Below, piece after piece: positions 1-64,000 of a stretch of DNA of 64,000 nt. The first letter of the stretch is position 1. Each line of letters begins with the position of its first letter. The stretch covers positions 1 through 64,000 of the forward strand of contig NZ_VUNS01000018.1 in NCBI RefSeq assembly GCF_009695545.1, in the 5' to 3' direction. Source of the DNA: Victivallis lenta. Its GTDB lineage: Bacteria > Verrucomicrobiota > Lentisphaeria > Victivallales > Victivallaceae. A program made the position numbers and the translations under genes. The notes under the pieces were generated by a model, which was given only the letters and a program-made list of their open reading frames with translations, did no database searches and had not been told where the DNA came from.

Positions 1-33
1 TTTGACTATGGGAGAGTAGCACGGTGCCGGGAA
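1..33 (+). rRNA. rrf: 5S rRNA, 3' end only
   Basis: The first bases contain the GGGAGAGTAG block followed by a GC-rich closing segment, as at the 3' end of bacterial 5S rRNA. A strong terminator follows directly. The rest of the rRNA operon would lie to the left of the window. The exact mature 3' end is a guess. Confidence 0.72.
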
Positions 34-40
34 TTTTTTT

Positions 41-83
41 ACCCGCCTTGACGTTTCGCACACGTTAAGGCGGGTCTTTTTTT
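41..83 (+). terminator. Intrinsic terminator of the rRNA operon
   Basis: A 13-bp stem (41-53 with 63-75, one G-T pair) with a 9-nt loop is followed by a run of T from 77 to 83. It sits immediately after the 5S 3' end, so it most likely ends the rRNA transcript. Confidence 0.85.
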
Positions 84-325
84 GGCGCGGAACAGGACGC
101 TCGTCCCACTGGCGCACCATGGCTTCGAAAAGGGAAGGCGCACCCCCCCCTTCCGGGGCGCCGTCTTTCTGCGCATTCGCGCTGCAGACCCGACCGGCTC
201 ACCAGCCGAATCTTCGAGTCGGTTTGTGAGCCCGCCGGTACGCACGCTGCCTTGACGCGCGGACAGGCGGACTTCGCTGCTATTCGATGATGCGTTCGAG
301 TTTATTTTTTCCTCTTTTTCGTTAG

Positions 326-364
326 TTCATGAAATAAACGTCGAAAAGGTTCTTATTTTCATGA
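326..364. promoter_or_regulatory. Candidate operator palindromes upstream of LacI-type gene
   Basis: TTCATGAA (326-333) is a perfect palindrome. TCATGAAATAA (327-337) recurs inverted as TTATTTTCATGA (353-364) with one extra T. The pair lies just upstream of a candidate promoter. LacI-family regulators usually bind such palindromes; that this regulator binds here is inferred. Confidence 0.35.
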
Positions 365-389
365 TTTTATCCGGGAGACTCTTGGCTTT

Positions 390-417
390 TTGCATTATCT
401 TTGTCATATTTTATAGC
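390..417 (+). promoter_or_regulatory. Candidate promoter of cassette 1
   Basis: TTGCAT (390-395), 16 bp, then TATAGC (412-417), a sigma70-like pair just upstream of the regulator gene. The -10 box is only moderately good. Confidence 0.4.
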
Positions 418-437
418 GAAAACAAGGTGTCAAGACA

Positions 438-1508
438 ATGCAGAAAACATTTACCATTCGTGATATCGCGACCCGGGCCGGTGTCTCTCTCGGTACCGTC
501 AGCCGGGTGATGAACAATGCGATCAACGTTGATCCTGAACTTCGGGAACGTACGCTCTCCGTCATGCGGGAATTTCACTATGTGCCGTTGCGGCGTCCGC
601 GGAAAAACTCCCGGCGAAACCTGGCCGAGGGTGGACGCGTCGCCATCCTGTTTTTCGATATGCAGTTCCATTGGGAGGACTCCTTCCCGGCCCGCTCCTG
701 TGCGGAGGGAATTTCAGAAATCTGCCGGATTTACGGTGTCAGACCGGACTTTTTCACACTGCTCGACTGCAGCGATGAAAAATTATTCCGGCATCTTTCC
801 GAATTTGATGGAATTCTGGTCAAGCACAATTTCCGCCACGGTGACGAACGACTCCGCCGGATTGGGGAATTGGCGGAAAAGGTGCCGATGGTCTGGTTCG
901 GCGTCAACGGGTTCAACCGTCGCTTTCCGAACGTGGTTCTCGACAACCATGCAGCCGGAGCACTTGCCGCGGAGGAACTGATCCGGCGCGGACACCGCGT
1001 GATCGCCTTTATCAGTACCGATCCGGATCACGGAATGTTCGCACAGCGGGCGGAGGGATTCCGGGAGGCGATGGCGGCTCGGGGACTCTGGCGGAGCGCG
1101 CTCTTTTTCGAAGAAAAATTCTCCACTGTTTCCTCGCCAAATCCCGATCCGATTCCGCCGCTGCTCGGCCGGACGCTCGGCCGGATCTTGGCATACCCGG
1201 AGAAGGTCACCGCTGCCGTTGTCACCAATGACTGGGGTTGTGTCGGTCTCTATCGCGCCTGCGGAGAACGCGGTTTACGGATTCCGGAAGAGCTGAGTAT
1301 AATCGGCTTCGACAACCAGATTCCGGTCTGCTGCAGCCTGAAACCGCCGCTTGCCAGCATTGAAAATCCGCTGGTCGATATCGGCCGGACTGCCATGGCG
1401 GAACTTCTGCAGAGGATCGATGCGAAGCACCGGAAACTGACGCTTCCGCCTAGTGTCCGGTTGCTTTCCGGTACTTTGATTGAACGCGGATCGCTCCGCT
1501 CGCTGTGA
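438..1508 (+). CDS. LacI-family transcriptional regulator (cassette 1)
   Basis: This 356-residue protein has the LacI layout. An N-terminal helix-turn-helix (about residues 6-30, IRDIATRAGVSLGTVSRVMN) is followed by a hinge and a periplasmic-binding-protein-like sugar sensor domain (about 65-345). Family members repress catabolic genes until a sugar ligand binds. It is the first gene of a same-strand group with a prepilin-like gene 30 bp downstream and two glycosidases after that, so it probably controls its own operon. The ATG at 438 keeps the whole HTH, although the upstream Shine-Dalgarno match is poor. The ligand cannot be read from the sequence. Confidence 0.92.
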   Translation: MQKTFTIRDIATRAGVSLGTVSRVMNNAINVDPELRERTLSVMREFHYVPLRRPRKNSRRNLAEGGRVAILFFDMQFHWEDSFPARSCAEGISEICRIYGVRPDFFTLLDCSDEKLFRHLSEFDGILVKHNFRHGDERLRRIGELAEKVPMVWFGVNGFNRRFPNVVLDNHAAGALAAEELIRRGHRVIAFISTDPDHGMFAQRAEGFREAMAARGLWRSALFFEEKFSTVSSPNPDPIPPLLGRTLGRILAYPEKVTAAVVTNDWGCVGLYRACGERGLRIPEELSIIGFDNQIPVCCSLKPPLASIENPLVDIGRTAMAELLQRIDAKHRKLTLPPSVRLLSGTLIERGSLRSL

Positions 1509-1538
1509 ATGATAACCAACCCGGAAAGGATTGTTAAG

Positions 1539-2195
1539 ATGAAATATCGCTGTTTTACCCTTATCGAACTTCTGGTCGTGATTGCGATCATCGCGATTCT
1601 CGCCTCAATGTTGCTGCCCGCGCTGAATCGGGCGCGGGAACGGGCACAACTCAGCAGCTGTCTCAGTAATCTGAAGCAGCTCGGCTATGCCTGCACTTCT
1701 TATCTTGCCGACAATGATGAATACTGGTTCCCGCTGGGAGTTGCGCACAGTGCTGACCGTTGGCCGAACAAGCTGGTTCCCCATCTCGGCGGAGACAGAA
1801 AGGTTTTCAAATGTCCCTCGGAAAAAAGCGAAGGCGAAGTTTCGTATGCGTATAACAACTACTTCCGTCTCAAGACGCGCATGAAGGATTCAATCATTGA
1901 CCCTCGACTGCGTTCCCGGGTGCTGGTGCTCGCCGATGCGGCGCCGCAGAAAACGACCGCTGCCGACGGTTCTCTTCATGGCGGCTGGGTCAACGATATG
2001 AATCCGGGTTATGGCTTTTTCGACCTGACCACCGGAGAATCGCTTTCCGGTCACGTTGTTAAATGGAATATCCTGTATGCCGATACTCATGCGGCGACCG
2101 TTACCCATGTACAGAGCTTTCCGACCGAGTTTCCGCAGGAACGGCTCGACTGGCCGCTCTATATGAAGCCCCGCTTCGGCTGGCCCTGGAATTGA
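1539..2195 (+). CDS. Prepilin-type N-terminal protein, pseudopilin-like (cassette 1)
   Basis: A 218-residue protein starting MKYRC followed by the hydrophobic prepilin helix [16 protein letters not shown] and a conserved [11 protein letters not shown] stretch. A late motif ([10 protein letters not shown]) corresponds to the DGH-type C-terminal motif of the PVC prepilin-like family. ATG 1539 is preferred over an upstream ATG at 1509 because GGAAAGGA lies 8 bp in front and the leader is then short. The residue before the helix is Cys rather than the Gly that prepilin peptidases normally need. The glycosidase gene starts 15 bp downstream, so the two are probably co-translated. Its role is unknown; surface display or secretion of the enzyme is possible. 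Confidence 0.88.
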
Positions 2196-2210
2196 GGAGG
2201 AAAACCGGTT

Positions 2211-4199
2211 ATGCGAAAGAGATTTCTGATTCTTTTTACCGCCTGTTGCGTCATGCTTGCTGGAGCGGCGGAGTTTCGTTGGGATTTTTCCCGCTCCGGC
2301 GACGGCTGCACAGGCCGGGCAGTCCTGCCGCCCGTCGCCGCGGTCACGCTGAAGGACGGTGCGCTGGAGACCGGGAACACATCGGCCTGTTATCGGCTTC
2401 CCGCCAGATTCCCGGCCGGTTCCGGTTCCCTGCTGATTCGGTTTCGGCCGCTTGCTGCGACGGAACCGGGGCGAGAATATTGTCTGCTTGATGTGATGGA
2501 GGGCGGCAGCGGACTCCGCCTCTGGATTGACCGCAATGGTAATTTTGCCTGCGACCTGCGCGAAAACTGGCAGAATTGTTTCTGGTGGACCATGCCTGCC
2601 GCGAAACTTGATGCAGGGCGATGGAATGAGCTCGTTCTGCTCTGGTCTCCGGAGAAACTTTCGATCCGGTTCGGCGGGCGTACGGTCTATGAAAAGAAGC
2701 AGCCTGTACTGCCGTCGAAATGGGGACAGGCTGTTGCGCTCGGCGCTTTTTCGGACGGCAAGGCTGCTTTCCCGCTTCGCATCGCTTCGCTGATTCTCTC
2801 TGACAAGGCGGAGTTTCCGGCCGGCGGGAGAATTCAGGGGACCTTTGTCCGTCCCGTCGCGCGCCGGGTGAAACCGGTGTTCGGACTCAATCTGCATACG
2901 CGCAATTCGGACCGGGAGCTGCCGGTCATCGCCGGCAGCGGCGTCAGACGGGTACGGTTTCACTTCTCCTGGAATGAGGCGGAATCGGAGAAAGGTATCA
3001 TGCAGTTGCCGCAGAGCGCCTTCGACTTCATGGCGTCACTGGACCGGGCAGGGCTTGAGCCGCTGATGATCCTCGCTTACGGGAATCGGCATTACAATGT
3101 TCCCGGCACGCCGGGCGGATTTGACGAGCTCAAGGGACAGAATGCCGCTTTTCATGCCGGATTCGGCCGCTACGCCCGTTATATGGCCGAAACTTTCGGC
3201 AGTGCCGGCAGCGGTCAGGTGAAGGAGTATGAGGTGTGGAACGAGGAGAACGGCGCGACGCCGGAGGAGTATATGGCTGTACTCCGCAGCGCAGTGGGAA
3301 ACATCCGCGCCGTTGACCCGGCGGCGAAGATCATATTCGGCGGCATCTCCCGCATGGATCATGCTTTTCTTCTACGTTGCTTCGAGCTCGGCGCCGGGAA
3401 ACTTGTCGATGCCGTCGCGTTGCATCCATACCGGCAGGAGGTCCCGCCTGAGGCATCGTATCAGAGCATGCGCCGGTTCAACGGCGAAACCGCGAACTAT
3501 GCAGAAGAACTGCTGAAAATGCGTGAAACGGTGGACCGTCTCTCTCCGGCCGGAAAATCGATTCCCCTCTGGATCACCGAGTTCGGCTATTGGACCGTCG
3601 ATGCCCAGCCGTCGCTGGATCCGGCCGCTTCCGTCTCGCACGATGTACAGGCCAAGTACCTGCTGCGCTCAATGCTCCAGAATCTTGCGCTCGGAGTGGA
3701 CCGCTACTACTGGTACCGGGCGGTAGACAGCGCGTTTTTCGGGCTGACCTGCGGACCGGGTTATTTGCCGCGTCCGGGATATTTCGCTCTTCGTCATCTG
3801 AATGCGAAGTTCCCGCCAGGTAGCGAGTTCGAGGTGCTGGATCATGAAATTGCCGTTATCGCCGATACGGAGAATCGCAGACGGCTCGAAGTGCTCTACG
3901 GTTCATTCGATCCGCATGCCTATCTGTTCCGGAGGCAGGACGGCGCGCTCTTTCTGGCCCTCTGGAATGGAGGACGGGCGGCTGACCGGCAGACTGAGCT
4001 CCCGGTTGCCGATGTCGAGCTGCCGTTCGAGCTGGCATCGGAAAATACCGGTGTGTACGACCTCCTTCTCGGTTCGGACCGCGCCTGGTTCACCTCGGAA
4101 CCGGTTCGCGTCCGCATCCGGAACCGGAATGGCCGAAGCCGTATCGAAGGCGTGAAATTCTGTGACACCCCGGTTCTGCTGGAGTTGAAGACCCGATGA
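2211..4199 (+). CDS. Secreted TIM-barrel glycoside hydrolase, GH39-like, with N-terminal LamG-like domain
   Basis: This 662-residue protein has a signal peptide (about 1-20, ending LAGAAE). A beta-sandwich/LamG-like region follows (about 25-205), then a clan-A TIM barrel (about 220-600). The likely acid/base is the first Glu of YEVWNEENG and the likely nucleophile is the Glu of LWITEFGYWT. This pattern fits GH39/GH5-type enzymes, but family and substrate are not certain. A good ribosome binding site (GAGGAGGAAAA) precedes ATG 2211. It follows the prepilin-like gene by 15 bp and overlaps the next gene by 4 bp, giving a tight operon. It probably acts outside the cell or in the periplasm on plant or host polysaccharide. 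Confidence 0.85.
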   Translation: MRKRFLILFTACCVMLAGAAEFRWDFSRSGDGCTGRAVLPPVAAVTLKDGALETGNTSACYRLPARFPAGSGSLLIRFRPLAATEPGREYCLLDVMEGGSGLRLWIDRNGNFACDLRENWQNCFWWTMPAAKLDAGRWNELVLLWSPEKLSIRFGGRTVYEKKQPVLPSKWGQAVALGAFSDGKAAFPLRIASLILSDKAEFPAGGRIQGTFVRPVARRVKPVFGLNLHTRNSDRELPVIAGSGVRRVRFHFSWNEAESEKGIMQLPQSAFDFMASLDRAGLEPLMILAYGNRHYNVPGTPGGFDELKGQNAAFHAGFGRYARYMAETFGSAGSGQVKEYEVWNEENGATPEEYMAVLRSAVGNIRAVDPAAKIIFGGISRMDHAFLLRCFELGAGKLVDAVALHPYRQEVPPEASYQSMRRFNGETANYAEELLKMRETVDRLSPAGKSIPLWITEFGYWTVDAQPSLDPAASVSHDVQAKYLLRSMLQNLALGVDRYYWYRAVDSAFFGLTCGPGYLPRPGYFALRHLNAKFPPGSEFEVLDHEIAVIADTENRRRLEVLYGSFDPHAYLFRRQDGALFLALWNGGRAADRQTELPVADVELPFELASENTGVYDLLLGSDRAWFTSEPVRVRIRNRNGRSRIEGVKFCDTPVLLELKTR

Positions 4200-5428
4200 C
4201 CGCCGCCGACGAATTCTACGAAGCGGCTCTTCGCATCGCCGACCGCAAGCTCGACCGCGAAGGGCCGTTCGGTCCGGTTTTGCGCCCCCGGCTTGGAACC
4301 GGCGGGAATTTCAGCGATCTGTTTCTCTGGGACACGGTTTTTTGCATATTCTGGGCGAAGTATCACCCGGAACGCTATCCGCTGGAGAATTCGCTCGATA
4401 ATTTTTACCGTTTGGCCGATGTTGACGGTTTTATCAGTCGCCAATATCTGCCGACCGGGGAGTCGAAGTGGTCGAAAGAGCACCCGATCTCTTTTGCTCC
4501 GCCGATTCTGGCCTGGGCCGAACTGGAGTTGGCCGAAGCAGGGTTGTTTCCAGGGCGGCTGGAGCGGGTTTACCCGGCTCTGGTCCGGCATCACGCTTTC
4601 TGCCGGGCGCATTTCCGCCAGCCGGACGGAATGTTTTTCAGCGATCCCTTTGGCTGCGGGCTGGACAATCTGCCGCGTTGGCCGCGTTCCGGCCCGGACC
4701 CCACCGGCGGAATCCCGCTGCGGAAGGAGCATATTCACCCCGCTTTTCAGGCGACGACCGGTAAAAAGCTGCTGCCCGACCCGCGCTTCTGCTGGAACCG
4801 GCAGGCCGACTGGATCGACACGAGTGCCCAGATGGCTTTCAACGCCAGGAATCTCGCCCGGATCGCGGAACGGATCGGCTGTCCGGGCCGGGAGATCGAC
4901 GCATACCGGCAGGAGCATGCCGCAATCGCGGCGGCGATCAACCGGATCGCCTGGAGCGAGGCGGACGGCTTCTATTTTGACACGCTCGCCGACGGTACGC
5001 CGATTCGCCGCTTCTTTGCGACCAGCTACTGGACATTGCCGGCCGGCGTCGTGCCGGAGGAACGGCTCGACCGCTATCTGGCGCACCTGAACGATCCTGC
5101 GAAATTCTGTCGCCCGGTTCCGGTTCCGACCCTTGCGGCGGACGACCCCGATTACGATCCGGAGAACGGCTATTCAGCCGGTCCGGTCTGGATCTTCATG
5201 GATTATATGATTTTGCGGGGGCTGCGGAGCTGCGGCCGGGAAGCGCTGGCTCGGTCGATCGCGTCAAAACTGTTCGAAGGAACGCTTCGGCTGTTCCGTT
5301 CCACCGGAACGATCTGGGAGAACTATTCGCCGGAAGACTCCGGCCGGCCGGCGAAGGGCGAGCCCGACTTCTGCGGCTGGTCGGCGCTCGCGCCGATTGC
5401 CGTCCGCCGGGAGTTTCTCGATTGCTGA
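4196..5428 (+). CDS. Cytoplasmic GH63/MGH1-like glycosidase
   Basis: A 410-residue protein without a signal peptide. The FSDLFLWDTVF start of the fold, the GFISRQYLPTGES segment and the late TIWENYSPEDSG...CGWSALAP segment are typical of the (alpha/alpha)6-barrel group that includes GH63 and mannosylglycerate hydrolase-like enzymes. It overlaps the secreted glycosidase by 4 bp (ATGA), so translation is coupled. The pairing suggests that the upstream enzyme releases oligosaccharides outside and this one finishes them inside. The sugar specificity is not readable. Confidence 0.78.
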   Translation: MTAADEFYEAALRIADRKLDREGPFGPVLRPRLGTGGNFSDLFLWDTVFCIFWAKYHPERYPLENSLDNFYRLADVDGFISRQYLPTGESKWSKEHPISFAPPILAWAELELAEAGLFPGRLERVYPALVRHHAFCRAHFRQPDGMFFSDPFGCGLDNLPRWPRSGPDPTGGIPLRKEHIHPAFQATTGKKLLPDPRFCWNRQADWIDTSAQMAFNARNLARIAERIGCPGREIDAYRQEHAAIAAAINRIAWSEADGFYFDTLADGTPIRRFFATSYWTLPAGVVPEERLDRYLAHLNDPAKFCRPVPVPTLAADDPDYDPENGYSAGPVWIFMDYMILRGLRSCGREALARSIASKLFEGTLRLFRSTGTIWENYSPEDSGRPAKGEPDFCGWSALAPIAVRREFLDC

Positions 5429-5484
5429 ACGGCCTGCTGCTTTTTCCCGTTTCCCGTTTTCCGGACGGAGGATGCATCGTGAGA

Positions 5485-7911
5485 TCAACGTGCGTAAAAA
5501 AATCTGACGTTCCGTATCCGGTAGGAGATTCGGTCCCGGCGTGAATTGATGCCGAGCCGGATTTTTACGATCTCTCCGCCGTCGATGTCGGGCGGAAGCT
5601 GGATGCGGCACTCTTCCCATTCCGTGTCCGGCACATTCACCTTGAGCTGGAGTGTTTTTCTGTTTTTCAGCACCAGCATCAGCAGCATTTGCCGGATTCC
5701 CTTCGGCTCGGAGCTTTTGGCTTCGAATGCGATGATCCTGGCACCGGCCAGTGACTCCTGAGGCAGCTGAAGCGTATATTCGGGATAGGTCCAGCGGTCG
5801 ACTCCGGCAGGATATTCCGTCGTGAAGCAAAGCGCGTTTTCATCCTCATCGTATGCGGCCGTCTGCTCGCCGGAGGAATTTTTGCGCCAGTTCACCGGGT
5901 CGACAAGCTGCGGCATTTCGACTTCCCGGCAGGCTTCCATTCCCGCCTTCAGGTTCCGCAGCGGAATGACGAGCGGAGAAGTCGCCCTGCCGCCGAAAAT
6001 ACCTTCGACCCGGAGTTCGCCTTTGAATGTTTCATTCAGCGCCGGCTTGAAGAAGACTTCAAACTCCGATTTTCCGAATGGCGGCAGAGTGACCGCATCG
6101 GGAATTCCCCTGCTGCCGCCTCCCGAAACGGAAATCCGCCCCTGCTTTTCCCGGCCGGAAAAATTCCATGCCTGAAGTTTGAAACGAACGGTGTCGTTCC
6201 TGATGTCCGTCCCGTCCTTGCCGACCCAGAGTTTGAAGTCATCGGAAAGCTCTGTCCGGAAGACAATGCTTCTGTCAAGTTTTTCCGGTTCGCTTCTCTC
6301 TGTTTTCTGCGAGATGAACGGAATGTCGGGCCGGAGCGAAGGAGGACAATCGATGAAAGCGGGAAAACGGGTCGCCGTCATTTGCGCTCCATCCGCTTCG
6401 AAAGGTGTTCCGAAATGGTCGACTCCTGCCAGTTTGCCGCCGCTCCCGGGGAGGGCGAATTTGCGGGACAGCAGGTTTTGCGTGTCGAGATTCGGACGTT
6501 CCTCCTTTGTATCGAGCTCGGAAATGCTCCAGTAAACCAGGATTTTCCGGCCGTCTCTGCGCCGGTAGAGGAAGCCTTTGATTCCATCGCCCAGCCGGAT
6601 CTCCCCTTCCGGCTCCGCGTTGCCGAGCCGGTCGATCAGTGTTGCAAGCACGGCATAACCGGGCTTTACCGTAAAATCGTGCCGCAGCATGCCCCAATCC
6701 TTTTTGCCGGCCCGTTCGTTGTAAGGCGGCAGGACGAAAAAGAAATCACGTTCGACTCCGAGAAACTGCATGGTAATCATCATTTTGGCGATATATTCGG
6801 CAACCAGGAGCTCCTGGGCGGGGGAGTGCTTTCGAACGCCCTTGATTCCGCTCTCCTCCCGGGCTGCTCCCTCCATGTTGGAGCCGTTTTCCGTGAACCA
6901 GATCGGCAGATGAGTGAGGTTATGGCGCTTCAGATGATTCCGGATATCCTGCAGCACGGCCGGGAAGTCCCGGATGACGGCGTAGGTATGCATATTGAAG
7001 ATATCCGCATAATCGCCGGCTCCGTTGAGCAGCACGACGTGATTGTAATTCAGCAGCGGAGTACGCGCATATCCGCCGGGAGCGACGGTCAGCTCCGGGT
7101 CGCCGGCCTTGAATCCGAGGTAGGCCGATTTCAGCGCGGCGGCATAATCCCAGGCGCCTTCCGGGGCGAATCCGATGTCGGGTTCGTTCCAGAACTCCCA
7201 GACGGTCATCTTTCCCCTGAATTCCCGGGCGAGCTTCCGGGCGAAACGATAATTCGCCATCAGGTCGGAGGGCAGCCGGGGAGTGTTGCTTCTCGTCCAG
7301 GAGGGCGCATCATGGTAGACCCCGGAAATCCGGATTCCGCGTTCGGAAAGCAAATCCGCATTCAGCCGGTACTGTTTCCAGTCGAATTTGCCGGGTTCCG
7401 GCTCGACATCGCTCCAGCGCAGGCGCTCGCGGACCATCTGGATACCGGCGCGGCGTGCAACCTCGGAGACTATGGCGAAAGCGTCCGCCGGCCGGAACGG
7501 ATTCTCCTTCTGAGGCGCGGCCAGCCAGCTCTGCGCGGAGTCGACGGCGAAAAACAGGTCCGGATTTTTTTCCCGTTTTTCCGGGTCGGGGACCACGGCG
7601 AAGCTGCGGCTGCCGGGGATTCCGGCGACTTCGAGCTTGTAGTAACCGTTCGGAAGAGCGGGCAGAGTGAAGCCGGCGCCGGAAAAATTTTCTTCCCGGA
7701 TGATTTCGTCCTGCCAGTTGCGGAGAATCCAGCGTCCATTTTCCGCCGCTCCGGCATCCAGGGAGAAACGCAGTTCCTCCCCCTGCAGAAAGGCGGCGCC
7801 GGGCGCTGCCGCCGTGACCGTGTCTCCGTCTGCCGCTTCCGCAGCCGGAGCAAGAAGAAAAATGGCGGCAGCGAGAATAAGAATCATCTGTCTCATCATC
7901 TTAAAGTTCAC
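5485..7911 (-). CDS. Secreted multidomain TIM-barrel glycoside hydrolase (cassette 2)
   Basis: About 808 residues with a signal peptide ending in APAAEA, an N-terminal beta domain, and a TIM barrel with acid/base Glu in [11 protein letters not shown] and nucleophile Glu in [11 protein letters not shown]. The C-terminal third looks like Ig- and CBM-type beta domains. The start is ambiguous. GTG 7911 has GGAGG five bases upstream and overlaps the prepilin gene; ATG 7899 lies just after its stop; ATG 7923 gives a less signal-like N-terminus. The barrel resembles GH39 and related clan-A enzymes. It is the last gene of cassette 2 and runs convergently with the GH63-like gene. Confidence 0.85.
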
Positions 7912-8578
7912 ACCTGCCTCCATGAATCACTGCGGATTTGAATCCGAGTTCTTTCAGTTCGTTGCTGCTCTGCGATTTTACATGCCCGTCGAAGAAGGTC
8001 ATGTTGCAGCGTCCGGTGTGAATCAGGGTGATTCCGCTGGTGTCGGTGCCGGAACCGTCCCAGCCCGGTGAAAACACGTATATTCCCTTGCCGGCATTGC
8101 CGCTGGGCACGATGCGCATGGTGTCGGCGAACATGAAAATTTCGGTGGGGCGGCGCATCTTTTTCTGGGAGTAATAGAGACTGCCGGAAGCGAAGGTTCC
8201 CCAGACCGTTTTTTTTCCGTTGTAGAATGTGTTGTACAAATTGGTCCGGTACATGCCGTAGGTCTGCTGAAGGTAGGGATCGGAATTCGTCTTGATCGTC
8301 GGGCAGTACAGAATTCCGGGCACTCCGATGTATTTCTGCTCCTTCAGGTATTTTCCCCAGGAGACGACTCCGGTGGTCGTGAAATTCGTGAAGACGAACT
8401 GGTTGTTGTCTTCAGCATACAGCAGAAAGCCGCGGTGAAGCTGACTTTGCTGATTGAGGCAGGAGGTGGCCCGGCCCCTTTCACGCGCGCCGTTCAGCGC
8501 CGGAAGCAGCATGGCGGCGAGGATGGCGATGATCGCAATGACGACCAGCAGCTCGATCAAGGTGAAACTCTTCTTCAT
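7901..8578 (-). CDS. Prepilin-type N-terminal protein, pseudopilin-like (cassette 2)
   Basis: 225 residues beginning MKKS then the prepilin helix [16 protein letters not shown] and [11 protein letters not shown]. The C-terminal part contains [10 protein letters not shown], the DGH motif of this family. The residue before the helix is Ser, not Gly. AGGAGA precedes the start at a normal distance. It sits 18 bp after the LacI-type gene and overlaps the start of the glycosidase gene, as in the other cassettes. One membrane-inserting helix and an exported globular domain are expected. Confidence 0.88.
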
Positions 8579-8596
8579 CGTTTTTGATCTCCTGTA

Positions 8597-9628
8597 CTAT
8601 CCAATATGCTTTGCGGTTGTCTCGCGAATGGTCATGGTCGGCTCGATCAGAATCTGCGGTTCTTTCAACGGTCTGCCCTCAATCAGGGTCTTCAGCATGT
8701 AAATCCCGCGGAAAATCGCTTCCGGCGCGTTCCAGGCGATTGAGCTGACCGTCGGAAAACTCTGTTCCGCTTCCGCTTGGGAGCTGCAGGCGAAGACGCT
8801 CAGCTGTTCCGGCACCCGGACTCCCGCTTCGCAGGCGGCATAGAGAATCCCTTTGGCCGCGCGGCCGTCACTGCAGATTACGGCGCTCGGAAACTCTTTG
8901 CGGGAAAACAGTTTCCGCCCGAATTCAACCGCGCCCCTCGTGGTGGCGGCATCCTCTTTGAGCGGCAACCGGACCGACCATTCGTCCGGACGGTAATCGA
9001 GGGCGAATTCATCGACGGCCCGCAGGAAACCGGTTTCAATCTGCCGCTGCCGACGGTATTCCAGCGGCCCCGTAACCAGGCCGAAGCGGCGGTGATCCAG
9101 CGCCGTCAGGTACTGGACCGCCTTGTAGAAGGCGAGTTCGTAATCGGAGAGCAGATTGTATCTGGATTCCTCTTCGAGGGCGACGAAAGGAAAATCCGGA
9201 TTCTCCTCCAGAAATTTCCGCACGGCCGGAGAGATGGTTCCTCCGTGAAGCACACCGCCGGCGAGACCGTTGACCAGAAGCGAGGGAATCTTTGAGGAAG
9301 CCGGGTCGTGGTATTCAATCTGGCAGCGCAGTTCCTCCGATTCGCATTGGCGGATGAAGCTCGATATCATCGGCATGAAGTAACCCGAGCCGAAGATCCG
9401 CTCCGGGAGGTCGCTGACGATCAGCCCGAGATCGCGGCTTCGCTTCTGCTTGAGCAGCTTGGCGGCCATGTTGGGCTCGTAATTCATTTCCGCGGCAACC
9501 TTGCGCACCCGTTCCCGCATCGCGTTCGAAACCGTTCCGGTCCCGTTCAGCGCCGCGGATACCGTGGCGACCGCTACGCCGGCGGCATCGGCGATATCTT
9601 TCAGCTTGACAACCCGGTCGCGATTCAT
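8597..9628 (-). CDS. LacI-family transcriptional regulator (cassette 2)
   Basis: 343 residues: N-terminal HTH (LKDIADAAGVAVATVSAALN, about residues 9-28), a YEPN hinge start, then the periplasmic-binding-like sensor domain. It is the first gene of the cassette and is preceded by GAAAGGA and a near-perfect sigma70 promoter with a palindrome just downstream of the -10 box. This makes autoregulation of the whole cassette likely. The effector is unknown. Confidence 0.92.
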   Translation of the reverse strand: MNRDRVVKLKDIADAAGVAVATVSAALNGTGTVSNAMRERVRKVAAEMNYEPNMAAKLLKQKRSRDLGLIVSDLPERIFGSGYFMPMISSFIRQCESEELRCQIEYHDPASSKIPSLLVNGLAGGVLHGGTISPAVRKFLEENPDFPFVALEEESRYNLLSDYELAFYKAVQYLTALDHRRFGLVTGPLEYRRQRQIETGFLRAVDEFALDYRPDEWSVRLPLKEDAATTRGAVEFGRKLFSRKEFPSAVICSDGRAAKGILYAACEAGVRVPEQLSVFACSSQAEAEQSFPTVSSIAWNAPEAIFRGIYMLKTLIEGRPLKEPQILIEPTMTIRETTAKHIG

Positions 9629-9645
9629 ATGAAATCCTTTCGTAT

Positions 9646-9659
9646 CGTTCCATGAAACG
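9646..9659. promoter_or_regulatory. Candidate LacI-type operator for cassette 2
   Basis: CGTTCCATGAAACG is palindromic at six of seven base pairs. It lies between the -10 box and the start codon of the LacI-type gene, where a bound repressor would block transcription. The second inverted repeat AAACCG-CCGC-CGGTTT in the promoter spacer could be another contact site. Binding is inferred. Confidence 0.5.
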
Positions 9660-9669
9660 TTCTATATTA

Positions 9670-9698
9670 ATTATACCAAACCGGCGGCGGTTTGTCAA
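9670..9698 (-). promoter_or_regulatory. Sigma70 promoter of cassette 2
   Basis: Read on the minus strand: TTGACA (9698-9693), exactly 17 bp, then TATAAT (9675-9670). This is a perfect consensus pair directly upstream of the LacI-type gene, so the cassette should be strongly expressed unless repressed. Confidence 0.85.
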
Positions 9699-9795
9699 GA
9701 GGGGGATCGGAAAAAGTCGGAATTATCCGGCCGCATCTTTGCATGAGGAGATATCCGGAGGAGTGAAGACGCCGTGAAATGTTTCCGCTGTGTTT

Positions 9796-12333
9796 TTACG
9801 GCTGCCGTTCGAGGAAACGGCGGTAGTTTCTGGCGAGGTCGGTCATGGCCTCCTGATAGAACCGGATCTGGTCGCGGGTGCCGCAGGAGGAGACGGCTCC
9901 GGCCGTGCCTCCGTCTTCGGTCGGATGGGTCAGGTCTCCGATGGTCATGAATCCGTTGACCTGCAGGTCGCTCAGCGGGCTGATGAACACGTCGGCGTTG
10001 CGCAGAATCGACAGCCCCATCGAACCGACGAATTCGCTCATCGACCCCGGCATCAGCCGCAGCGCGATCTGGTAGAACAGCGGGTGGATCATCGAATAGA
10101 GTTCGAGCAGTTCGTAGCTTTCGCTCGACCCCTTCCGCGTATGCCAGAGCCGCTGGTTGAACTCCTTCTGGAAATTCAGAAAACCATCCAGCGGGTTGCT
10201 GCGGTCGATGTATTTCCCGGCCCGGATGAAGACGAGGCTCAGTTCCCGCTCGGCCGGGTTCCCGCTCTTCGGCTCGGAGTCGACCGGGAACAGCATCTTG
10301 CAGTTGCGGAAGAACCGGTGCTGCGCCAGGCCCCAGATCAACATGCCGGCCACCGTCGCCGGGCCCTCCATCAGCGTGACGTATTTGGCGTTCAGCTCGC
10401 GGCGCAGCGCCAGCATCGGCTCGAAGTCGATGAAGAACCGGTTGCGGAACAGCCGGTTTCCGGCATAGAGAATTTCCGGCCGCGCGGCCGGGGAACTGAG
10501 CGCCGGGTAGGCGAGCACGCCGGCGCATCCCCAGCTCTGCTTGAGATCGGCCAGCAGCTCCTGCATCGGCATGCCGTCCACCGGGACGTGATGAAACTGC
10601 ACCCAGAGGTCGGCTTCTCGGAAATCCGGCGTATAGCGCGCGATGACATTCAGCACACCCCAGCCCGGATTCCGGTATTTGCGCAGGTTCGGGCTCGACA
10701 GGCGCCGCCCCCGCATCGCCGCCGGGTCTCTCGGCAGGAGCTCGCAGTGGATGAAGGTTGCGGTCAGCAGGCGCTCGACCAGGTTTTTGAGTTCATGGCG
10801 CGCTCCGTAGCTGTAACCCGGGACCCGCCGGGCCCAGCGGCGCAGCCGTCCGGCCAGAACCCGCCCCTGGTCGCCGCATTCGCTGACCCGCAGCTTGTTG
10901 ATGTTGATGACCATGCGGCGCAGCGCATCCCGGATCTGCTCCGGCGTCAGCAGCGAAAAGTTCTCCCGGCTCGTATCGAAGTGCATCTCGATCCACAGCA
11001 GCTCGCCGGTTTTGTCGTAAAACGCCTCGGCGATGTCCGTGAAGTCGATCTTTTTGCGTCCGAGCCGGAACATCGCCGGCGCGGCCGACCAGTGGAGCTG
11101 GCTGTGGTTGCGGATATAATCGGCCAGATTCCGGATCAGCAGCTGCCGGGCTGTGATGAAGTTGTCCGGCACCGGCTCCTGCTTGTAATAGGTCAGACGG
11201 AAGCACGAAAGCACGAATTTCGAATATTCGTTGCGCAGGAAAATTCCGGTCGCCTTGCGCCAGCCGTTCTCCTCGGCCCGCATTCCGAACTTCTTGAGCA
11301 GCTGCAGGATTTTGATGAAGCCGAAGAGGAAGATCGTACCGAAGCTCCAGCGGTCGACCAGCCGGTGCATTTTCAGCGTGTAGGAGTCGGTCAGCGATCT
11401 GAGCTGGGCGCCGAGCGCCGGTTTCTGCTCCGCCGCCGCATCCGGCATCGCGGGGATGGCGCCGTCCGGTTCCGGGAGCGCCGGTGCGGCGGCATCGTTC
11501 AGGAATTCGGCCACGGCGGCAGCCGTCTCCTCCGGCATCTCCTCCTGCGGAGAATGGCCGCACTCCGGGAAGACGACGAGCTTCGAGTTCACGAGGCAGT
11601 CGTGGAATTTGTCGGCGTCGTCGAGCGGAATGATCCGGTCTTCGGCGCCCCAGATGATCAGCGTCGGCAGCTTCAGCTTCCGCAATTCTGCCTGGAACGC
11701 CGGGACGTTCGGAATGCGGAAGTTCCGTGCGGCGGCGATCACGCTTTCGCGCGCGCCGGGCAGCCGCATCGCTTCGGCGTACTGGCGGATCAGCTCCTGG
11801 CTGATCTTCCCTTCGCGGAAATAGGCCTGGCTCATGACCAGATAGACCATCAGGTCTTCGCTGGCGAAGCGCAGCAGCGGATTCTGCGGGGAGACCAGCG
11901 CAAGCGACGCGATGAATTCCGGCACCTCGGTGAACATCCCGGCCGGATCGATCAGGATGAGCTTGTCGACCCGTTCCGCGATGTCGGCGTAAGAGAGCAG
12001 CAGGCACGAGATCGCTCCTCCCATCGAATGCCCGGCCAGAACCAGATTCTTCAGGTCGAAGCGGCGGATGAATTCCGCCGTGCAGGCGGCCAGGTCGAAA
12101 AGCGTCGTGTGTTCGGGATCGTTCTTCGACGAGTAGCCGAAGCCTTTGACGTCCAGGCGGATATAACGGTAACCATCCGGCAGGAGATCGATGACCGCAT
12201 CCCAGGTGCAGGCGTATTCGGCAAAACCGTGGATCAGCAGAACGGGAGGACCGTCACCGCCGCTGTCATACCACGCGATGCGGTTGATCGTCCCCCGCTC
12301 GTCGGTCAGCTCCACATAACGGCGTTCATCCAT
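9796..12333 (-). CDS. Fusion of an alpha/beta-hydrolase and an HXXXD-type acyltransferase domain
   Basis: 845 residues with two enzymatic halves. Residues 1-280 are an alpha/beta-hydrolase with a full triad: Ser103 in GHSMGG, Asp232 in GAEDRIIP and His260 in ECGHSPQE. After an Ala/Pro-rich linker (about 281-305), residues about 320-845 resemble condensation or chloramphenicol-acetyltransferase-fold acyltransferases, with HHVPVDG at 581-587 matching the HHxxxDG active-site motif. No signal peptide is seen. One half could release an acyl group that the other transfers to an alcohol or amine, but the substrates are unknown. Start ATG 12333 has GGGGA 8 bases upstream. It lies 80 bp downstream of ppdK. 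Confidence 0.72.
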   Translation of the reverse strand: MDERRYVELTDERGTINRIAWYDSGGDGPPVLLIHGFAEYACTWDAVIDLLPDGYRYIRLDVKGFGYSSKNDPEHTTLFDLAACTAEFIRRFDLKNLVLAGHSMGGAISCLLLSYADIAERVDKLILIDPAGMFTEVPEFIASLALVSPQNPLLRFASEDLMVYLVMSQAYFREGKISQELIRQYAEAMRLPGARESVIAAARNFRIPNVPAFQAELRKLKLPTLIIWGAEDRIIPLDDADKFHDCLVNSKLVVFPECGHSPQEEMPEETAAAVAEFLNDAAAPALPEPDGAIPAMPDAAAEQKPALGAQLRSLTDSYTLKMHRLVDRWSFGTIFLFGFIKILQLLKKFGMRAEENGWRKATGIFLRNEYSKFVLSCFRLTYYKQEPVPDNFITARQLLIRNLADYIRNHSQLHWSAAPAMFRLGRKKIDFTDIAEAFYDKTGELLWIEMHFDTSRENFSLLTPEQIRDALRRMVININKLRVSECGDQGRVLAGRLRRWARRVPGYSYGARHELKNLVERLLTATFIHCELLPRDPAAMRGRRLSSPNLRKYRNPGWGVLNVIARYTPDFREADLWVQFHHVPVDGMPMQELLADLKQSWGCAGVLAYPALSSPAARPEILYAGNRLFRNRFFIDFEPMLALRRELNAKYVTLMEGPATVAGMLIWGLAQHRFFRNCKMLFPVDSEPKSGNPAERELSLVFIRAGKYIDRSNPLDGFLNFQKEFNQRLWHTRKGSSESYELLELYSMIHPLFYQIALRLMPGSMSEFVGSMGLSILRNADVFISPLSDLQVNGFMTIGDLTHPTEDGGTAGAVSSCGTRDQIRFYQEAMTDLARNYRRFLERQP

Positions 12334-12413
12334 GCAGCAATCCCCGTATTCTGGCGGCGGCGGAAAACCGGGGCCATCTCTCCCGGCCTCCGCCGCAGGT
12401 GTTCAGGCAAGCG

Positions 12414-15134
12414 TTATCTGCCGTCGACGATCGCGGCCTGCGCCGCGGCCAGGCGGGCGATCGGAACCCGGAACGGGCTGCACGAGACGTAATTGAGTCC
12501 GATCCGGTCGCAGAACGCGACCGACTTCGCCTCGCCGCCCTGTTCGCCGCAGATGCCGATTTTGAGCTCCGGTTTCGTGCGGCGGCCGTTTTCAACCGCA
12601 TACTCGATGAGCTTGCCGACGCCGGACTGGTCGATGGTCTGGAACGGGTCCGCCGCAAGCAGCTTCTTGTCGAGGTAATCCCCGAGGAATCCGCCGATGT
12701 CGTCGCGGCTGAAGCCGAAAGTCATCTGGGTCAGGTCGTTTGTTCCGAAGCTGAAGAAATCGGCTTCGGCGGCCATCTCGTCCGCCAGCAGACAGGCGCG
12801 CGGAATCTCGATCATCGTGCCGACTTTGTAGGCGACGGAGTCGAGACCGAATTTTTTCGCGACCTGCTCCGCCACCCGGGCGAGGATCTTCTTCTGGAAA
12901 CGGAGCTCGGAGGAGTCGCAGGTCACCGGAATCATGATTTCGGGCTTGCACGCTTCCCCCTCCCGCTCAAGCTCGCAGGCGGCCTCGAGAATCGCGCGCA
13001 TCTGCATCTCGGAGACCTCCGGATAGGTCACGCCGAGGCGGACGCCGCGGTGTCCCATCATCGGATTCACCTCATGCAGGTTTTCGGCCCGCTTGGCGAT
13101 CTCTTCGACCGTGATGCCGAGCGATGCGGCCAGTTCGGCCCGCGCCTCGGGAGCATTCGGCACGAATTCGTGCAGCGGCGGGTCGAGCAGACGGAAGGTG
13201 ACCGGCAGCCCGCCCATCGCCTTGAGCGTGTTTTTGATGTCGCTCTTCACGAAAACGAAGAGCTCGTCCAGCGCCTTCACCCGCTCTTCGCGGGTGTGCG
13301 ACAGAATCATTTTGCGCAGCGCAAAGAGCGGCTTTTCACTGTTTTTGCCGTAGAACATGTGTTCGGTGCGGAAGAGGCCGATGCCCTCCGCGCCGAAACT
13401 GCGCGCGATCTGCGCGTCGTCCGGCGTGTCGGCGTTGGCGCGGACACCGAGCCGGCGGTACTTGTCCACCAGCGCCATAAAGTGTTTCAACTGCGGATTC
13501 TCGCTCGAGTCGATCGTCGCCAGCCGTCCTTCGTAGACATATCCGCGCGTGCCGTTCAGGCTGATCGCATCGGCCGAGGTGTAGGTTTTCCCGCCGACCT
13601 TCAGCGTTCCCTTCGCCTCGTCGATCACAAGCGAACCCGCGCCGACGATGCAGCATTTGCCCCAGCCGCGGCAGACCAGAGCCGCGTGGCTGGTCATGCC
13701 GCCGCGCGCGGTCAGGATGCCGGTCGCGGCGCGCATGCCTTCGACATCCTCCGGATTCGTCTCTTCGCGGACCATGACCACCGCTTCGCCCTTCGCGGCG
13801 GCGGCGACCGCCTCGGCGCTTGAGAAGACGATGCGTCCGACCGCCCCGCCCGGACCGGCCGGCAGCCCCTTTGCGATGAGCGCCGCACATTTTTCGGCCT
13901 TCGGGTCGAGGATCGGGTGCAGCAGCTCGTCGAGCTGTGCCGGGGAAACGCGCAGCACGGCGGTCTTCTCGTCGATCATCTTTTCGTCGAGCATGTCCAT
14001 CGCCATGTTGAGGGCGGCCGTTCCGGTCCGCTTGCCGACGCGGCACTGTAGCATGTAGAGGACGCCTTCCTGAATCGTGAACTCGATGTCGAGCATGTCG
14101 CGGTAGTGCGCTTCGAGCTTGTTGCGGATGTCGAACAGCTGCTTGTAGAGCGCCGGATAGAGCTCTTCGAGCGACTTCAGGTGCTTGTTCTGTTCGTTGC
14201 AGGTGTCGGCGTTCAGCGGATTCGGGGTGCGGGTGCCGGCGACGACGTCCTCGCCCTGCGCATTGACGAGCCACTCGCCGTAGAACTTGTTCTCTCCGGT
14301 GGCCGGGTTGCGCGTGAAGGCAACGCCGGTGGCGGAAGTGTCGCCCATGTTGCCGAACACCATGCTCTGCACATTGACCGCGGTGCCCCATTCGTCCGGA
14401 ATCCCCTCGATGCGGCGGTAGGAGACGGCCTTTTTGCCGTTCCAGCTCTTGAGCACGGCGCAGATGCCGCCCCGGAGCTGCTGCATCGGGTCGTCCGGGA
14501 ACTCCTTGCCGAGCGTCTCCCTGACCTTCCGTTTGAAGGCCTCGCAGAGCTGTTTCAGGTCTTCGACGGTCAGGTCGGTATCGCTGGCGTACCCTTTGGA
14601 CTCCTTCAGGCGGTCAAGCATTTCATCGAGCTGCTTGCGGATCGCCTTGCCCTCTTCGGGCTCGATCCCTTCGGCTTTCTCCATGACTACGTCGGAATAC
14701 ATCATGATCAGCCGGCGGTAGGCGTCATAGACGAACCGTTCGTTGCCGGTTTTGGCGATGAGCCCGGGGATCGTCGAGGTGGCCAGGCCCACATTCAGCA
14801 CGGTCTCCATCATGCCCGGCATCGAGCTGCGGGCGCCGGAGCGGCAGGAGACCAGCAGCGGATTGGCGGGGTCGCCGAATTTCATGCCCATGACCTGCTC
14901 GACCTTGCGCAGCGCGGCTTCGACCTGCCTGTCGAGTCCTTCCGGAAGGCGGCTGCCTTCCTTGAAATAATCGACGCAGCATTCGGTCGTGATCGTGAAG
15001 CCCGGCGGCACCGGCAGGCCGAGCGAAGCCATTTCCGCAAGGTTCGCGCCCTTGCCGCCGAGCAGATCCTTCATCGAACCGGAGCCTTCGGAGTCGCCGC
15101 CGCCGAAGGAGTACACATACTTCTTGTCCACCAT
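12414..15134 (-). CDS. ppdK: Pyruvate, phosphate dikinase
   Basis: 906 residues, the usual length. It interconverts pyruvate + ATP + phosphate and phosphoenolpyruvate + AMP + pyrophosphate. Visible marks are the N-terminal ATP-grasp start GGKGANLAEMASLGLPVPPG, the phospho-histidine motif GGMTSHAAL in the swivelling middle domain, and the C-terminal PEP-binding TIM barrel with FFSFGTNDLTQM. The enzyme is cytosolic. The window also encodes a pyruvate kinase, so both routes at the PEP/pyruvate node are present. AGGAAGG precedes the start. Confidence 0.96.
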   Translation of the reverse strand: MVDKKYVYSFGGGDSEGSGSMKDLLGGKGANLAEMASLGLPVPPGFTITTECCVDYFKEGSRLPEGLDRQVEAALRKVEQVMGMKFGDPANPLLVSCRSGARSSMPGMMETVLNVGLATSTIPGLIAKTGNERFVYDAYRRLIMMYSDVVMEKAEGIEPEEGKAIRKQLDEMLDRLKESKGYASDTDLTVEDLKQLCEAFKRKVRETLGKEFPDDPMQQLRGGICAVLKSWNGKKAVSYRRIEGIPDEWGTAVNVQSMVFGNMGDTSATGVAFTRNPATGENKFYGEWLVNAQGEDVVAGTRTPNPLNADTCNEQNKHLKSLEELYPALYKQLFDIRNKLEAHYRDMLDIEFTIQEGVLYMLQCRVGKRTGTAALNMAMDMLDEKMIDEKTAVLRVSPAQLDELLHPILDPKAEKCAALIAKGLPAGPGGAVGRIVFSSAEAVAAAAKGEAVVMVREETNPEDVEGMRAATGILTARGGMTSHAALVCRGWGKCCIVGAGSLVIDEAKGTLKVGGKTYTSADAISLNGTRGYVYEGRLATIDSSENPQLKHFMALVDKYRRLGVRANADTPDDAQIARSFGAEGIGLFRTEHMFYGKNSEKPLFALRKMILSHTREERVKALDELFVFVKSDIKNTLKAMGGLPVTFRLLDPPLHEFVPNAPEARAELAASLGITVEEIAKRAENLHEVNPMMGHRGVRLGVTYPEVSEMQMRAILEAACELEREGEACKPEIMIPVTCDSSELRFQKKILARVAEQVAKKFGLDSVAYKVGTMIEIPRACLLADEMAAEADFFSFGTNDLTQMTFGFSRDDIGGFLGDYLDKKLLAADPFQTIDQSGVGKLIEYAVENGRRTKPELKIGICGEQGGEAKSVAFCDRIGLNYVSCSPFRVPIARLAAAQAAIVDGR

Positions 15135-15216
15135 ACCCTGTTACCTTCCTCTGTTCCTTGGATAATTGCCTGTCCGCTGCCCGGATTGTCGTTTCCGGCG
15201 TTCCGATGGACCCGCC

Positions 15217-15624
15217 TCAGTAAAATTTGTCGATCACCTCGAGAATCCGCCGTTTCTGCGGATTTTTTTCGAGCCCGAGGAACATGAACGAGCCGCGGAC
15301 CTCGACCGGGAACGGGATTCCCTGAATGTAGGTCCGTCCTTCGTCGCCGATCTTCTCGACCCGTTTCTCCTGGACGCTCGAACTGCGGTCGTATTTGTAG
15401 ACGCCGATTTCGTTGCCGTCGATCATGATGGCGCAGCCGCTCGTGGCGCGGAACGGATCGCCCGGCAGCGGACGTGTGCCGTCGACCTTCACGCCGTCGC
15501 GTTCGAGATAGGCCGCGAAATCCTCCGGCCTCAGATAGTTGTTGTCATAGGAGGCGCAGCCGGAGAGCACCGCCGCGGCGGCCAGAACCGGCACGGCGAA
15601 CATGAGCCATTTTGTCCACTTCAT
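15217..15624 (-). CDS. Small putative lipoprotein
   Basis: 135 residues from ATG 15624. This start has AGGAAAC upstream and gives a clean lipoprotein signal MKWTKWLMF...AAVLSGC with the lipobox Cys at about residue 22. The mature part is short and matches no family I recognise. It lies between hydE and ppdK on the same strand. A longer reading frame upstream has no signal peptide and is not preferred. Confidence 0.72.
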   Translation of the reverse strand: MKWTKWLMFAVPVLAAAAVLSGCASYDNNYLRPEDFAAYLERDGVKVDGTRPLPGDPFRATSGCAIMIDGNEIGVYKYDRSSSVQEKRVEKIGDEGRTYIQGIPFPVEVRGSFMFLGLEKNPQKRRILEVIDKFY

Positions 15625-15713
15625 TTTCTGTTTCCTGTCTTGCATGTTTTTCGGCACAACACCATAATCTAATCTGTCAAGCGGCGGAATACAAGTAGCC
15701 GGGGACAAGATTT

Positions 15714-16820
15714 TCATTCGCCCGCTCCCCTGCCGGCGCGGGCCGCGAAATGCGGCGAATCCCCCCATTCGCCATAGGCGATCGATTCTCCGATGGCGGC
15801 CACCGCCCGTTCGAGCTTTTCGCGCGCCGTGCCGGCGTTTTCGTCGGTTCCGGGTTTGTTTTCATAAAGCAGATACCCCTTGCGGTAGGCGAGGTCGCCG
15901 ATATTCGGCATGATGACGTTCGCGCCCGCAAGGAGCCCGAGTTCGCGTCCGTTCGGCGCGAGCGCCTGCAGCGCGGTCGTGCTCGCGATGTTCACATTGC
16001 GGAGATGGAGCCGGGTTACCGCAATCATTTTGAGCCCGAGTTCAAGCTGGCGGCCCGCGTCGCTGCCGGCGTCGGGGAACTGCCGCCCGAGCGGCGTGTC
16101 GTGGTGAACGATATACGGCCCCATTCCGATCATGTCCACATCGAGCGACTTGAAAAATTCGAGGTCGTGCACGAGATTCGCCGTCGTCTGCCCCGGCAGC
16201 CCGACCATGACGCCGGTTCCGACCTGGTAGCCGGTTTTCCGCAGCAGGTGCAGCGATTCGACGCGCGCGGCGTAGCTGTGGTCGGCCGGGTGCAGTCTCG
16301 CGTAAAGCGCCGGGTCCGAACTTTCGATGCGGAGCAGATAGCGGTGTGCTCCCGCATCGAACCAGCGGCGGAACGTTTCTTCGGATTGTTCGCCGAGCGA
16401 CAGCGTGATGCCGAGCCGGCCGCCGTCGAGCTTCTTGATTTCGCGCACGGCGTTTTCGATGAAATCGACCCAGCCCGGATCGCTCCTCTCCCCGGCCTGC
16501 AGCACGACCGAACCGTAGCGGAACTCGGCCGCGTGCCGCGCCGCCGCCACGATCTCTTCGAGGGACATCGTGAAGCGGGCGACCTTTCGGTTCCCGCCGC
16601 GGATGCCGCAGTAGAAGCAGTTTTTGCCGCAGACGTTCGATACCTCGATGAGCCCGCGCAGCCGGACCTTGCTGTCGATGTACCTGAGCTTGACCTGATA
16701 AGCGGCCCGGTAAAGCGCTTCGAGGTCGCCGGGCTCCTTGAGTTCGAGCAGGAACGCAAGCCTGGCCGGATCGAGCGTTTCACCGGCGACGGCCGCCGCC
16801 AGAATATCTTTGAGAATCAT
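15714..16820 (-). CDS. hydE: [FeFe]-hydrogenase maturation radical SAM protein HydE
   Basis: 368 residues. The radical SAM cluster motif CGKNCFYC follows RGLIEVSNV, which is the HydE form (compare RGIIEFSN in known HydE). LSLGEQSEETFRRW, the GVMVGLPGQT block and the GANVIMPN segment also match HydE rather than biotin synthase. HydE makes part of the organic ligand set of the H-cluster of [FeFe] hydrogenases and acts in the cytosol. Neither hydF, hydG nor a hydrogenase is in this window, so they must lie elsewhere or the protein has another role. GGAAGG precedes ATG 16820. Confidence 0.88.
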   Translation of the reverse strand: MILKDILAAAVAGETLDPARLAFLLELKEPGDLEALYRAAYQVKLRYIDSKVRLRGLIEVSNVCGKNCFYCGIRGGNRKVARFTMSLEEIVAAARHAAEFRYGSVVLQAGERSDPGWVDFIENAVREIKKLDGGRLGITLSLGEQSEETFRRWFDAGAHRYLLRIESSDPALYARLHPADHSYAARVESLHLLRKTGYQVGTGVMVGLPGQTTANLVHDLEFFKSLDVDMIGMGPYIVHHDTPLGRQFPDAGSDAGRQLELGLKMIAVTRLHLRNVNIASTTALQALAPNGRELGLLAGANVIMPNIGDLAYRKGYLLYENKPGTDENAGTAREKLERAVAAIGESIAYGEWGDSPHFAARAGRGAGE

Positions 16821-16939
16821 GATGCAACCTTCCGTGTTCTCCTCTTCCTGTGGGTCGGGTTAATGTAGCATCCGGCGCGAAAATATGCAACCGGATGTGT
16901 TTTTTCTTGAAAATCTTTGTTTTTCTTCCCGAAATGGAT

Positions 16940-16967
16940 TTGCATTTCCTGAAAAAGATGATATTTT
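16940..16967 (+). promoter_or_regulatory. Candidate promoter of the tRNA-Asp pair
   Basis: TTGCAT (16940-16945), 16 bp, TATTTT (16962-16967), about 30 bp before the first tRNA gene. Confidence 0.45.
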
Positions 16968-16996
16968 TAAAAACGTTGTCGATGTTCGACGGATAC

Positions 16997-17073
16997 GGGG
17001 GAGTAGCTCAATTGGTTAGAGTACCACCCTGTCACGGTGGATGTTGCGGGTTCGAGCCCCGTCTCTCTCGCCA
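16997..17073 (+). tRNA. tRNA-Asp (GTC), copy 1
   Basis: A complete cloverleaf of 77 nt with encoded CCA. The acceptor GGGGGAG pairs with CTCTCTC (two G-U pairs), the anticodon loop CTGTCAC gives GTC, and the T-loop is GGTTCGAGCCC. It is identical to the second copy downstream. Confidence 0.95.
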
Positions 17074-17125
17074 CTTTTTCAGTGGCCGAAGTATCCGCAG
17101 AATCATGACGACGCCGCAGTTATGC

Positions 17126-17202
17126 GGGGGAGTAGCTCAATTGGTTAGAGTACCACCCTGTCACGGTGGATGTTGCGGGTTCGAGCCCCGTCTCTCTCGC
17201 CA
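17126..17202 (+). tRNA. tRNA-Asp (GTC), copy 2
   Basis: Same 77-nt sequence as the first copy, including the encoded CCA, 52 nt downstream on the same strand. The two are probably processed from one transcript. The spacer sequences differ, so this is a tandem duplication of the gene only. Confidence 0.95.
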
Positions 17203-17282
17203 CTTTTTTTGCCTTTTTCCGGATTTTCCCTTCGGCGGCGCGTCCGGTATGGAGTTCAGAAGGGAAATATTCCGTTTCCCGG

Positions 17283-17328
17283 GGCGTGATGCAATCCCCG
17301 CCGTTAGTTGCGGGGTCGCGCCTTTTTT
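17283..17328 (+). terminator. Terminator after the tRNA-Asp pair
   Basis: An inner stem CCCCGC/GCGGGG (17296-17301 with 17310-17315) and an outer GGCG/CGCC pairing (17283-17286 with 17319-17322) are followed by six T. It lies between the tRNAs and the convergent miaA gene. Confidence 0.55.
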
Positions 17329-17351
17329 CCGGGAGACTGAACAGGGGGCCG

Positions 17352-18212
17352 TTATTTCCTGCCGTAATTGATGTCGCAGAGGCGAAGGGCCGGCGGCGGC
17401 AGCGGCTCATCCTTTAGGAATTGCTCGAGAAGTCCGCACGGGTCGGGCTCCCTGCCCGCCTTCAGCCAGTAGATGTCGTGCCCTTCGCGTTCGAGTTTGC
17501 GGAAGAAGATATCCTGCCGCTTGGCGAACTGGCGGATGCGGCAAAGCAGCGTGTTCCGCATTTCGAGGAGCGTGCATTCGCCTTTCAGGTAGCGGGCGGC
17601 TTCGCGGTATTCGAGCCCGAAGAATTCGAGCTGCTCCCAGGTGACTCCGTTGACCTCATGCAGCTTTCGGACCTCGTCGACCAGTCCGTCGGTCAGGCGG
17701 CTGTCGAGCCGCGCCTCGATCCGGGCGTGGACTTCGCCGCGCGGATAATAGACGCCGAGGATCAGTGCGTCAAGCTCGAAGGGCGGCTCGAACGACTGCT
17801 CGTGGTCCGGATTCTGACGCACCCGTTCGACTCCCTTTTTACGCGGAGGCAGCGCTCCGCCCGGCAGGCGGTAACCGTCGAGCAGCGCCGCGAGGTAGAG
17901 CGCGGTGCCGCCGCAGAGGATCGGGATTCTGCCGCGCGCCGCGATCTCCCGGATGGCCCGGTAGGCGTCGCGGACGAAACGCGCGAGATGATAGACTTCG
18001 CTCTGCGGGTCGGCGATGTCGATCAGGTGATGCGGCACGAGGCCGTATTCGTCGAGGTCCTTGCCGGTTCCGATATCCATGCCGCGGTAGACCTGCCGCG
18101 AATCGACGCTGACGATTTCGGCCGGATAGAGCCGGGCCAGCTTTACCGCCAGCGCGGTTTTTCCGGTGGCCGTCGGCCCGGTGATGACGACTGTTTTGAT
18201 TTTTTCAGACAT
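17352..18212 (-). CDS. miaA: tRNA dimethylallyltransferase
   Basis: 286 residues from ATG 18212. MiaA adds a dimethylallyl group to A37 of tRNAs that read codons starting with U. The P-loop GPTATGKT, the VDSRQVYRGMDIGTGK segment with the catalytic Asp, and HHLIDIADP are all present. An upstream TTG (18224) would add four residues; ATG 18212 with AAGG in front is preferred. The gene is divergent from lpxC. Confidence 0.95.
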   Translation of the reverse strand: MSEKIKTVVITGPTATGKTALAVKLARLYPAEIVSVDSRQVYRGMDIGTGKDLDEYGLVPHHLIDIADPQSEVYHLARFVRDAYRAIREIAARGRIPILCGGTALYLAALLDGYRLPGGALPPRKKGVERVRQNPDHEQSFEPPFELDALILGVYYPRGEVHARIEARLDSRLTDGLVDEVRKLHEVNGVTWEQLEFFGLEYREAARYLKGECTLLEMRNTLLCRIRQFAKRQDIFFRKLEREGHDIYWLKAGREPDPCGLLEQFLKDEPLPPPALRLCDINYGRK

Positions 18213-18230
18213 AAAACCTTGCAAAAAAAC

Positions 18231-18259
18231 TGTACAAATTCAATTTTACGTACTATATT
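18231..18259 (+). promoter_or_regulatory. Candidate promoter of the lpxC operon
   Basis: TGTACA (18231-18236), 17 bp, TATATT (18254-18259) in the AT-rich gap between divergent miaA and lpxC. The -35 box is weak. Confidence 0.4.
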
Positions 18260-18304
18260 ATGGCGCGTGAAGTTTAAAATTCAATCTTGAAAGCGGATTA
18301 TTCG

Positions 18305-19156
18305 ATGGAAAAACAGCAGACAGTCGTCAACTCAGCCGTTTATTCAGGAATCGCACTGCATTCCGGCGCCCGTTCGGCGGTCCGCGTCCAGCCGGCGCCC
18401 GAAAATACCGGTATCGTCTTCCGCCGCGTCGATCTGCCCGGCAGGCCGGAGGTGAGGGCGCTCGCTTCGAACGTGGTCGACGTCCGGCGCGGCACCACGA
18501 TCGCCAGCGGCAATGCCGTGGTGTTCACCGTTGAGCATATCATGTCGGCGCTGAATGCGTTCCATATCGACAACTGCATCGTCGAGATGGACGGCATGGA
18601 GCCGCCGATCGGCGACGGCAGCTCGCTGCCCTACTGCCGGATGCTGCGCGAGGCGGGTGTTCAGGTGCAGGAGGCCGAGGCGAAAGTGTTCACTCCGGCT
18701 TCTCCGCTTTATGTCGAAGGCGGCCACACCCGGCTGGTGATCGTGCCGGGGCCGGAGCTGCGCATCGCCTGTACGACGAGCTTTCCCGGCTGTCCGATCG
18801 ATCCGCAGTTCTATGAGTTCACCGCAACGACGCCGGATGCCTACGAAACCGAAATCGCCGGAGGGCGCACTTTTGTCGACTTCGGCGACCTCCAGCAGCT
18901 GCTGGCCATGGGGCTGGTGAAGGGCGGCAGCCTCGACGCGGCCGCGATCATCCACGACGGCGCGATCATCTGCAAGGAGGCGCTGCGTTACCCGAACGAG
19001 ATCGTCCGCCACAAGATTCTCGATATCGTCGGAGACGTTTACCTCTCCGGCTGCCGGATTACCGGCACGATCATCGCAATCAAGCCGGGGCATCCGAAAA
19101 ACGTCGAGCTTGCCGGGATGCTGCAGAAAGAGATCATGGCTGCAAACAATGCTTAA
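18305..19156 (+). CDS. lpxC: UDP-3-O-acyl-N-acetylglucosamine deacetylase
   Basis: 283 residues. LpxC is the zinc enzyme that commits UDP-acyl-GlcNAc to lipid A synthesis. The metal-site elements VEHIMSALNAFHIDN, RHKILDIVGDVYLSG and KPGHPKN line up with the zinc-binding and catalytic positions of the family. ATG 18305 is preferred to an upstream TTG at 18287 that lacks a Shine-Dalgarno site. The next gene is a FabZ-type dehydratase, the same order seen in many Gram-negatives, where LpxC and FabZ compete for hydroxyacyl pools. Confidence 0.95.
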   Translation: MEKQQTVVNSAVYSGIALHSGARSAVRVQPAPENTGIVFRRVDLPGRPEVRALASNVVDVRRGTTIASGNAVVFTVEHIMSALNAFHIDNCIVEMDGMEPPIGDGSSLPYCRMLREAGVQVQEAEAKVFTPASPLYVEGGHTRLVIVPGPELRIACTTSFPGCPIDPQFYEFTATTPDAYETEIAGGRTFVDFGDLQQLLAMGLVKGGSLDAAAIIHDGAIICKEALRYPNEIVRHKILDIVGDVYLSGCRITGTIIAIKPGHPKNVELAGMLQKEIMAANNA

Positions 19157-19181
19157 CGAATAAGGGAACAAGGGAAAGATA

Positions 19182-20096
19182 ATGGGCAAGTTTTTTGGAA
19201 TCAAGGAGATCAAGGCGATTCTTCCGCAGCGCTACCCGATGCTGATGCTCGACCGCGCGGAGCAGCTTTCCGACACGCAGTACGTCGGGCTCAAGAATCT
19301 CTCGATCAATGAAAACTTTTTTCAGGGGCACTTCCCGGGGCACCCGATCATGCCGGGAGTTCTTCAGGTCGAGGCGATGAAGCAGCTCGGCGAGCTGGCG
19401 GTCCGTCCGCTGCTCGATCCGGCCGGCGAGCTCGACGTTTATATGCGGGTGGTCGAGAAGGTCAAGTTCCGCCGTCCGAACAATCCCGGCGACCGGGTCA
19501 GGGTCGAGGCAGAGGTCCTGTCGGTCGAAAACGGAGAAGCGGTCGTGAAGGCGCAGACTTCGAACAACTCCGGCGTGACCTGCGAAGCGAAAATCACCTT
19601 GGCGACGCGGCCGAAATCGGGTGCCTCCGCCATGCCGGTCCTGCATACGGAATTCGACAAGTCCGACGCGACGCCGATGGACGTGACGAAGATCATGTCG
19701 CTCATTCCGCACCGCTACCCGTTCCTGCTGATCGATTATATCGCGAAGGTCGAAGGCGACCATGTCATCGCGGTCAAGAACCTGACCGGCAACGAGGAGA
19801 TTTTTTCTCAGGCGGGCGATTATGCGGTCATGCCGGAGTCGCTGCTGTGTGAAATCACCGCGCAGTCCGGCTGTGCGCTCGTGCTGGCGCGTCCGGGCAA
19901 CGAGGGCAAGCTCGGCTATTTCATGTCGATCGACCGCGCCGAGATTTTCGAGCCGGTCTACCCGGGCGATCAGCTGATCGTCGATATCGAACTGCCGCCG
20001 GCCAAGGGGCGTTTCGGCAAGGGCACCGGTTACATCAAGGTCGGCGAGAAGGTCGTCTTCCAGATTACGCTGATGTTCGCGATCGTCGACGCGTAG
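19182..20096 (+). CDS. fabZ: Tandem two-domain FabZ-type 3-hydroxyacyl-ACP dehydratase
   Basis: 304 residues, twice the normal FabZ length, made of two hotdog domains (about 1-145 and 155-304). Domain 1 has the full active-site segment GHFPGHPIMPGVLQVEAM with the catalytic His and Glu. In domain 2 the aligned segment reads SQAGDYAVMPESLLCEIT: the His position is Gln while the Glu is kept. FabZ active sites combine a His from one subunit and a Glu from the other. The fused pseudo-dimer should therefore keep one working site. AAGGGAAAG precedes ATG 19182. It probably forms an operon with lpxC. Confidence 0.9.
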   Translation: MGKFFGIKEIKAILPQRYPMLMLDRAEQLSDTQYVGLKNLSINENFFQGHFPGHPIMPGVLQVEAMKQLGELAVRPLLDPAGELDVYMRVVEKVKFRRPNNPGDRVRVEAEVLSVENGEAVVKAQTSNNSGVTCEAKITLATRPKSGASAMPVLHTEFDKSDATPMDVTKIMSLIPHRYPFLLIDYIAKVEGDHVIAVKNLTGNEEIFSQAGDYAVMPESLLCEITAQSGCALVLARPGNEGKLGYFMSIDRAEIFEPVYPGDQLIVDIELPPAKGRFGKGTGYIKVGEKVVFQITLMFAIVDA

Positions 20097-20121
20097 AATA
20101 ACTCCAAGCATTCGGAGGAGA

Positions 20122-21426
20122 ATGAGCAAGCTCCCGCGTGTCGTGTCCGCGGCGGATGCCGTTGCGAAGATCGGTTCGGGAGAATCGATCTATATAAGCA
20201 GTTCCGGGTCCGTGCCGCGGGTGCTTGTGGAGGCGCTTTGCGCGCGCGGCCGGAAAGGCGTTCTGCGCAACGTTTTTCTGCGTCACATCCACACCGGGCG
20301 TACGGAGGATTATGCCGCGCCCGAGTTCGAAGGGGTGTTCCGCTCCGAATCGTTTTTCATCGGCGACAATATGCGGCGGCAGGTCCAGCGGGGCGCCGCC
20401 GATTACATTCCCGTCTCTCTGCATGAGACGCAGCAGCTGATCCGCAGGGGCGTGGTCGGCTGCGACGCCGCTTTCATCCAGGTTTCGCCGCCCGGCCGTC
20501 ACGGCCGGGTGTCGTTCGGCATTTCGGTCGATATCGGGCCGGCGGCGATCGAAACCGCCAAATATGTGGTTGCCGTCGTGAATCCGAACATGCCGTACAC
20601 CTACGGCGACGGCGAGATCGAACTCAGCCGGATCGACTGTCTGGTCGAAGACGACTCTCCGCTCGACGAGACCGTTTTTCCGCTGCCGGACGAGATCGAG
20701 CGGGCGATCGGCCGCCACTGTGCGGAACTGGTCGAGGACGGTTCCTGCCTGCAGCTCGGCATCGGCGCGATTCCGAATGCGGTACTGTCGCAGCTGTCGG
20801 ACCGGAAGGATCTCGGCGTCCATACCGAAATGTTTGCGGACGGGCTGCTGCCTCTGGTCGAGGCGGGGGTGGTCAACGGCGCGCGCAAGAAGATCGACCG
20901 CGGCAAAATCGTCGCCTCCTTCCTGATGGGGTCGCGGCGCGTGTTCGAGTTTGCGGACCGGAATCGGATGGTGCGCATGCGCGAGGTGGCCTATACGAAC
21001 GATCCGTTCCGCATCGCCCGGAATCCGAAGGTCGTTGCGATCAATTCCGCGATCCAGATCGATCTGACCGGGCAGGTCTGCGCCGATTCGCTCGGCACGC
21101 GGATGTACTCCGGCGTGGGCGGGCAGCTCGACTTCGTCTACGGCGCCTCGCGTTCGGAGGGCGGCAAGCCGGTCATCGCCATGCCGTCGCGGACGGCGAA
21201 GGGAATCAGCAAGATCGTTCCCGTGCTGGACGCCGGAGCGGGGGTGGTGACGCCCCGGAGCCGCGTCCATTACGTCGTGACGGAGTACGGCGCGGTCGAT
21301 CTTTACGGAAAACCGCTGCAGGAGCGGGCCAGGCTGCTGATCAGCATCGCCCACCCCGATTGCCGCGAGGAGTTGGAGAAAGCGGCGTTTGAACGGTTCG
21401 GAAAATACTTCCTGTACTGGAAATGA
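20122..21426 (+). CDS. Acyl-CoA transferase/hydrolase of the 4-hydroxybutyrate/acetyl-CoA transferase family
   Basis: 434 residues of the CAT1-like single-chain CoA-transferase family. The LGVHTEMFADG segment carries the likely catalytic Glu that forms the enzyme-CoA thioester. GIGAIPNAVL and YSGVGGQLDFVYGASRSEGG are family blocks. Such enzymes move CoA between acetate and butyrate or hydroxybutyrate in fermenters, or hydrolyse acetyl-CoA. The exact substrate cannot be assigned. The pyruvate kinase start lies 13 bp downstream, hinting at joint control of fermentative carbon flow. Confidence 0.88.
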   Translation: MSKLPRVVSAADAVAKIGSGESIYISSSGSVPRVLVEALCARGRKGVLRNVFLRHIHTGRTEDYAAPEFEGVFRSESFFIGDNMRRQVQRGAADYIPVSLHETQQLIRRGVVGCDAAFIQVSPPGRHGRVSFGISVDIGPAAIETAKYVVAVVNPNMPYTYGDGEIELSRIDCLVEDDSPLDETVFPLPDEIERAIGRHCAELVEDGSCLQLGIGAIPNAVLSQLSDRKDLGVHTEMFADGLLPLVEAGVVNGARKKIDRGKIVASFLMGSRRVFEFADRNRMVRMREVAYTNDPFRIARNPKVVAINSAIQIDLTGQVCADSLGTRMYSGVGGQLDFVYGASRSEGGKPVIAMPSRTAKGISKIVPVLDAGAGVVTPRSRVHYVVTEYGAVDLYGKPLQERARLLISIAHPDCREELEKAAFERFGKYFLYWK

Positions 21427-21439
21427 GGAGAGTCAGACA

Positions 21440-22843
21440 ATGAAATTCACGAAGATCGTGGCGACGGTGAACGCGTCGACCTGCACCCCGGAGCTGCTGC
21501 TGGCGCTCTATAAGAACGGCATGGACGTGGTCCGCTTCAACACTGCGCATATGGAGGTCGGCGAAATGGACCGGGCGGTTGCGATGGTCCGCAGGGTTTC
21601 GGACAAGATTGCGATCATGGTCGATACGAAAGGGCCGAATATCCGGACCGCCAACCTGACGGAGCCGCTCGCGCTGAAGCAGGGCGACACCGTCTATATG
21701 ACGGGCGATGCGGTCGAGGCGCCGGCGGGAGTCCAGGTCAATTATCCGGCTTTTGCGGCGGAGGTCGCGCCGGGCAGCCGGATCGTCTGCGACGACGGCG
21801 CCGTCGAGCTGCTGGTTCTGGCCCGCGAGGGGAAAATGCTCAAATGCACGGCGGTCCATGACGGCGTGCTTAAAAACCATAAATCGGTCAATGTGCCGGA
21901 CGTCGAGCTGAATACCGAGGCGCTGACCGAGAAAGACCGTCGCTTTATCGCGAACGCGATCGAGCTTGAGCTCGACTACATTGCGCACTCGTTCGTCCGG
22001 AATGCGGCCGATATCGCGGCCGTGCGCGAACTGCTCGATGCCGGAAAGAGTCCGGTCCGGATCATTGCGAAGATCGAAAACCGTCAGGGAGTGAAGAACA
22101 TCGATGAAATCCTGCGGGCCGCCGACGGGATCATGGTGGCCCGGGGCGACCTCGGCATCGAGATTCCGCTCGAGGAGGTCCCGCTGATCCAGAAGGAGCT
22201 GATCCGCTCCTGCCGGAAGGCCGGCAAGCCGGTCATCACCGCGACGCAGATGCTGCAGAGCATGCAGGAGAATCCGCTGCCGACCCGGGCCGAGGTCAAT
22301 GATGTCGCCAACGCGGTTTACGACGGGACCGACGCGGTCATGCTTTCCGGCGAGACCGCGCAGGGCCGTTATCCGGTCGAGGCGGTCAGCATGATGAACC
22401 GGATCGTCGAGGAGGCCGAAAAATCGTCGGCCGGATTCTTCAACCACATCGACGGCGTCGATACCGGCGGCGACCGCGAGTACGATTTCATGATCCGCAC
22501 CGCAGTCGATGCGGCGGAGCGGCTGCCGATCCGGGCGATCGTCTGCAATACGGCCGAGGGGAAATCCGCGCGCTGCTGCGCGGCCTATCGGCCGCCGGTG
22601 CCGGTCTATGCGCTCTCCTACCGCCGCTGCGTCGTGCGGCAGCTCGCGCTGGTCTACGGCGTTTACGCCGAGTATAATGAGTTCATGGAGAGCACGGTTG
22701 AGCTTTCGAAGGAGACCGCCCGCCGCCTGATTGCCGAAAAACGGCTGAGGCCGGAGGACAAGGTGGTCATGCTGTCGAAAAATTCGCAGGCGCGCGAGAC
22801 GAACAATCTGCTCTGTCTCGGCGAGGTCCGCGAATTCGTCTGA
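21440..22843 (+). CDS. pyk: Pyruvate kinase, divergent N-terminal site
   Basis: 467 residues, close to the usual length. It should convert PEP + ADP to pyruvate + ATP. DTKGPNIRT, IAKIENRQGV, MVARGDLGIEIP and TATQMLQSM are typical catalytic blocks. The start of the barrel is unusual: the common IGPAS is VNAST, and RLNFSHG is RFNTAHM, so the Ser that helps bind K+ is Ala. GAGGAG nine bases before ATG 21440 fixes the start; a longer frame from 21389 overlaps the upstream gene. The cation needs may differ from classical enzymes. Confidence 0.9.
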   Translation: MKFTKIVATVNASTCTPELLLALYKNGMDVVRFNTAHMEVGEMDRAVAMVRRVSDKIAIMVDTKGPNIRTANLTEPLALKQGDTVYMTGDAVEAPAGVQVNYPAFAAEVAPGSRIVCDDGAVELLVLAREGKMLKCTAVHDGVLKNHKSVNVPDVELNTEALTEKDRRFIANAIELELDYIAHSFVRNAADIAAVRELLDAGKSPVRIIAKIENRQGVKNIDEILRAADGIMVARGDLGIEIPLEEVPLIQKELIRSCRKAGKPVITATQMLQSMQENPLPTRAEVNDVANAVYDGTDAVMLSGETAQGRYPVEAVSMMNRIVEEAEKSSAGFFNHIDGVDTGGDREYDFMIRTAVDAAERLPIRAIVCNTAEGKSARCCAAYRPPVPVYALSYRRCVVRQLALVYGVYAEYNEFMESTVELSKETARRLIAEKRLRPEDKVVMLSKNSQARETNNLLCLGEVREFV

Positions 22844-22883
22844 GTTCCGTGACCGTTGAACCCCGACGGGAAAGGTGCGAATC

Positions 22884-23903
22884 ATGGGAGAGAGGTACGA
22901 AGAGACGGAGTGCATGCGCTATGCCGGGAGCATGGCGCAGCTTGCCGACGCGCGGCTGATGGCGCTGGAGGAGGGGAACGGGCGCGGTGACCGGGTCATC
23001 GCATTCCGGAACGGTTCCGGGCTCGCCTTCACCGTGTCGCCGGACCGCGGCATGGATCTGGTGGATTGCTCGTTCGGCGGGATTCCGCTGGTGTTTCGTT
23101 CGCAGACCGGTTATTCCGCCGGGGCGCGCCACGAAGCGTCCGGAAAAGGGTGGCTGCGGAACTGGCAGGGCGGATTGATGACGACTGCCGGACTCCGCAA
23201 TGTCGGGGCGGCGAACGGGGAGTTCGGCCTTCACGGACGCATTTCGAATCTTGCGGCCGAGGATGTCGGCATCCGGCGCGGCTGGGAAGGCGGGCGCTAT
23301 CGGCTGGAGGCGTCGGGCACGTTGCGGGAATGCGCGATGTTCGGGGAGCACCTCGAGCTTTGCCGCACGATTTCGACCGGGCTCGGAGAGAATGTGATCC
23401 GGCTGCACGACCGGGTGACGAACCGCTCCTGCCGGGAGGACTACCTGCAGATTCTGTATCATTGCAACCTCGGTTATCCGTTCGCGTCGCCGGAACTGGT
23501 GTTCGACGTGGAGGCGCACGAGGTGATTCCGCGCGACGCAGAGGCCGCGGCGGGGCTGGCCGGGTGGGACCGCCTCGACGAGCCGCGGGCGGATTACCGG
23601 GAGCAGTGCTTCTACCACCGCCTGCCGGCCGGACCGGACGGCATGGCCGGGATTGCGGTGGAAAATCCGGCGCTCGGAATCCGTCTCCGGATCGAATATT
23701 CGGCCGGGACGCTGCCGAATTTCGTGCAGTGGAAAAACTGTCTTTCGGGAGGATACGCGCTCGGACTCGAGCCGACCAACGCGAGTGTGCTGGGCAGGGC
23801 GGCGGACATCGGGAACGGAACGGCCCGGAAAATTCAGCCGGGAGAAAGCGTCGAGTTCGACCTGATTTTCCGTTTCGAACATCGTTTGCCTGTACGCCCG
23901 TGA
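22884..23903 (+). CDS. DUF4432 / aldose-1-epimerase-like protein
   Basis: 339 residues with the galactose-mutarotase beta-sandwich pattern of the DUF4432 family. Recognisable parts are FTVSPDRGMDLVDCSFGGIP early, the GLHGRISNL His segment, and YHCNLGYP in the middle. Members are thought to isomerise or epimerise sugars in the cytosol, but activity has been shown for few. ATG 22884 has GGGAAAGG 8 bases upstream. It follows pyk closely and may be its last operon partner. Confidence 0.8.
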   Translation: MGERYEETECMRYAGSMAQLADARLMALEEGNGRGDRVIAFRNGSGLAFTVSPDRGMDLVDCSFGGIPLVFRSQTGYSAGARHEASGKGWLRNWQGGLMTTAGLRNVGAANGEFGLHGRISNLAAEDVGIRRGWEGGRYRLEASGTLRECAMFGEHLELCRTISTGLGENVIRLHDRVTNRSCREDYLQILYHCNLGYPFASPELVFDVEAHEVIPRDAEAAAGLAGWDRLDEPRADYREQCFYHRLPAGPDGMAGIAVENPALGIRLRIEYSAGTLPNFVQWKNCLSGGYALGLEPTNASVLGRAADIGNGTARKIQPGESVEFDLIFRFEHRLPVRP

Positions 23904-24026
23904 AGGCGGCTCACCCGCCGTCGGCGTCCTCTCCCGCGAAAGCTGCCTGTTCCGGTACGGACTTCGAGGGGGCCTTCCCCCAGGCCCCCGGGTCCTGAAA
24001 CGCGATCGTTTCGCTTTTCCTGGCGG

Positions 24027-25226
24027 TTACTGCCGGTACATGACCGGGAAGGTTCCCTTTTCCGCCCGTCCGGTCGGCACGTCAAGCGCCCCGGCCCGGT
24101 CGACCAGCCCCCAGCGCCGCGAGAACGGCCAGAAGGCGACCCACGCCCGGCCGACCAGGTTCCGGCGCGGCACGGCGCCGAAAAAGCGGCTGTCGAGGCT
24201 GAACTGCGAATTGTCGCCCATCATGAAATAATGGTCCTTCGGAACCACGTACTCCTGCTGCGGGGAAGCGATGAGGCTCCCCATTCCGCCCAGATGCCCC
24301 TGATAGCCGCCTTTGCCGCTGTACAGTTTTTCGAAGGCCGGCTCGATTTCGTAGACCGGGCGGAACTTCTCTTCGCCCGCCGGTTTGATCATAAGGACAT
24401 TGCCGACGATTTTCAGCGTATCGCCGGGCAGCCCGACCAGCCGCTTGATATAGAAGAAGCCGCTGAGATCCGCGAGCTTGCGCCCGTCGGCCTCGAGTCC
24501 CTCGGTCGTGAACACCATGACGTCGCCGCGCCTGAGCGGCGTCAGGTAGATGCTCCAGCGTTCGACGAACAGATGGTCTCCCATCGACAGGTAGCCGTCC
24601 GCCAGCTTCTCGCCCGGCCTGTAGCTCCTCCCGGCCTCGAGGTCGGCGTATTCGATGACTTTGCGCTCGTCGCCGGGGAGCTTGTACTTTGTCCCCCCGA
24701 TCGTGAAAGAGGTCGAATCGGCCAGCATGCTGCCGGCGGCGCGGAACGAGTTGACGTCCAGTTCGCCCGGCGTTTTGATCGTCGCCTCGGCGCGGCGGGT
24801 CGAAAAAAGCAGCCAGTCGAGCGGCCCCGGCAGCTTGCCCAGCAGCGGATTCGTGCTGCGCCCGCCGTCGATGTAGTGGATTCCGTACAGCGTCGGCTGC
24901 ATGCTGCTGGTCGGAATACGGAACGGCTGCAGGAACAGCGCGCGGATGCCGAATGCGACCGCGCCGACCACGAGCAGCAGGTCGAGCAGTCCGCGGATGG
25001 CCTGGTGGCGGTACGGCGGCGCCGCCTTGCGGAACCGCGATGCGAATTCGTCATACCGCCGGCCGCACTCCGCCGCCGGAACGGCTTTCATGTCTCCGAG
25101 CAGCGCATCGAGCTCCCGTTTCGCCTCGGCGCCGAGCAGGTCGTCGTCGTTGTGACGGCAGAGCCGGATTTCGGTTCTGAGCTTCGTCAGCTTCTTCCTG
25201 GCGCAATGCTTCTGCCAGAACGTCAT
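24027..25226 (-). CDS. lepB: Signal peptidase I
   Basis: 399 residues. It cleaves signal peptides of exported proteins at the membrane. One transmembrane helix (LLDLLLVVGAVAFGIRALF) is followed by the catalytic Ser in PTSSMQPTL and the catalytic Lys in FYIKRLVGLPGD. FMMGDNSQFSLDSRFFG is the conserved late box. The N-terminal cytosolic part (about 90 residues) is longer than in minimal enzymes. It lies 12 bp downstream of lepA, the classic lepA-lepB pair. The many secreted enzymes in this window are likely clients. Confidence 0.95.
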   Translation of the reverse strand: MTFWQKHCARKKLTKLRTEIRLCRHNDDDLLGAEAKRELDALLGDMKAVPAAECGRRYDEFASRFRKAAPPYRHQAIRGLLDLLLVVGAVAFGIRALFLQPFRIPTSSMQPTLYGIHYIDGGRSTNPLLGKLPGPLDWLLFSTRRAEATIKTPGELDVNSFRAAGSMLADSTSFTIGGTKYKLPGDERKVIEYADLEAGRSYRPGEKLADGYLSMGDHLFVERWSIYLTPLRRGDVMVFTTEGLEADGRKLADLSGFFYIKRLVGLPGDTLKIVGNVLMIKPAGEEKFRPVYEIEPAFEKLYSGKGGYQGHLGGMGSLIASPQQEYVVPKDHYFMMGDNSQFSLDSRFFGAVPRRNLVGRAWVAFWPFSRRWGLVDRAGALDVPTGRAEKGTFPVMYRQ

Positions 25227-25238
25227 GATCCGGACTCC

Positions 25239-27050
25239 TCAGCTATTGGTTTCGGTCGCTTTCAGTACGGCCACGAACGCTTCCTGCGGGATATTGACCT
25301 GGCCGATCTGCTTCATGCGCTTCTTGCCTTCCTTCTGCTTTTCGAGCAGCTTGCGCTTTCGCGTGATGTCGCCGCCGTAGCATTTGGCCAGCACGTCCTT
25401 GCGCATCGCCCGGATGCTTTCGCGGGCGATGACTTTGCCGCCGACCGCCGCCTGGATCGCGATCTGGAACATCTGCGGCGGAATCACGTCCTTCAGCCGC
25501 TCGGCCAGCTGGCGGCCGCGGCCGTAGGCCATGTCGGTGTGGACGATCGAGCTGAAGGCGTCGACCGGCTCGCCGTTGACCAGGATGTCGAGCTTGACGA
25601 GCTTGTCGGCACGGTACCCGGCCGGTTCGTAGTCCATGCTGCCGTAGCCGCGCGTCATCGATTTGAGCTTGTCGTGGAAATCGATCAGGATTTCGTGCAT
25701 CGGGATTTCGGCGGTGATGATGACGTGCCTTGCATCGACCGAAACCGTGTTCGTGCAGATTCCGCGCTTGCTCATCACGAGGTTCATGACATCCCCGATG
25801 TATTCGGAGGGGATCATGATGTGGCAGTTGATGATCGGCTCCTCAATTCGTTCGATGCCGGACGGGTCCGGCAGGAACACCGGGTTGTCGACCGGAATCA
25901 TCTCGCCGGATTTCATGTAGACGTTGTAGATGACCGACGGATAGGTAGCGATGATGTCGCAGTTGTATTCGCGCCTCAGCCGTTCCTGGATGATCTCCAT
26001 GTGCAGCAGCCCGAGGAAGCCGCAGCGGAAGCCGAAGCCGAGCGCGGCCGACGTCTCGGCCTGGTACAGGAACGCCGCGTCGTTCAGCTGGAGCTTGCCC
26101 ATGCTGGCCTTCAGCTGTTCATAGTCGGCCGTGTCGATCGGGTAGATGCCGGAGAACACCATCGGCCGCACCTCCTTGAAGCCGGGCAGCGGCTCCGGGC
26201 ACGGGTCCTTGACGTCGGTGATCGTGTCGCCCATCTTCGTGTCCGACGGGCTTTTGAGGTTCGGCAGCAGGTAGCCGACGCTGCCGGCGGTCAGCTCGTC
26301 CGCCGCTCGCATTTCGGGGCTGAAGAAACCGACTTCCTTGACTTCGCTCTCGATTCCGTTGTTGAAAAGCCGGATCCGGGTGCCGCGCCGGAAGGTGCCG
26401 TTTTTGACGCGGACGTAGTTGACCACGCCGCGGTAGGTGTCGTAATTCGAGTCGAAGATGAGCGCCGCCGTGCCCGGGATATCGAGCAGTTCCGGGTGCG
26501 GAATCCGGCTGACCACGGCTTCGAGCAGCTCCTTCACGCCTTCGCCGGTCTTGCCGGAGACGCAGAGGGCCTCTTCACGCGGCAGGGCGAGCACCTCCTC
26601 CATCTGTTCGTAGCAGAGTTCGAGGTTCGCGGCGGGCAGGTCGATCTTGTTGATGACCGGGATGACCTTCAAATTCTGCTTGAAGGCGAGGTTCACATTT
26701 GCGACGGTCTGCGCCTGCACGCCCTGCGTCGCGTCGATGAGCAGGAGCGCCCCCTCGCATGCGCCGAGGGAACGCGAAACCTCATAGGCGAAGTCCACGT
26801 GTCCCGGGGTGTCGATCAGATTCAGCTCGTAGGTGTTGCCGTCTCCTGCCGCGTACTCCATGCGGACCGGGTGGGATTTGATCGTGATGCCGCGTTCGCG
26901 TTCGAGATCCATCCCGTCCAGCAGCTGCTCCTGAAGATCACGCTTGGCTACCGTGCCGGTCAGTTCGAGCAGGCGGTCGGCCAGCGTCGATTTTCCGTGG
27001 TCGATATGCGCGATGATGCAGAAATTTCGAATCAGTTCCAGTTTTGCCAT
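25239..27050 (-). CDS. lepA: Elongation factor 4 (translational GTPase LepA)
   Basis: 603 residues from ATG 27050, the usual size. LepA is a ribosome-binding GTPase that helps translation under stress. The G1 motif AHIDHGKST, DTPGHVDF (G3) and NKIDLPAAN (G4) are visible, and the C-terminal LepA-specific domain ends near VAVLKATETNS. The reading frame extends 64 codons upstream but that part is AT-rich non-coding DNA. GGAAACAAT precedes the chosen ATG. Confidence 0.96.
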   Translation of the reverse strand: MAKLELIRNFCIIAHIDHGKSTLADRLLELTGTVAKRDLQEQLLDGMDLERERGITIKSHPVRMEYAAGDGNTYELNLIDTPGHVDFAYEVSRSLGACEGALLLIDATQGVQAQTVANVNLAFKQNLKVIPVINKIDLPAANLELCYEQMEEVLALPREEALCVSGKTGEGVKELLEAVVSRIPHPELLDIPGTAALIFDSNYDTYRGVVNYVRVKNGTFRRGTRIRLFNNGIESEVKEVGFFSPEMRAADELTAGSVGYLLPNLKSPSDTKMGDTITDVKDPCPEPLPGFKEVRPMVFSGIYPIDTADYEQLKASMGKLQLNDAAFLYQAETSAALGFGFRCGFLGLLHMEIIQERLRREYNCDIIATYPSVIYNVYMKSGEMIPVDNPVFLPDPSGIERIEEPIINCHIMIPSEYIGDVMNLVMSKRGICTNTVSVDARHVIITAEIPMHEILIDFHDKLKSMTRGYGSMDYEPAGYRADKLVKLDILVNGEPVDAFSSIVHTDMAYGRGRQLAERLKDVIPPQMFQIAIQAAVGGKVIARESIRAMRKDVLAKCYGGDITRKRKLLEKQKEGKKRMKQIGQVNIPQEAFVAVLKATETNS

Positions 27051-27134
27051 ATTGTTTCCGAGGTGCAAGTATCGAATATCCGTATTATCGTCAGGTAATA
27101 TAGCACTTTTTCCCCGGTAAAACAACTTTTCGTT

Positions 27135-27163
27135 TTGCGAAAACCGGAATTTCGTGGTATTAT
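27135..27163 (+). promoter_or_regulatory. Promoter of the lipase-folB-flavin reductase-mutS operon
   Basis: TTGCGA (27135-27140), 17 bp, TATTAT (27158-27163), about 50 bp before the lipoprotein gene in the divergent gap with lepA. Confidence 0.6.
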
Positions 27164-27214
27164 ATAAAGATTGCACCCGATTTTGAAGTTTTCCCTGAAA
27201 TGAAAAGGAGCGGG

Positions 27215-28690
27215 ATGAAGCCGATACACGCCGTTTTCGCACTGTTTCTGCTGCTCGTGCTCGCCGGCTGCGCAGCTTCGCCGGTCGGTTCGTACCAGTC
27301 GACCGCCGTGAGTAATTCGATCCTGAACAGCGAACTCGCGCTCGCCGCCCGCTCCTATGAGGGAATCGACCGGAATCCGGTTGTCATCATCCACGGCTTT
27401 CTCGGGGCGCGGCTCGCGGACCCGGCCGGGCCGGTCTGGGGCAATTTCTCGACCGCGACTTTTTCGGATGCGAATCTGAAGGCGCTCGGGCTGCCGATGG
27501 AGATCGGAAAACCGCTCGCCGCGCTCGTCTCCCCGTCGGTCCCTGCCGGAATTCTCGACGATGCCGAGATCCGTTTCGCCGGTTTCACGTTCCGCCAGCC
27601 CGGCTACGGCCTGGCCGTGGACCGGCTTGTGAAGGCCGGCTACGTCGACGGCAGCCGTCCGCTGCCGCGCGGCAGGAAGCACCCGAATCTGTTCAGCTTC
27701 GCCTACGACTGGCGGCGGGACCTGCCGGAGAGCGCCGCGAAGCTGCACGAATTTCTGCTCGAAAAGCGCAGATATCTGCAGGAGCTCTACGAAGCGGAGT
27801 ACGGCGTCCGGGATTACGATGTTCAGTTCGACCTCGTCGCACACTCCATGGGCGGGCTGCTGGCCCGCTACTACCTGATGTACGGCGACCAGGATCTGCC
27901 GCATGACCCCGAGAAGCTGCCGGAACTTGACTGGCGCGGCTGCCTGATGGTTGACAAGCTGCTGGTGGTCGGCACGCCGAACGACGGCTATCTCGACACG
28001 TTCCGCGAGCTGGTCGAGGGGCTCGTGCTGGTGCCGGGTGCGCCGCGGCTGCCGTCCGGCATTCTGGCGACTTTCCCGAGTTACTACCAGATGCTGCCGG
28101 GGGCGTCGGGCGGAACGGTCGCCTTCGAGCTCAGCGGCGGCGCGGGGCTTGCGGCCTACGACCTTTTCAACCCGAATGCGTGGCTCCAGAACAAATGGGG
28201 ACTCGGCGACCCGGCCAACGACCGTTACTGGAAGCTCGTGATTCCGGATGCGGAGTCGAAGACGCCGGAGGAACGCCGCCTCATCGCGCGGGACCACCTG
28301 ATCAAATGCCTCGTCCGCGCCTGGCAGTTCCGCCGCGCGCTGTCGGTTCCCTCCGCGCCGCCCGAGAACTGCCTGCTCTATCTTTTTGCGGGCGACGCGG
28401 TCGATACCGCGGCGGTCATCCGGGTCGGCGCCGACGGCAGGCTGCTCGAGACCGAATACAGCGCCGGCGACGGCAAGGTGCTGGTTTCGAGCGCGCGGTT
28501 CGACAGCAAGACGCGGGAGATTAAAATGCCGCCCTTTTCGCGGTCGCCGATCGAATGGCGCGCCGTGTATCACATCGGCGCGGCGCATATGGGATTCTTT
28601 GCGAGCGACGCCTTCTGGAAAAACGCCCGCTACAATTTGCTCATGCAGCCGACGCCGGAGCAGCGGGTGCGTTACAAACTCAACGAATGA
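27215..28690 (+). CDS. LCAT-like alpha/beta-hydrolase lipoprotein
   Basis: 491 residues. The N-terminus MKPIHAVFALF...LAGC is a lipoprotein signal with the lipobox Cys near residue 20. The hydrolase core follows: VVIIHGFLGAR (oxyanion region) and VAHSMGGLLARYY with the nucleophile Ser. This pattern matches the lecithin:cholesterol acyltransferase/lipase group, whose members act on lipids. It should sit on the periplasmic side of a membrane. AAAAGGAG just before ATG 27215 decides the start over ATG 27200. It is the first gene of an operon ending in mutS. Confidence 0.8.
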   Translation: MKPIHAVFALFLLLVLAGCAASPVGSYQSTAVSNSILNSELALAARSYEGIDRNPVVIIHGFLGARLADPAGPVWGNFSTATFSDANLKALGLPMEIGKPLAALVSPSVPAGILDDAEIRFAGFTFRQPGYGLAVDRLVKAGYVDGSRPLPRGRKHPNLFSFAYDWRRDLPESAAKLHEFLLEKRRYLQELYEAEYGVRDYDVQFDLVAHSMGGLLARYYLMYGDQDLPHDPEKLPELDWRGCLMVDKLLVVGTPNDGYLDTFRELVEGLVLVPGAPRLPSGILATFPSYYQMLPGASGGTVAFELSGGAGLAAYDLFNPNAWLQNKWGLGDPANDRYWKLVIPDAESKTPEERRLIARDHLIKCLVRAWQFRRALSVPSAPPENCLLYLFAGDAVDTAAVIRVGADGRLLETEYSAGDGKVLVSSARFDSKTREIKMPPFSRSPIEWRAVYHIGAAHMGFFASDAFWKNARYNLLMQPTPEQRVRYKLNE

Positions 28691-28700
28691 CGGATTTTTT

Positions 28701-29057
28701 ATGGACAGGATTTTCATCAGCGGCCTGCGGGTCAATGCGATCATCGGCTGTTACCCGGCGGAACGGGAACGGCGACAGGGCGTCACGATCGACGTCGAGC
28801 TCGAAACCGACCTGGCAGAAGCGGCCCGGAGCGACGAACTCGCCGATACGGTCAATTACGCCGAGATCGAAGAGCGGATTCAGGCTCTCGCGGCCGGCTC
28901 GTCGTTCAAGCTCATCGAGGCGCTGGCCGGAGCGGTCGGCCGCCTCGTGCTCGAATATGACGCGGTGCGGCGCGCGAAGGTCAGGATCGACAAGCCGGGC
29001 GCCGCGCAGCATGCCCGGTCGGTCGCGGTCGAACTTGAATTTCAGCGGGAGAAATGA
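28701..29057 (+). CDS. folB: Dihydroneopterin aldolase
   Basis: 118 residues, the usual size. FolB converts 7,8-dihydroneopterin to 6-hydroxymethyl-dihydropterin in folate synthesis. The typical start MDRIFISGLRVNAIIGCYP, with the E-R residues of PAERERRQ, and NYAEIEERI plus FKLIEALAGAV are family signatures. It overlaps the next gene by 4 bp or nearly so. A longer frame upstream overlaps the lipase gene and is not used. Confidence 0.92.
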   Translation: MDRIFISGLRVNAIIGCYPAERERRQGVTIDVELETDLAEAARSDELADTVNYAEIEERIQALAAGSSFKLIEALAGAVGRLVLEYDAVRRAKVRIDKPGAAQHARSVAVELEFQREK

Positions 29058-29059
29058 TT

Positions 29060-29638
29060 ATGCCGAACTCGGATCGTTGGAAAGAGATCGCCTTTTCCGA
29101 CTTCAACTGCGATGCGTTCCGCATCTGGAAGGAGGAACACCTCGTGCTTGCCGCCGGAGATTTTGCGGCGAACGAATATAATGCGATGGCGGTCGGCGGC
29201 GGATTTCTCGGTTTTCTCTGGGGAGAGCCGGCGGTCATGGTGCTGGTTCGTCCGCAGCGCCGCACCTTCGAGCTTCTCGAACGGTACGACACGTTCACGC
29301 TGTCGGTTTTCGACTCCCGTTACCGCGACGCCGTCGCGGAACTCGGCGCCGTTTCGGGGCGGGATGTGCCGGACAAGCTCGCCGCCGCCGGCTTCACGGC
29401 CGTTGAAGCCGGGCGGGTCGAAGCGCCGGCCATCGCCGAAGCCGAACTCGTGATCGAATGCCGGAAAACCTGCCGCGCCGCGCTGCACGGCCGGGATTTC
29501 TGCGACAAGAGCCTGATCGAATCCCGGTATCCCGGCCGCGACTACCACTCCTGCTTCTTCGGGCGCGTGCTGCGGATTGCGGGCGGGGATAAATATTGGA
29601 ACGCGGAAGCACTGTTGGAGCATTATGGCAGACATTAA
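29060..29638 (+). CDS. Flavin reductase-like FMN-binding protein
   Basis: 192 residues with the split-barrel flavin reductase pattern. FNAM-type block NEYNAMAVGGGFLG, an early VLVRPQRRTFELLE segment and a DTFTLSVFD strand are visible. Such proteins bind FMN and reduce flavins or small aromatic substrates. GGGAGAA favours ATG 29060 over ATG 29054. It overlaps folB's end region and mutS's start, so it is part of the operon; a functional link to folate or repair is not evident. Confidence 0.8.
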   Translation: MPNSDRWKEIAFSDFNCDAFRIWKEEHLVLAAGDFAANEYNAMAVGGGFLGFLWGEPAVMVLVRPQRRTFELLERYDTFTLSVFDSRYRDAVAELGAVSGRDVPDKLAAAGFTAVEAGRVEAPAIAEAELVIECRKTCRAALHGRDFCDKSLIESRYPGRDYHSCFFGRVLRIAGGDKYWNAEALLEHYGRH

Positions 29639-32159
29639 TCTCACCCCCATGATGCAGCAGTATCGCGAGGCGAAGGCGTCGATTCCGCCCGATGCGGTCC
29701 TGCTGTTCCGGCTCGGCGACTTTTACGAGGAGTTTTTCGAGGATGCGGAGAAGGTCAGCTCGGTGCTCGAGCTGACCCTGACCCGGCGGCAGGGCTACCC
29801 GATGTGCGGATTTCCGTATCACGCGCTCGACACCTATCTGCCGCGGCTCGTCGCGGCGGGGGTCAAGGTCGCCATCGCCGAGCAGATGGAGGACCCGCGC
29901 CTTGCGAAAGGGATCGTCAAGCGGCAGATCACCCGGGTCATCACGCCCGGAACCATCGTCGACAACGCGCTGCTCTCCCCCTCCTGCAACAACTATCTGA
30001 CCTGTCTCGTGCAGGGCAAAGACGTGTGGGCGCTCGCCAGCCTCGACATCAGCACCGGCGAATTCCGGGTCTGCCGGATCGCCGGGAACGACAAGCTCGC
30101 CACGGAATTCAACCGGCTCGGCGCGCGCGAGTGCGTGATCAGCCACCGGCTCGACGCCCGGTTCAACGAGGAGGAGGGAGCCCGCCCCGAACCGCGCACG
30201 AAGCTGCTCTGGACCACGGTGGACAACGATTATTTCGATTTCTCCTTCGCCGAGGATTTCCTGAAGCGCCAGTTCAAGGTCGGCACGCTGGACGGGTTCG
30301 GGCTGCGGGATCTGCCCGATGCGGTCTCCGCCGCCGGGGCCGTGCTGCGTTACGCGACCGAAAATCTCCGGCAGGATGCTTCGCACATCTGCCGGATCGA
30401 GCTGTATAGTTTGGATTCCTCGCTCGAGCTCGATTCGATTTCGCTGCGGAATCTCGAGCTGGTCGAGACGATGTTCGGCACCGGCAAAAACGGTTCGCTG
30501 CTCGGCGTGCTCGATCATACCGAAACCCCGATGGGCGGCCGCAAACTGCGGAACTGGGTGCTGCGCCCGCTCTGTGACCATGATGCGATCGTCGCGCGGC
30601 TCGATGCGGTCGGCGCCTTCCGGGACGATCCGCTGACGCTGGCCGAGCTGCGCGAAACGATCGGCGTCGTGCGCGACCTCGAGCGCATCGTCGGGCGGCT
30701 GAACGTCGGCAACGCGAACGCGCGGGATCTTCAGACGCTGGCCGTGTCGCTCGATGTTCTGCCGGGGGTCAAGAGCCTGCTCGCGAATTTCAATGTTCCG
30801 CTGCTCGAAACGCTGAACGGCCGGCTCGAGCTCTTTCCGGAACTGGTCGAAAAGATCGAAAGCGCGATCGCGGAGAATCCGCCGGCGCAGCTCTCCGACG
30901 GCGGTGTGATCCGGGCCGGCTACAATGCGGAGCTCGACGAGCTCCGCAGCGCCGCGACCGACGGCAAGGCGTGGCTTTCGCAGATTCAGCTCCGGGAACA
31001 GGAACGGACCGGCATCCGGTCGCTGAAAGTCAAGTACAACTCGGTTTTCGGCTACTACATCGAGGTCAGCAAAGCCAACCTTTCGATGGTGCCGGAAGAC
31101 TACGTGCGCAAGCAGACGCTGGTCAACGCCGAACGGTTCATCACGCCGGAGCTCAAGGAGCTCGAAAGCAAGATCCTCGGCGCGGAGGAGAAGGCGAAGG
31201 CGCTTGAGGCGCAGCTGTTTCAGGAGCTGCGGGAGTTTGCGCTTCAATACACCGTCCGGATTCAGACCGCCGCCGACGCGCTGGCCGGAGTCGATGCGCT
31301 TGCGAGCCTCGCCGAGTGCGCCCGGCTCCACGGCTACCGCCGCCCGCGCATTTTCGAGGACGACCGGCTGATCGTCAAGGCGGGCCGCCACCCCGTGCTC
31401 GATGCGGCGATGGGGACGGACAAATTCGTGCCGAACGACTGTCTGCTCGACGGCGACCGCAACCGCATGATGCTGATCACCGGGCCGAACATGGCCGGCA
31501 AATCGACCTACATCCGGCAGACTGCGCTGCTGGTGGTGCTCGCGCAGATGGGATCGTTCGTTCCGGCCGAGTCGATGGAGCTCGGGCTGGTCGACCGGAT
31601 TTTCACGCGCGTCGGCGCGGCCGACGACCTGGCGCGCGGCCAGAGCACCTTTATGGTCGAGATGGTCGAAACCGCGAACATCCTGAACCATGTGACGCCG
31701 AAGAGCCTGGTCATTCTCGACGAGATCGGCCGCGGCACGAGCACGTTCGACGGGCTTTCGATCGCCTGGGCGGTCGCGGAGTTCCTGCACGACGACCCCT
31801 CCTGCCGCTGCCGTACGCAGTTTGCGACGCACTACCACGAGCTGACCGAACTCGCCCAGACCCGGCGCGGCGTCAACAACTACAACGTTGCGGTGAAGGA
31901 GTACGGCGACCAGATCATCTTCCTGCGGCAGATCGTGCCGGGCAGCACGGACCGCAGCTACGGAATCCATGTCGCGAAGCTGGCCGGAATTCCGCAGCCG
32001 GTCATTGAGCGCGCCAACGTGATCCTCGAGCTGCTCGAAAAGGCCGCCGATGCGCCGCGCGACGCAATTTCGGCGCTGCCGCGCCAGACGGTCAAAGCCC
32101 GGCGGCGCAAGGGCGACGTCGATGAAAACGACGATATGATCCAGCTCCGGCTGCTGTAA
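29625..32159 (+). CDS. mutS: DNA mismatch repair protein MutS
   Basis: 844 residues. MutS binds mismatches and recruits MutL. The mismatch-contact motif is seen as LLFRLGDFYEEFFEDA (residues about 25-40), the lever/clamp region follows, and the ABC-type ATPase has TGPNMAGKSTYIRQ, the LVILDEIGRGTSTFDG Walker B/signature area and ATHYHEL. ATG 29625 with GGAG upstream is preferred; it overlaps the previous gene by 14 bp. The domain set is complete. Confidence 0.96.
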   Translation: MADINLTPMMQQYREAKASIPPDAVLLFRLGDFYEEFFEDAEKVSSVLELTLTRRQGYPMCGFPYHALDTYLPRLVAAGVKVAIAEQMEDPRLAKGIVKRQITRVITPGTIVDNALLSPSCNNYLTCLVQGKDVWALASLDISTGEFRVCRIAGNDKLATEFNRLGARECVISHRLDARFNEEEGARPEPRTKLLWTTVDNDYFDFSFAEDFLKRQFKVGTLDGFGLRDLPDAVSAAGAVLRYATENLRQDASHICRIELYSLDSSLELDSISLRNLELVETMFGTGKNGSLLGVLDHTETPMGGRKLRNWVLRPLCDHDAIVARLDAVGAFRDDPLTLAELRETIGVVRDLERIVGRLNVGNANARDLQTLAVSLDVLPGVKSLLANFNVPLLETLNGRLELFPELVEKIESAIAENPPAQLSDGGVIRAGYNAELDELRSAATDGKAWLSQIQLREQERTGIRSLKVKYNSVFGYYIEVSKANLSMVPEDYVRKQTLVNAERFITPELKELESKILGAEEKAKALEAQLFQELREFALQYTVRIQTAADALAGVDALASLAECARLHGYRRPRIFEDDRLIVKAGRHPVLDAAMGTDKFVPNDCLLDGDRNRMMLITGPNMAGKSTYIRQTALLVVLAQMGSFVPAESMELGLVDRIFTRVGAADDLARGQSTFMVEMVETANILNHVTPKSLVILDEIGRGTSTFDGLSIAWAVAEFLHDDPSCRCRTQFATHYHELTELAQTRRGVNNYNVAVKEYGDQIIFLRQIVPGSTDRSYGIHVAKLAGIPQPVIERANVILELLEKAADAPRDAISALPRQTVKARRRKGDVDENDDMIQLRLL

Positions 32160-32160
32160 G

Positions 32161-35100
32161 CTATTTTACCGTGACGATTCTGGCCGGGCCCATGGTGAAC
32201 GGGGCGATTCCGCTTTTGTCGGCCTGGAACTGGACCATGAGGCTGGTGACTTCGGGCGCCCTGCCGTCAACGGCGAAGGCGCCGAGCGGCAGCGTCACGG
32301 TCTGTCTGCCCGGGACGATTTTTCCGGCGGAGACCTGCCGGGAGTTCTGCTTCGTCCGGCGGTCCGACAGCGTGAACTGAAGCTGCTGGCCGCCGGTTTT
32401 GCCGCCGTCGAGCTCAAATTCGAGCGAGCCGTTTTTCCACTCTTCCGGCGTGATGTCCGGCAGGGGGGCGAAATGGGTGATGAAGCCGGACCACGGGCCG
32501 CTTTCGGCCGCGGTCTGTACGGCAACTCCGCCGTTTTCCGCCTGCACCCGGACCTGGCCGATCGCATACAGTTCCTTCGGATTCACCGGCAGGAGCCGTT
32601 CGGTCCTGACCGGAACCGGCGGCGGATCGTCCTCCTCAGGCAGTTCGATGACGATGTCGCGGATTTCAAATCCGCTTGAATTGTCGCCGCGAAGCTGGAA
32701 GAAGAGTCCATTCGCATTTTCCGGGAGTTTTCCGAACCGCGACAGCGGGATTCGGACCTCCTGGAATGTCGCCGGGTCGTTGTCGACCGCCTTCTCCGCG
32801 AGCCCGTTTTCGAGATTCTGCATGGCGCCGTGCCTGTTTTGGCGGAAATCGCGGCCGGCGGCAAGAAGCGTCAGTTGAATTTTCTGCCCGCCGCGCGCAT
32901 TGCCGAACTGATCGCACCCGCCGTTGACCTCGAAGCGGAGCGTGCCGCGCTCAAGCAGGCCCGGTCTGCGGACGAGCGGACGGAAATCCTTCGCATGCAG
33001 CATAAGGCCGCCCCACGGGCCGGTTTTCTCCGTCACGACGGCCCGGACGAGCCCGTCGCGCTGTTCGGCGGCGATGCCGCCGAAGCCGGAAAGTGCCGGC
33101 TGCCCGATGCGGACCGGAACGGCCGCCGCTCTGCCGTCGTACCGTTCCGCCGAAACCGCAAGCACGGCGGGGACGATTTCGCCGTCGTTCCCGACGATGT
33201 CGAAAGAGCGGATTTCGTCCTCCGGCGCCGGATTGACCCAGCGCCAGCCGTAAAAGCCGCGGTTTTCCCTGTTCTTCCAGGCGACGAGATGGTTGACCGC
33301 GTAATTCGCGCTGCCCATCCACCAGTCGCCGATGTTCTCCCCGCAGACGACCGGGAGTTCGAGCGTTCGCCCCGAAGCGTAGCGGATGCGGTAGCGCATG
33401 GCCTCCCTGCCGTTTTGGAACCAGGCGGCGGTGTGGAAGAAGACGAGCGACCGCACTTTCGCGTTGACCGGGATGTTTTCGACCGAGACGGGCAATTCGC
33501 TGCGGACCGATTTCGAATGCAGCATGATGCAGGTCCGGTTGTCGTTCTGGTCGAAGCGGATCAGCTCGCACGGCACACCGAGGAATTCCAGGGTTCCCCA
33601 CGGCACGCCGCCGAGCGAGTTGTCGCGGCCCTGATCGGTCCAGCCGCCTTTGCCGTCGCCGGCGACGCTGTCCGCAAAGCCGCGGTTGCAGTGCTCCCGC
33701 AGGTCGAGCGGCGCGGTCTGCGCCGGATCGACCTCGTAACGGAAAGCGGCGGCGGCGCGGGCGGCCCTTTCGGCCCGGACGGCGGCCGCGAGCGCATCGG
33801 CTTCCCGTTCCAGCTCGGAGCGGGTGAGCGGAGGGAGCGGGCCGAAAGCCGCTTCAAGCTCCGCTTTGCCGCCGGCGCCGATTATCGCGCGGTTCTGCGG
33901 TTCGAGCAGCTGGAGCGCCCGGCCGTTCCGCACCGGAAGCGCCCGGTTGCGGATCAAATCCGCGGCGGAGCTTCCGGGCGGGAGCGCGAGCTCGACGAGC
34001 TTCGGGTAGCCGTCCCAGTTGAACAGGTAAAACAGCGTCGTGCCGCCGCGCTTCGCGGCGTGCGCTTCGACATTGACCGCAAGATCCCCCTGCGGATGGC
34101 GGACAAGATCGAGCGCCGGACGGATGCCGTGCCGCTCAAGCGCGGTGCCGAGCAGCGCTCCGAGCGCGTAATCCTGAAGCTGCGGCGTAAATACGTAGAC
34201 GGCGCCTTGGCCGAGCTTGCGGACGGCGAAGGCCGGCGTGTCTCCGCACGAGCCGAGCACCTTCCAATTGCCGGAGAGTTTCATCCGGACCGTGTTGCGT
34301 CCGGCAAGCCTGCCGGGCAGGGCGGCCGGGCGGGGGACGGCGAACGAGATTTCTTCGAGCCCGGCATTTTCGTTTTTTTCGAACGAAAGTCCGGCGAAGA
34401 GTCCGGCGGCGTCGGACGGGCGGCCGTATTCGTCCTCGGTCATGAATTCGCGCCCGGCGATGAGGATGCCGCCTGCTTCGACGAAACGCCGCAGCGCCTC
34501 CGCGGTACCCGGCAGCGTATTCCGGACGCCGACGGCGACGACCGCTTTGTATCGACCGAGCCGGCCTTCGGGCAGCTGCTCCTCAAGCACCGCGTCGAAG
34601 GGGCGGTGCGTGAAGGCGAGCGCTCCGGCGGCCGTCGTGATCTCGTTCCGGGCCGGAATCGGCACGGCGCCGGCCATGCGTTCGGTCGGGTGCGAAAGCA
34701 GAACCGCCGTTTCACACGGAATGTTCCGGCTGCGCGGCGCGAAGTATTCGGCGAAACGGAAGATCTCCTTTTTGGCGTCCATGATCGACCGGAAGTCGGC
34801 GGCGGGATAGGCGTACGGGTTCAGGATCATCCACGGGAACTTTTCGGCGATGCGCCTGCCGCCCTCTTCGCTTCCGGCCGGTTCCCAGTCCCAGGCGCGC
34901 TTCGACCACTCGAAGAGGTAGGTCGCGTTCGAGCCGCGCACGAAGTCGAGCCAGATCCGGTTCAGGGTCGAGCGGTAGTTGCTGCCTGTGTACGCCTCGG
35001 GGTTGTGCATCGGCTTGCCGTCGGCCAGCGCCCGGAAGAAGGCGCGCATCAGGATTCCTTCGGTGACGCCGGAGTGGACCGCCGGAGCCGAACCCGCGTA

Positions 35101-36195
35101 CTCGGGCGGCGCGTCGTAGCCCGCCGCCGGTTCGATCGAGACGCCGCCGCCGGTCGGCAGCGAGATCGCGTCGAGCTGCCGGTTGATTTCGAAGAGATTC
35201 ATGTTCGAGCGCGGCAAACTGCGGTAATAGCTGCCGCCCATGACCTGAAAGCAGAGCCGGGCATCGGGAGCCAGGCCGCGGATGGTTTCGACGCCGAGCT
35301 TTGTAAGCTCGATGAAGCCGGATTCCATGAACTTCGACCAGTCGACGAAGAGCCCGCGGTTCTCATTCGCGGTCCTGAAGTTTGCGGCCGATGCGAAATC
35401 CGGGTAGCTGCTGCCGTAGGCCTGGTTCATCGCCCCGGGCGTGCCGTACCGTTTTTCGAGAAATCCGGCGAACAGCTTCCGGTTGTACGGACTCGGGTCG
35501 TCGTAGGCCGGTTCGTTGAAGAGTTCGCAGAGCATGAGCGGATTGCCGCCCTGCTGCAGCTCCCGGACGCCCGCTTCCCAGATCATGCGGTAGAGTTTTT
35601 TTCCTTCGGGATGGAACGGATTGTACGGGACCCAGTGGTTGTTGGCCCGGGAGCGGTATTCGTTGACTGCTCCTTCCGGCAGCCGGGCGGCGAATGCCGG
35701 ATCCTCGGCGATTTTTCCGTGGCCCCACGGGAAGGCCGTGAAGTCCACAAGGGTCGGCAGCCCGTTCGTCTGCACGGCTTTCCCGGCCGCCTTGTTTTTT
35801 TCGGAGAACGCCTTGTCGCGGAATTCCGGGAAGATTCGCCTGATCCAGTCGGTGGCGGTGAAAACGGCGACCGTGTCGAAGCCGAGGCGCTGCGCGTTCC
35901 GATAGGTCAGCGGTTCCTCGTAGAGCCATTTCAGGCTTGCGTCGTAGCCGCTGGTCGGAGCGATGTCGTCGGCCGAGCTGCCGGTGACGCTCTGCACGCC
36001 GAGCAGGTAGCGGATGCGGCCGTTCACCAGATAGTTGCCGTCCGCGTCGACTGCAACCTCCGGCTGAGGAGCGAGGACGACTTCGGCGGGAAGCTGTTCG
36101 ACCGGCGGAAATGTTTCGTCCTCCGCTGCGGGAACGGGGACGGCGGCCGGCAGAAGGGCGAGACAGACGAGACAGACGGAAATTGCGGATTTCAT
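32161..36195 (-). CDS. Very large secreted glycoside hydrolase, GH42-like core with C-terminal beta modules (cassette 3)
   Basis: 1344 residues with a signal peptide (MKSAISVCLVCLALLPAAVP, cleaved before AEDE). The TIM barrel (about 45-420) has LCELFNEPAYDD with the likely acid/base Glu, and NPEAYTGSNYRS is a candidate nucleophile segment. A region around 440-620 looks like the amidotransferase-fold trimerisation domain of GH42 (EEQLPEGRLGRYKAVVAVGV). The last 600 residues are repeated beta-sandwich, CBM-like units. It overlaps the upstream gene by 4 bp (ATGA). The substrate is probably a beta-linked polysaccharide; this is uncertain. Confidence 0.75.
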   Translation of the reverse strand: MKSAISVCLVCLALLPAAVPVPAAEDETFPPVEQLPAEVVLAPQPEVAVDADGNYLVNGRIRYLLGVQSVTGSSADDIAPTSGYDASLKWLYEEPLTYRNAQRLGFDTVAVFTATDWIRRIFPEFRDKAFSEKNKAAGKAVQTNGLPTLVDFTAFPWGHGKIAEDPAFAARLPEGAVNEYRSRANNHWVPYNPFHPEGKKLYRMIWEAGVRELQQGGNPLMLCELFNEPAYDDPSPYNRKLFAGFLEKRYGTPGAMNQAYGSSYPDFASAANFRTANENRGLFVDWSKFMESGFIELTKLGVETIRGLAPDARLCFQVMGGSYYRSLPRSNMNLFEINRQLDAISLPTGGGVSIEPAAGYDAPPEYAGSAPAVHSGVTEGILMRAFFRALADGKPMHNPEAYTGSNYRSTLNRIWLDFVRGSNATYLFEWSKRAWDWEPAGSEEGGRRIAEKFPWMILNPYAYPAADFRSIMDAKKEIFRFAEYFAPRSRNIPCETAVLLSHPTERMAGAVPIPARNEITTAAGALAFTHRPFDAVLEEQLPEGRLGRYKAVVAVGVRNTLPGTAEALRRFVEAGGILIAGREFMTEDEYGRPSDAAGLFAGLSFEKNENAGLEEISFAVPRPAALPGRLAGRNTVRMKLSGNWKVLGSCGDTPAFAVRKLGQGAVYVFTPQLQDYALGALLGTALERHGIRPALDLVRHPQGDLAVNVEAHAAKRGGTTLFYLFNWDGYPKLVELALPPGSSAADLIRNRALPVRNGRALQLLEPQNRAIIGAGGKAELEAAFGPLPPLTRSELEREADALAAAVRAERAARAAAAFRYEVDPAQTAPLDLREHCNRGFADSVAGDGKGGWTDQGRDNSLGGVPWGTLEFLGVPCELIRFDQNDNRTCIMLHSKSVRSELPVSVENIPVNAKVRSLVFFHTAAWFQNGREAMRYRIRYASGRTLELPVVCGENIGDWWMGSANYAVNHLVAWKNRENRGFYGWRWVNPAPEDEIRSFDIVGNDGEIVPAVLAVSAERYDGRAAAVPVRIGQPALSGFGGIAAEQRDGLVRAVVTEKTGPWGGLMLHAKDFRPLVRRPGLLERGTLRFEVNGGCDQFGNARGGQKIQLTLLAAGRDFRQNRHGAMQNLENGLAEKAVDNDPATFQEVRIPLSRFGKLPENANGLFFQLRGDNSSGFEIRDIVIELPEEDDPPPVPVRTERLLPVNPKELYAIGQVRVQAENGGVAVQTAAESGPWSGFITHFAPLPDITPEEWKNGSLEFELDGGKTGGQQLQFTLSDRRTKQNSRQVSAGKIVPGRQTVTLPLGAFAVDGRAPEVTSLMVQFQADKSGIAPFTMGPARIVTVK

Positions 36196-37721
36196 GAAAG
36201 CGGTTCCTTTGCAAGTTCGATCGGGCCGAGGTCGTACCGGAAGCCGTCTCCGCCGTAGAGCGGCAGCCGGATCGGCCGGAGGTCGGCGAGACGGCGCATG
36301 CCGACAGCCAGCCGGAAACGTCCCGGCGGCAGGCCTGGCGGCAGGTGCAGTTCCGTGCGTTCCCCGGTTCGTTCCCCCGGCGCCCAGGCGAGTGTGGAGG
36401 TCGGCAGGATGGGGGCGGTCACGCTCTCCCAGACGGTTTCGCCGTTCTCGGCGACGAGGGCGTAGAGGATGCCGAAGTCGTCGTGCGGCTTGGCGGCGCC
36501 GCGGTTCTCCCAGTAGCTGGTCAGCACGGCGGTTTCGCCGGGCCGGAGCGCTGCCGGATAATGGAGCTCGGCGGGCAGCAGGCGGTAGCCGGCGATGCGG
36601 GCTGCGTCGTACTGCACGCGCTGCCGGAGCTCCGGTCTGCCGCGCGTTCCGTCGAGGTAGTGGCGCTTGCCGAGCGGATCGTAGTTTTCCATGCGGCGGA
36701 AGCAGTCGTCGTCGAGTTCGCCGATCCGGCACTCCGGCAGTCCCGGCAGCTCGCCGCCGCGGTTCGTGTAGGAGGCGTGACAGCGCCGCAGCGTTTCGAG
36801 CTCGGCGGGAGCATGGAAGGTTGCGATGTTTTCGACGATGAGCCTGACCCGGTCGTGATAGGCGCGGCAGTAGTCGACGTACCATCCTTCGATGAAGGGG
36901 TCGCTCCCCCAGCGGTCCCAGTTGGCGCCGAGCCCGTTGTATTTGAGGTTGATCCCCTCCGAAACGAGGTACGGCACGAGCTCCTTCGCCTGCACGAGCG
37001 AAATCGGTTCCGCGCCGCAGCCGGGGCAGGGGGTGTTGTAGCTCGGGTTCCCGAGCTCCTGGAAAATCGGCTTGTCCGGGAAGGCGGCCTTGAATGCGCC
37101 GGTCAGGTGTTTCAGCGCCGCCGTGTAGCGTTTGAGGGTGAAGCCGGCTTCGGCCCAGGGGCGGATCGGCGTGTGCTCCGACAGATGCATCTCGCCGAAA
37201 TGGCCGAGAAACCCCTGAAAGACCATCTCGACTGCCGGATTGCGGTTGTAGCGTTCGCCGAAGGCCGCGATGAAATTCGCGCTTTTTTCGAGATAAACCG
37301 GGTCCCAGTAGACCGGGTAGCGGCGCGGCGGCCCGTCCGGAGGACCGGGTTCGTCGATGAATCCTGCTCCTGCGTCGAAGACCCATTGCGGCGTTCCGTC
37401 ATTGCGGAAAGTGCCGTTTGCGCCCATTCCGCGAATCTGCAGCCCGACCTTGAATCCGGCGTCGATCCAGCTCTGCATGCAGCCTTCCCACGCCGGATTC
37501 TCCCAGTCGAAGCGGCCCTCTTCCGGTTCGACGACGCTCCAGGCGACGTCGAAGATGATCTTGTCGGAGAGCGGCCGGGAGAGAAACCATTCTCCGGGAG
37601 CAAGCTCGTCGAAGCGGACTTTACGGTGTCCGCGCTGGAGGAACAGGTAACCCATGCCGGGATTCAGCAGCACTTCGCCGCTGTCGGCCGGGAAGATTTT
37701 GCGCATGTCGCGGTGATGCAT
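36192..37721 (-). CDS. DUF4832-like TIM-barrel protein, putative glycosidase (cassette 3)
   Basis: 509 residues, no clear signal peptide. It starts with LLNPGMGYLFLQRG and later has SDKIIFDVAWSVVEPEEGRFDW, typical of a clan-A-like TIM barrel. Glu-rich strands such as FGEMHLSEHTP and PIFQELGNPSYN could hold catalytic acids. A C-terminal beta domain begins near RLLPAELHYPAALRPGE. It resembles DUF4832-type proteins of unknown activity. AAAGGAG stands before ATG 37721, 15 bp after the prepilin-like gene, and the stop overlaps the giant GH gene. Confidence 0.65.
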   Translation of the reverse strand: MHHRDMRKIFPADSGEVLLNPGMGYLFLQRGHRKVRFDELAPGEWFLSRPLSDKIIFDVAWSVVEPEEGRFDWENPAWEGCMQSWIDAGFKVGLQIRGMGANGTFRNDGTPQWVFDAGAGFIDEPGPPDGPPRRYPVYWDPVYLEKSANFIAAFGERYNRNPAVEMVFQGFLGHFGEMHLSEHTPIRPWAEAGFTLKRYTAALKHLTGAFKAAFPDKPIFQELGNPSYNTPCPGCGAEPISLVQAKELVPYLVSEGINLKYNGLGANWDRWGSDPFIEGWYVDYCRAYHDRVRLIVENIATFHAPAELETLRRCHASYTNRGGELPGLPECRIGELDDDCFRRMENYDPLGKRHYLDGTRGRPELRQRVQYDAARIAGYRLLPAELHYPAALRPGETAVLTSYWENRGAAKPHDDFGILYALVAENGETVWESVTAPILPTSTLAWAPGERTGERTELHLPPGLPPGRFRLAVGMRRLADLRPIRLPLYGGDGFRYDLGPIELAKEPLS

Positions 37722-37736
37722 CGGAATCGGCTCCTT

Positions 37737-38429
37737 TCAGTTTGCGACCGCCTGTCCCCAGAAGTAGACGTACCAGCCGGCTGCCGGTATGCCGTCGCTG
37801 TTCATGGCGCTGACGTGGCCGTCCGCATAGCCGATCACGGCGCCCCTGCCGCCCATGTGGCGGAAACCGAAGTCGTTCTTGTTCATGATCCGCGGTTCGT
37901 TCGCGTTCGTGAGGTCCTGCATATCCGAGATCATGAACCGCTGGCTCGGGTTCTTGATCCGCTTCAGCGCGGCGCCGAGCGGATAGTTCGGGTCGGACGG
38001 GGAGATGCACGAGATGTAGAGGTTGATTCCGTAGTTGTTGCTCTGCTGCGCCGCGATGGTTTCCGCCGTCGGGGTCGCGCTCGGGCATTTGAAAAGCCCG
38101 CGCGGCTTTGCCTTGCCGTCGGCGATCTGCAGGTAGGCGTTGTTGTCGGTTCCGACAGGGACGCCCGGATAGACATAGGGCAGGATCAGCGTCTGCCACT
38201 TTGCGTAGACCGGGTTGGTTCTGGTCGACGCGCCGTAGAGCGGTAGGAAGCCGTTGTGATCCTCCGAATACTGGATGCAGCCGAGCGCGAGCTGTTTCTG
38301 GTTGCTGACGCAGTTGATGTCCTTCGCCCGGCCGCGCGCCTGATTCAGCGCCGGCAGCAGCATCGAGGCGAGAATCGCGATGATCGCAATTACGACAAGC
38401 AGTTCGATCAAGGTAAATTTCTTCATCAT
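37737..38429 (-). CDS. Prepilin-type N-terminal protein, pseudopilin-like (cassette 3)
   Basis: 230 residues: MMKK then [16 protein letters not shown] and [11 protein letters not shown]. The late motif is [12 protein letters not shown]. The residue before the helix is Lys. AAAGGAG lies upstream of two consecutive ATG codons. The gene is 15 bp after the GntR/LacI-type regulator and 15 bp before the DUF4832-like gene, showing the uninterrupted form of the cassette. Confidence 0.88.
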
Positions 38430-38444
38430 ACCGTCTCCTTTGTA

Positions 38445-39515
38445 TCACGAGTGTTGTATGGGAAACGATTCCCGGTTGACGATTGCTGCGGGGAAGAAGC
38501 GGGACGGGATGCTTTCCCGCCCTTGCAGCCGGGCGACAAGCCCGGATGCGGCTGCCCGCCCGATCCCGTAACGGTCGAATTCGATGGTCGTGAGGGGCGG
38601 CACGACGTAATCGCCGATTTCGAGGTTGTCGCATCCGGCGGCGACGACGTCCTCCGGTACGTGCAGTCCGGCTTCATGCAGGGCCTTGTAGCCGCCCGGC
38701 GCGAGAACGTCCGAAGCGAAGAAGACGGCATCCGGCGCCCGGTGTTTTTCGAGGAGTTCCCGGATGGCGCGGTAACCGCAGCGCATGAAGTGCAGGCAGT
38801 CGGAGTGAAGTTCCGGCAGCACGGGCAGCCCGTGCCGTTCGAGCGCCGCGTTGAAGAGCCGGTGTTTGCGGCGGTTGATGTTTTCGCGGCCCATGTTGTG
38901 GTCGCCTTCGGTGCCGATGTAGGCGACCCGGCTGCATCCGGCCCGGGCGAAGCGGGCGACGATTTCGTCGATGGCCGGCTCGAGGTCGACGCTGAAAAAC
39001 GGATATTTTCCGGCCGGATTCGCATCGAAGACGAGCGCGAACGGAATTCTGCTTTGCCTGATCCGCCGGACGAACTCTTCGGAGGCCGTGCCGAGCAGCA
39101 GGAGGCCGCCGCGCCGGATATGCTCCGGAATCTCCTCCCCGGTCCACAGGAACGATTCGACCAGCGAGGTCTGGCGGAAGGTGACGTCGGCGTGCTCCCT
39201 GAGTTCGTCCTCGATGCCGCGGGTGAATTCTCCCCAGAACGGATCATGCAGGGCCGGGTACTGGCCGTAGACGATCACTTCGACGTGGCGTTTGAAGAGC
39301 TGTCCGGTCACCCGGGTGGCCTTGCCGTGTTCGAGCCTGACGATCCCGGCTTCGCGCAGCCCGGAAAGAGCGAGTGAAACCGTGTTTTTGCTGACTTCGA
39401 AGCGTTTGGCCAGCGTTTCGATCGAGGGCAGCGCGTCGCCGCTGGCGTACCAGCCGGCGTGAATGTCTTCGATGATCAGGTTCCTGACGGCTTCGCTTTT
39501 CGAGATGCTTCTCAT
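38445..39515 (-). CDS. GntR-type winged-helix / LacI-type sensor transcriptional regulator (cassette 3)
   Basis: 356 residues. Residues about 1-70 are a GntR winged helix (LPSIETLAKRFEVSKNTVSL). The rest is a LacI-like periplasmic-binding sensor domain (VAYIGTEGDHNMGRENINRR), the AraR-like hybrid architecture. It is first in its cassette and has a good promoter with a 15-bp palindrome just downstream of the -10 box, so autoregulation is likely. AAAGGAG lies 15-20 bp before the ATG; the exact start is moderately certain. Confidence 0.9.
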   Translation of the reverse strand: MRSISKSEAVRNLIIEDIHAGWYASGDALPSIETLAKRFEVSKNTVSLALSGLREAGIVRLEHGKATRVTGQLFKRHVEVIVYGQYPALHDPFWGEFTRGIEDELREHADVTFRQTSLVESFLWTGEEIPEHIRRGGLLLLGTASEEFVRRIRQSRIPFALVFDANPAGKYPFFSVDLEPAIDEIVARFARAGCSRVAYIGTEGDHNMGRENINRRKHRLFNAALERHGLPVLPELHSDCLHFMRCGYRAIRELLEKHRAPDAVFFASDVLAPGGYKALHEAGLHVPEDVVAAGCDNLEIGDYVVPPLTTIEFDRYGIGRAAASGLVARLQGRESIPSRFFPAAIVNRESFPIQHS

Positions 39516-39542
39516 CGGTGCGGAAAACTCCTTTGTGTACCG

Positions 39543-39557
39543 ACTCTCTCAGAGAGT
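39543..39557. promoter_or_regulatory. Perfect palindromic operator candidate, cassette 3
   Basis: ACTCTCTCAGAGAGT has 7-bp arms around one central base. It begins 11 bp downstream of the -10 box of the regulator gene, a position where a repressor would block initiation. Confidence 0.55.
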
Positions 39558-39568
39558 TCTTGTAATTA

Positions 39569-39597
39569 ATTATGCAGTAAAATCGTTTGAAAAGCAA
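39569..39597 (-). promoter_or_regulatory. Sigma70 promoter of cassette 3
   Basis: On the minus strand TTGCTT (39597-39592), 17 bp, CATAAT (39574-39569). Confidence 0.65.
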
Positions 39598-39815
39598 GGG
39601 CTCTTCCGTCTTTTTTTCAAAAATATTTTCGCTCCGGGGAGGGAACATCGCCGGGAGGAGCGGGCGAACGGACATTTTTCTGCACTCTTTTTGCGGAATT
39701 CGGGGAGGAAGCATTTGCGCTTTCGCCGGTTTTGCGGTACGTTATACTCTCGTCGGGAAGATGAAAACCTGAAAAGCCGCTCCCGGCTCGGGACGTCGGC
39801 ATTCCGGAGAGTCGA

Positions 39816-40871
39816 ATGAAGAGTGAAGCAATTTACCGCGAACTGTTGAAAACTTACCGGCCGGATGAGTTTCCGGCTCTGGCGGAGCAGATCCGCGATT
39901 GGGGCGCATCGCGTCCGCTGGCCGGCCGCATGGTGTTCGATGCGACGCCGGTATTCCGCAATACGATGATGAAGCATGTCGCGCTGCTGGAGGCCGGCGC
40001 CGAGCTGACCGTCGGCTTCGGGCGCGGAATTCCGTACGATCCGGCCGTGGTCGGGCGGCTGCGGGAGAGCGGCGTCCGGGTGACGGACGATCCGCTGCCG
40101 GGAGAGCTCTACGACGTCGTCCTCGACTGCGCCGGGGCGAATGCCGGTGTGCGGGCGAAGTACGGCTATGTCGAGCTGACCCGCTCGGGCATGTACCGTT
40201 ACCGCGACTGCGGGCAGCCGGTCTTTCTGGCCGACGAGGGGAGAATCAAGGAGATCGAGACCGCGCTCGGCACCGGCGACGGTTTCCGGCGCGGCATGGC
40301 CCGCTTCGGATACGGCGATTTTTCGGGCCGGCGGATCGTGGTGTTCGGCTGCGGCAAGGTCGGTTCCGGCGTGGTTCTGTATGCGGCGGAAGGGGGGGCC
40401 GAAGTCATCGTCGTCGATGATGCGGAAAAGGTCAAGCCTCCCTTCGGCGCTTCGATTGTGGACCTTTCCGACCGGGCCGGGATAGAAAAAGCCGTGGCGG
40501 ATGCCTGGTGCGTGGTCTGTGCGACCGGCATCCGCGGCGCCCTCTGCGGCCGGTTCGACCTGTCGATACTGGTGAACGGCCCTGCGCTGATCGCCAATAT
40601 GGGCGTCGAGGACGAGTTCGGGCCGGAGGTTCCCGCGGAGCGTGTGCTGAACGCGAAGTCTCCGCTGAATTTCGTGCTGGAGGAGCCGACCCACCTGAAA
40701 TATATCGACCCGACCATGGCGCTCGACAATTACGGTGCGCTCGAAGTGCTCGGCGGCGCCCTTGCTCCGGGGCTCAACCGTCCTTCGAAGGCGCTGGAGG
40801 AGAAGATACTCAACACGGTGCGCGCGGCCGGATCGGTCGCTCCCGAACTCGAACGGATGGAACGGAGATGA
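39816..40871 (+). CDS. Divergent short S-adenosylhomocysteine hydrolase-like protein
   Basis: 351 residues, well below the 430-470 of classic SAH hydrolases. The NAD-binding Rossmann motif GRRIVVFGCGKVGSG and the ELTRSGMYRY...ALGTGDGF region resemble the SAHH fold, where TGVHR and the YGTG turn are found. Several catalytic positions look substituted (for example Glu where the family has Asp before the GTG turn), so this is a remote homologue. It overlaps an SAH/MTA-type deaminase gene by 4 bp. It may therefore hydrolyse the deaminated product S-inosylhomocysteine; this is inferred. GGAGAG precedes the ATG. Confidence 0.65.
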   Translation: MKSEAIYRELLKTYRPDEFPALAEQIRDWGASRPLAGRMVFDATPVFRNTMMKHVALLEAGAELTVGFGRGIPYDPAVVGRLRESGVRVTDDPLPGELYDVVLDCAGANAGVRAKYGYVELTRSGMYRYRDCGQPVFLADEGRIKEIETALGTGDGFRRGMARFGYGDFSGRRIVVFGCGKVGSGVVLYAAEGGAEVIVVDDAEKVKPPFGASIVDLSDRAGIEKAVADAWCVVCATGIRGALCGRFDLSILVNGPALIANMGVEDEFGPEVPAERVLNAKSPLNFVLEEPTHLKYIDPTMALDNYGALEVLGGALAPGLNRPSKALEEKILNTVRAAGSVAPELERMERR

Positions 40872-42130
40872 TGAATTCGCTTCTGATCAGAAATGTGCGG
40901 CTCGACGGCGGAGGGACTGATGTCCTGATTGAAGGAAACCGGTTTGTCCGCATCGCTCCCGGCATCGAATGCGAAGGGGCCCGGGTGATCGACGGCTCCG
41001 GCAAGGCGATCGTGCCGCCCTTCTACAACACGCACACGCATGCCGCGATGACGCTGCTGCGCGGCTATGCCGACGATATGGAGCTTTTCACCTGGCTCAA
41101 CGACTACGTCTGGCCGGCGGAGGCAAAGCTGACCGGGGACGATATCCGCATCGGCACCCGGCTTGCGGCGCTTGAGATGATCCGGACCGGCACGGTATTT
41201 TTCAACGACATGTACTGGTATCAGCCCGACACGGTGCGGGCGGTCCGGGAGATGGGGCTGCGGGCCGCTGTCGGTTTGCTGTATATCTCCGGCTCCGACG
41301 GCGAAGTGCTCGAGCGCAACCGGCGCTGCAACGAGGAGCTGCTCGAGCTCGGCGACGACTCCTCGGGGCGGATTTCCGTCACCTATGCGCCGCACGCGGT
41401 CTACACCGTCGCGGAGCCGATCCTGCGGGCGGTCGCCGAGGATTCCGCGCGGACCGGGCGGGTGATCCACATCCATGCGAGCGAGACGGCGCGCGAGGTG
41501 GAGGAGTGCGTCGGCGCGCACGGCATGTCGCCGGTCGCGTATCTCGATTCGCTCGGAGTGCTCGGGCCGCGCACCGTGCTGGCGCATGCGGTCCATCTTT
41601 CGGATGAGGATATCGACATCATCCGGGAGCGGAAAAGCTGGATATCGCATTGTCCGTGTTCGAACTTCAAGCTCGCTTCCGGGCAGTTCCGCTATCACAA
41701 GGCGGTCGAGCTCGGCGGCTGCCGGTTCACGCTCGGGACCGACGGCTGCGCTTCGAACAACAATCTTTCGATGCTCGAGGAGATGAAGTTCGCGGCGCTT
41801 TCGGCCAAGAACGAATCGGGCGAACCGACTGCCGGGCGTGACGGCGACATTCTCCACGCCGCGACGCGGGCCGGTGCCGAGGCGTTCGGAATCGACGCCG
41901 GTCTGATCGGGGAGGGGAAGCTTGCCGACGCGCTGCTGGTGGACCTCGCCCATCCGCTGATGACGCCGGACTACCATCTCGCTGCGAATCTGGTCTACTC
42001 GGCCGATTCGAGCGTGATCGACACGGTCATCTGCGACGGGCGGATTCTGATGGAAAACCGGAGGATCGACGGGGAAGAGGAGATTCTCGCCGACGCCCGC
42101 CGGGCGTGCGTGCGGCTGCGCAATTTGTAA
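40868..42130 (+). CDS. mtaD: S-adenosylhomocysteine / methylthioadenosine deaminase (amidohydrolase)
   Basis: 420 residues of the TRZ/ATZ amidohydrolase family. The metal ligands are visible as NTHTHAAMTLLRG, HIHASETAREVEEC and LAHAVHLSDEDI, and the TDGCASNNNLSMLEEM block carries the catalytic Asp. Family members deaminate SAH to S-inosylhomocysteine or MTA to methylthioinosine; futalosine-pathway deaminases are related and cannot be fully excluded. Overlap with the SAHH-like gene implies a common pathway. Either ATG 40868 or ATG 40871 could be used. Confidence 0.82.
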   Translation: MMNSLLIRNVRLDGGGTDVLIEGNRFVRIAPGIECEGARVIDGSGKAIVPPFYNTHTHAAMTLLRGYADDMELFTWLNDYVWPAEAKLTGDDIRIGTRLAALEMIRTGTVFFNDMYWYQPDTVRAVREMGLRAAVGLLYISGSDGEVLERNRRCNEELLELGDDSSGRISVTYAPHAVYTVAEPILRAVAEDSARTGRVIHIHASETAREVEECVGAHGMSPVAYLDSLGVLGPRTVLAHAVHLSDEDIDIIRERKSWISHCPCSNFKLASGQFRYHKAVELGGCRFTLGTDGCASNNNLSMLEEMKFAALSAKNESGEPTAGRDGDILHAATRAGAEAFGIDAGLIGEGKLADALLVDLAHPLMTPDYHLAANLVYSADSSVIDTVICDGRILMENRRIDGEEEILADARRACVRLRNL

Positions 42131-42133
42131 CCG

Positions 42134-43003
42134 ATGAATGCGGAAAGGGTGCGTGCGGACGTGAAGAAATGTCTGGTCATGATTGCGATGGCGGCGGCGG
42201 TGACGGGATTCGCCGCCGGTTATCCGAATTATGCGCTGAACTGCGAGGTGTTCGCCAGTTCGATCGAACTGCCGAAGTATCCGGCCGACCTGGCGGTCGA
42301 CGGGGTGGCGGCCACGCGCTGGTCCTCCGGCAAGACGGATGACGAGTGGATCACGCTCGATCTCGGCACGCCGCGCCGGATCGGGCGCATCGTGCTGAAT
42401 TGGGAGCGTTCCGCCGGGATGCGTTATGCGGTCCAGCTTTCGGACGACAACGAACATTACACGGATGTGTTTACGGAAGAAGACGGCAAACTCGGAGCGT
42501 ACCGGGTCATCGATATCCGTCCGCGGACGGCGCGGTATGTGCGGGTCGATTGTCGTGAACGGCTGACCGACTACGGGTTTTCGCTCTGGGAGGTCGAGGT
42601 TTATCCGCCGGTGCAGAACCTTGCGTTCCGGTGCAGGATGAGTGCGAGCGGCGCGCTGCCGGACAACCTGCCGCCGCTCGCTTCGGACGGCATGGCCGGG
42701 ACCGGCTGGATCGTCGCCGCCGGAACCAAGCCGCAGTGGATCATGCTGGAGCTCGGCAGTGTCCGCACGGCGGGGAAAATCGTGCTGAACTGGGGAAAGA
42801 CCGCGGCGAAGAAATACACGGTTGAGATTTCGGAGGACGGAAAGAACTTCAGTTCCGTATACAAACAGGCGGATGGCAAGGCGGGGGAGACGAGGACGAT
42901 CACATTCGCGCCGAAACGCTTCGGCTTTGTCCGGGTTACCTGCGAGGAGCCGGCGGCGGGAGAAGAGTACGGTCTCGACGAGATCGAGGTGTACGCGAAG
43001 TAA
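42134..43003 (+). CDS. Exported protein with two F5/8-type C (discoidin) domains
   Basis: 289 residues. After a signal peptide (KKCLVMIAMAAAVTGFAAG) there are two discoidin-like domains (about 35-155 and 160-289), each with the DGxxxTxW and WITLDLG or WIMLELG sugar-binding-face signatures and a closing VRVDC/VRVTC strand. No catalytic domain is present, so it is a binding protein. The true start may be GTG 42161, which gives a classic signal peptide; ATG 42134 has no clear Shine-Dalgarno. It follows the deaminase by 3 bp but has no evident link to it. Confidence 0.75.
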   Translation: MNAERVRADVKKCLVMIAMAAAVTGFAAGYPNYALNCEVFASSIELPKYPADLAVDGVAATRWSSGKTDDEWITLDLGTPRRIGRIVLNWERSAGMRYAVQLSDDNEHYTDVFTEEDGKLGAYRVIDIRPRTARYVRVDCRERLTDYGFSLWEVEVYPPVQNLAFRCRMSASGALPDNLPPLASDGMAGTGWIVAAGTKPQWIMLELGSVRTAGKIVLNWGKTAAKKYTVEISEDGKNFSSVYKQADGKAGETRTITFAPKRFGFVRVTCEEPAAGEEYGLDEIEVYAK

Positions 43004-43032
43004 AAAACGCCGGTTCCGGGGGGCTGTCGGAA

Positions 43033-43068
43033 GGAACGTGCGCGGCCGCACTTCGCGGCCTGCGTTCC
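43033..43068. terminator. Strong hairpin between convergent genes
   Basis: GGAACG pairs with CGTTCC and GGCCGC with GCGGCC around a 5-nt loop. There is no T-run after it, so termination is only possible. It lies between the convergent discoidin protein and cassette 4. Confidence 0.3.
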
Positions 43069-43164
43069 CCGCCGGGATTTCCTTGCTGTGCTGCTGGAGT
43101 GCGCGCCCCTGCCGGGGCGCGTCTCCGTCCGGACGTGTTTGCAGGCGTGCCCGGCCGCTTCGTC

Positions 43165-47013
<3,849 letters not shown>

Positions 47014-47021
<8 letters not shown>

Positions 47022-47039
47022 AATACCGGGTATGTGAAA
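47014..47039 (+). repeat. Inverted repeat, left arm, switch 1
   Basis: The 26-bp sequence is a perfect inverted copy of 47465-47490. It contains a crossover-site-like layout: 9-bp imperfectly symmetric arms (TTGCGCATA and the inverse of TTTCACATA) around an 8-bp centre ATACCGGG. It encloses the start codon of the prepilin-like gene. Confidence 0.9.
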
Positions 47040-47062
47040 CGAAACAGCATTGCCGCCCGGCG

Positions 47063-47085
47063 AAAAAGCGCGGTATGCGCCGCGC
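47063..47085 (-). terminator. Minus-strand intrinsic terminator inside switch 1
   Basis: On the minus strand GCGCGG-(6 nt)-CCGCGC is followed by five T. It lies 42 bp upstream of the prepilin-like start codon in the current orientation and would block transcripts arriving from the regulator gene. After inversion it would point the other way. Confidence 0.6.
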
Positions 47086-47358
47086 AGCGGATGTGAACGG
47101 ACTGCACGGTTCGGCGGCAGCCGAAGCGGGCAGCGAGGAGCAGGTGCGACGAAGGTGAACGCAGCGGAGCGAAGGCCCTCTGCCGCAGCCCGCGAAGCGG
47201 GCGGTGAAGAGTTGGCCGCCGCAGGCGGACAAGTAAGGAGGACAAAGTCCTCCGCCGCGGGCGGTAAGGGCGCAACCCACGGGAAATGAAAGCCCGGCAC
47301 AGAGTAAGAAATGGGGGTGCGGGGGAAATGTATTTCCCCCGCGAATCCCACGACAATG
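47063..47358. repeat. Conserved non-coding core, copy 1
   Basis: 296 bp that match 56425-56720 with two substitutions by eye. It has several hairpins, among them GCGGGGGAAA-TGTA-TTTCCCCCGC (47319-47342) and GGAGGAC-AAA-GTCCTCC (47237-47253). Reading frames are not kept relative to the flanking genes, pointing to a structural or RNA role. Confidence 0.8.
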
Positions 47359-47430
47359 AAGACGGACGAGACCAGGAAGAGCAAACAGAACAATTTTGCC
47401 GCCAGAGGCCGAATAAATTCATTTAACCAA

Positions 47431-47446
47431 AAGGAGTTACATCATG
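47431..47446 (+). promoter_or_regulatory. Outward ribosome binding site and start codon in switch 1
   Basis: AAGGAG (47431-47436), 7 bp, ATG (47444-47446). The frame reads [15 protein letters not shown] across the right repeat. In the present orientation it continues into meaningless sequence antisense to the LacI-type gene; inverted, it continues as KPFTLIELL of the prepilin-like protein. Confidence 0.7.
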
Positions 47447-47464
47447 ACAGACCGCATACGGAAA

Positions 47465-47490
47465 TTTCACATACCCGGTATTATGCGCAA
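47465..47490 (-). repeat. Inverted repeat, right arm, switch 1
   Basis: Perfect 26-bp inverted copy of 47014-47039. Flanking bases differ on the two sides, so the repeat ends are sharp. Confidence 0.9.
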
Positions 47491-47512
47491 TCGCGGTTAT
47501 ATTGCGGCATAT

Positions 47513-47548
47513 TCACAAAAGCTCGAGCCGTGTAAATCTTTTTTTCAT
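47513..47548 (-). pseudogene. Apparent remnant of a prepilin-like gene start
   Basis: On the minus strand AAGGAGG is followed 7 bp later by an ATG frame MKKRFTRLELL and a stop. This resembles the first residues of the prepilin-like proteins ([10 protein letters not shown]). It sits 49 bp after the LacI-type stop codon, where the prepilin-like start lies in intact cassettes. It may be the original gene start left behind when the segment entered. The match is short, so chance is possible. Confidence 0.45.
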
Positions 47549-47597
47549 TCGGTTTCCTCCTTGCATGATATGAATTGCGGTGAGAATCTTCCGGCGG

Positions 47598-48599
47598 TCA
47601 GGCGGACGGGGCCGGTGCCGCCGATTCGCGGCGCACGAGTCTGCCCGGAATGCGGATCGAATAACCGAGATATTCGTCCGGATTTTCGAGTTTTCCGACG
47701 ATCATGCGGGCGGCGGCGGCGCCCATTTCCGCCCCCGGCACCGCGAGCGCGTCGAGCGGCGGAATCGCAAAGCTCTGCGATGGAACGTTGTTGAAGGTGA
47801 CCACGCTGAGCCGGCGCGGAATCTCCACGCCCCGGCGCCAGGCGTAGTAAAGAACCTGCCGGGCCAGTTCGTCGTTGTAGCAGACGACGGCGGTGATCTT
47901 CTGTTTCAGCAGCTCGTCGAACTGGGCTTCGACCGGCGAGTACTTCCACGGTTCGCTCTGGAACTCCTCGAGGCCGTACTCCTCGCAGAACTCCGCGTAA
48001 CCGCGCTTGCGGTCGTTGTAGCTGTGGTGGTGATTGCCGGGCACAAAGCCGTCGAGATAGCCGATGCGGCGGTGTCCGAGCGCGTGCAGGTGCTCCATCA
48101 CGAGGCGCATGTTGGCGGCTTCGTCGCTCATGACCGCGCTGCCGGATTTGCCGCAGATGCCGTTGACCACGACATACGGGATTCCGGCCTCTTCGATATT
48201 CCTGAGCTGGCGCGGGTAGATCACGTCGGGCACGATCAGCCCGGCGACTTTCCACTCCGGCACCGGGTAGTAGAGGTTCCGGACCGACTCGCAGGGAATG
48301 AAGTTGAAGGTGTAGTTCAGCTTCGGCAGTTCGCGCGAAATCACATCGACCGCGTCGGAGACCGGGTTGGTCTGCCGCAGCAGGTTGCGGTCGTAGAACA
48401 GAAACGAAATCTGGCTGTTCTCCTTGTTCCGCAGCGAACTGAAAACGCGGTTCGGCCGGTAGCCGCTGGCTTCGATCTGCTCGAGAATGCGTTTCCGCAG
48501 CTCCGGCTTCACGGAGAAGTTCTTGCTGCGGCCGTTCAGCACCCGGCTCACGGTGGAGGGCGAAACCTTCAGCTCCTCGGCGATTTCCTTCAATGTCAT
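47598..48599 (-). CDS. LacI-family transcriptional regulator (cassette 4)
   Basis: 333 residues: HTH at the very N-terminus (LKEIAEELKVSPSTVSRVLN, residues 3-22), then the sugar sensor domain (VAGLIVPDVIYPRQLRNI). It heads cassette 4 with a strong promoter and two related palindromes about 100 bp apart, allowing DNA looping as for LacI. The glycosidase of the cassette is probably its target. A candidate invertible segment lies between it and the next gene. Confidence 0.92.
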   Translation of the reverse strand: MTLKEIAEELKVSPSTVSRVLNGRSKNFSVKPELRKRILEQIEASGYRPNRVFSSLRNKENSQISFLFYDRNLLRQTNPVSDAVDVISRELPKLNYTFNFIPCESVRNLYYPVPEWKVAGLIVPDVIYPRQLRNIEEAGIPYVVVNGICGKSGSAVMSDEAANMRLVMEHLHALGHRRIGYLDGFVPGNHHHSYNDRKRGYAEFCEEYGLEEFQSEPWKYSPVEAQFDELLKQKITAVVCYNDELARQVLYYAWRRGVEIPRRLSVVTFNNVPSQSFAIPPLDALAVPGAEMGAAAARMIVGKLENPDEYLGYSIRIPGRLVRRESAAPAPSA

Positions 48600-48624
48600 A
48601 AGCGGCCTCTCCGATTGTTTATTT

Positions 48625-48643
48625 CTAGCAAACAGTTTTCTAG
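48625..48643. promoter_or_regulatory. Operator candidate O1, cassette 4
   Basis: CTAGCAAACAGTTTTCTAG is symmetric at eight of nine positions around one central base and lies just downstream of the -10 box of the LacI-type gene. Confidence 0.6.
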
Positions 48644-48647
48644 ATTA

Positions 48648-48676
48648 ATTATGACATATCGGAAGCGGAATGTCAA
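48648..48676 (-). promoter_or_regulatory. Sigma70 promoter of cassette 4
   Basis: On the minus strand TTGACA (48676-48671), 17 bp, CATAAT (48653-48648). The whole element resembles the cassette 5 promoter closely. Confidence 0.75.
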
Positions 48677-48727
48677 TAGTGAAAACCGAAATTAATCGGA
48701 TTTTTCGGAAGATTTGCGGAAAATATT

Positions 48728-48742
48728 AGAAAACAGTTTGCT
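48728..48742. promoter_or_regulatory. Operator candidate O2, cassette 4
   Basis: AGAAAACAGTTTGCT repeats the core of O1 (AAACAGTTT) about 100 bp upstream of it. A tetrameric LacI-type repressor could bridge both sites. Confidence 0.5.
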
Positions 48743-48759
48743 GAAGTCGGAAAAAACGT

Positions 48760-49173
48760 TTATTTCCCGGCTCCGGCATAACGGTAGTAACATAGAAAGA
48801 GAATGGCGAGCAGAATCAGGAACAGAAGCATGAAGCAGAAATAACAGATCATTGCGGCGAGTTTCTGGCCGGGCGTGACTTCGAGCCCGAGCCGGGCCTG
48901 CACAATTCCGGTCAGGTTCGGCAGCAGGACGAATGCAGTCGGCACCAGGATCAGCGGAATGGCGGCGAGCAGGAAAAGACCGGCCCCGGCCGTCGAGACG
49001 AAGGTCAGGATGAGCGCGAACAGGAACAGAGAGACGAAGCACCCCGGTGCGGCGACTTTCATGCCCGTCGTGGCGGCGCATCCGGAGCGGCGCAGGCGCG
49101 GCACGCCGAAGAAAACTCCGGTGACGGCCGCCAGCGCGAGCAGCACCGACAGGATGAAGGGGTCCTGAAACAT
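48760..49173 (-). CDS. Small integral membrane protein of unknown function
   Basis: 137 residues with about four hydrophobic helices (near 8-25, 38-60, 62-80 and 108-132). I recognise no family. GGAGGAATTCG before ATG 49173 fixes the start; an upstream frame of 25 codons is not needed. It stands alone between cassette 4 and the rtcB2 operon. Confidence 0.65.
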   Translation of the reverse strand: MFQDPFILSVLLALAAVTGVFFGVPRLRRSGCAATTGMKVAAPGCFVSLFLFALILTFVSTAGAGLFLLAAIPLILVPTAFVLLPNLTGIVQARLGLEVTPGQKLAAMICYFCFMLLFLILLAILFLCYYRYAGAGK

Positions 49174-49268
49174 CGAATTCCTCCGTATTGACAGGCGTTT
49201 CTCTTTATGACGATCATATAATATCGGCTTGAAAACGGAAATAATCAACCTCCTCCGCCGAAATCCGT

Positions 49269-49297
49269 TTGCATTTTTTCCGACAGCGGGATATTTT
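49269..49297 (+). promoter_or_regulatory. Candidate promoter of rtcB2-prfH
   Basis: TTGCAT (49269-49274), 17 bp, TATTTT (49292-49297), leaving an untranslated leader of about 200 nt. Confidence 0.5.
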
Positions 49298-49334
49298 AGA
49301 AAAGATGCAGCACTTCAACTCATGGAGGTGACTT

Positions 49335-49379
49335 ATGAACCGCACAACCGCAAAACTTGTTCCGGCTTTCGCCGGCTGA
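49335..49379 (+). CDS. Short upstream open reading frame before rtcB2
   Basis: MNRTTAKLVPAFAG, 14 codons plus stop, with GGAGGTGA 5-6 bases before the ATG, one of the best ribosome binding sites in the window. It lies 123 bp before the rtcB2 start. It may be a regulatory leader peptide that senses translation state, or a chance frame. Confidence 0.4.
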   Translation: MNRTTAKLVPAFAG

Positions 49380-49502
49380 TTCCGGCACGCTTCTCCTGCG
49401 GTCTTTCTCTCGAAAACATTCCGTGGATTCGTGTGCCCGGATTCCGGCCGTCCGGGCCTTATTTTCTCTTTGTTCATAATCATGTTTTCGGGGAATTCTG
49501 TT

Positions 49503-50600
49503 TTGAATACACAGGACAAGATCCATTTTTACCATTCCGCCTCCACCTGGATGGAAGGGCGGGCGGTCGAACAGCTCAAACAAACGGCGGCGCTGCCCGG
49601 AGTAACCGCCGCCGCCGGGATGCCGGATTTGCACCCGGGGCTTTCAGCCCCGGTCGGTGCTGCCGTGCAGACGGAAAAAATCATCTATCCCGAGCTCGTC
49701 GGCGGCGATGCGGGCTGCGGCATGGCGTTCTTCCGCACCACGGTTCCGGCCGGAAAATTCAAAGCCGCCCGGCTTGAACGGCGGCTGCTTTCCGGAGGAA
49801 TTCCGGTGCCGGAAGCCGATTTTCCGGCGGAGTGGCCGGACTGGCTGCGCCGCGAGCTCGGCACGCTCGGTCACGGCAACCATTTCGCGGAGCTGCAGGA
49901 GCTCGCCGGAATCCGGCTTCCGGACCGGGCGCGGGAGCTCGGGCTCAACCGGCGGAACCTCTGGCTGCTGGTCCACTCCGGCAGCCGCGGTCACGGCCCC
50001 GCGCTCCTCGAACGTACGCCGAAGGGCGGACTTGATCCGGAGTCGGAGGCGGGGAAACGCTATCTCGAGCGTCACAACCGTCTGCTGGCGTGGGCGAAGC
50101 GGAGCCGCCGCCTCGCCGCGGAAGGGTTTCTTTCGCTGGCCGGCGCCGAGGGCGAATGCGTTTCGGACAACTGCCATAATTCGGTTGCTCCCGACCCTTT
50201 CGCCGCCGGCCGGTGGATTCACCGCAAGGGCGCGGCTTCGACGGAGTCCGGTCTGCCGTTCGTGATCGCCGGCTCGCGCGGCACGCCGAGTTATCTGGTT
50301 GAACCCTGCGGGGAGCAGGCGGACAATCTCTGGTCTTGCGCCCACGGCGCCGGGCGCAAGTGGAACCGTTCCGGCGCGCGTTCCCGGCTTGAAAACCGGT
50401 ATGATGCGGAGGCCCTGCGCCGCACGAAGCTCGGCGGTATCGTCGTCTGCCGCGACCGTGCGCTGTTGTTCGAGGAGGCGCCGGAGGCTTATAAGAACGT
50501 CGACACGGTCGTCGCCGATCTCGAAGCCGCCGGGATTGTCCGGGTCATTGCCGCCTTCACGCCGGTGCTGACTTACAAAAGTCCGGCCGGAAGGGAGTGA
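49503..50600 (+). CDS. rtcB: RtcB-family RNA ligase of the PrfH-linked (RtcB2) type
   Basis: 365 residues from TTG 49503 (GGGGA 8 bp upstream); the frame also has an ATG at 49482 without a ribosome binding site. RtcB seals 3'-phosphate and 5'-OH RNA ends through a guanylylated His with Mn2+. GDAGCGMAFF (metal Cys), LGHGNHFAEL, HSGSRGHG and the nucleophile box CAHGAGRKWNR are intact. It is shorter than E. coli RtcB, as in PrfH-linked forms. The prfH gene starts 3 bp downstream. The pair is known to repair and release ribosomes cut in the 16S decoding centre. Confidence 0.9.
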   Translation: MNTQDKIHFYHSASTWMEGRAVEQLKQTAALPGVTAAAGMPDLHPGLSAPVGAAVQTEKIIYPELVGGDAGCGMAFFRTTVPAGKFKAARLERRLLSGGIPVPEADFPAEWPDWLRRELGTLGHGNHFAELQELAGIRLPDRARELGLNRRNLWLLVHSGSRGHGPALLERTPKGGLDPESEAGKRYLERHNRLLAWAKRSRRLAAEGFLSLAGAEGECVSDNCHNSVAPDPFAAGRWIHRKGAASTESGLPFVIAGSRGTPSYLVEPCGEQADNLWSCAHGAGRKWNRSGARSRLENRYDAEALRRTKLGGIVVCRDRALLFEEAPEAYKNVDTVVADLEAAGIVRVIAAFTPVLTYKSPAGRE

Positions 50601-50603
50601 GCC

Positions 50604-51260
50604 ATGAAACGCATTTTTCTTGAAATCTCTTCCGGACAGGGACCGGAGGAGTGCCGTCTCCTGACCGCGAAGCTGGCACGGTTTCTTTCCGGCCGCCTGA
50701 TGGCGGCGGGGGTCTCCGTCTGCCCGGTCGACCTCTGCGGTGACTGGGAACGCGATTCGCTGCGGTCGGTTCTTTTCGAAGTGGGGGGCAAGGAGGCCGG
50801 AGCCATGACCGCGCTGCTCTGCGGCACGGTTCTCTGGGTCTCCGCCAGTCCGTTCCGGCCGCACCACAAGCGGCGGAACTGGTTCGCCGGCATCCGCCGG
50901 TTCGAGGCCGATCCGGTGCTCGCGTTCCGGCCCGAGGATGTCGAGGTCACGGTTTCGCGCTCGAGCGGGCCGGGCGGTCAGCATGTGAACACGGCGGATA
51001 CGCGGGTTCAGGCGCTGCACCGTCCGACCGGGCTGCGCACAACGGCGTGCGAAGAGCGTTCGCAGCTTCAGAACCGGCGGCTTGCGCTTGCGCGGCTCGC
51101 CGCGAAGCTCGCGGAGCGGAACGCCGCGTCGCTGGCCGGGCTCGAAGCCGAGGCCTGGCGCGGACACCGCGAACTTGAGCGCGGAAATCCGGCTTTCGTG
51201 ATCCGCGGCCGGGAGCTCTGGGATCTCGAGCGGTTCGGGGAGACGGTCTTTTTCCGGTGA
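50604..51260 (+). CDS. prfH: Peptide chain release factor H homologue
   Basis: 218 residues. The GGQ motif is present in SSGPGGQHVNT, followed by the domain-3 tail, while the codon-recognition domain of RF1/RF2 is missing; this is the RF-H architecture. It acts on ribosomes with a cleaved decoding centre so that RtcB2 can reseal the 16S rRNA. It is encoded immediately after the rtcB-type gene. Confidence 0.92.
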   Translation: MKRIFLEISSGQGPEECRLLTAKLARFLSGRLMAAGVSVCPVDLCGDWERDSLRSVLFEVGGKEAGAMTALLCGTVLWVSASPFRPHHKRRNWFAGIRRFEADPVLAFRPEDVEVTVSRSSGPGGQHVNTADTRVQALHRPTGLRTTACEERSQLQNRRLALARLAAKLAERNAASLAGLEAEAWRGHRELERGNPAFVIRGRELWDLERFGETVFFR

Positions 51261-51347
51261 CTCCCGTTCGTTTCACCGGGTGCGGCGGCCGGAGGAGGCG
51301 CTTTGTTCTCCTCCGGTTTTTCCGCGACGTTTCAGGCGGCCGGGGCG

Positions 51348-52703
51348 TTATCTGGAAAAACGCGGGTCGATGACGTCGGCCAGCGCGTCGAAGAGTTCGT
51401 CGGTCATCGACCGGATCTCGTCGAGTCCGAGCTTGCTCTGCGTATTCGGGTCGGCGGCGATGGCGTGGAAAATTGCGCGCCGGTCGCCGTCGAGCGCGCC
51501 TTGCGCGCCGAGGATCTGGGCGCCGACCATGCCGCGGTCGATTGCGGCGAGCTGTTCGGGGAAATCTTCGATTCTGCCGGGGACGATGCCGCCGCCGTCC
51601 ACGAGACACGGCACTTCGACGCAGCATTCCGGCGGCAGCGTCGCGATGAGTCCGCGGTTCATGACGTTCAGATTTGCGGCGAGCGGCCGGTTTTTCTCGA
51701 TGGCCGCGATGATCTGGACGCCGTACTCGACGCTTGACGCGAGGTCGATCTCGCGGCTCCCGTCCAGATATCCGGCAATCTGTTTTTCGTTGCGGATCTG
51801 GAGTCCGCGGCAGATCTGCACCGATGCGCCGGAGACGCCGGCGCTCATTGAATTCCAGTCGATGCCGTTTTCGTCCACCTCCGGGAAATCGTTGCGGCAG
51901 AAGCGGTCGATCAGGTCCTGTCGTTTGCGGAAGTACGGCAGGTATTCGCTGTTGTGTCCGCTGCTCTCGGTCGGGAAGTAGCCGAAGTGGCGCAGAATCT
52001 CGAAGCGGACTTTCTCCTTTTTGTAGATTTCCGGCCGGTCGAGGCAGGCGCGGAGTTTCGGATAGAGGTCCTGCCCGTCCGCCTCGAGTTTCAGCAGAAA
52101 CGCCATATGGTTGACGCCGGCGGCAAGGAAGCGGAGTTTTTCGTACGGCGTTCCGGTCCACTCCGCAATCTGCCGCGAAGTGTGCTGCACGCTGTGGCAG
52201 AGCCCGGCGACCCTGACGGTCCGGGCGCGCCTGGAGAGCGCGATGGTGTTCATCGACATCGGGTTCACGTAGTTCAGCAGATATGCGCCGGGACACTCCT
52301 GCTCCATGACCTCGAGAACTTCAAAGAGATCCTTCAACGTGCGCAGTCCGCGAAAAATTCCGCCGGGGCCGAGCGTGTCGGAGACGACCTGGTCGACGCC
52401 GTATTTCATCGGGATTTCATACTCGAGTTCCTGGTGCCGGATCGTCCCGGAGCGGAAGATCGTGATGACGTAGTTCGCGCCGTTCAGCGCTTCGCGGAGG
52501 TCGGTCGTGGCGTGCGGGGTGAAGCGGATGCCGAGCTTTGCCGCGATGAGCCCGGCGACGGCGACCGCGTTGGCCAGCCGCCCGGCATCGATATCCATCA
52601 GCGTGACCTCGTGCGTCCGCAGCTCCGGGTCGGTCAGGATATCCTTGAGAAAATTTTGGGCGAAGATGACGCCGCCCGCGCCGACCAGTACGATTTTCGA
52701 CAT
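51348..52703 (-). CDS. GH4 family alpha-galactosidase/6-phospho-glycosidase-type enzyme
   Basis: 451 residues. GH4 enzymes use NAD+ and Mn2+ in a redox-elimination mechanism. The NAD-binding start KIVLVGAGGVIFAQNFLKDI, the NYVNPMSM block and the CHSVQHTS metal-site Cys/His are present. The pattern is close to alpha-galactosidase MelA or alpha-glucosidase types; it has no signal peptide and is cytosolic. GGAGG six bases before ATG 52703 decides the start. An AraC-type gene lies divergently 109 bp away and probably controls it. Confidence 0.88.
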   Translation of the reverse strand: MSKIVLVGAGGVIFAQNFLKDILTDPELRTHEVTLMDIDAGRLANAVAVAGLIAAKLGIRFTPHATTDLREALNGANYVITIFRSGTIRHQELEYEIPMKYGVDQVVSDTLGPGGIFRGLRTLKDLFEVLEVMEQECPGAYLLNYVNPMSMNTIALSRRARTVRVAGLCHSVQHTSRQIAEWTGTPYEKLRFLAAGVNHMAFLLKLEADGQDLYPKLRACLDRPEIYKKEKVRFEILRHFGYFPTESSGHNSEYLPYFRKRQDLIDRFCRNDFPEVDENGIDWNSMSAGVSGASVQICRGLQIRNEKQIAGYLDGSREIDLASSVEYGVQIIAAIEKNRPLAANLNVMNRGLIATLPPECCVEVPCLVDGGGIVPGRIEDFPEQLAAIDRGMVGAQILGAQGALDGDRRAIFHAIAADPNTQSKLGLDEIRSMTDELFDALADVIDPRFSR

Positions 52704-52744
52704 GAAAGCCTCCATGAATTGCATTTTTGCGTCTCGATGCCTAT

Positions 52745-52773
52745 ATTATACCGGTGAATGCGCCGGAAGGCAA
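52745..52773 (-). promoter_or_regulatory. Promoter of the GH4 gene
   Basis: On the minus strand TTGCCT (52773-52768), 17 bp, TATAAT (52750-52745), inside the 109-bp gap shared with the AraC-type gene. Confidence 0.7.
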
Positions 52774-52812
52774 TTGGATTGTTGGTGCAGTTACGGTACT
52801 TTGGGGGCAGAT

Positions 52813-53658
52813 GTGAGAATTCGTAACGAAGAGTCGGAAATATTGGTCGTCCACCGGCCGAATCCGCAGCAGCTGCCGAATGTCGCGCTGCCGTTCTATC
52901 CGCGTTCGGTCGGCCATTTCAAAATCCGCGGGGGGGAACGGGAGTTCGTTCCGGCCGGCGAGAAGCCGTTCGTCCAGCTGTTCTGGACGGTTCGCGGGGA
53001 GGGGCGCAGCCGCATTGCGGGAGAAACGGTTCCGGTCCGTCCCGGCGACGTCTTTTATCATCTGCCGTTCGAGCCGCATGACCATGAAGCCGGGCCGGAG
53101 GGGTGGGAGTACCGCTGGATCGCCTTCGACGGCCCGCTTGCCGGCGAATATATGCGCGGTTACGGATTTTCGCCGCACTGCACCCCGTCCGGCAGCTGCC
53201 CGCATGACCTGTTCATCCGCTTCGGGCTCCTGATGCAGGAGATGACGCCGTTCTGCTGGCGCGAAATGGTCTCGGTGATCGGCGCGATCCTGGCCCGGGT
53301 CGGCGGCGACGGCGACGGTTCGCGCGAGTCGGAGCTGACGGCGCGGATTATCCGGCTCTGCCGCGAGAACTTTTCCGATCCGGATTTGAATGTGAACGCG
53401 ATTGCGGACGAGCTCGGGCTCAGCCGTTCGACCGTCCGCCGCGTGTTCAAAGCGAAGATGGAGCTGACGCCCTCCGAGTATCTGGCGAATTTGCGTCTGC
53501 AGCACGCGCTTTCGCTGCTGCAGCAGACGCGCCTGCCGCTGGCCGAGGTGGCGCGCCGCTCCGGAATTCCCGAAGTCAGTTATTTCTGCCGGTTCATCCG
53601 GCGCTGCATCGGGGAGAGTCCGGAGCGCTTCCGGCGCGGCACCCGGTTCCGTCCCTGA
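52813..53658 (+). CDS. AraC-family transcriptional regulator with cupin sensor
   Basis: 281 residues from GTG 52813. A cupin-like sugar-binding domain (about 30-110, IAGETVPVRPGDVFYHLPFE) is followed by the two C-terminal AraC helix-turn-helices (about 185-280: VNAIADELGLSRSTVRRVFK and VARRSGIPEVSYFCRFIRR). It is divergent from the GH4 gene, the usual arrangement for an activator of that gene. The GTG start is weakly supported by a G-rich upstream stretch. Confidence 0.85.
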   Translation: MRIRNEESEILVVHRPNPQQLPNVALPFYPRSVGHFKIRGGEREFVPAGEKPFVQLFWTVRGEGRSRIAGETVPVRPGDVFYHLPFEPHDHEAGPEGWEYRWIAFDGPLAGEYMRGYGFSPHCTPSGSCPHDLFIRFGLLMQEMTPFCWREMVSVIGAILARVGGDGDGSRESELTARIIRLCRENFSDPDLNVNAIADELGLSRSTVRRVFKAKMELTPSEYLANLRLQHALSLLQQTRLPLAEVARRSGIPEVSYFCRFIRRCIGESPERFRRGTRFRP

Positions 53659-53687
53659 CGCCCCGGCCGGGAGGAACCGGCACGGCG

Positions 53688-55517
53688 TCAGAGTGCCGTG
53701 AAGGAGACCTTCGTTCCGGCTTCGACAGCTTTCCCGGCGTATTCGAACCGGTGCGGTTCCCCGGTCGACCAGGCGGCGAGCACTCTGCCGCCTTCGGCCC
53801 GGTCGAAGAGGAGCGCCTGAACGTGCTCCGGCACGCCTTCGACCCGTCCGGCGAATTTCGGAGCGCGCCCGAGCGCGGCGGTCATCGCCCGGTAGGCGAA
53901 GTAGGCCGGCTTCGGTTCGTAATTCCAGCGGACGATGCCGAAGTTGTTCTCCCGTTCGGCCGGGCTTTCGCCGTCGCTGTGGAAGTCGTAAAAGTAGAGC
54001 CGGTCGATGCCGTTCGCAAGATACGAGAGGTAGAGCGTCTGGAGCAGCTCCGCCTGTTCCTGCTCGGTGAAGCCGCCGGCGAACTGCATCGTGCAGCCGA
54101 GGATCGCGCCTTTGCGGTCGCGGAAGGTATAGAGCGCCATGCCTTCTCCGGCCGGTTCGCCTTTGCCGTCGAGCGCCTCGACCAGCGGTACGCAGGCGTC
54201 GCCCTCCTTCATGTTCGCGGCGGTCAGGAAACGGGTGGTGTAGACGTTTCTGAAATCATTGATTCCCGCCTCTTTTCCCGCTCCGGTCGTCCGGGTCCGC
54301 AGGGTGAACTTCGGAATTCCCGGCTTCGTCCACCACGCCTGGAAGCCGATTCCGAAAAGGGAGTGCAGTTCGTCCGCCGCGCCGCGCGTCGACCAGTTTC
54401 CCTGCCGGTTGCGGTAGCGGAGGTTGTACATCGGAACCTCCCCGAACGCGAGCAGGATTCCGCCTTTCTTCACATATTCGAGCATCGGCTTTTTGTAGGC
54501 TTCTTCGACGGTCGTATGTTCGCAGCCGAGGAAAACCGGCAGTTTCGCCGGGTCGGCTTCGGCGAGTTCGTCCGGAGTGACCGGCACAAGCTTCGCTCCC
54601 GGCAGCCAGGCGCGGGTGTCGCTGAAATCGCGGTCCGGGAACTCCTGCGACACCGGGGCGCCGACGACGAGGTTTTCCGGCAGCGCTCGGCCGATTTTCC
54701 CGGCCGCATATCCGATCGCTTTCCTGAATACGTCCGGCTGCTGAGCGATGAGGCTGCTGCGGTGAGTGGCGCCGCCGCACTCGGTGATCCAGAGCGGTTT
54801 CGCGGCGTCGCCGTTGTCGGCCATGATCTGTTTGAATTCGGCCATGCGCTTCTGCTGGAACGAACTCTGGTCGGGGCCGTAGCCGTACGGATGGACTGCG
54901 ATCAGGTCGAAGAATCCTTTCGCCCCGGCGGCGTACATGTCGCGCAGATAGCCCGTGTTCCAGCCGCAGAGTCCGCCGACGACCACGATATTTTCGGGAT
55001 CAGCCGCCTTCAGCTCCTCATAGGCGATTTTGAGCAGCGGGACGTATTGCGAGGCATTCGGGTTCGGCTTCCAGAAGCCTCCGTCCTGCTCGTTCCAGAT
55101 TTCCCAGACTTTGAGCCTGCCTTTGTAGTGTTCAGCGCAGGCGCGGACGAATTTCCGCCACTCCTCCGGATGCTTGTAAAGCGGCACGGCGTCGGGACGG
55201 CTCTTTTCGATCTCCCAGTCATAGCCTTCGAGAATCGGCAGAAAGTGCATTCCGTATTCGTCGAGCCTGGCAAGCAGTTCATCATACCGGCGGAAATCGT
55301 ATTCGCCTTTCTTGCGGGCGATGCCCGAGAATTTCATGTCGTGGCGCAGCGAAGTCATCCCGGCTTCGCGCATCATGCCGAGCTGTCTGTCGATGTTCTT
55401 CCACTCCATTTCGGAGTGCGGATGGGCGGCGATTCCCCAGGGGGAGTCGCCGGCGCGGAGGGCGGGAAGTGCAAGGGCGGCGGCCAGGACGGCGGCCGCC
55501 AGTTTGATCCTGTTCAT
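53688..55517 (-). CDS. Secreted GH39-like glycoside hydrolase (cassette 5)
   Basis: 609 residues with signal peptide MNRIKLAAAVLAAALALPA. The barrel (about 25-300) has acid/base Glu in VWEIWNEQDGG and nucleophile Glu in LWITECGGATH. A Rossmann-like or amidotransferase-like middle part (KKPMLEYVKKGGILLAFGE) and a C-terminal beta region (AYRAMTAALGRAPKF) follow. AGGAAC precedes ATG 55517. It lies 97 bp after the prepilin-like gene and would be co-expressed with it. Confidence 0.84.
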   Translation of the reverse strand: MNRIKLAAAVLAAALALPALRAGDSPWGIAAHPHSEMEWKNIDRQLGMMREAGMTSLRHDMKFSGIARKKGEYDFRRYDELLARLDEYGMHFLPILEGYDWEIEKSRPDAVPLYKHPEEWRKFVRACAEHYKGRLKVWEIWNEQDGGFWKPNPNASQYVPLLKIAYEELKAADPENIVVVGGLCGWNTGYLRDMYAAGAKGFFDLIAVHPYGYGPDQSSFQQKRMAEFKQIMADNGDAAKPLWITECGGATHRSSLIAQQPDVFRKAIGYAAGKIGRALPENLVVGAPVSQEFPDRDFSDTRAWLPGAKLVPVTPDELAEADPAKLPVFLGCEHTTVEEAYKKPMLEYVKKGGILLAFGEVPMYNLRYRNRQGNWSTRGAADELHSLFGIGFQAWWTKPGIPKFTLRTRTTGAGKEAGINDFRNVYTTRFLTAANMKEGDACVPLVEALDGKGEPAGEGMALYTFRDRKGAILGCTMQFAGGFTEQEQAELLQTLYLSYLANGIDRLYFYDFHSDGESPAERENNFGIVRWNYEPKPAYFAYRAMTAALGRAPKFAGRVEGVPEHVQALLFDRAEGGRVLAAWSTGEPHRFEYAGKAVEAGTKVSFTAL

Positions 55518-55614
55518 GCAATGGTTCCTGGAGTTACGGTGAATGGGCATACGATCCCGGGCCCGGCAGAGGCCGGGCCTGCGGAAGACGGATGGAACGG
55601 GGAGACGCGCCGGA

Positions 55615-56382
55615 TTACATCATGCGCCGCTCGAGCTGCTTCGTGATGACCTTTCTGACCTGCATGACGCCGTTGCGGAGTTCGGACGAATTCCTGCGGG
55701 CCGTGTGGCCGTCGATGAAGGAGACGTTTGCCGAGTCGTGATGGCCGAGCCAGATGCCGGAATCGGTTCCGCCGGACGGCACGCCGACGCCGTTGCTGAT
55801 GTGGCTGTACTGATTGATGCCGCGCGGCACCTTGAAATAGTCGCCGCTGCCGTACTGGGCGGTGTCGGCATAGACGTGCAGCTCGCTCGGCCGCCGGACC
55901 TTGTTGACCATATAGAACACGTTCGCCGAGTTGATCATGTTCATATATGCGCCGGTCTTGTCGGTGTTGTTCGTGTAGCTGGTATCCCAGACGCCCATGT
56001 ACATGCCGTTGGTCTGCCAGCCGTCGAACTGCTTCGAGTCGGCGCCGATATGGAACGGGCAGACGAGCACCTGCTTGCTGCCGGGGGAGATGTAGCTGGC
56101 GAATTTGGAATCCGGCGTGTAGTCCCAGTTCGGGGCCGCGTTCAGCTTGACGCCCAGAAGCACGTCCCCGAAGGGGCGTCCCATGGTGTTGACGACCATC
56201 CGGCCGTTGTTGTCGCCGGAATACATGAGCTGTGCGGCGATCACCTGCTTGTGGTTGCCGGTGCACTTCGCGTCTTTCGCCCGGTCCCGCGCCGAGTTCA
56301 GCGCCGGCAGCAGCATCGAGGCGAGGATCGCGATGATCGCAATCACGACGAGAAGTTCGATCAGGGTAAAAGGCCTGCGCAT
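55615..56382 (-). CDS. Prepilin-type N-terminal protein (cassette 5), start inside an inverted repeat
   Basis: 255 residues from ATG 56382: MRRP, then [16 protein letters not shown] and [11 protein letters not shown]. The late motif is [12 protein letters not shown]. The ATG has no ribosome binding site and lies within the 27-bp repeat 56375-56401, exactly as in cassette 4. After inversion of 56375-56847 the gene would gain AAAGGAG, an ATG and 13 extra residues (MKNRNRKLHIPSI), in frame. It is probably silent in this orientation. Confidence 0.85.
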
Positions 56383-56401
56383 AATAGAGGGTATGTGAAG
56401 C
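56375..56401 (+). repeat. Inverted repeat, left arm, switch 2
   Basis: 27 bp, a perfect inverted copy of 56821-56847. Same layout as switch 1 (arms CTGCGCATA and CTTCACATA), but the centre reads ATAGAGGG instead of ATACCGGG. Confidence 0.9.
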
Positions 56402-56422
56402 CAGATGGCACAGATGCCCGGC

Positions 56423-56447
56423 AAAAAAAGCGCGGTATGCGCCGCGC
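56423..56447 (-). terminator. Minus-strand intrinsic terminator inside switch 2
   Basis: The same GCGCGG/CCGCGC hairpin as in switch 1, here followed by seven T on the minus strand, 41 bp upstream of the prepilin-like start codon. Confidence 0.65.
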
Positions 56448-56720
56448 AGCGGATGTGAACGGACTGCACGGTTCGGCGGCAGCCGAAGCGGGCAGCGAGG
56501 AGCAGGTGCGACGAAGGTGAACGCAGCGGAGCGAAGGCCCTCTGCCGCAGCCCGCGAAGCGGGCGGTGAAGAGTTGGCCGCCGCAGGCGGACAAGTAAGG
56601 AGGACAAAGTCCTCTGCCGCGGGCGGTAAGGGCGCAACCCACGGGAAATGAAAGCCCGGCACAGAGTAAGAAATGGGGGTGCGGGGGAAATGTATTTCCC
56701 CCGCGAATCCCGCGACAATG
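56425..56720. repeat. Conserved non-coding core, copy 2
   Basis: Matches 47063-47358 with two substitutions by eye, while the DNA on either side inside the segments is only loosely similar. Confidence 0.8.
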
Positions 56721-56788
56721 CAGACGAACAAAATAAGAAAAGCAGATAGAACAATTCAGCTGCCGCAGGCAGAAAACTTATTTAACCC

Positions 56789-56803
56789 AAAGGAGTTGTC
56801 ATG
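56789..56803 (+). promoter_or_regulatory. Outward ribosome binding site and start codon in switch 2
   Basis: AAAGGAG (56789-56795), 5 bp, ATG (56801-56803). It encodes a basic leader (MKNRNRK) ahead of the shared HIPSIMR. Confidence 0.7.
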
Positions 56804-56820
56804 AAAAACCGGAACAGAAA

Positions 56821-56847
56821 GCTTCACATACCCTCTATTATGCGCAG
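56821..56847 (-). repeat. Inverted repeat, right arm, switch 2
   Basis: Perfect 27-bp inverted copy of 56375-56401. Confidence 0.9.
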
Positions 56848-56888
56848 AAAAGTACGGCATTGATCTGAATATTGTGGAGAGCCGTCCT

Positions 56889-57974
56889 TTACTTTCCCGC
56901 CTTTCCAAGTTGAGGAACATTGATGTTTTTCACGGTTTTGCCGAAATGAATCTCCGGAGTGATGATATAGTGCGTCGGTGCGTTTTTCACCTGCTCGAAA
57001 TGCTCTTTGACGAGACGCACCGCATAGTGGGCGACCCGGTCGCGGCGGCTGTTGATCGTCGTGAAGTCAAGTTCGGACTCACGGGAGCTTCGGCCGAGCG
57101 TGATGAGGCTGAAATCTTCCGGGATGTCGAGTCCGTACTCGCGCGCCGTCCGGGCGATCTCCTGCGCCGGGAGCTCGGAGAGGACGAACAGCCCTGTGAA
57201 TCCCGGTTCCGGATTCGCTTCCAGATACCGCCTGAAGAACTCGCCGCTTTTCGTCGGGGAGTGTTCTCCCACCCTGATGTGCGGATTCAGCACTTCGATG
57301 TCGAGCCGGTACGCCTCCGCGCATTTCAGGAACCCGGCGATACGCTCCCGGACCAGCGGGACTTCCGGCTCCGAAACCAGAACCGCCAGTTTGCGGTGCC
57401 CGTTCATCAGCAGATGCGTCGCGGCCAGCATTCCGCAGAATTCATTGTCGTTGTCGACATACCGGCACCCTTCGACCCGGACCGTTCCGTAAAGAATCAC
57501 CACGGGAACCGGCTGGGCCATCATCCGGTTCAACTGGTCGGGCGTGATCGGTTCGTGACCGTACGGCATGAACAGAATCGCATCGGCCTTGAGTTCCGGC
57601 AGCATCGCGATGCCCGCGGCATTGCTCGGCATATCCACGATGATCTGTTCGAATCCGGCGGCAGAGGTTTCGCGCAGCAGCAGCCCGGGAAACTCCCAGC
57701 GGAGATTCGATATTTCAGCCGGGATCAGGCAGGCGATTTTTCCGTAACGCGGCGCATGGCGCACGAAGTAGCCGCGCCGCTCCTGCGCTTCGAGCACGCC
57801 CGATTCGCAGAGTCGCTCCATCGCCTGCTTGACCGTGATCTGGCTCACGTTGAACTCGTCCATGATCTGCCGGACCGACAGGAATTTTTCGCCGATGCCG
57901 AGCTTCCGGCAGCGTTCTTTCAAGTGCTGCGTCAGCTGATCCGCGCGGCTGAACCTGATATTGTTTTCGACCAT
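56889..57974 (-). CDS. GntR-type winged-helix / LacI-type sensor transcriptional regulator (cassette 5)
   Basis: 361 residues: GntR winged helix (about 8-72, FLSVRQIMDEFNVSQITVKQ) followed by a LacI-like sensor domain (KIACLIPAEISNLRWEFPG). It heads cassette 5. Its promoter is framed by two copies of the palindrome AATAC-W-GTATT, so it likely represses itself and the downstream genes. AGGAATC or similar weak sites precede ATG 57974. Confidence 0.9.
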   Translation of the reverse strand: MVENNIRFSRADQLTQHLKERCRKLGIGEKFLSVRQIMDEFNVSQITVKQAMERLCESGVLEAQERRGYFVRHAPRYGKIACLIPAEISNLRWEFPGLLLRETSAAGFEQIIVDMPSNAAGIAMLPELKADAILFMPYGHEPITPDQLNRMMAQPVPVVILYGTVRVEGCRYVDNDNEFCGMLAATHLLMNGHRKLAVLVSEPEVPLVRERIAGFLKCAEAYRLDIEVLNPHIRVGEHSPTKSGEFFRRYLEANPEPGFTGLFVLSELPAQEIARTAREYGLDIPEDFSLITLGRSSRESELDFTTINSRRDRVAHYAVRLVKEHFEQVKNAPTHYIITPEIHFGKTVKNINVPQLGKAGK

Positions 57975-58006
57975 AAAGGAATCTGTGCTTCTCTGTGTTT
58001 ATTTTC

Positions 58007-58016
58007 AATACAGTAT
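58007..58016. promoter_or_regulatory. Operator candidate A, cassette 5
   Basis: AATACAGTAT, containing the symmetric ATAC-A-GTAT, just downstream of the -10 box. Confidence 0.5.
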
Positions 58017-58018
58017 AT

Positions 58019-58047
58019 ATTATGACACAATCGGGCGGCAATGTCAA
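58019..58047 (-). promoter_or_regulatory. Sigma70 promoter of cassette 5
   Basis: On the minus strand TTGACA (58047-58042), 17 bp, CATAAT (58024-58019). Confidence 0.75.
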
Positions 58048-58056
58048 TACTGTATT
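58046..58056. promoter_or_regulatory. Operator candidate B, cassette 5
   Basis: AATACTGTATT is an 11-bp perfect palindrome (one central base) that overlaps the -35 box and matches operator A. Confidence 0.55.
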
Positions 58057-58307
58057 TAAAAAAAATACATATTATTTCCATATGATCCGTTTCTCCCGCG
58101 TTTCCGGCATTGCTCTCCTCCGGTTCCGGCCGTATGACAGGAGGCGCTGCGGAGGCGGAAATGCCCGAATCCGGGCAGGAGGAGATCTTTTTCGAATATT
58201 TTTTGTCATTTATCCCGGCAAACGGATTGATTTTCCGAAAAGCGGCGTTAAATTTTTCAATGAGAGATTATTTTTCGATTGTATCAGCCAGAATGAAAGG
58301 GTGAAAG

Positions 58308-59405
58308 ATGGTCGATCCGGATAAGAACAATCAAGATAACGCGCCGGTCGAGGACAGCGACGATACCAAGACCCGGAAAACCGTGCGTCTGCGGCCGTCG
58401 GTGACTCCTGCCGGAATCAATCTGACCCCGCTGCCGAAGGCTCCGCTCACCGATCCGCTGAGCGGCCGCGATACCGATACCGGCAACCTCGAGGTCATGG
58501 AAGACACCCAGACCCGCCGCACGGTCAAGCTCAAGCCGATTGCGACGCAGACCGCCGGCCCGTCGATCAAACCGGCGATTCCGATTGTCGGCAGGCCGGC
58601 GGGCGACGGCGCCAATACGCAGACCCGCAAAACCATCGTTCTCAAGCCGACTGCGGTTTCGCCTGCGAGCGTCAAGGTCAATGGTCCGGCAGACGCGGCT
58701 CCGTCCGACTCCGAAGACACCAAGACCCGGAAAACCGTGCGTCTACGGCCGTCGGCGGTCACCCCGGCCGGCGTGAAGATCGCCGGGGAGGACTCCGAGT
58801 CCGACCTCGACAGCAGCGATACGATCAAGATTGCCCGTCCGGCGCGCCCCGGCATGATTCCGCCGAAGGTGCCGGCTCCTGCCGCCCCGGCCGCCGATCC
58901 GTCGAAGGCGACCATGGTGCTGCCCGGCCACGGAGCAGAGCAGCAGTCGAAGGATGGAGTTCCTGTTGTGCTGCTGCATACGGTGCCGGCGGCGAGACCG
59001 CTGCCGGAGGGGACGGTCGGCCCGGATGTCCCCGGTTTGAAGGGGGCAGGCCACAAACCGGCCGTCAGCGATCATCTGCTGAAATCTGCCGGGAGCACGA
59101 ATGCTGCCGCGGCGGGCACGAGCGCTGCCGCCGCGGGCAAGGAGGCGAAGCCCGCAGCCGAAAAAGAGATCCAGGTTGCCGCCGTCAAAGAGGTCAAGCC
59201 TGCTGCGGAAGCGGAGGCGAAGCCCGCTGTCGAGCCGAAGTTCAAGCCGGCTCCCGCGGCCGGTGCGCCGTCGCGGCTTTACCTGACGCTGGCCGCCGTG
59301 AGCCTTGTGCTGATTGCGGTCACTGTGACGCTCACTGCGGTTCAGTATCTGAATTTGTGCCAGCAGCAGAATATCGAACTGCCGTTCCTGTCGCAGTCGA
59401 AATAA
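58308..59405 (+). CDS. Tail-anchored low-complexity protein with repeated Thr motifs
   Basis: 365 residues. The first 205 hold six Thr-x-x-Leu/Ile motifs (Thr25, 72, 109, 143, 172, 202). The first four sit in near-repeats such as DTKTRKTVRLRP and DTQTRRTVKLKP. An Ala/Lys/Glu/Pro-rich stretch (about 205-320) leads to one transmembrane helix near 322-346 (LYLTLAAVSLVLIAVTVTL) and a 17-residue tail. Thr with Leu/Ile at +3 matches what FHA domains bind when phosphorylated, so a phospho-docking scaffold is possible; this is inference. GAAAGGG precedes ATG 58308, and a terminator follows. Confidence 0.75.
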   Translation: MVDPDKNNQDNAPVEDSDDTKTRKTVRLRPSVTPAGINLTPLPKAPLTDPLSGRDTDTGNLEVMEDTQTRRTVKLKPIATQTAGPSIKPAIPIVGRPAGDGANTQTRKTIVLKPTAVSPASVKVNGPADAAPSDSEDTKTRKTVRLRPSAVTPAGVKIAGEDSESDLDSSDTIKIARPARPGMIPPKVPAPAAPAADPSKATMVLPGHGAEQQSKDGVPVVLLHTVPAARPLPEGTVGPDVPGLKGAGHKPAVSDHLLKSAGSTNAAAAGTSAAAAGKEAKPAAEKEIQVAAVKEVKPAAEAEAKPAVEPKFKPAPAAGAPSRLYLTLAAVSLVLIAVTVTLTAVQYLNLCQQQNIELPFLSQSK

Positions 59406-59420
59406 CTCCGCTTTTTTCCG

Positions 59421-59453
59421 ATCCCCCGCCGCAGGCACGGCGGGGGATTTTTT
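59421..59453 (+). terminator. Intrinsic terminator after the tail-anchored repeat protein
   Basis: An 11-bp GC-rich stem (59421-59431 with 59438-59448), a 6-nt loop and a run of six T. Confidence 0.85.
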
Positions 59454-59464
59454 GTCTGCCGGGA

Positions 59465-59493
59465 TTGACTTTCCGGTCAAAACGTGGTACGTT
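59465..59493 (+). promoter_or_regulatory. Possible promoter before the GT-C-type gene
   Basis: TTGACT (59465-59470), 17 bp, TACGTT (59488-59493). The predicted transcript start would fall on or next to ATG 59499, suggesting a leaderless or very short-leader mRNA. The -10 box is weak. Confidence 0.3.
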
Positions 59494-59498
59494 TCATC

Positions 59499-61535
59499 AT
59501 GAACATCATGACGGAATTCACGAATATACTGACCGGTGCGATCCTGCCGGCATTTTACCTGCTCTATCAGCTGCCGCTGCTGCTGGCCTCGGGATTGCTG
59601 GCCCGGCGGTTCCGGCCGCATAACTGGTTCGAATTCTTCGCCGTCGCCGGATTTTTGTACGTCCTTTTCATGACGGCGGTTCCGGCCATACTCGGGTCTG
59701 CCGGGTTGCTGACGGCGGGCAGCGCCTTTGTCGCGGCATGGGTTGCCGGCGCGGCGGTGCTGGCCGTCGAACGCGAACGGCCGCGCCTGAAGCTCCCGCC
59801 GCTCAGGCTCTCTCTGCCCGAGCTCGCGCTTCTGGCGCTCCTGTGCGGATTCCTCGGCTACCAGTGGCGCGCCTACGGCTATCTCTCCGCGATCGGCACC
59901 GATGCGATGATCTATCACTTGTATTATCCGGCGGTGTGGATCGCCACCGGTACGGTCGAGCGGCTGACGCAGCCCGGTTTCGTGACCTCCAGTTACCCGT
60001 GTTATGGAGAACTCATCTACGCCTGGCAGATGGTTTCCGCCGGCACCGATTTCTTCGCCAAAAATTACCAGTTTTTCTTTCTGCTGCTCGGCGTATTCGC
60101 GGCGATTTCCGGCGCGCTGGCAGTCGGATTCCGGCGCATGTCCGCCATCGGGGCCGGGCTTTTCGTCGCTTTTACCGGCGTGGTGTTCCGCAACGCGACC
60201 GTGGCCAATACCGATATCGTGACCGGAACGTTCCTGCTCATCGGGCTGGTTTTTCTCGTGACCGGCGCGCGGCGGAACCGGCCCGGCTGGTTCCTGCTGG
60301 CCGGAGCGGGCTTCGGCATGGCGGCCGGGACCAAATACCTCGGGCTCATGCTCGCGCCGCCCGCGCTGCTGGCGGCAGGGGCCGCCGTCTGGTTTCTGCG
60401 TCCGGCCTGCCGCCGCAATCTGCTCTGGTGTATTTCGGCGGCGGCTGTGACGGCATCGCCCTGCTTCATCGCCAACTGGATCGTGGCGGGGAATCCGTTC
60501 TTCCCGGCCCGGATCGGCATCGGCGAATGGGTGCTGTTCCCGAACTACCTCGATCTTCACGCTCCGGCGATCGGCTGGAGCCGCCGGGCCTGGGCGTTCT
60601 TCGTCAATGCGGACAGCAACAGTCTCCATCTCCCGAATGCGCTGCTGCTTCTCGTTTTTCTCGCGGCGGCGCTGACCGGCTGGATCGGCACGAAGCGTTT
60701 CGGCCGCCGGCCGTTCCGGGTGAAGGCCGCCACGGTGCTCGGCGCGATTATTGTCGTGCTGCTCGCAATCCAGCTGCGGGTCTACCCTTCAATGACCCAG
60801 CCGAGGCAGATCATTCCGCTGGCCATGCTCGCCGCCGTCTGCGGCGCCGTGCCGCTGGAACGGCTCCGGCGATTCCGGTTCTTCCGCTCCGGCCGGGGGA
60901 TGGCGGCAGTCATTGCGGCGCTGCTCTATCTGGCTTCGTACCGGCAGCTTCATTACCCGACGCACGGCCTGGCGATGCTGCTCCATTACGCGATCGGAGG
61001 GGCGATTCTGTTCGGCTTTTTCCGGAGCCGGAGCCGGATTCTGAGAATTGGAATAGCGGCGGGGACCGCCGTGTTTCTCCTGCTCGACGCCGGATACCGC
61101 TTCGGCGCGTCCCAGGCCATCGCCTCCTCCATCCGGAGCCAGTTCGTCTCTCCGGCCAACGAGGAGGTCCGGCAGCTTCTCGACCAGTCGGCAACGCGGC
61201 TCGGCCTGCGCATCGCCTACTGCGGCGCCTACTACTACAACTTCATCGGGTCGGAGGGCGGCAACACGCTGCTTTCGATTCCGGTCACCGCTTCCGGCAA
61301 GCCGGATCCGTGGGATTACCACAGCTTCGAGGAGATGCGCATTCCGGGCTCCTATGAAACCTGGCTGGAGCGCCTGCGCACGGCCGGGGCCGACTTCCTG
61401 CTGGTGGATCTGCGCACCTTCCCGGCGCCGGAGCCGCGCATCGAGCTCGACTGGGCGAACGCCCACCCGGAGGAGTTCATCCGGCGGTTCGATGCGGACG
61501 GCCTGACGCTGTTCGAACTGAGGAGGCGGCCGTGA
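59499..61535 (+). CDS. Polytopic membrane protein, GT-C-type glycosyltransferase-like
   Basis: About 678 residues with roughly a dozen transmembrane helices and a C-terminal soluble domain (about 560-678). An early acidic loop, YLSAIGTDAMIYHLYYP, and the overall layout resemble lipid-linked-sugar glycosyltransferases of the ArnT/PMT type, but no family motif is decisive. The start is unsure: GTG 59484, ATG 59499 or ATG 59508. Its stop overlaps the recD2 start by 4 bp, so the two are co-translated although no functional link is clear. Confidence 0.6.
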   Translation: MNIMTEFTNILTGAILPAFYLLYQLPLLLASGLLARRFRPHNWFEFFAVAGFLYVLFMTAVPAILGSAGLLTAGSAFVAAWVAGAAVLAVERERPRLKLPPLRLSLPELALLALLCGFLGYQWRAYGYLSAIGTDAMIYHLYYPAVWIATGTVERLTQPGFVTSSYPCYGELIYAWQMVSAGTDFFAKNYQFFFLLLGVFAAISGALAVGFRRMSAIGAGLFVAFTGVVFRNATVANTDIVTGTFLLIGLVFLVTGARRNRPGWFLLAGAGFGMAAGTKYLGLMLAPPALLAAGAAVWFLRPACRRNLLWCISAAAVTASPCFIANWIVAGNPFFPARIGIGEWVLFPNYLDLHAPAIGWSRRAWAFFVNADSNSLHLPNALLLLVFLAAALTGWIGTKRFGRRPFRVKAATVLGAIIVVLLAIQLRVYPSMTQPRQIIPLAMLAAVCGAVPLERLRRFRFFRSGRGMAAVIAALLYLASYRQLHYPTHGLAMLLHYAIGGAILFGFFRSRSRILRIGIAAGTAVFLLLDAGYRFGASQAIASSIRSQFVSPANEEVRQLLDQSATRLGLRIAYCGAYYYNFIGSEGGNTLLSIPVTASGKPDPWDYHSFEEMRIPGSYETWLERLRTAGADFLLVDLRTFPAPEPRIELDWANAHPEEFIRRFDADGLTLFELRRRP

Positions 61536-63712
61536 GCGGGCTCGAAGCCCGGGAGCGCGCCGTGCTGCGCGGGGAGATCGCCCGGATCATCTATGAGAAC
61601 GATGACGGCTCTTTCGCCGTCCTCCGCATCCGCGAAACCGGCAGCCGCGAATATACCGCGCGCGGCGCGCTGGCCGGACTCGCCGCCGGACAGGAGGTCG
61701 AACTGGAAGGCTTCTGGGAACAGCATGCCGAATTCGGCCGCCAGTTCAGGGCGGAGAGCTTCCGGATCATCCTGCCGAGCACGCCGGACGGCATCAAACG
61801 CTACCTGAGTTCCGGCGCGATTCCCGGCATCGGCAAAAAGACCGCCGGGCTCATCGTGGACCATTTCAAGGAAAAAACGCTCGACATGCTCGACGGCGGC
61901 GCATCCTGCCTCGAACAGGTTCCCGGCATCGGCCCCAAGAAAGCCGAAGCCGTCGCCCGGGTCTGGCGGGAGTCGGCTGCGCGGCGCGACAGCTACATCT
62001 TCATGCAGGGGCTCGGCATTTCTCCCGCCTTCTGCTCGCGGCTGTTCAAGCGCTATGGCGAAGCCGCGCCGCAGATGGTGCGCACGAACCCGTACCGCCT
62101 GGCCGAAGAGGTCGACGGAATCGGCTTCCTGAAGGCGGATGAGATCGCCAGGGCGCTCGGCGTCGCCCGTGATGCCGTGTCGCGGCTGACCGCGGCGGCG
62201 GTCTTTACGCTGAACAACATGATTGCGAACGGAAACGTCTGCTGCACGCTCGAGGAGCTCATGGCGGCGACCGCCGACCTGGCCGGCGTGCCGCCCGGAA
62301 CGGCCCGGCTCGGCATCGAAGCGGCGGTCGAGCGGCGGCTGCTGCGGATCATGGACAACCGGATTTATACGCCGATGCTGGCCCGCGCCGAGCTTGAATT
62401 GCCGGAACTCGTCGCCCGGCTCGCCTGCCAGCCGGTTTTCGCGGGGAAAAAGCTGCGTCCGGTCGCCGGGGGGAAGCTGCTGCTGGCCGAGGAGCAGCAG
62501 CTGGCGGTCGACCGCGTCAACGAGTCCCCTCTGACGATCATCACCGGCGGTCCCGGCGTCGGCAAGACGACGGTCGTCGGGGAGATCGTCCGGCGCGCCC
62601 GCAAGGCCGGGCTCCGGATCGGCATCGCCGCTCCGACCGGGCGTGCCGCCAAGCGGCTCTCCGAATCGACCGGCAGTGCGGCGAAAACGATCCATCGGCT
62701 GCTGCAGTTCGACCCGGCCACGAACAAGTTCACCTATGGCGCCGGGGCGCCGCTGCCGTACGATCTCCTGATCGTGGACGAGGTTTCGATGCTCGACCTC
62801 CTGCTCGCGCAGGCGCTGTTCCGGGCGATCGAGCCGGGCTGCTCGGTCGTTCTCGTCGGCGACCGCGACCAGCTGCCTTCGGTCGGGCCGGGAACGGTGC
62901 TGGAAAGCTTTCTCGCCTCGGGCTGGTTCCGGGTGACGCAGCTTGAGCGGATTTTCCGCCAGGCGGAGGGAAGCCGGATCATCGTGAACGCCCACCGGGT
63001 CAACCGCGGCGTCATGCCGGAGAAACCGCAGATGCAGGACGGCGAGCTTGCCGATTTCTACTGGATCGAACAGGACGACCCCGAAAAGGCGCTGGCGATC
63101 ATCGAGAAGATGGTCGCTGAGCGGATTCCGGCGCGTTTTCCGTTCGATCCGGTCGACGACGTGCAGATTCTGACTCCGATGAACCGCGGCTGCTGCGGCA
63201 CGGTCACCATCAACGAACGGCTTGAAGCGCTGCTGAATCCGGGCGATAAAATCGCTTTCCGCTTCGGCGAACGCATGTTCAAGCTCGGCGACAAGGTCAT
63301 GCAGATTGCGAACAACTACGATAAGAGCGTGTTCAACGGCGATATGGGCCGCATCACCCGCATCATGCCGGAGGCGAAGAAATTCACCGTCGTCTTCGAC
63401 GGGCCGCATTCAGTCGACTACGCGCTTGACGAGGCGGACCAGCTGACGCTCTCCTACGCGGTGACCGTGCACAAGGCGCAGGGCAGCGAATTCCCGGTCG
63501 TCGTGCTGCCTTTCCTGACCCAGCATTACATGATGCTGCAGCGGAATCTGCTTTACACCGCCATGACCCGGGCGAAGAAGCTGCTGATTCTGGTCGGCAG
63601 CCGCCGGGCGGTCCGGATGGCGGTGGAGAACAGCAGGCTCGAGGCGCGTTCGACGCTGCTGACCGAACGGCTGCGCGAAAAGCTCAGACAGCTCCGGCCC
63701 GGCGCACAGTGA
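61532..63712 (+). CDS. recD2: RecD2-type ATP-dependent DNA helicase
   Basis: 726 residues of the RecD/TraA family, the RecB-independent RecD2 type with an N-terminal extension. Tandem helix-hairpin-helix elements are seen (IPGIGKKTAGLIVDHF, VPGIGPKKAEAVARVW), then the Walker A GGPGVGKTTVV, Walker B LLIVDEVSMLD, VGDRDQLPSVGPG and a C-terminal UvrD-like VHKAQGSEFP. It unwinds DNA 5'-3' in repair. GTG 61532 overlaps the preceding stop codon. Confidence 0.93.
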   Translation: MSGLEARERAVLRGEIARIIYENDDGSFAVLRIRETGSREYTARGALAGLAAGQEVELEGFWEQHAEFGRQFRAESFRIILPSTPDGIKRYLSSGAIPGIGKKTAGLIVDHFKEKTLDMLDGGASCLEQVPGIGPKKAEAVARVWRESAARRDSYIFMQGLGISPAFCSRLFKRYGEAAPQMVRTNPYRLAEEVDGIGFLKADEIARALGVARDAVSRLTAAAVFTLNNMIANGNVCCTLEELMAATADLAGVPPGTARLGIEAAVERRLLRIMDNRIYTPMLARAELELPELVARLACQPVFAGKKLRPVAGGKLLLAEEQQLAVDRVNESPLTIITGGPGVGKTTVVGEIVRRARKAGLRIGIAAPTGRAAKRLSESTGSAAKTIHRLLQFDPATNKFTYGAGAPLPYDLLIVDEVSMLDLLLAQALFRAIEPGCSVVLVGDRDQLPSVGPGTVLESFLASGWFRVTQLERIFRQAEGSRIIVNAHRVNRGVMPEKPQMQDGELADFYWIEQDDPEKALAIIEKMVAERIPARFPFDPVDDVQILTPMNRGCCGTVTINERLEALLNPGDKIAFRFGERMFKLGDKVMQIANNYDKSVFNGDMGRITRIMPEAKKFTVVFDGPHSVDYALDEADQLTLSYAVTVHKAQGSEFPVVVLPFLTQHYMMLQRNLLYTAMTRAKKLLILVGSRRAVRMAVENSRLEARSTLLTERLREKLRQLRPGAQ

Positions 63713-63730
63713 AATTTTCCCGCCCGCATC

Positions 63731-63759
63731 TTGCATTTCCTTTCGACCGGTGATACATT
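63731..63759 (+). promoter_or_regulatory. Promoter of the last gene
   Basis: TTGCAT (63731-63736), 17 bp, TACATT (63754-63759). Confidence 0.5.
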
Positions 63760-63833
63760 ATTTCCCATGAAGAGTTGTGCTTTCCCCATCCCGGGGAGAG
63801 AGTTCGAGTCAAACCAACGAGGAGGGTTGTATC

Positions 63834-64000
63834 ATGACGAAACTGATGATTCTGGGCGGTGTCGCGGCATTCGTGCTGCTGACGGTCGGCATTCTGACTT
63901 CCCTGCCGGCCCGGGCCGACAACAATGCGAATTCCCAGCTCTATCCGAATGGCCGCTATGCGCTGGTCGAGGGAGAGATCGATGTGGCTCAGCTGCAGCA
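63834..64000 (+). CDS. Exported protein of unknown function, 5' part only
   Basis: The first 55 residues are visible. MTKLMILGGVAAFVLLTVGI followed by LTSLPARA is a signal peptide with a likely cut after ARA. The mature start is DNNANSQLYPNGRYALVEGE. GAGGAGGG precedes ATG 63834. The gene runs off the window and no family can be named. Confidence 0.75.
   Translation, partial: MTKLMILGGVAAFVLLTVGILTSLPARADNNANSQLYPNGRYALVEGEIDVAQLQ

Follow-up and report, generated by a model that had tools for sequence, protein, structure and literature searches.

We regard it as highly probable that the locus analysed here is a reversible DNA-inversion switch of a pseudopilin gene, that XerC/XerD most likely flip it, and that its 296-nt core is filling. 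In the proposed mechanism, two dif-like 28-bp sites stand inverted around a segment of 0.1–0.45 kb (up to 0.8 kb in Victivallis vadensis), with the XerC-type half outside and the XerD-type half inside. Strand exchange in the 6-bp spacer by a tyrosine recombinase of the Xer type would flip the segment; the housekeeping pair XerC/XerD is the most likely candidate. In the ON orientation, a Shine-Dalgarno sequence and ATG at the segment end would become the start of a reading frame that crosses the site and continues into the pseudopilin. In the OFF orientation, the gene would be left with an ATG lacking a ribosome-binding site, and core-bearing copies would add a terminator-like hairpin facing it. 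The spacer, common within a locus and different among many loci, would limit crosstalk between switches. The core would have spread by cassette duplication or gene conversion as the filling of the larger cassettes, unneeded for the flip. The sequences themselves show the paired sites with their identical spacers, the occurrence of both orientations, an inversion between two genomes at one locus, and a Shine-Dalgarno/ATG pair presented in one orientation only.

The window (the whole 64,000-nt stretch of DNA that was analysed) contains two such loci. At locus 1, the pseudopilin gene (46377–47021, minus strand) matched the TIGR02532 prepilin N-terminal domain with 22.5 bits (cut-off 16.3) and has an H-X9-DG type end; its start codon falls within the inversion site. 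This gene-side site, TTTGCGCATAA-TACCGG-GTATGTGAAAC (47013–47040, plus strand), shows the 11-6-11 layout when set against E. coli dif, and its inverted distal copy (47464–47491, minus strand) carries the same spacer. The invertible segment between them (47041–47463) is in the OFF orientation and has paralogous copies in both orientations relative to the gene. It encloses the core (47063–47358), which has relatives in the genus that form a dispersed, hairpin-rich repeat, and which holds a terminator-like hairpin, GCGCGG-CGCATA-CCGCGC-TTTTT (47068–47085, minus strand), and a perfect palindromic stem, GCGGGGGAAATGTATTTCCCCCGC (47319–47342). Near the distal end lie a Shine-Dalgarno sequence, AAAGGAG, and an ATG (47430–47446, plus strand; ATG at 47444–47446), which inversion would join in frame to the gene. 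Beyond the switch follow the remains of an earlier pseudopilin start, which has a Shine-Dalgarno sequence of its own (MKKRFTRLELL*; 47513–47548, minus strand), and, upstream, a LacI-family sugar regulator (47598–48599, minus strand; PF00356, PF13377).

Locus 2 has the same arrangement. Its pseudopilin gene (55615–56382, minus strand) scored 22.1 bits with TIGR02532 (cut-off 16.3), and its gene-side site, CCTGCGCATAA-TAGAGG-GTATGTGAAGC (56374–56401, plus strand), differs from that of locus 1 in the spacer, which is repeated in the inverted distal copy (56821–56848, minus strand). The segment (56402–56820), also OFF, contains the second core (56425–56720), a hairpin GCGCGG-CGCATA-CCGCGC-TTTTTTT (56430–56447, minus strand), and an AAAGGAG with its ATG (56789–56803, plus strand; ATG at 56801–56803) that inversion would likewise join in frame to the gene. 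A GntR-type regulator with a sugar-binding domain (56889–57974, minus strand; PF00392, PF13377) lies upstream. The inverted repeats are perfect over 26 nt at locus 1 (47014–47039/47465–47490) and 27 nt at locus 2 (56375–56401/56821–56847), and each includes the ATG of a pseudopilin gene. The earlier note had taken the region for the seat of an inversion reaction, and the analysis bears this out.

The dif sequence of E. coli reads GGTGCGCATAA-TGTATA-TTATGTTAAAT, and the sites found here match it at up to 22 of 28 positions. The repeats show the 11-6-11 layout of the 28-bp dif site (PMC5357621), and their half-sites are partly symmetrical and resemble those of dif. Between the sites of locus 1 and locus 2, most of the difference is in the spacer, yet the two arms within a locus agree. 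A search of this assembly (G000; 5.5 Mb, 78 contigs) for the pattern CATAATNNNNNRTATGT gave 37 exact sites; the reversed pattern gave none, and a control pattern with the gap one base shorter gave 2 exact matches. The sites form inverted pairs, 71–426 nt apart, which adjoin pseudopilin genes, and the genome holds approximately 30 inversion-site pairs. The 5-nt core of the spacer was equal within the pair in 28 of 29 scored pairs, with 17 different spacers in all, while 20,000 rounds of spacer shuffling gave a mean of 4.3 equal pairs and a maximum of 12. Insulation between loci would be incomplete, since the spacer ACCGG is common to several of them.

Several further sites were observed. The sites of one cassette (L164; G000:C22:30727–31020) are degenerate, with one spacer a base short, and this cassette is apparently locked in the ON orientation. 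The ends of contigs C1 (L139) and C30 (L168) look like one switch with the spacer AACGG, and contigs end inside switches in several related genomes too. A candidate chromosomal dif, ACGTCGCATAATGTATGTTATGATAAAT (G000:C19:59193–59220, minus strand, in L218), matches E. coli dif at 22 of 28 positions. The cumulative GC skew turns over at approximately 72–79 kb on C19, 13–20 kb from this candidate, which lends it weak backing.

Flipping each segment in silico separated the switches into two classes. At start-type loci, one orientation presents AAGGAG or a close variant and an ATG that in most cases precedes FTLIELL by 17 codons. This ON frame reads through the site into the gene as MTDRxRKxHIPGIM followed by the pseudopilin. 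In the other orientation, the gene has the site's own ATG without a Shine-Dalgarno sequence, or a start that is weak and far away; some loci thus have a weakly scoring upstream start in the "OFF" orientation as well. Both window loci are of the start type and OFF. We infer that orientation sets expression of the gene ON or OFF. At loci of the second class (L137, L149, L151, L154, L155, L161, L162, L163, L167 and L169), the gene has its own Shine-Dalgarno sequence and ATG beyond the site, outside the segment, and inversion may move a putative promoter. A search for sigma-70 promoters found none at locus 1 and a single weak match, outside the segment, at locus 2. The terminator-like hairpins on the minus strand (reading 47085–47068 and 56447–56430) point at the gene in the OFF orientation. 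A terminator scan found 2 in the locus 1 region against 1.5 expected in shuffles, and locus 2 was likewise barely above expectation; the facing of the gene by this hairpin in core-bearing OFF copies is no more than suggestive.

Both orientations are represented in the sequences. Within this genome, paralogous cassettes of 95–97% identity lie in both orientations relative to the gene. The clean comparison of an inverted locus concerns one locus in two genomes, one of them (G005) a draft of 140 contigs: between G000:C23 and G005:C19 (L165/L217), the colinear flanks have identities of 98.8% and 99.1%, and the 293 nt that include both sites match at 100%, but with the opposite strand. This locus, a copy without the middle of the core, is ON in G005 and OFF in G000. 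The 7-kb contig of G005 could come from another strain, and the inversion would then be between strains. In a second pair (G083:C208/G085:C93), the segment is inverted and the gene-side flank is colinear at 72%, with orthology uncertain because the other flank is not conserved. Near-identical switch–pseudopilin starts were also seen ON and OFF within one draft genome (G006:C3 and C82; L330, L331, L337). As in an inverton, inverted repeats enclose a segment beside a gene, a locus occurs in both orientations, and the orientation changes, at the sequence level, an expression signal, namely a Shine-Dalgarno sequence and ATG in one orientation. The switch is presumably also reversible in growing cells. 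It is hardly credible that the elements are plain dispersed repeats of an attenuator- or REP-like kind, ending in hairpins, and that separate insertions or assembly errors produced the opposite orientations. In favour of this are the repetitive nature of the core and the contigs that end within switches, but the spacer identity within a locus, the exact 293-nt inversion between genomes and the in-frame start logic all speak against it.

The core itself was examined at both loci and genome-wide. The copies at 47063–47358 and 56425–56720 differ, as had been counted by eye, at exactly 2 of 296 positions (47253 C/T and 47350 A/G). The similarity between core and repeats is indeed loose (58% identity on the left, 74% on the right), and the hairpin at 47319–47342 is present. 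The statement that the core is not coding held for the plus strand, where every frame has stops; the minus strand has all three frames open, which is probably a matter of composition. A coding role was rejected on account of the plus-strand stops and of copy lengths that differ by single bases. When the segment is OFF, the pseudopilin frame is open across nearly its whole length (47063–47358 of the minus strand is stop-free). The recurrence of the core at two loci is far beyond chance; however, it has many copies and is no mere pair. The 477-nt element of locus 1 has seven further whole-length matches of 90–97% identity, including locus 2, so that eight full-length copies exist in the genome, in addition to several partial, deleted or shortened ones. 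The central 111 nt of the core occur at 14 places, 13 of which are inside switches or their relics (the exception being C7:144.8 kb). An alignment of the genome copies showed several that lack the middle of the core and keep an intact site pair.

These copies also bear on the possibility that the elements are mainly mobile cassettes inserting into the 5′ end of pseudopilin genes, with inversion a by-product of their ends. Eight near-identical full-length copies are what such cassettes would leave. In addition, a decayed second pseudopilin start (..FTLIELLV-NMSQYNxN..) was observed in the distal flanks of the ACCGG/AATGG family, as if an original start had been displaced, and it is present on the far side of the core-bearing cassettes L138, L140, L146, L152, L153, L156 and L158. 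The presence of such decayed starts distally (for example at 47513–47548) suggests that cassettes displaced, or were inserted into, older gene starts. As a full account of the elements this is nevertheless unlikely, as the Shine-Dalgarno/ATG logic is precise and in frame, is found in one orientation only, and recurs in unrelated short segments and in other genera.

The core may be structured without serving the inversion. Folding of the segment is stronger than that of shuffled versions, whichever strand is taken (z of −3.6 and −2.9). Relatives of the central part of the core in V. vadensis (G007), G002 and G003 are dispersed intergenic repeats away from inversion sites and pseudopilins, and compensatory changes affect 14 of 45 predicted pairs among the core relatives of the genus. 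The occurrence of the core at unrelated sites without inverted repeats, which the earlier note linked to an ordinary dispersed repeat, was thus encountered for its relatives in other genus members, not in this genome. A set of these relatives (L280–L291, in G007, G003 and G002) forms a hairpin-rich intergenic repeat that is not matched by Rfam and whose stems show compensatory changes; the unit in common may be as long as approximately 700 nt in V. vadensis. For the core, a search of the window against Rfam returned only two tRNAs at the gathering threshold, and a search by E-value gave no credible match. The two tRNA genes are neighbours with equal covariance scores (16997–17070 and 17126–17199). 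Since the relatives are dispersed away from the sites and show compensatory changes, the core has structure and a long history within the genus, without specificity for inversion; these relatives are possibly a structured repeat with some other role.

The earlier note had further proposed that the core is kept either by gene conversion or by selection as an RNA or enhancer-like region for the inversion. The first part fits the data: an identical core between diverged ends is consistent with cassette spread or conversion, and the near-identity at the window loci most likely arose by recent spread or gene conversion between cassettes. Selection for inversion is not borne out. Related genomes contain switches of 95–109 bp whose sites and start-codon logic are unchanged and which have no core. 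On this comparison the core is dispensable for the flip, since the locus shown inverted lacks its middle and the 95–109 bp switches have none of it. That the core works as a structured RNA or as a recombinational enhancer, controlling either the inversion or the pseudopilin messenger, is very unlikely. Strong folding, compensatory changes in genus relatives and a core identity above that of the segment ends would agree with such a role; against it, several copies lack most of the core with their site pairs intact, the copy shown inverted is core-deleted, the short switches leave no room for it, and the repeat lies away from switches in relatives. The idea of an IS110-like bridge RNA, by which a core RNA would guide recombination to the arms, was set aside because the core-less switches have the same sites and logic.

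As for the recombinase, the XerD of this genome scored 364.7 bits, above the cut-off of 329.6. Its XerC-like protein scored 316.8 bits, under the XerC model cut-off of 335.15. Orthologues of XerC and XerD, with 52–64% identity, were present in 6 of 6 other genomes checked. In a survey of tyrosine recombinases (PF00589) that included genomes 56–82% complete, the XerC and XerD orthologues were the only such proteins found in G083, G085 and G094, all of which carry switches. XerC/XerD would likely flip the switches, since they are the only tyrosine recombinases found in these three switch-bearing draft genomes. A possible, though doubtful, alternative is that the same switch is flipped by a dedicated invertase, either another tyrosine recombinase or a serine invertase. 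Most known invertons use one, such as RecV for cwpV (PMC2784873), and this genome has 26 PF00589 matches, including a small XerA-like recombinase on C36. However, the three genomes in which XerC and XerD are the only PF00589 proteins found, and the dif layout of the sites, argue against it. The C36 protein was rejected as the dedicated invertase: neither V. vadensis (G007) nor the rest of the genus has an orthologue of it, and its only matches there are XerC/XerD-like at approximately 30%. We retain XerC/XerD as the inferred enzyme.

Related switches occur in several Victivallales genera. A search of approximately 85,000 genomes for the site–gene junction pattern gave 17 stretches, all in Lentisphaerota, including Victivallis vadensis DSM 14823. 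An inverted partner of equal spacer lay within reach in 12 of the 17, and most of these 12 showed the start logic in one orientation. The paired-site pattern occurred in 10 of 137 genomes of the order, and its reversed control in none. All 56 of the pairs compared had equal spacers, a count in which some pairs are the same locus twice and for which the pattern made no demand for equal spacers. In a sample dominated by a few genomes, the site spacings were mostly 105–109 bp, with a few at 95–98 and none at 99–104. These clusters suggest that short segments must hold their sites on the same helical face.

Invertible promoters are known in gut bacteria, where inversion controls surface genes. The fimS element of E. 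coli is inverted by a tyrosine recombinase and controls pilus genes (fim; PMC2784873). In fimS and the gut switches a promoter is inverted, whereas here it would be the translation start (the second class may invert a promoter). In Clostridioides difficile, the cwpV switch is flipped by RecV, a recombinase of the XerC/XerD family that acts in trans and does not adjoin the switch, and the published model places a terminator in the OFF transcript (PMC2784873). Our switches share with cwpV a short invertible segment upstream of a surface-protein gene, inverted repeats (of approximately 21 bp in cwpV), a proposed OFF terminator and, on the probable reading, a Xer-family recombinase that acts in trans. 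They differ in that the ribosome-binding site and ATG of cwpV lie outside the segment, whereas here they lie inside, at many loci; moreover, cwpV is one locus whose repeats have no other copies and which uses RecV, while no dedicated recombinase is linked here (PMC2784873). At the mba/UU172 loci of Ureaplasma, a Xer-named tyrosine recombinase (XerC) similarly inverts surface-protein loci at short inverted repeats, but there are two loci, with no array of variable-spacer sites described, and the putative dif site is bound by CodV and not by the XerC that mediates inversion (PMC3599477).

The 28-bp sites, with 11-bp half-sites and a 6-bp central region, resemble dif/XerCD (PMC5357621) and the pdif of Acinetobacter plasmids (PMC6449649), and variable central regions are already known from dif-like sites. 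However, dif serves chromosome dimer resolution (PMC5357621) and pdif the horizontal transfer of modules (PMC6449649), and these two papers describe neither as a set of start-codon switches. Akkermansia muciniphila, in the same GTDB phylum Verrucomicrobiota, also has many invertons, one of which was shown in both orientations and controls the capsule; its published repeat motif, CGGATT..AATCCG, differs from the dif-like sites found here (PMC13343947, PMC11892184). Switching by inversion, invertases of the Xer family and terminators acting in the OFF state have all been described before (PMC2784873, PMC3599477, PMC13343947). In the literature searched, nothing relevant was found on phase variation in Victivallis or Lentisphaerae. 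As far as that literature shows, the new elements are the Lentisphaerota setting, the presence at dozens of loci of dif-like sites whose spacers are locus-specific, and an inverted ribosome-binding site and start codon.

It is somewhat more probable than the opposite that the housekeeping XerC/XerD system of Victivallales has been recruited to drive phase variation throughout the genome. Pseudopilin genes by the dozen would each carry a dif-like site pair with its own central-region "address"; a helically phased flip of approximately 100 bp, or a larger one, would add or remove the ribosome-binding site and start, and the address would limit recombination between loci and with the chromosomal dif. 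Genes resembling glycoside hydrolase families 4 and 42 were observed in the window (51348–52724 and 36192–37721, respectively), and their presence in one window with the pseudopilin/regulator clusters hints at polysaccharide-use loci. The variation may affect which polysaccharides the cells handle, as the window pseudopilins lie behind sugar-type regulators and glycosidase genes are in the same window. If the proposed reading is true, spacers as addresses and the 9- or 10-turn spacing of the short switches would make the rules of Xer synapsis testable by comparative genomics. Chromosome-segregation recombinases, and not a dedicated invertase, would drive phase variation, with inversion acting on the translation start. 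A little-studied gut lineage would then have a large combinatorial surface variation, with approximately 30 pseudopilins each ON or OFF.

Follow-up and report, generated by a model that had tools for sequence, protein, structure and literature searches.

What purpose could be served by a membrane-anchored protein whose long, apparently unstructured chain carries the same short threonine motif over and over again? This question is raised by a gene near the end of the window, i.e., the whole stretch of 64,000 nucleotides that was analyzed (bases 1–64000 of contig C18 in the 5.5 Mb genome of the gut-type bacterium Victivallis lenta, G000). ORF calling placed the gene on the plus strand at 58308–59405, with an ATG at 58308 and a stop codon at 59403–59405. 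Its product of 365 amino acids is divided, by the ORF and its orthologs, into a disordered part of 320 N-terminal residues and a C-terminal membrane anchor. An AlphaFold2 model built with 14 aligned orthologs had a mean pLDDT of 48.8; the N-terminal 320 residues were predicted to be disordered (block pLDDT of about 39–57), and the single confident helix comprises residues 323–351 (59274–59360, plus strand). The top hydrophobic 19-mer begins at residue 324, so that ORF calling, structure prediction, and hydrophobicity together bear out an earlier note on this DNA, which had described an ORF with one C-terminal membrane helix. The helix is followed by a short tail of 14 residues, the QNIELPFLSQSK end, which is conserved in the alignment (59361–59402, plus strand). 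As lysine and arginine residues precede the helix, the long N-terminal part is probably cytoplasmic, and the flanking charges predict that the post-helix tail lies across the membrane, on its far side. Scans against Pfam and NCBIfam returned nothing over the curated cut-offs (the sole Pfam match, BLOC1S3, was below cut-off) and detected no TssL-type cytoplasmic domain.

Within residues 1–205, we counted eight T-x-x-[LI] sites (T25, T48, T58, T72, T109, T143, T172, and T202) compared to 2.3 ± 1.4 in composition shuffles (P(≥8) = 7.5e-4), and five T[VI]x[LIV] sites compared to 0.52 (P = 5e-5); both P values are too favourable, as four of the sites belong to related repeats. The array of Thr-x-x-Leu/Ile motifs described in the earlier note therefore stands, while its count of six has to be raised to eight. 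Four sites lie in near-repeats of the form [DN]T[KQ]TR[KR]T[VI]xL[KR]P (residues 19–30, 66–77, 103–114, and 137–148), which agrees with the DT[KQ]TR[KR]T previously noted at four positions, except that the consensus starts with [DN]. All features are encoded on the plus strand. Units 1 and 4 both read DTKTRKTVRLRP (58362–58397, candidate acceptor T25, and 58716–58751, candidate acceptor T143) and unit 3 reads NTQTRKTIVLKP (58614–58649, candidate acceptor T109), each by motif count, DNA pattern, and dN/dS; unit 2, DTQTRRTVKLKP (58503–58538, candidate acceptor T72), was recognized by motif count and DNA pattern and is mostly invariant in the ortholog alignment. Three other motifs comprise RDTDTGNLEVM with T56 and T58, recognized in the ortholog alignment (58467–58499), the acidic-flank motif SSDTIKIARP with candidate acceptor T172, based on alignment and dN (58812–58841), and the SK-flank motif SKATMVLPG with candidate acceptor T202, based on alignment, motif count, and dN (58902–58928). 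Throughout the 5.5 Mb genome, the DNA pattern of the unit was matched four times within this gene and once outside, the latter likely by chance; neither this pattern nor a genome search revealed a second copy of the array.

A single-sequence search detected orthologs in 31 of 61 genomes, and a profile detected them in 90 of 197 genomes from the class; both counts include the own genome. Within Victivallaceae, the array gene is conserved as a single copy, and its repeat number is variable: the 29 orthologs compared, a set that includes broken or truncated sequences and the ORFs of G032 and G033 without tail helix, are 210–842 amino acids long, and the number of T[VIL]x[LIVM] sites ahead of the helix ranges from 2 to 14 per protein. 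Across 14 aligned orthologs, T56, T58, N60, and L61 of the TDTGNL motif are invariant and T172, P178, and T202 are present in at least 90%; T48 is not conserved, and most relatives have Ala at this position. The four units (48 codons) revealed zero amino-acid changes in the pairs G000–G003, G000–G002, and G003–G002; in the three comparisons that involve G008, dN was about 0.03, with dS of the units at 0.53–1.33 overall; between the window's own gene and G008, two amino-acid changes were found over all four units. Among the four closest species, dN was 0–0.03 for the three other motifs (30 codons, delimited by literal strings chosen after the alignment was viewed) and 0.09–0.63 for the linkers (215–222 codons compared, with the unconserved T48 left among them), the low value stemming from the closest pair, G003–G002. 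For G000–G003, dN amounted to 0.000 in the units (dS 0.90), 0.000 in the three other motifs (dS 0.99), and 0.341 in the linkers (dS 1.21), and the own gene compared to its closest relatives yielded 0.00–0.03 in motifs versus 0.34–0.63 in linkers. With dN near zero in the motifs and high in the linkers, selection preserves the motifs and not the intervening chain, and both dN/dS and the ortholog counts place the motifs far beyond chance.

The nature of the motif became apparent from the orthologs as well. With a pattern that left the acceptor position open, 126 units were collected, which carry T (111), S (7), V (5), or A (3) at this position. Counted from the core Thr, positions −5 and −3 are each occupied by Thr in 96 of 99 units and position +3 by Leu in 88 of 99, the pattern used for these 99 units having itself demanded an aliphatic residue there; positions +1 and +5 are also conserved in the unit table. 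Enrichment of the core against shuffles does not depend on this built-in +3 residue: after masking of the homologous units and TDTGNL with a pattern devised for the present analysis, the 29 orthologs still contained 109 T[VIL]x[LIVM] sites versus 20.3 ± 4.4 in composition shuffles, compared to 37 versus 22.2 expected for the Ser version and 17 versus 44.0 for the Ala version. The flanks of the core differ and may be basic (TRKTVKLKP), acidic (DDTIKIxRP), or of the SK type (SKxTVxLP). In eight divergent relatives from outside the family, the T-[IV]-x-[LI] core occurs 58 times (6.0 ± 2.4 expected; Ser-type, 2), in repeats that are differently framed around the same core, several of these relatives having repeats of their own, e.g., S[ST]PTIQ[IL]KKP; one of the eight, G135, lacks enrichment (1 site versus 0.57 expected). 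Since the same core recurs in different contexts, we define it as Thr, a beta-branched aliphatic residue at +1, and an aliphatic residue at +3. The locus thus encodes a real multivalent short-motif array with Thr at its centre, and dN/dS, the 126 units, and the eight relatives support the view that this array on a membrane anchor is under selection, with Thr preferred over Ser at the core. We also observed that the ortholog in the single-contig genome G037 (L116) repeats TIKP six times and has no T[VIL]x[LIVM]; without the T-x-x-aliphatic core, it still possesses the anchor and a neighbouring gene for a tetratricopeptide repeat (TPR) protein.

FHA domains are phospho-Thr-specific binders with a preference at +3, often for Leu or Ile. 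Tentatively, we take the array for a tail-anchored, multivalent docking strip on which a kinase would mark the Thr sites for recognition by FHA domains, a tail-anchored FHA protein being the first candidate, and give this reading slightly less than an even chance. The disordered cytoplasmic scaffold with its many T-[VI]-x-[LI] copies would be held at the membrane by its one C-terminal helix, a Hanks-type Ser/Thr kinase would phosphorylate the core Thr residues, and FHA domains would dock at the resulting phospho-Thr sites. Likeliest as reader is the small tail-anchored FHA protein P0002, whose gene immediately precedes ftsH; the array could gather several P0002 copies, and perhaps also Tad/CpaF-type ATPases with FHA domains, into a membrane patch that a PP2C phosphatase might reverse. 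An FHA-loop study (PMC4037201) terms the pT+3 rule controversial. Neither the invariant Thr pair (−5, −3) nor V/I at +1 is explained by this rule, and both require an additional cause, e.g., kinase specificity. The eight of 126 units with V or A where the phosphate would sit, the seven with Ser, the TIKP array of G037, and the missing enrichment in G135 also count against docking by phosphorylation.

Searched genome-wide for FHA and Hanks-kinase genes, the own genome yielded 7 FHA and 14 kinase matches, so the FHA proteins presupposed by the earlier note are encoded. FHA domains occur in all 61 genomes of the set, with and without a found array, and their presence is therefore not discriminating. 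At two kinase loci examined among the 14 matches, one T[VI]x[LIV] site was located outside the kinase domains. P0002 (G000:C17:14763-15290, locus L143; L130 6764-7291) has 176 amino acids, with a Thr-rich linker joining the FHA domain to a membrane helix at the C-terminus. Full-length matches were obtained in 60 of 61 genomes, G027 (80% complete) providing a weak match only, and in all five genomes with one FHA protein, it is the tail-anchored one. The residues that we take, from known FHA structures, to form the pThr pocket (Arg, Ser, His, Asn, and Gly) are kept in all 57 sequences examined, as is the tail helix, this set having been picked by profile with none of the 57 lost; three loci had been lost in an earlier alignment picked by a pattern with STNGT. 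By eye, the linker is of the type RTxT-I-x-[LI] in 20 and RTxT-G-I-x-[LI] in 16 of 36 sequences from family f1, and outside this family 13 of 21 have the latter and 8 other forms; the spacing of the array (T-[IL]-x-[LI]) is matched by the first form only. The T-x-T of this linker resembles the −5/−3 Thr pair of the array. Nearest solved relatives in a PDB search were Mycobacterium tuberculosis TB39.8, the Rv1747 FHA, and GarA, and the best NCBIfam score was 46 bits for FhaB_Rv0019c (cut-offs: 125 for FhaB, 200 for OdhI). Separately, contigs C45 and C2 of the own genome (L128 14346-16037; L129 9681-11423) harbour two secretion/pilus clusters whose CpaF-type ATPases, named by eye, have an N-terminal FHA domain and adjoin FHA proteins with a membrane helix.

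The genes for the array and the tail-anchored FHA protein are not neighbours, which is a further point against this reading. At 43 of 43 loci from 37 distinct genomes, the FHA gene is followed by ftsH at a distance of no more than 1.5 kb and in the same orientation (FtsH identity by Pfam and NCBIfam at one locus), and a PP2C-type phosphatase gene lies two genes upstream of the P0002 gene in the own genome. In G017, G037, G046, and G060, the opposite strand at FHA-ftsH starts, by eye, with trigger-factor, clpP, or clpX-like genes, and Pfam confirmed tig and clpP for G046. A further-reaching idea is that, in Lentisphaeria, the phosphorylated arrays serve a phospho-Thr quality-control platform at the membrane, where they would recruit the tail-anchored FHA protein as an adaptor of the membrane protease FtsH, so that kinase signalling would determine the place or the targets of degradation by FtsH. 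We regard this as a long shot, raised above a guess by ftsH standing next to the FHA gene in 37 of 37 genomes and by the position near tig-clpP-clpX-type genes in the four that were viewed.

The strongest rival, which we consider unlikely but still well worth weighing, is a strip that works independently of phosphorylation: peptides with T-[VI]-x-[LI]-x-P in extended form would directly bind a folded partner, most probably the TPR protein encoded by the adjacent gene, and hold it at the membrane. This gene of about 460 codons ends 9–179 bp upstream of the array on the same strand at 19 of 29 array loci and lies 4.4 kb off at one further locus; at the remaining nine, own genome included, no TPR gene was found beside the array (the contig of G030 ends just upstream). 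At 25 TPR loci without a known adjacent array, the next ORF is tail-anchored and mostly carries Thr motifs in seven additional genomes (G012, G024, G025, G029, G036, G037, and G051) and is a kinase in two, the downstream sequence being too short to judge in G004, G030, and G050. An all-helical solenoid with generic TPR relatives, the TPR protein would suit such a role; a fold search with its model returned generic TPR superhelices only. V or A at the acceptor in eight of 126 units argues for docking without phosphate, and conservation of +1 and +5 is what an extended bound strand would lead one to expect. On the other hand, the core prefers Thr over Ser, Val, and Ala (111 of 126), the TPR gene is located elsewhere and has diverged in the window's own genome, and 57 of 61 relatives possess the TPR protein, among them members of families in which no array was found. 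For the TPR protein as an FtsH adaptor, we make no claim, as LapB-type matches in the PDB sequence search were weak and the fold matches generic. Other ORFs of the window were dropped as partners: across the 29 loci compared, the regulator-type and membrane-protein ORFs are no recurrent neighbours of the array, and the helicase-type ORF recurs in three closely related genomes only.

Less probable still is that the array serves a kinase alone, as substrate or docking sites, and acts as a phosphate-accepting regulator or decoy whose charge alters its own membrane binding or condensation without any FHA reader. V/I at +1 and the basic or acidic flanks could reflect kinase selectivity, and a link between the TPR neighbour and a kinase gene exists in family f3. 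There, a gene that we take for a Ser/Thr kinase by its HRDxKxxN motif lies 27–185 bp after the TPR gene in five of five genomes (L114, L122, L257, L258, and L259), which ties the operon partner of the array indirectly to kinase signalling; no array was found in the genomes with this TPR-kinase pair, and the two kinases examined in the own genome resemble two from f3 at the domain level only. However, a substrate-only role does not account for the fixed aliphatic residue at +3 in all motif classes. Slightly below this we rank, as improbable, another sequence-specific partner that is neither FHA nor TPR, e.g., one for which DTxT is the true ligand and the T-V-x-L strand is supporting. The near-invariance of Thr at −5 and −3 fits this idea, as does DTxT being common to the TDTGNL motif, with a similar T-x-T in the tail-anchored FHA linker; however, DTxT is absent from the acidic-flank and SK-flank motifs and from the repeats of other families, all of which retain T-[VI]-x-[LI]. 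If the protein were a mere spacer or envelope linker of low-complexity Pro/Ala/Thr sequence, its repeats would be accidental and nothing would dock on them; this would fit the Ala/Pro/Lys-rich linkers and their freely varying length, but is very improbable given the dN of about zero in the motifs of the own gene and the same core in differently framed arrays.

Returning to the kinase-written, FHA-read docking strip, one close known counterpart is TssL-Fha of type VI secretion in Agrobacterium tumefaciens. There, TssL spans the inner membrane once, with its N-terminal part in the cytoplasm; a Ser/Thr kinase phosphorylates it on Thr, after which the FHA protein binds (PMC3953482). The array likewise belongs to a membrane protein with probably cytoplasmic Thr sites, the phosphorylation and FHA steps being those we propose here; however, TssL has one site (Thr14) and a conserved N-terminal cytoplasmic domain, whereas the array protein has four to many sites in a disordered chain and no TssL-type domain in family scans. 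M. tuberculosis Rv1747 forms condensates that PknF promotes and PstP reverses (Heinkel et al. 2019, as summarised in PMC9312465). This membrane protein combines FHA domains with a disordered region; the array shares disorder and membrane attachment, with the FHA candidate separate: Rv1747 is an ABC transporter with FHA and linker in one chain, whereas the array and its candidate FHA partner are two tail-anchored proteins. The candidate reader resembles FhaB/FipA, GarA, and OdhI in being small, with a single FHA domain and a Thr-rich flanking segment, and differs from the FhaB/OdhI type by scores far under the cut-offs, a C-terminal helix, and ftsH as gene neighbour.

Phospho-Thr–FHA signalling and tail anchors are thus known kinds. 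A freely varying motif array that is itself anchored in the membrane, and an FHA protein with a tail anchor whose gene stays next to ftsH, appear to be a variant of these: in the literature searched, we found no paper on the array protein, its motif, or the FHA-FtsH pair in Lentisphaeria. The tail-anchored FHA protein beside ftsH offers a testable partner and the repeats offer named peptides, and a cultured organism is available in Victivallis vadensis DSM 14823. If the docking strip is what we propose, an entire bacterial family would possess a kinase-written docking surface at the membrane whose copy number evolves freely, and would provide a natural multivalent system of a kind mostly discussed for eukaryotic signalling hubs.
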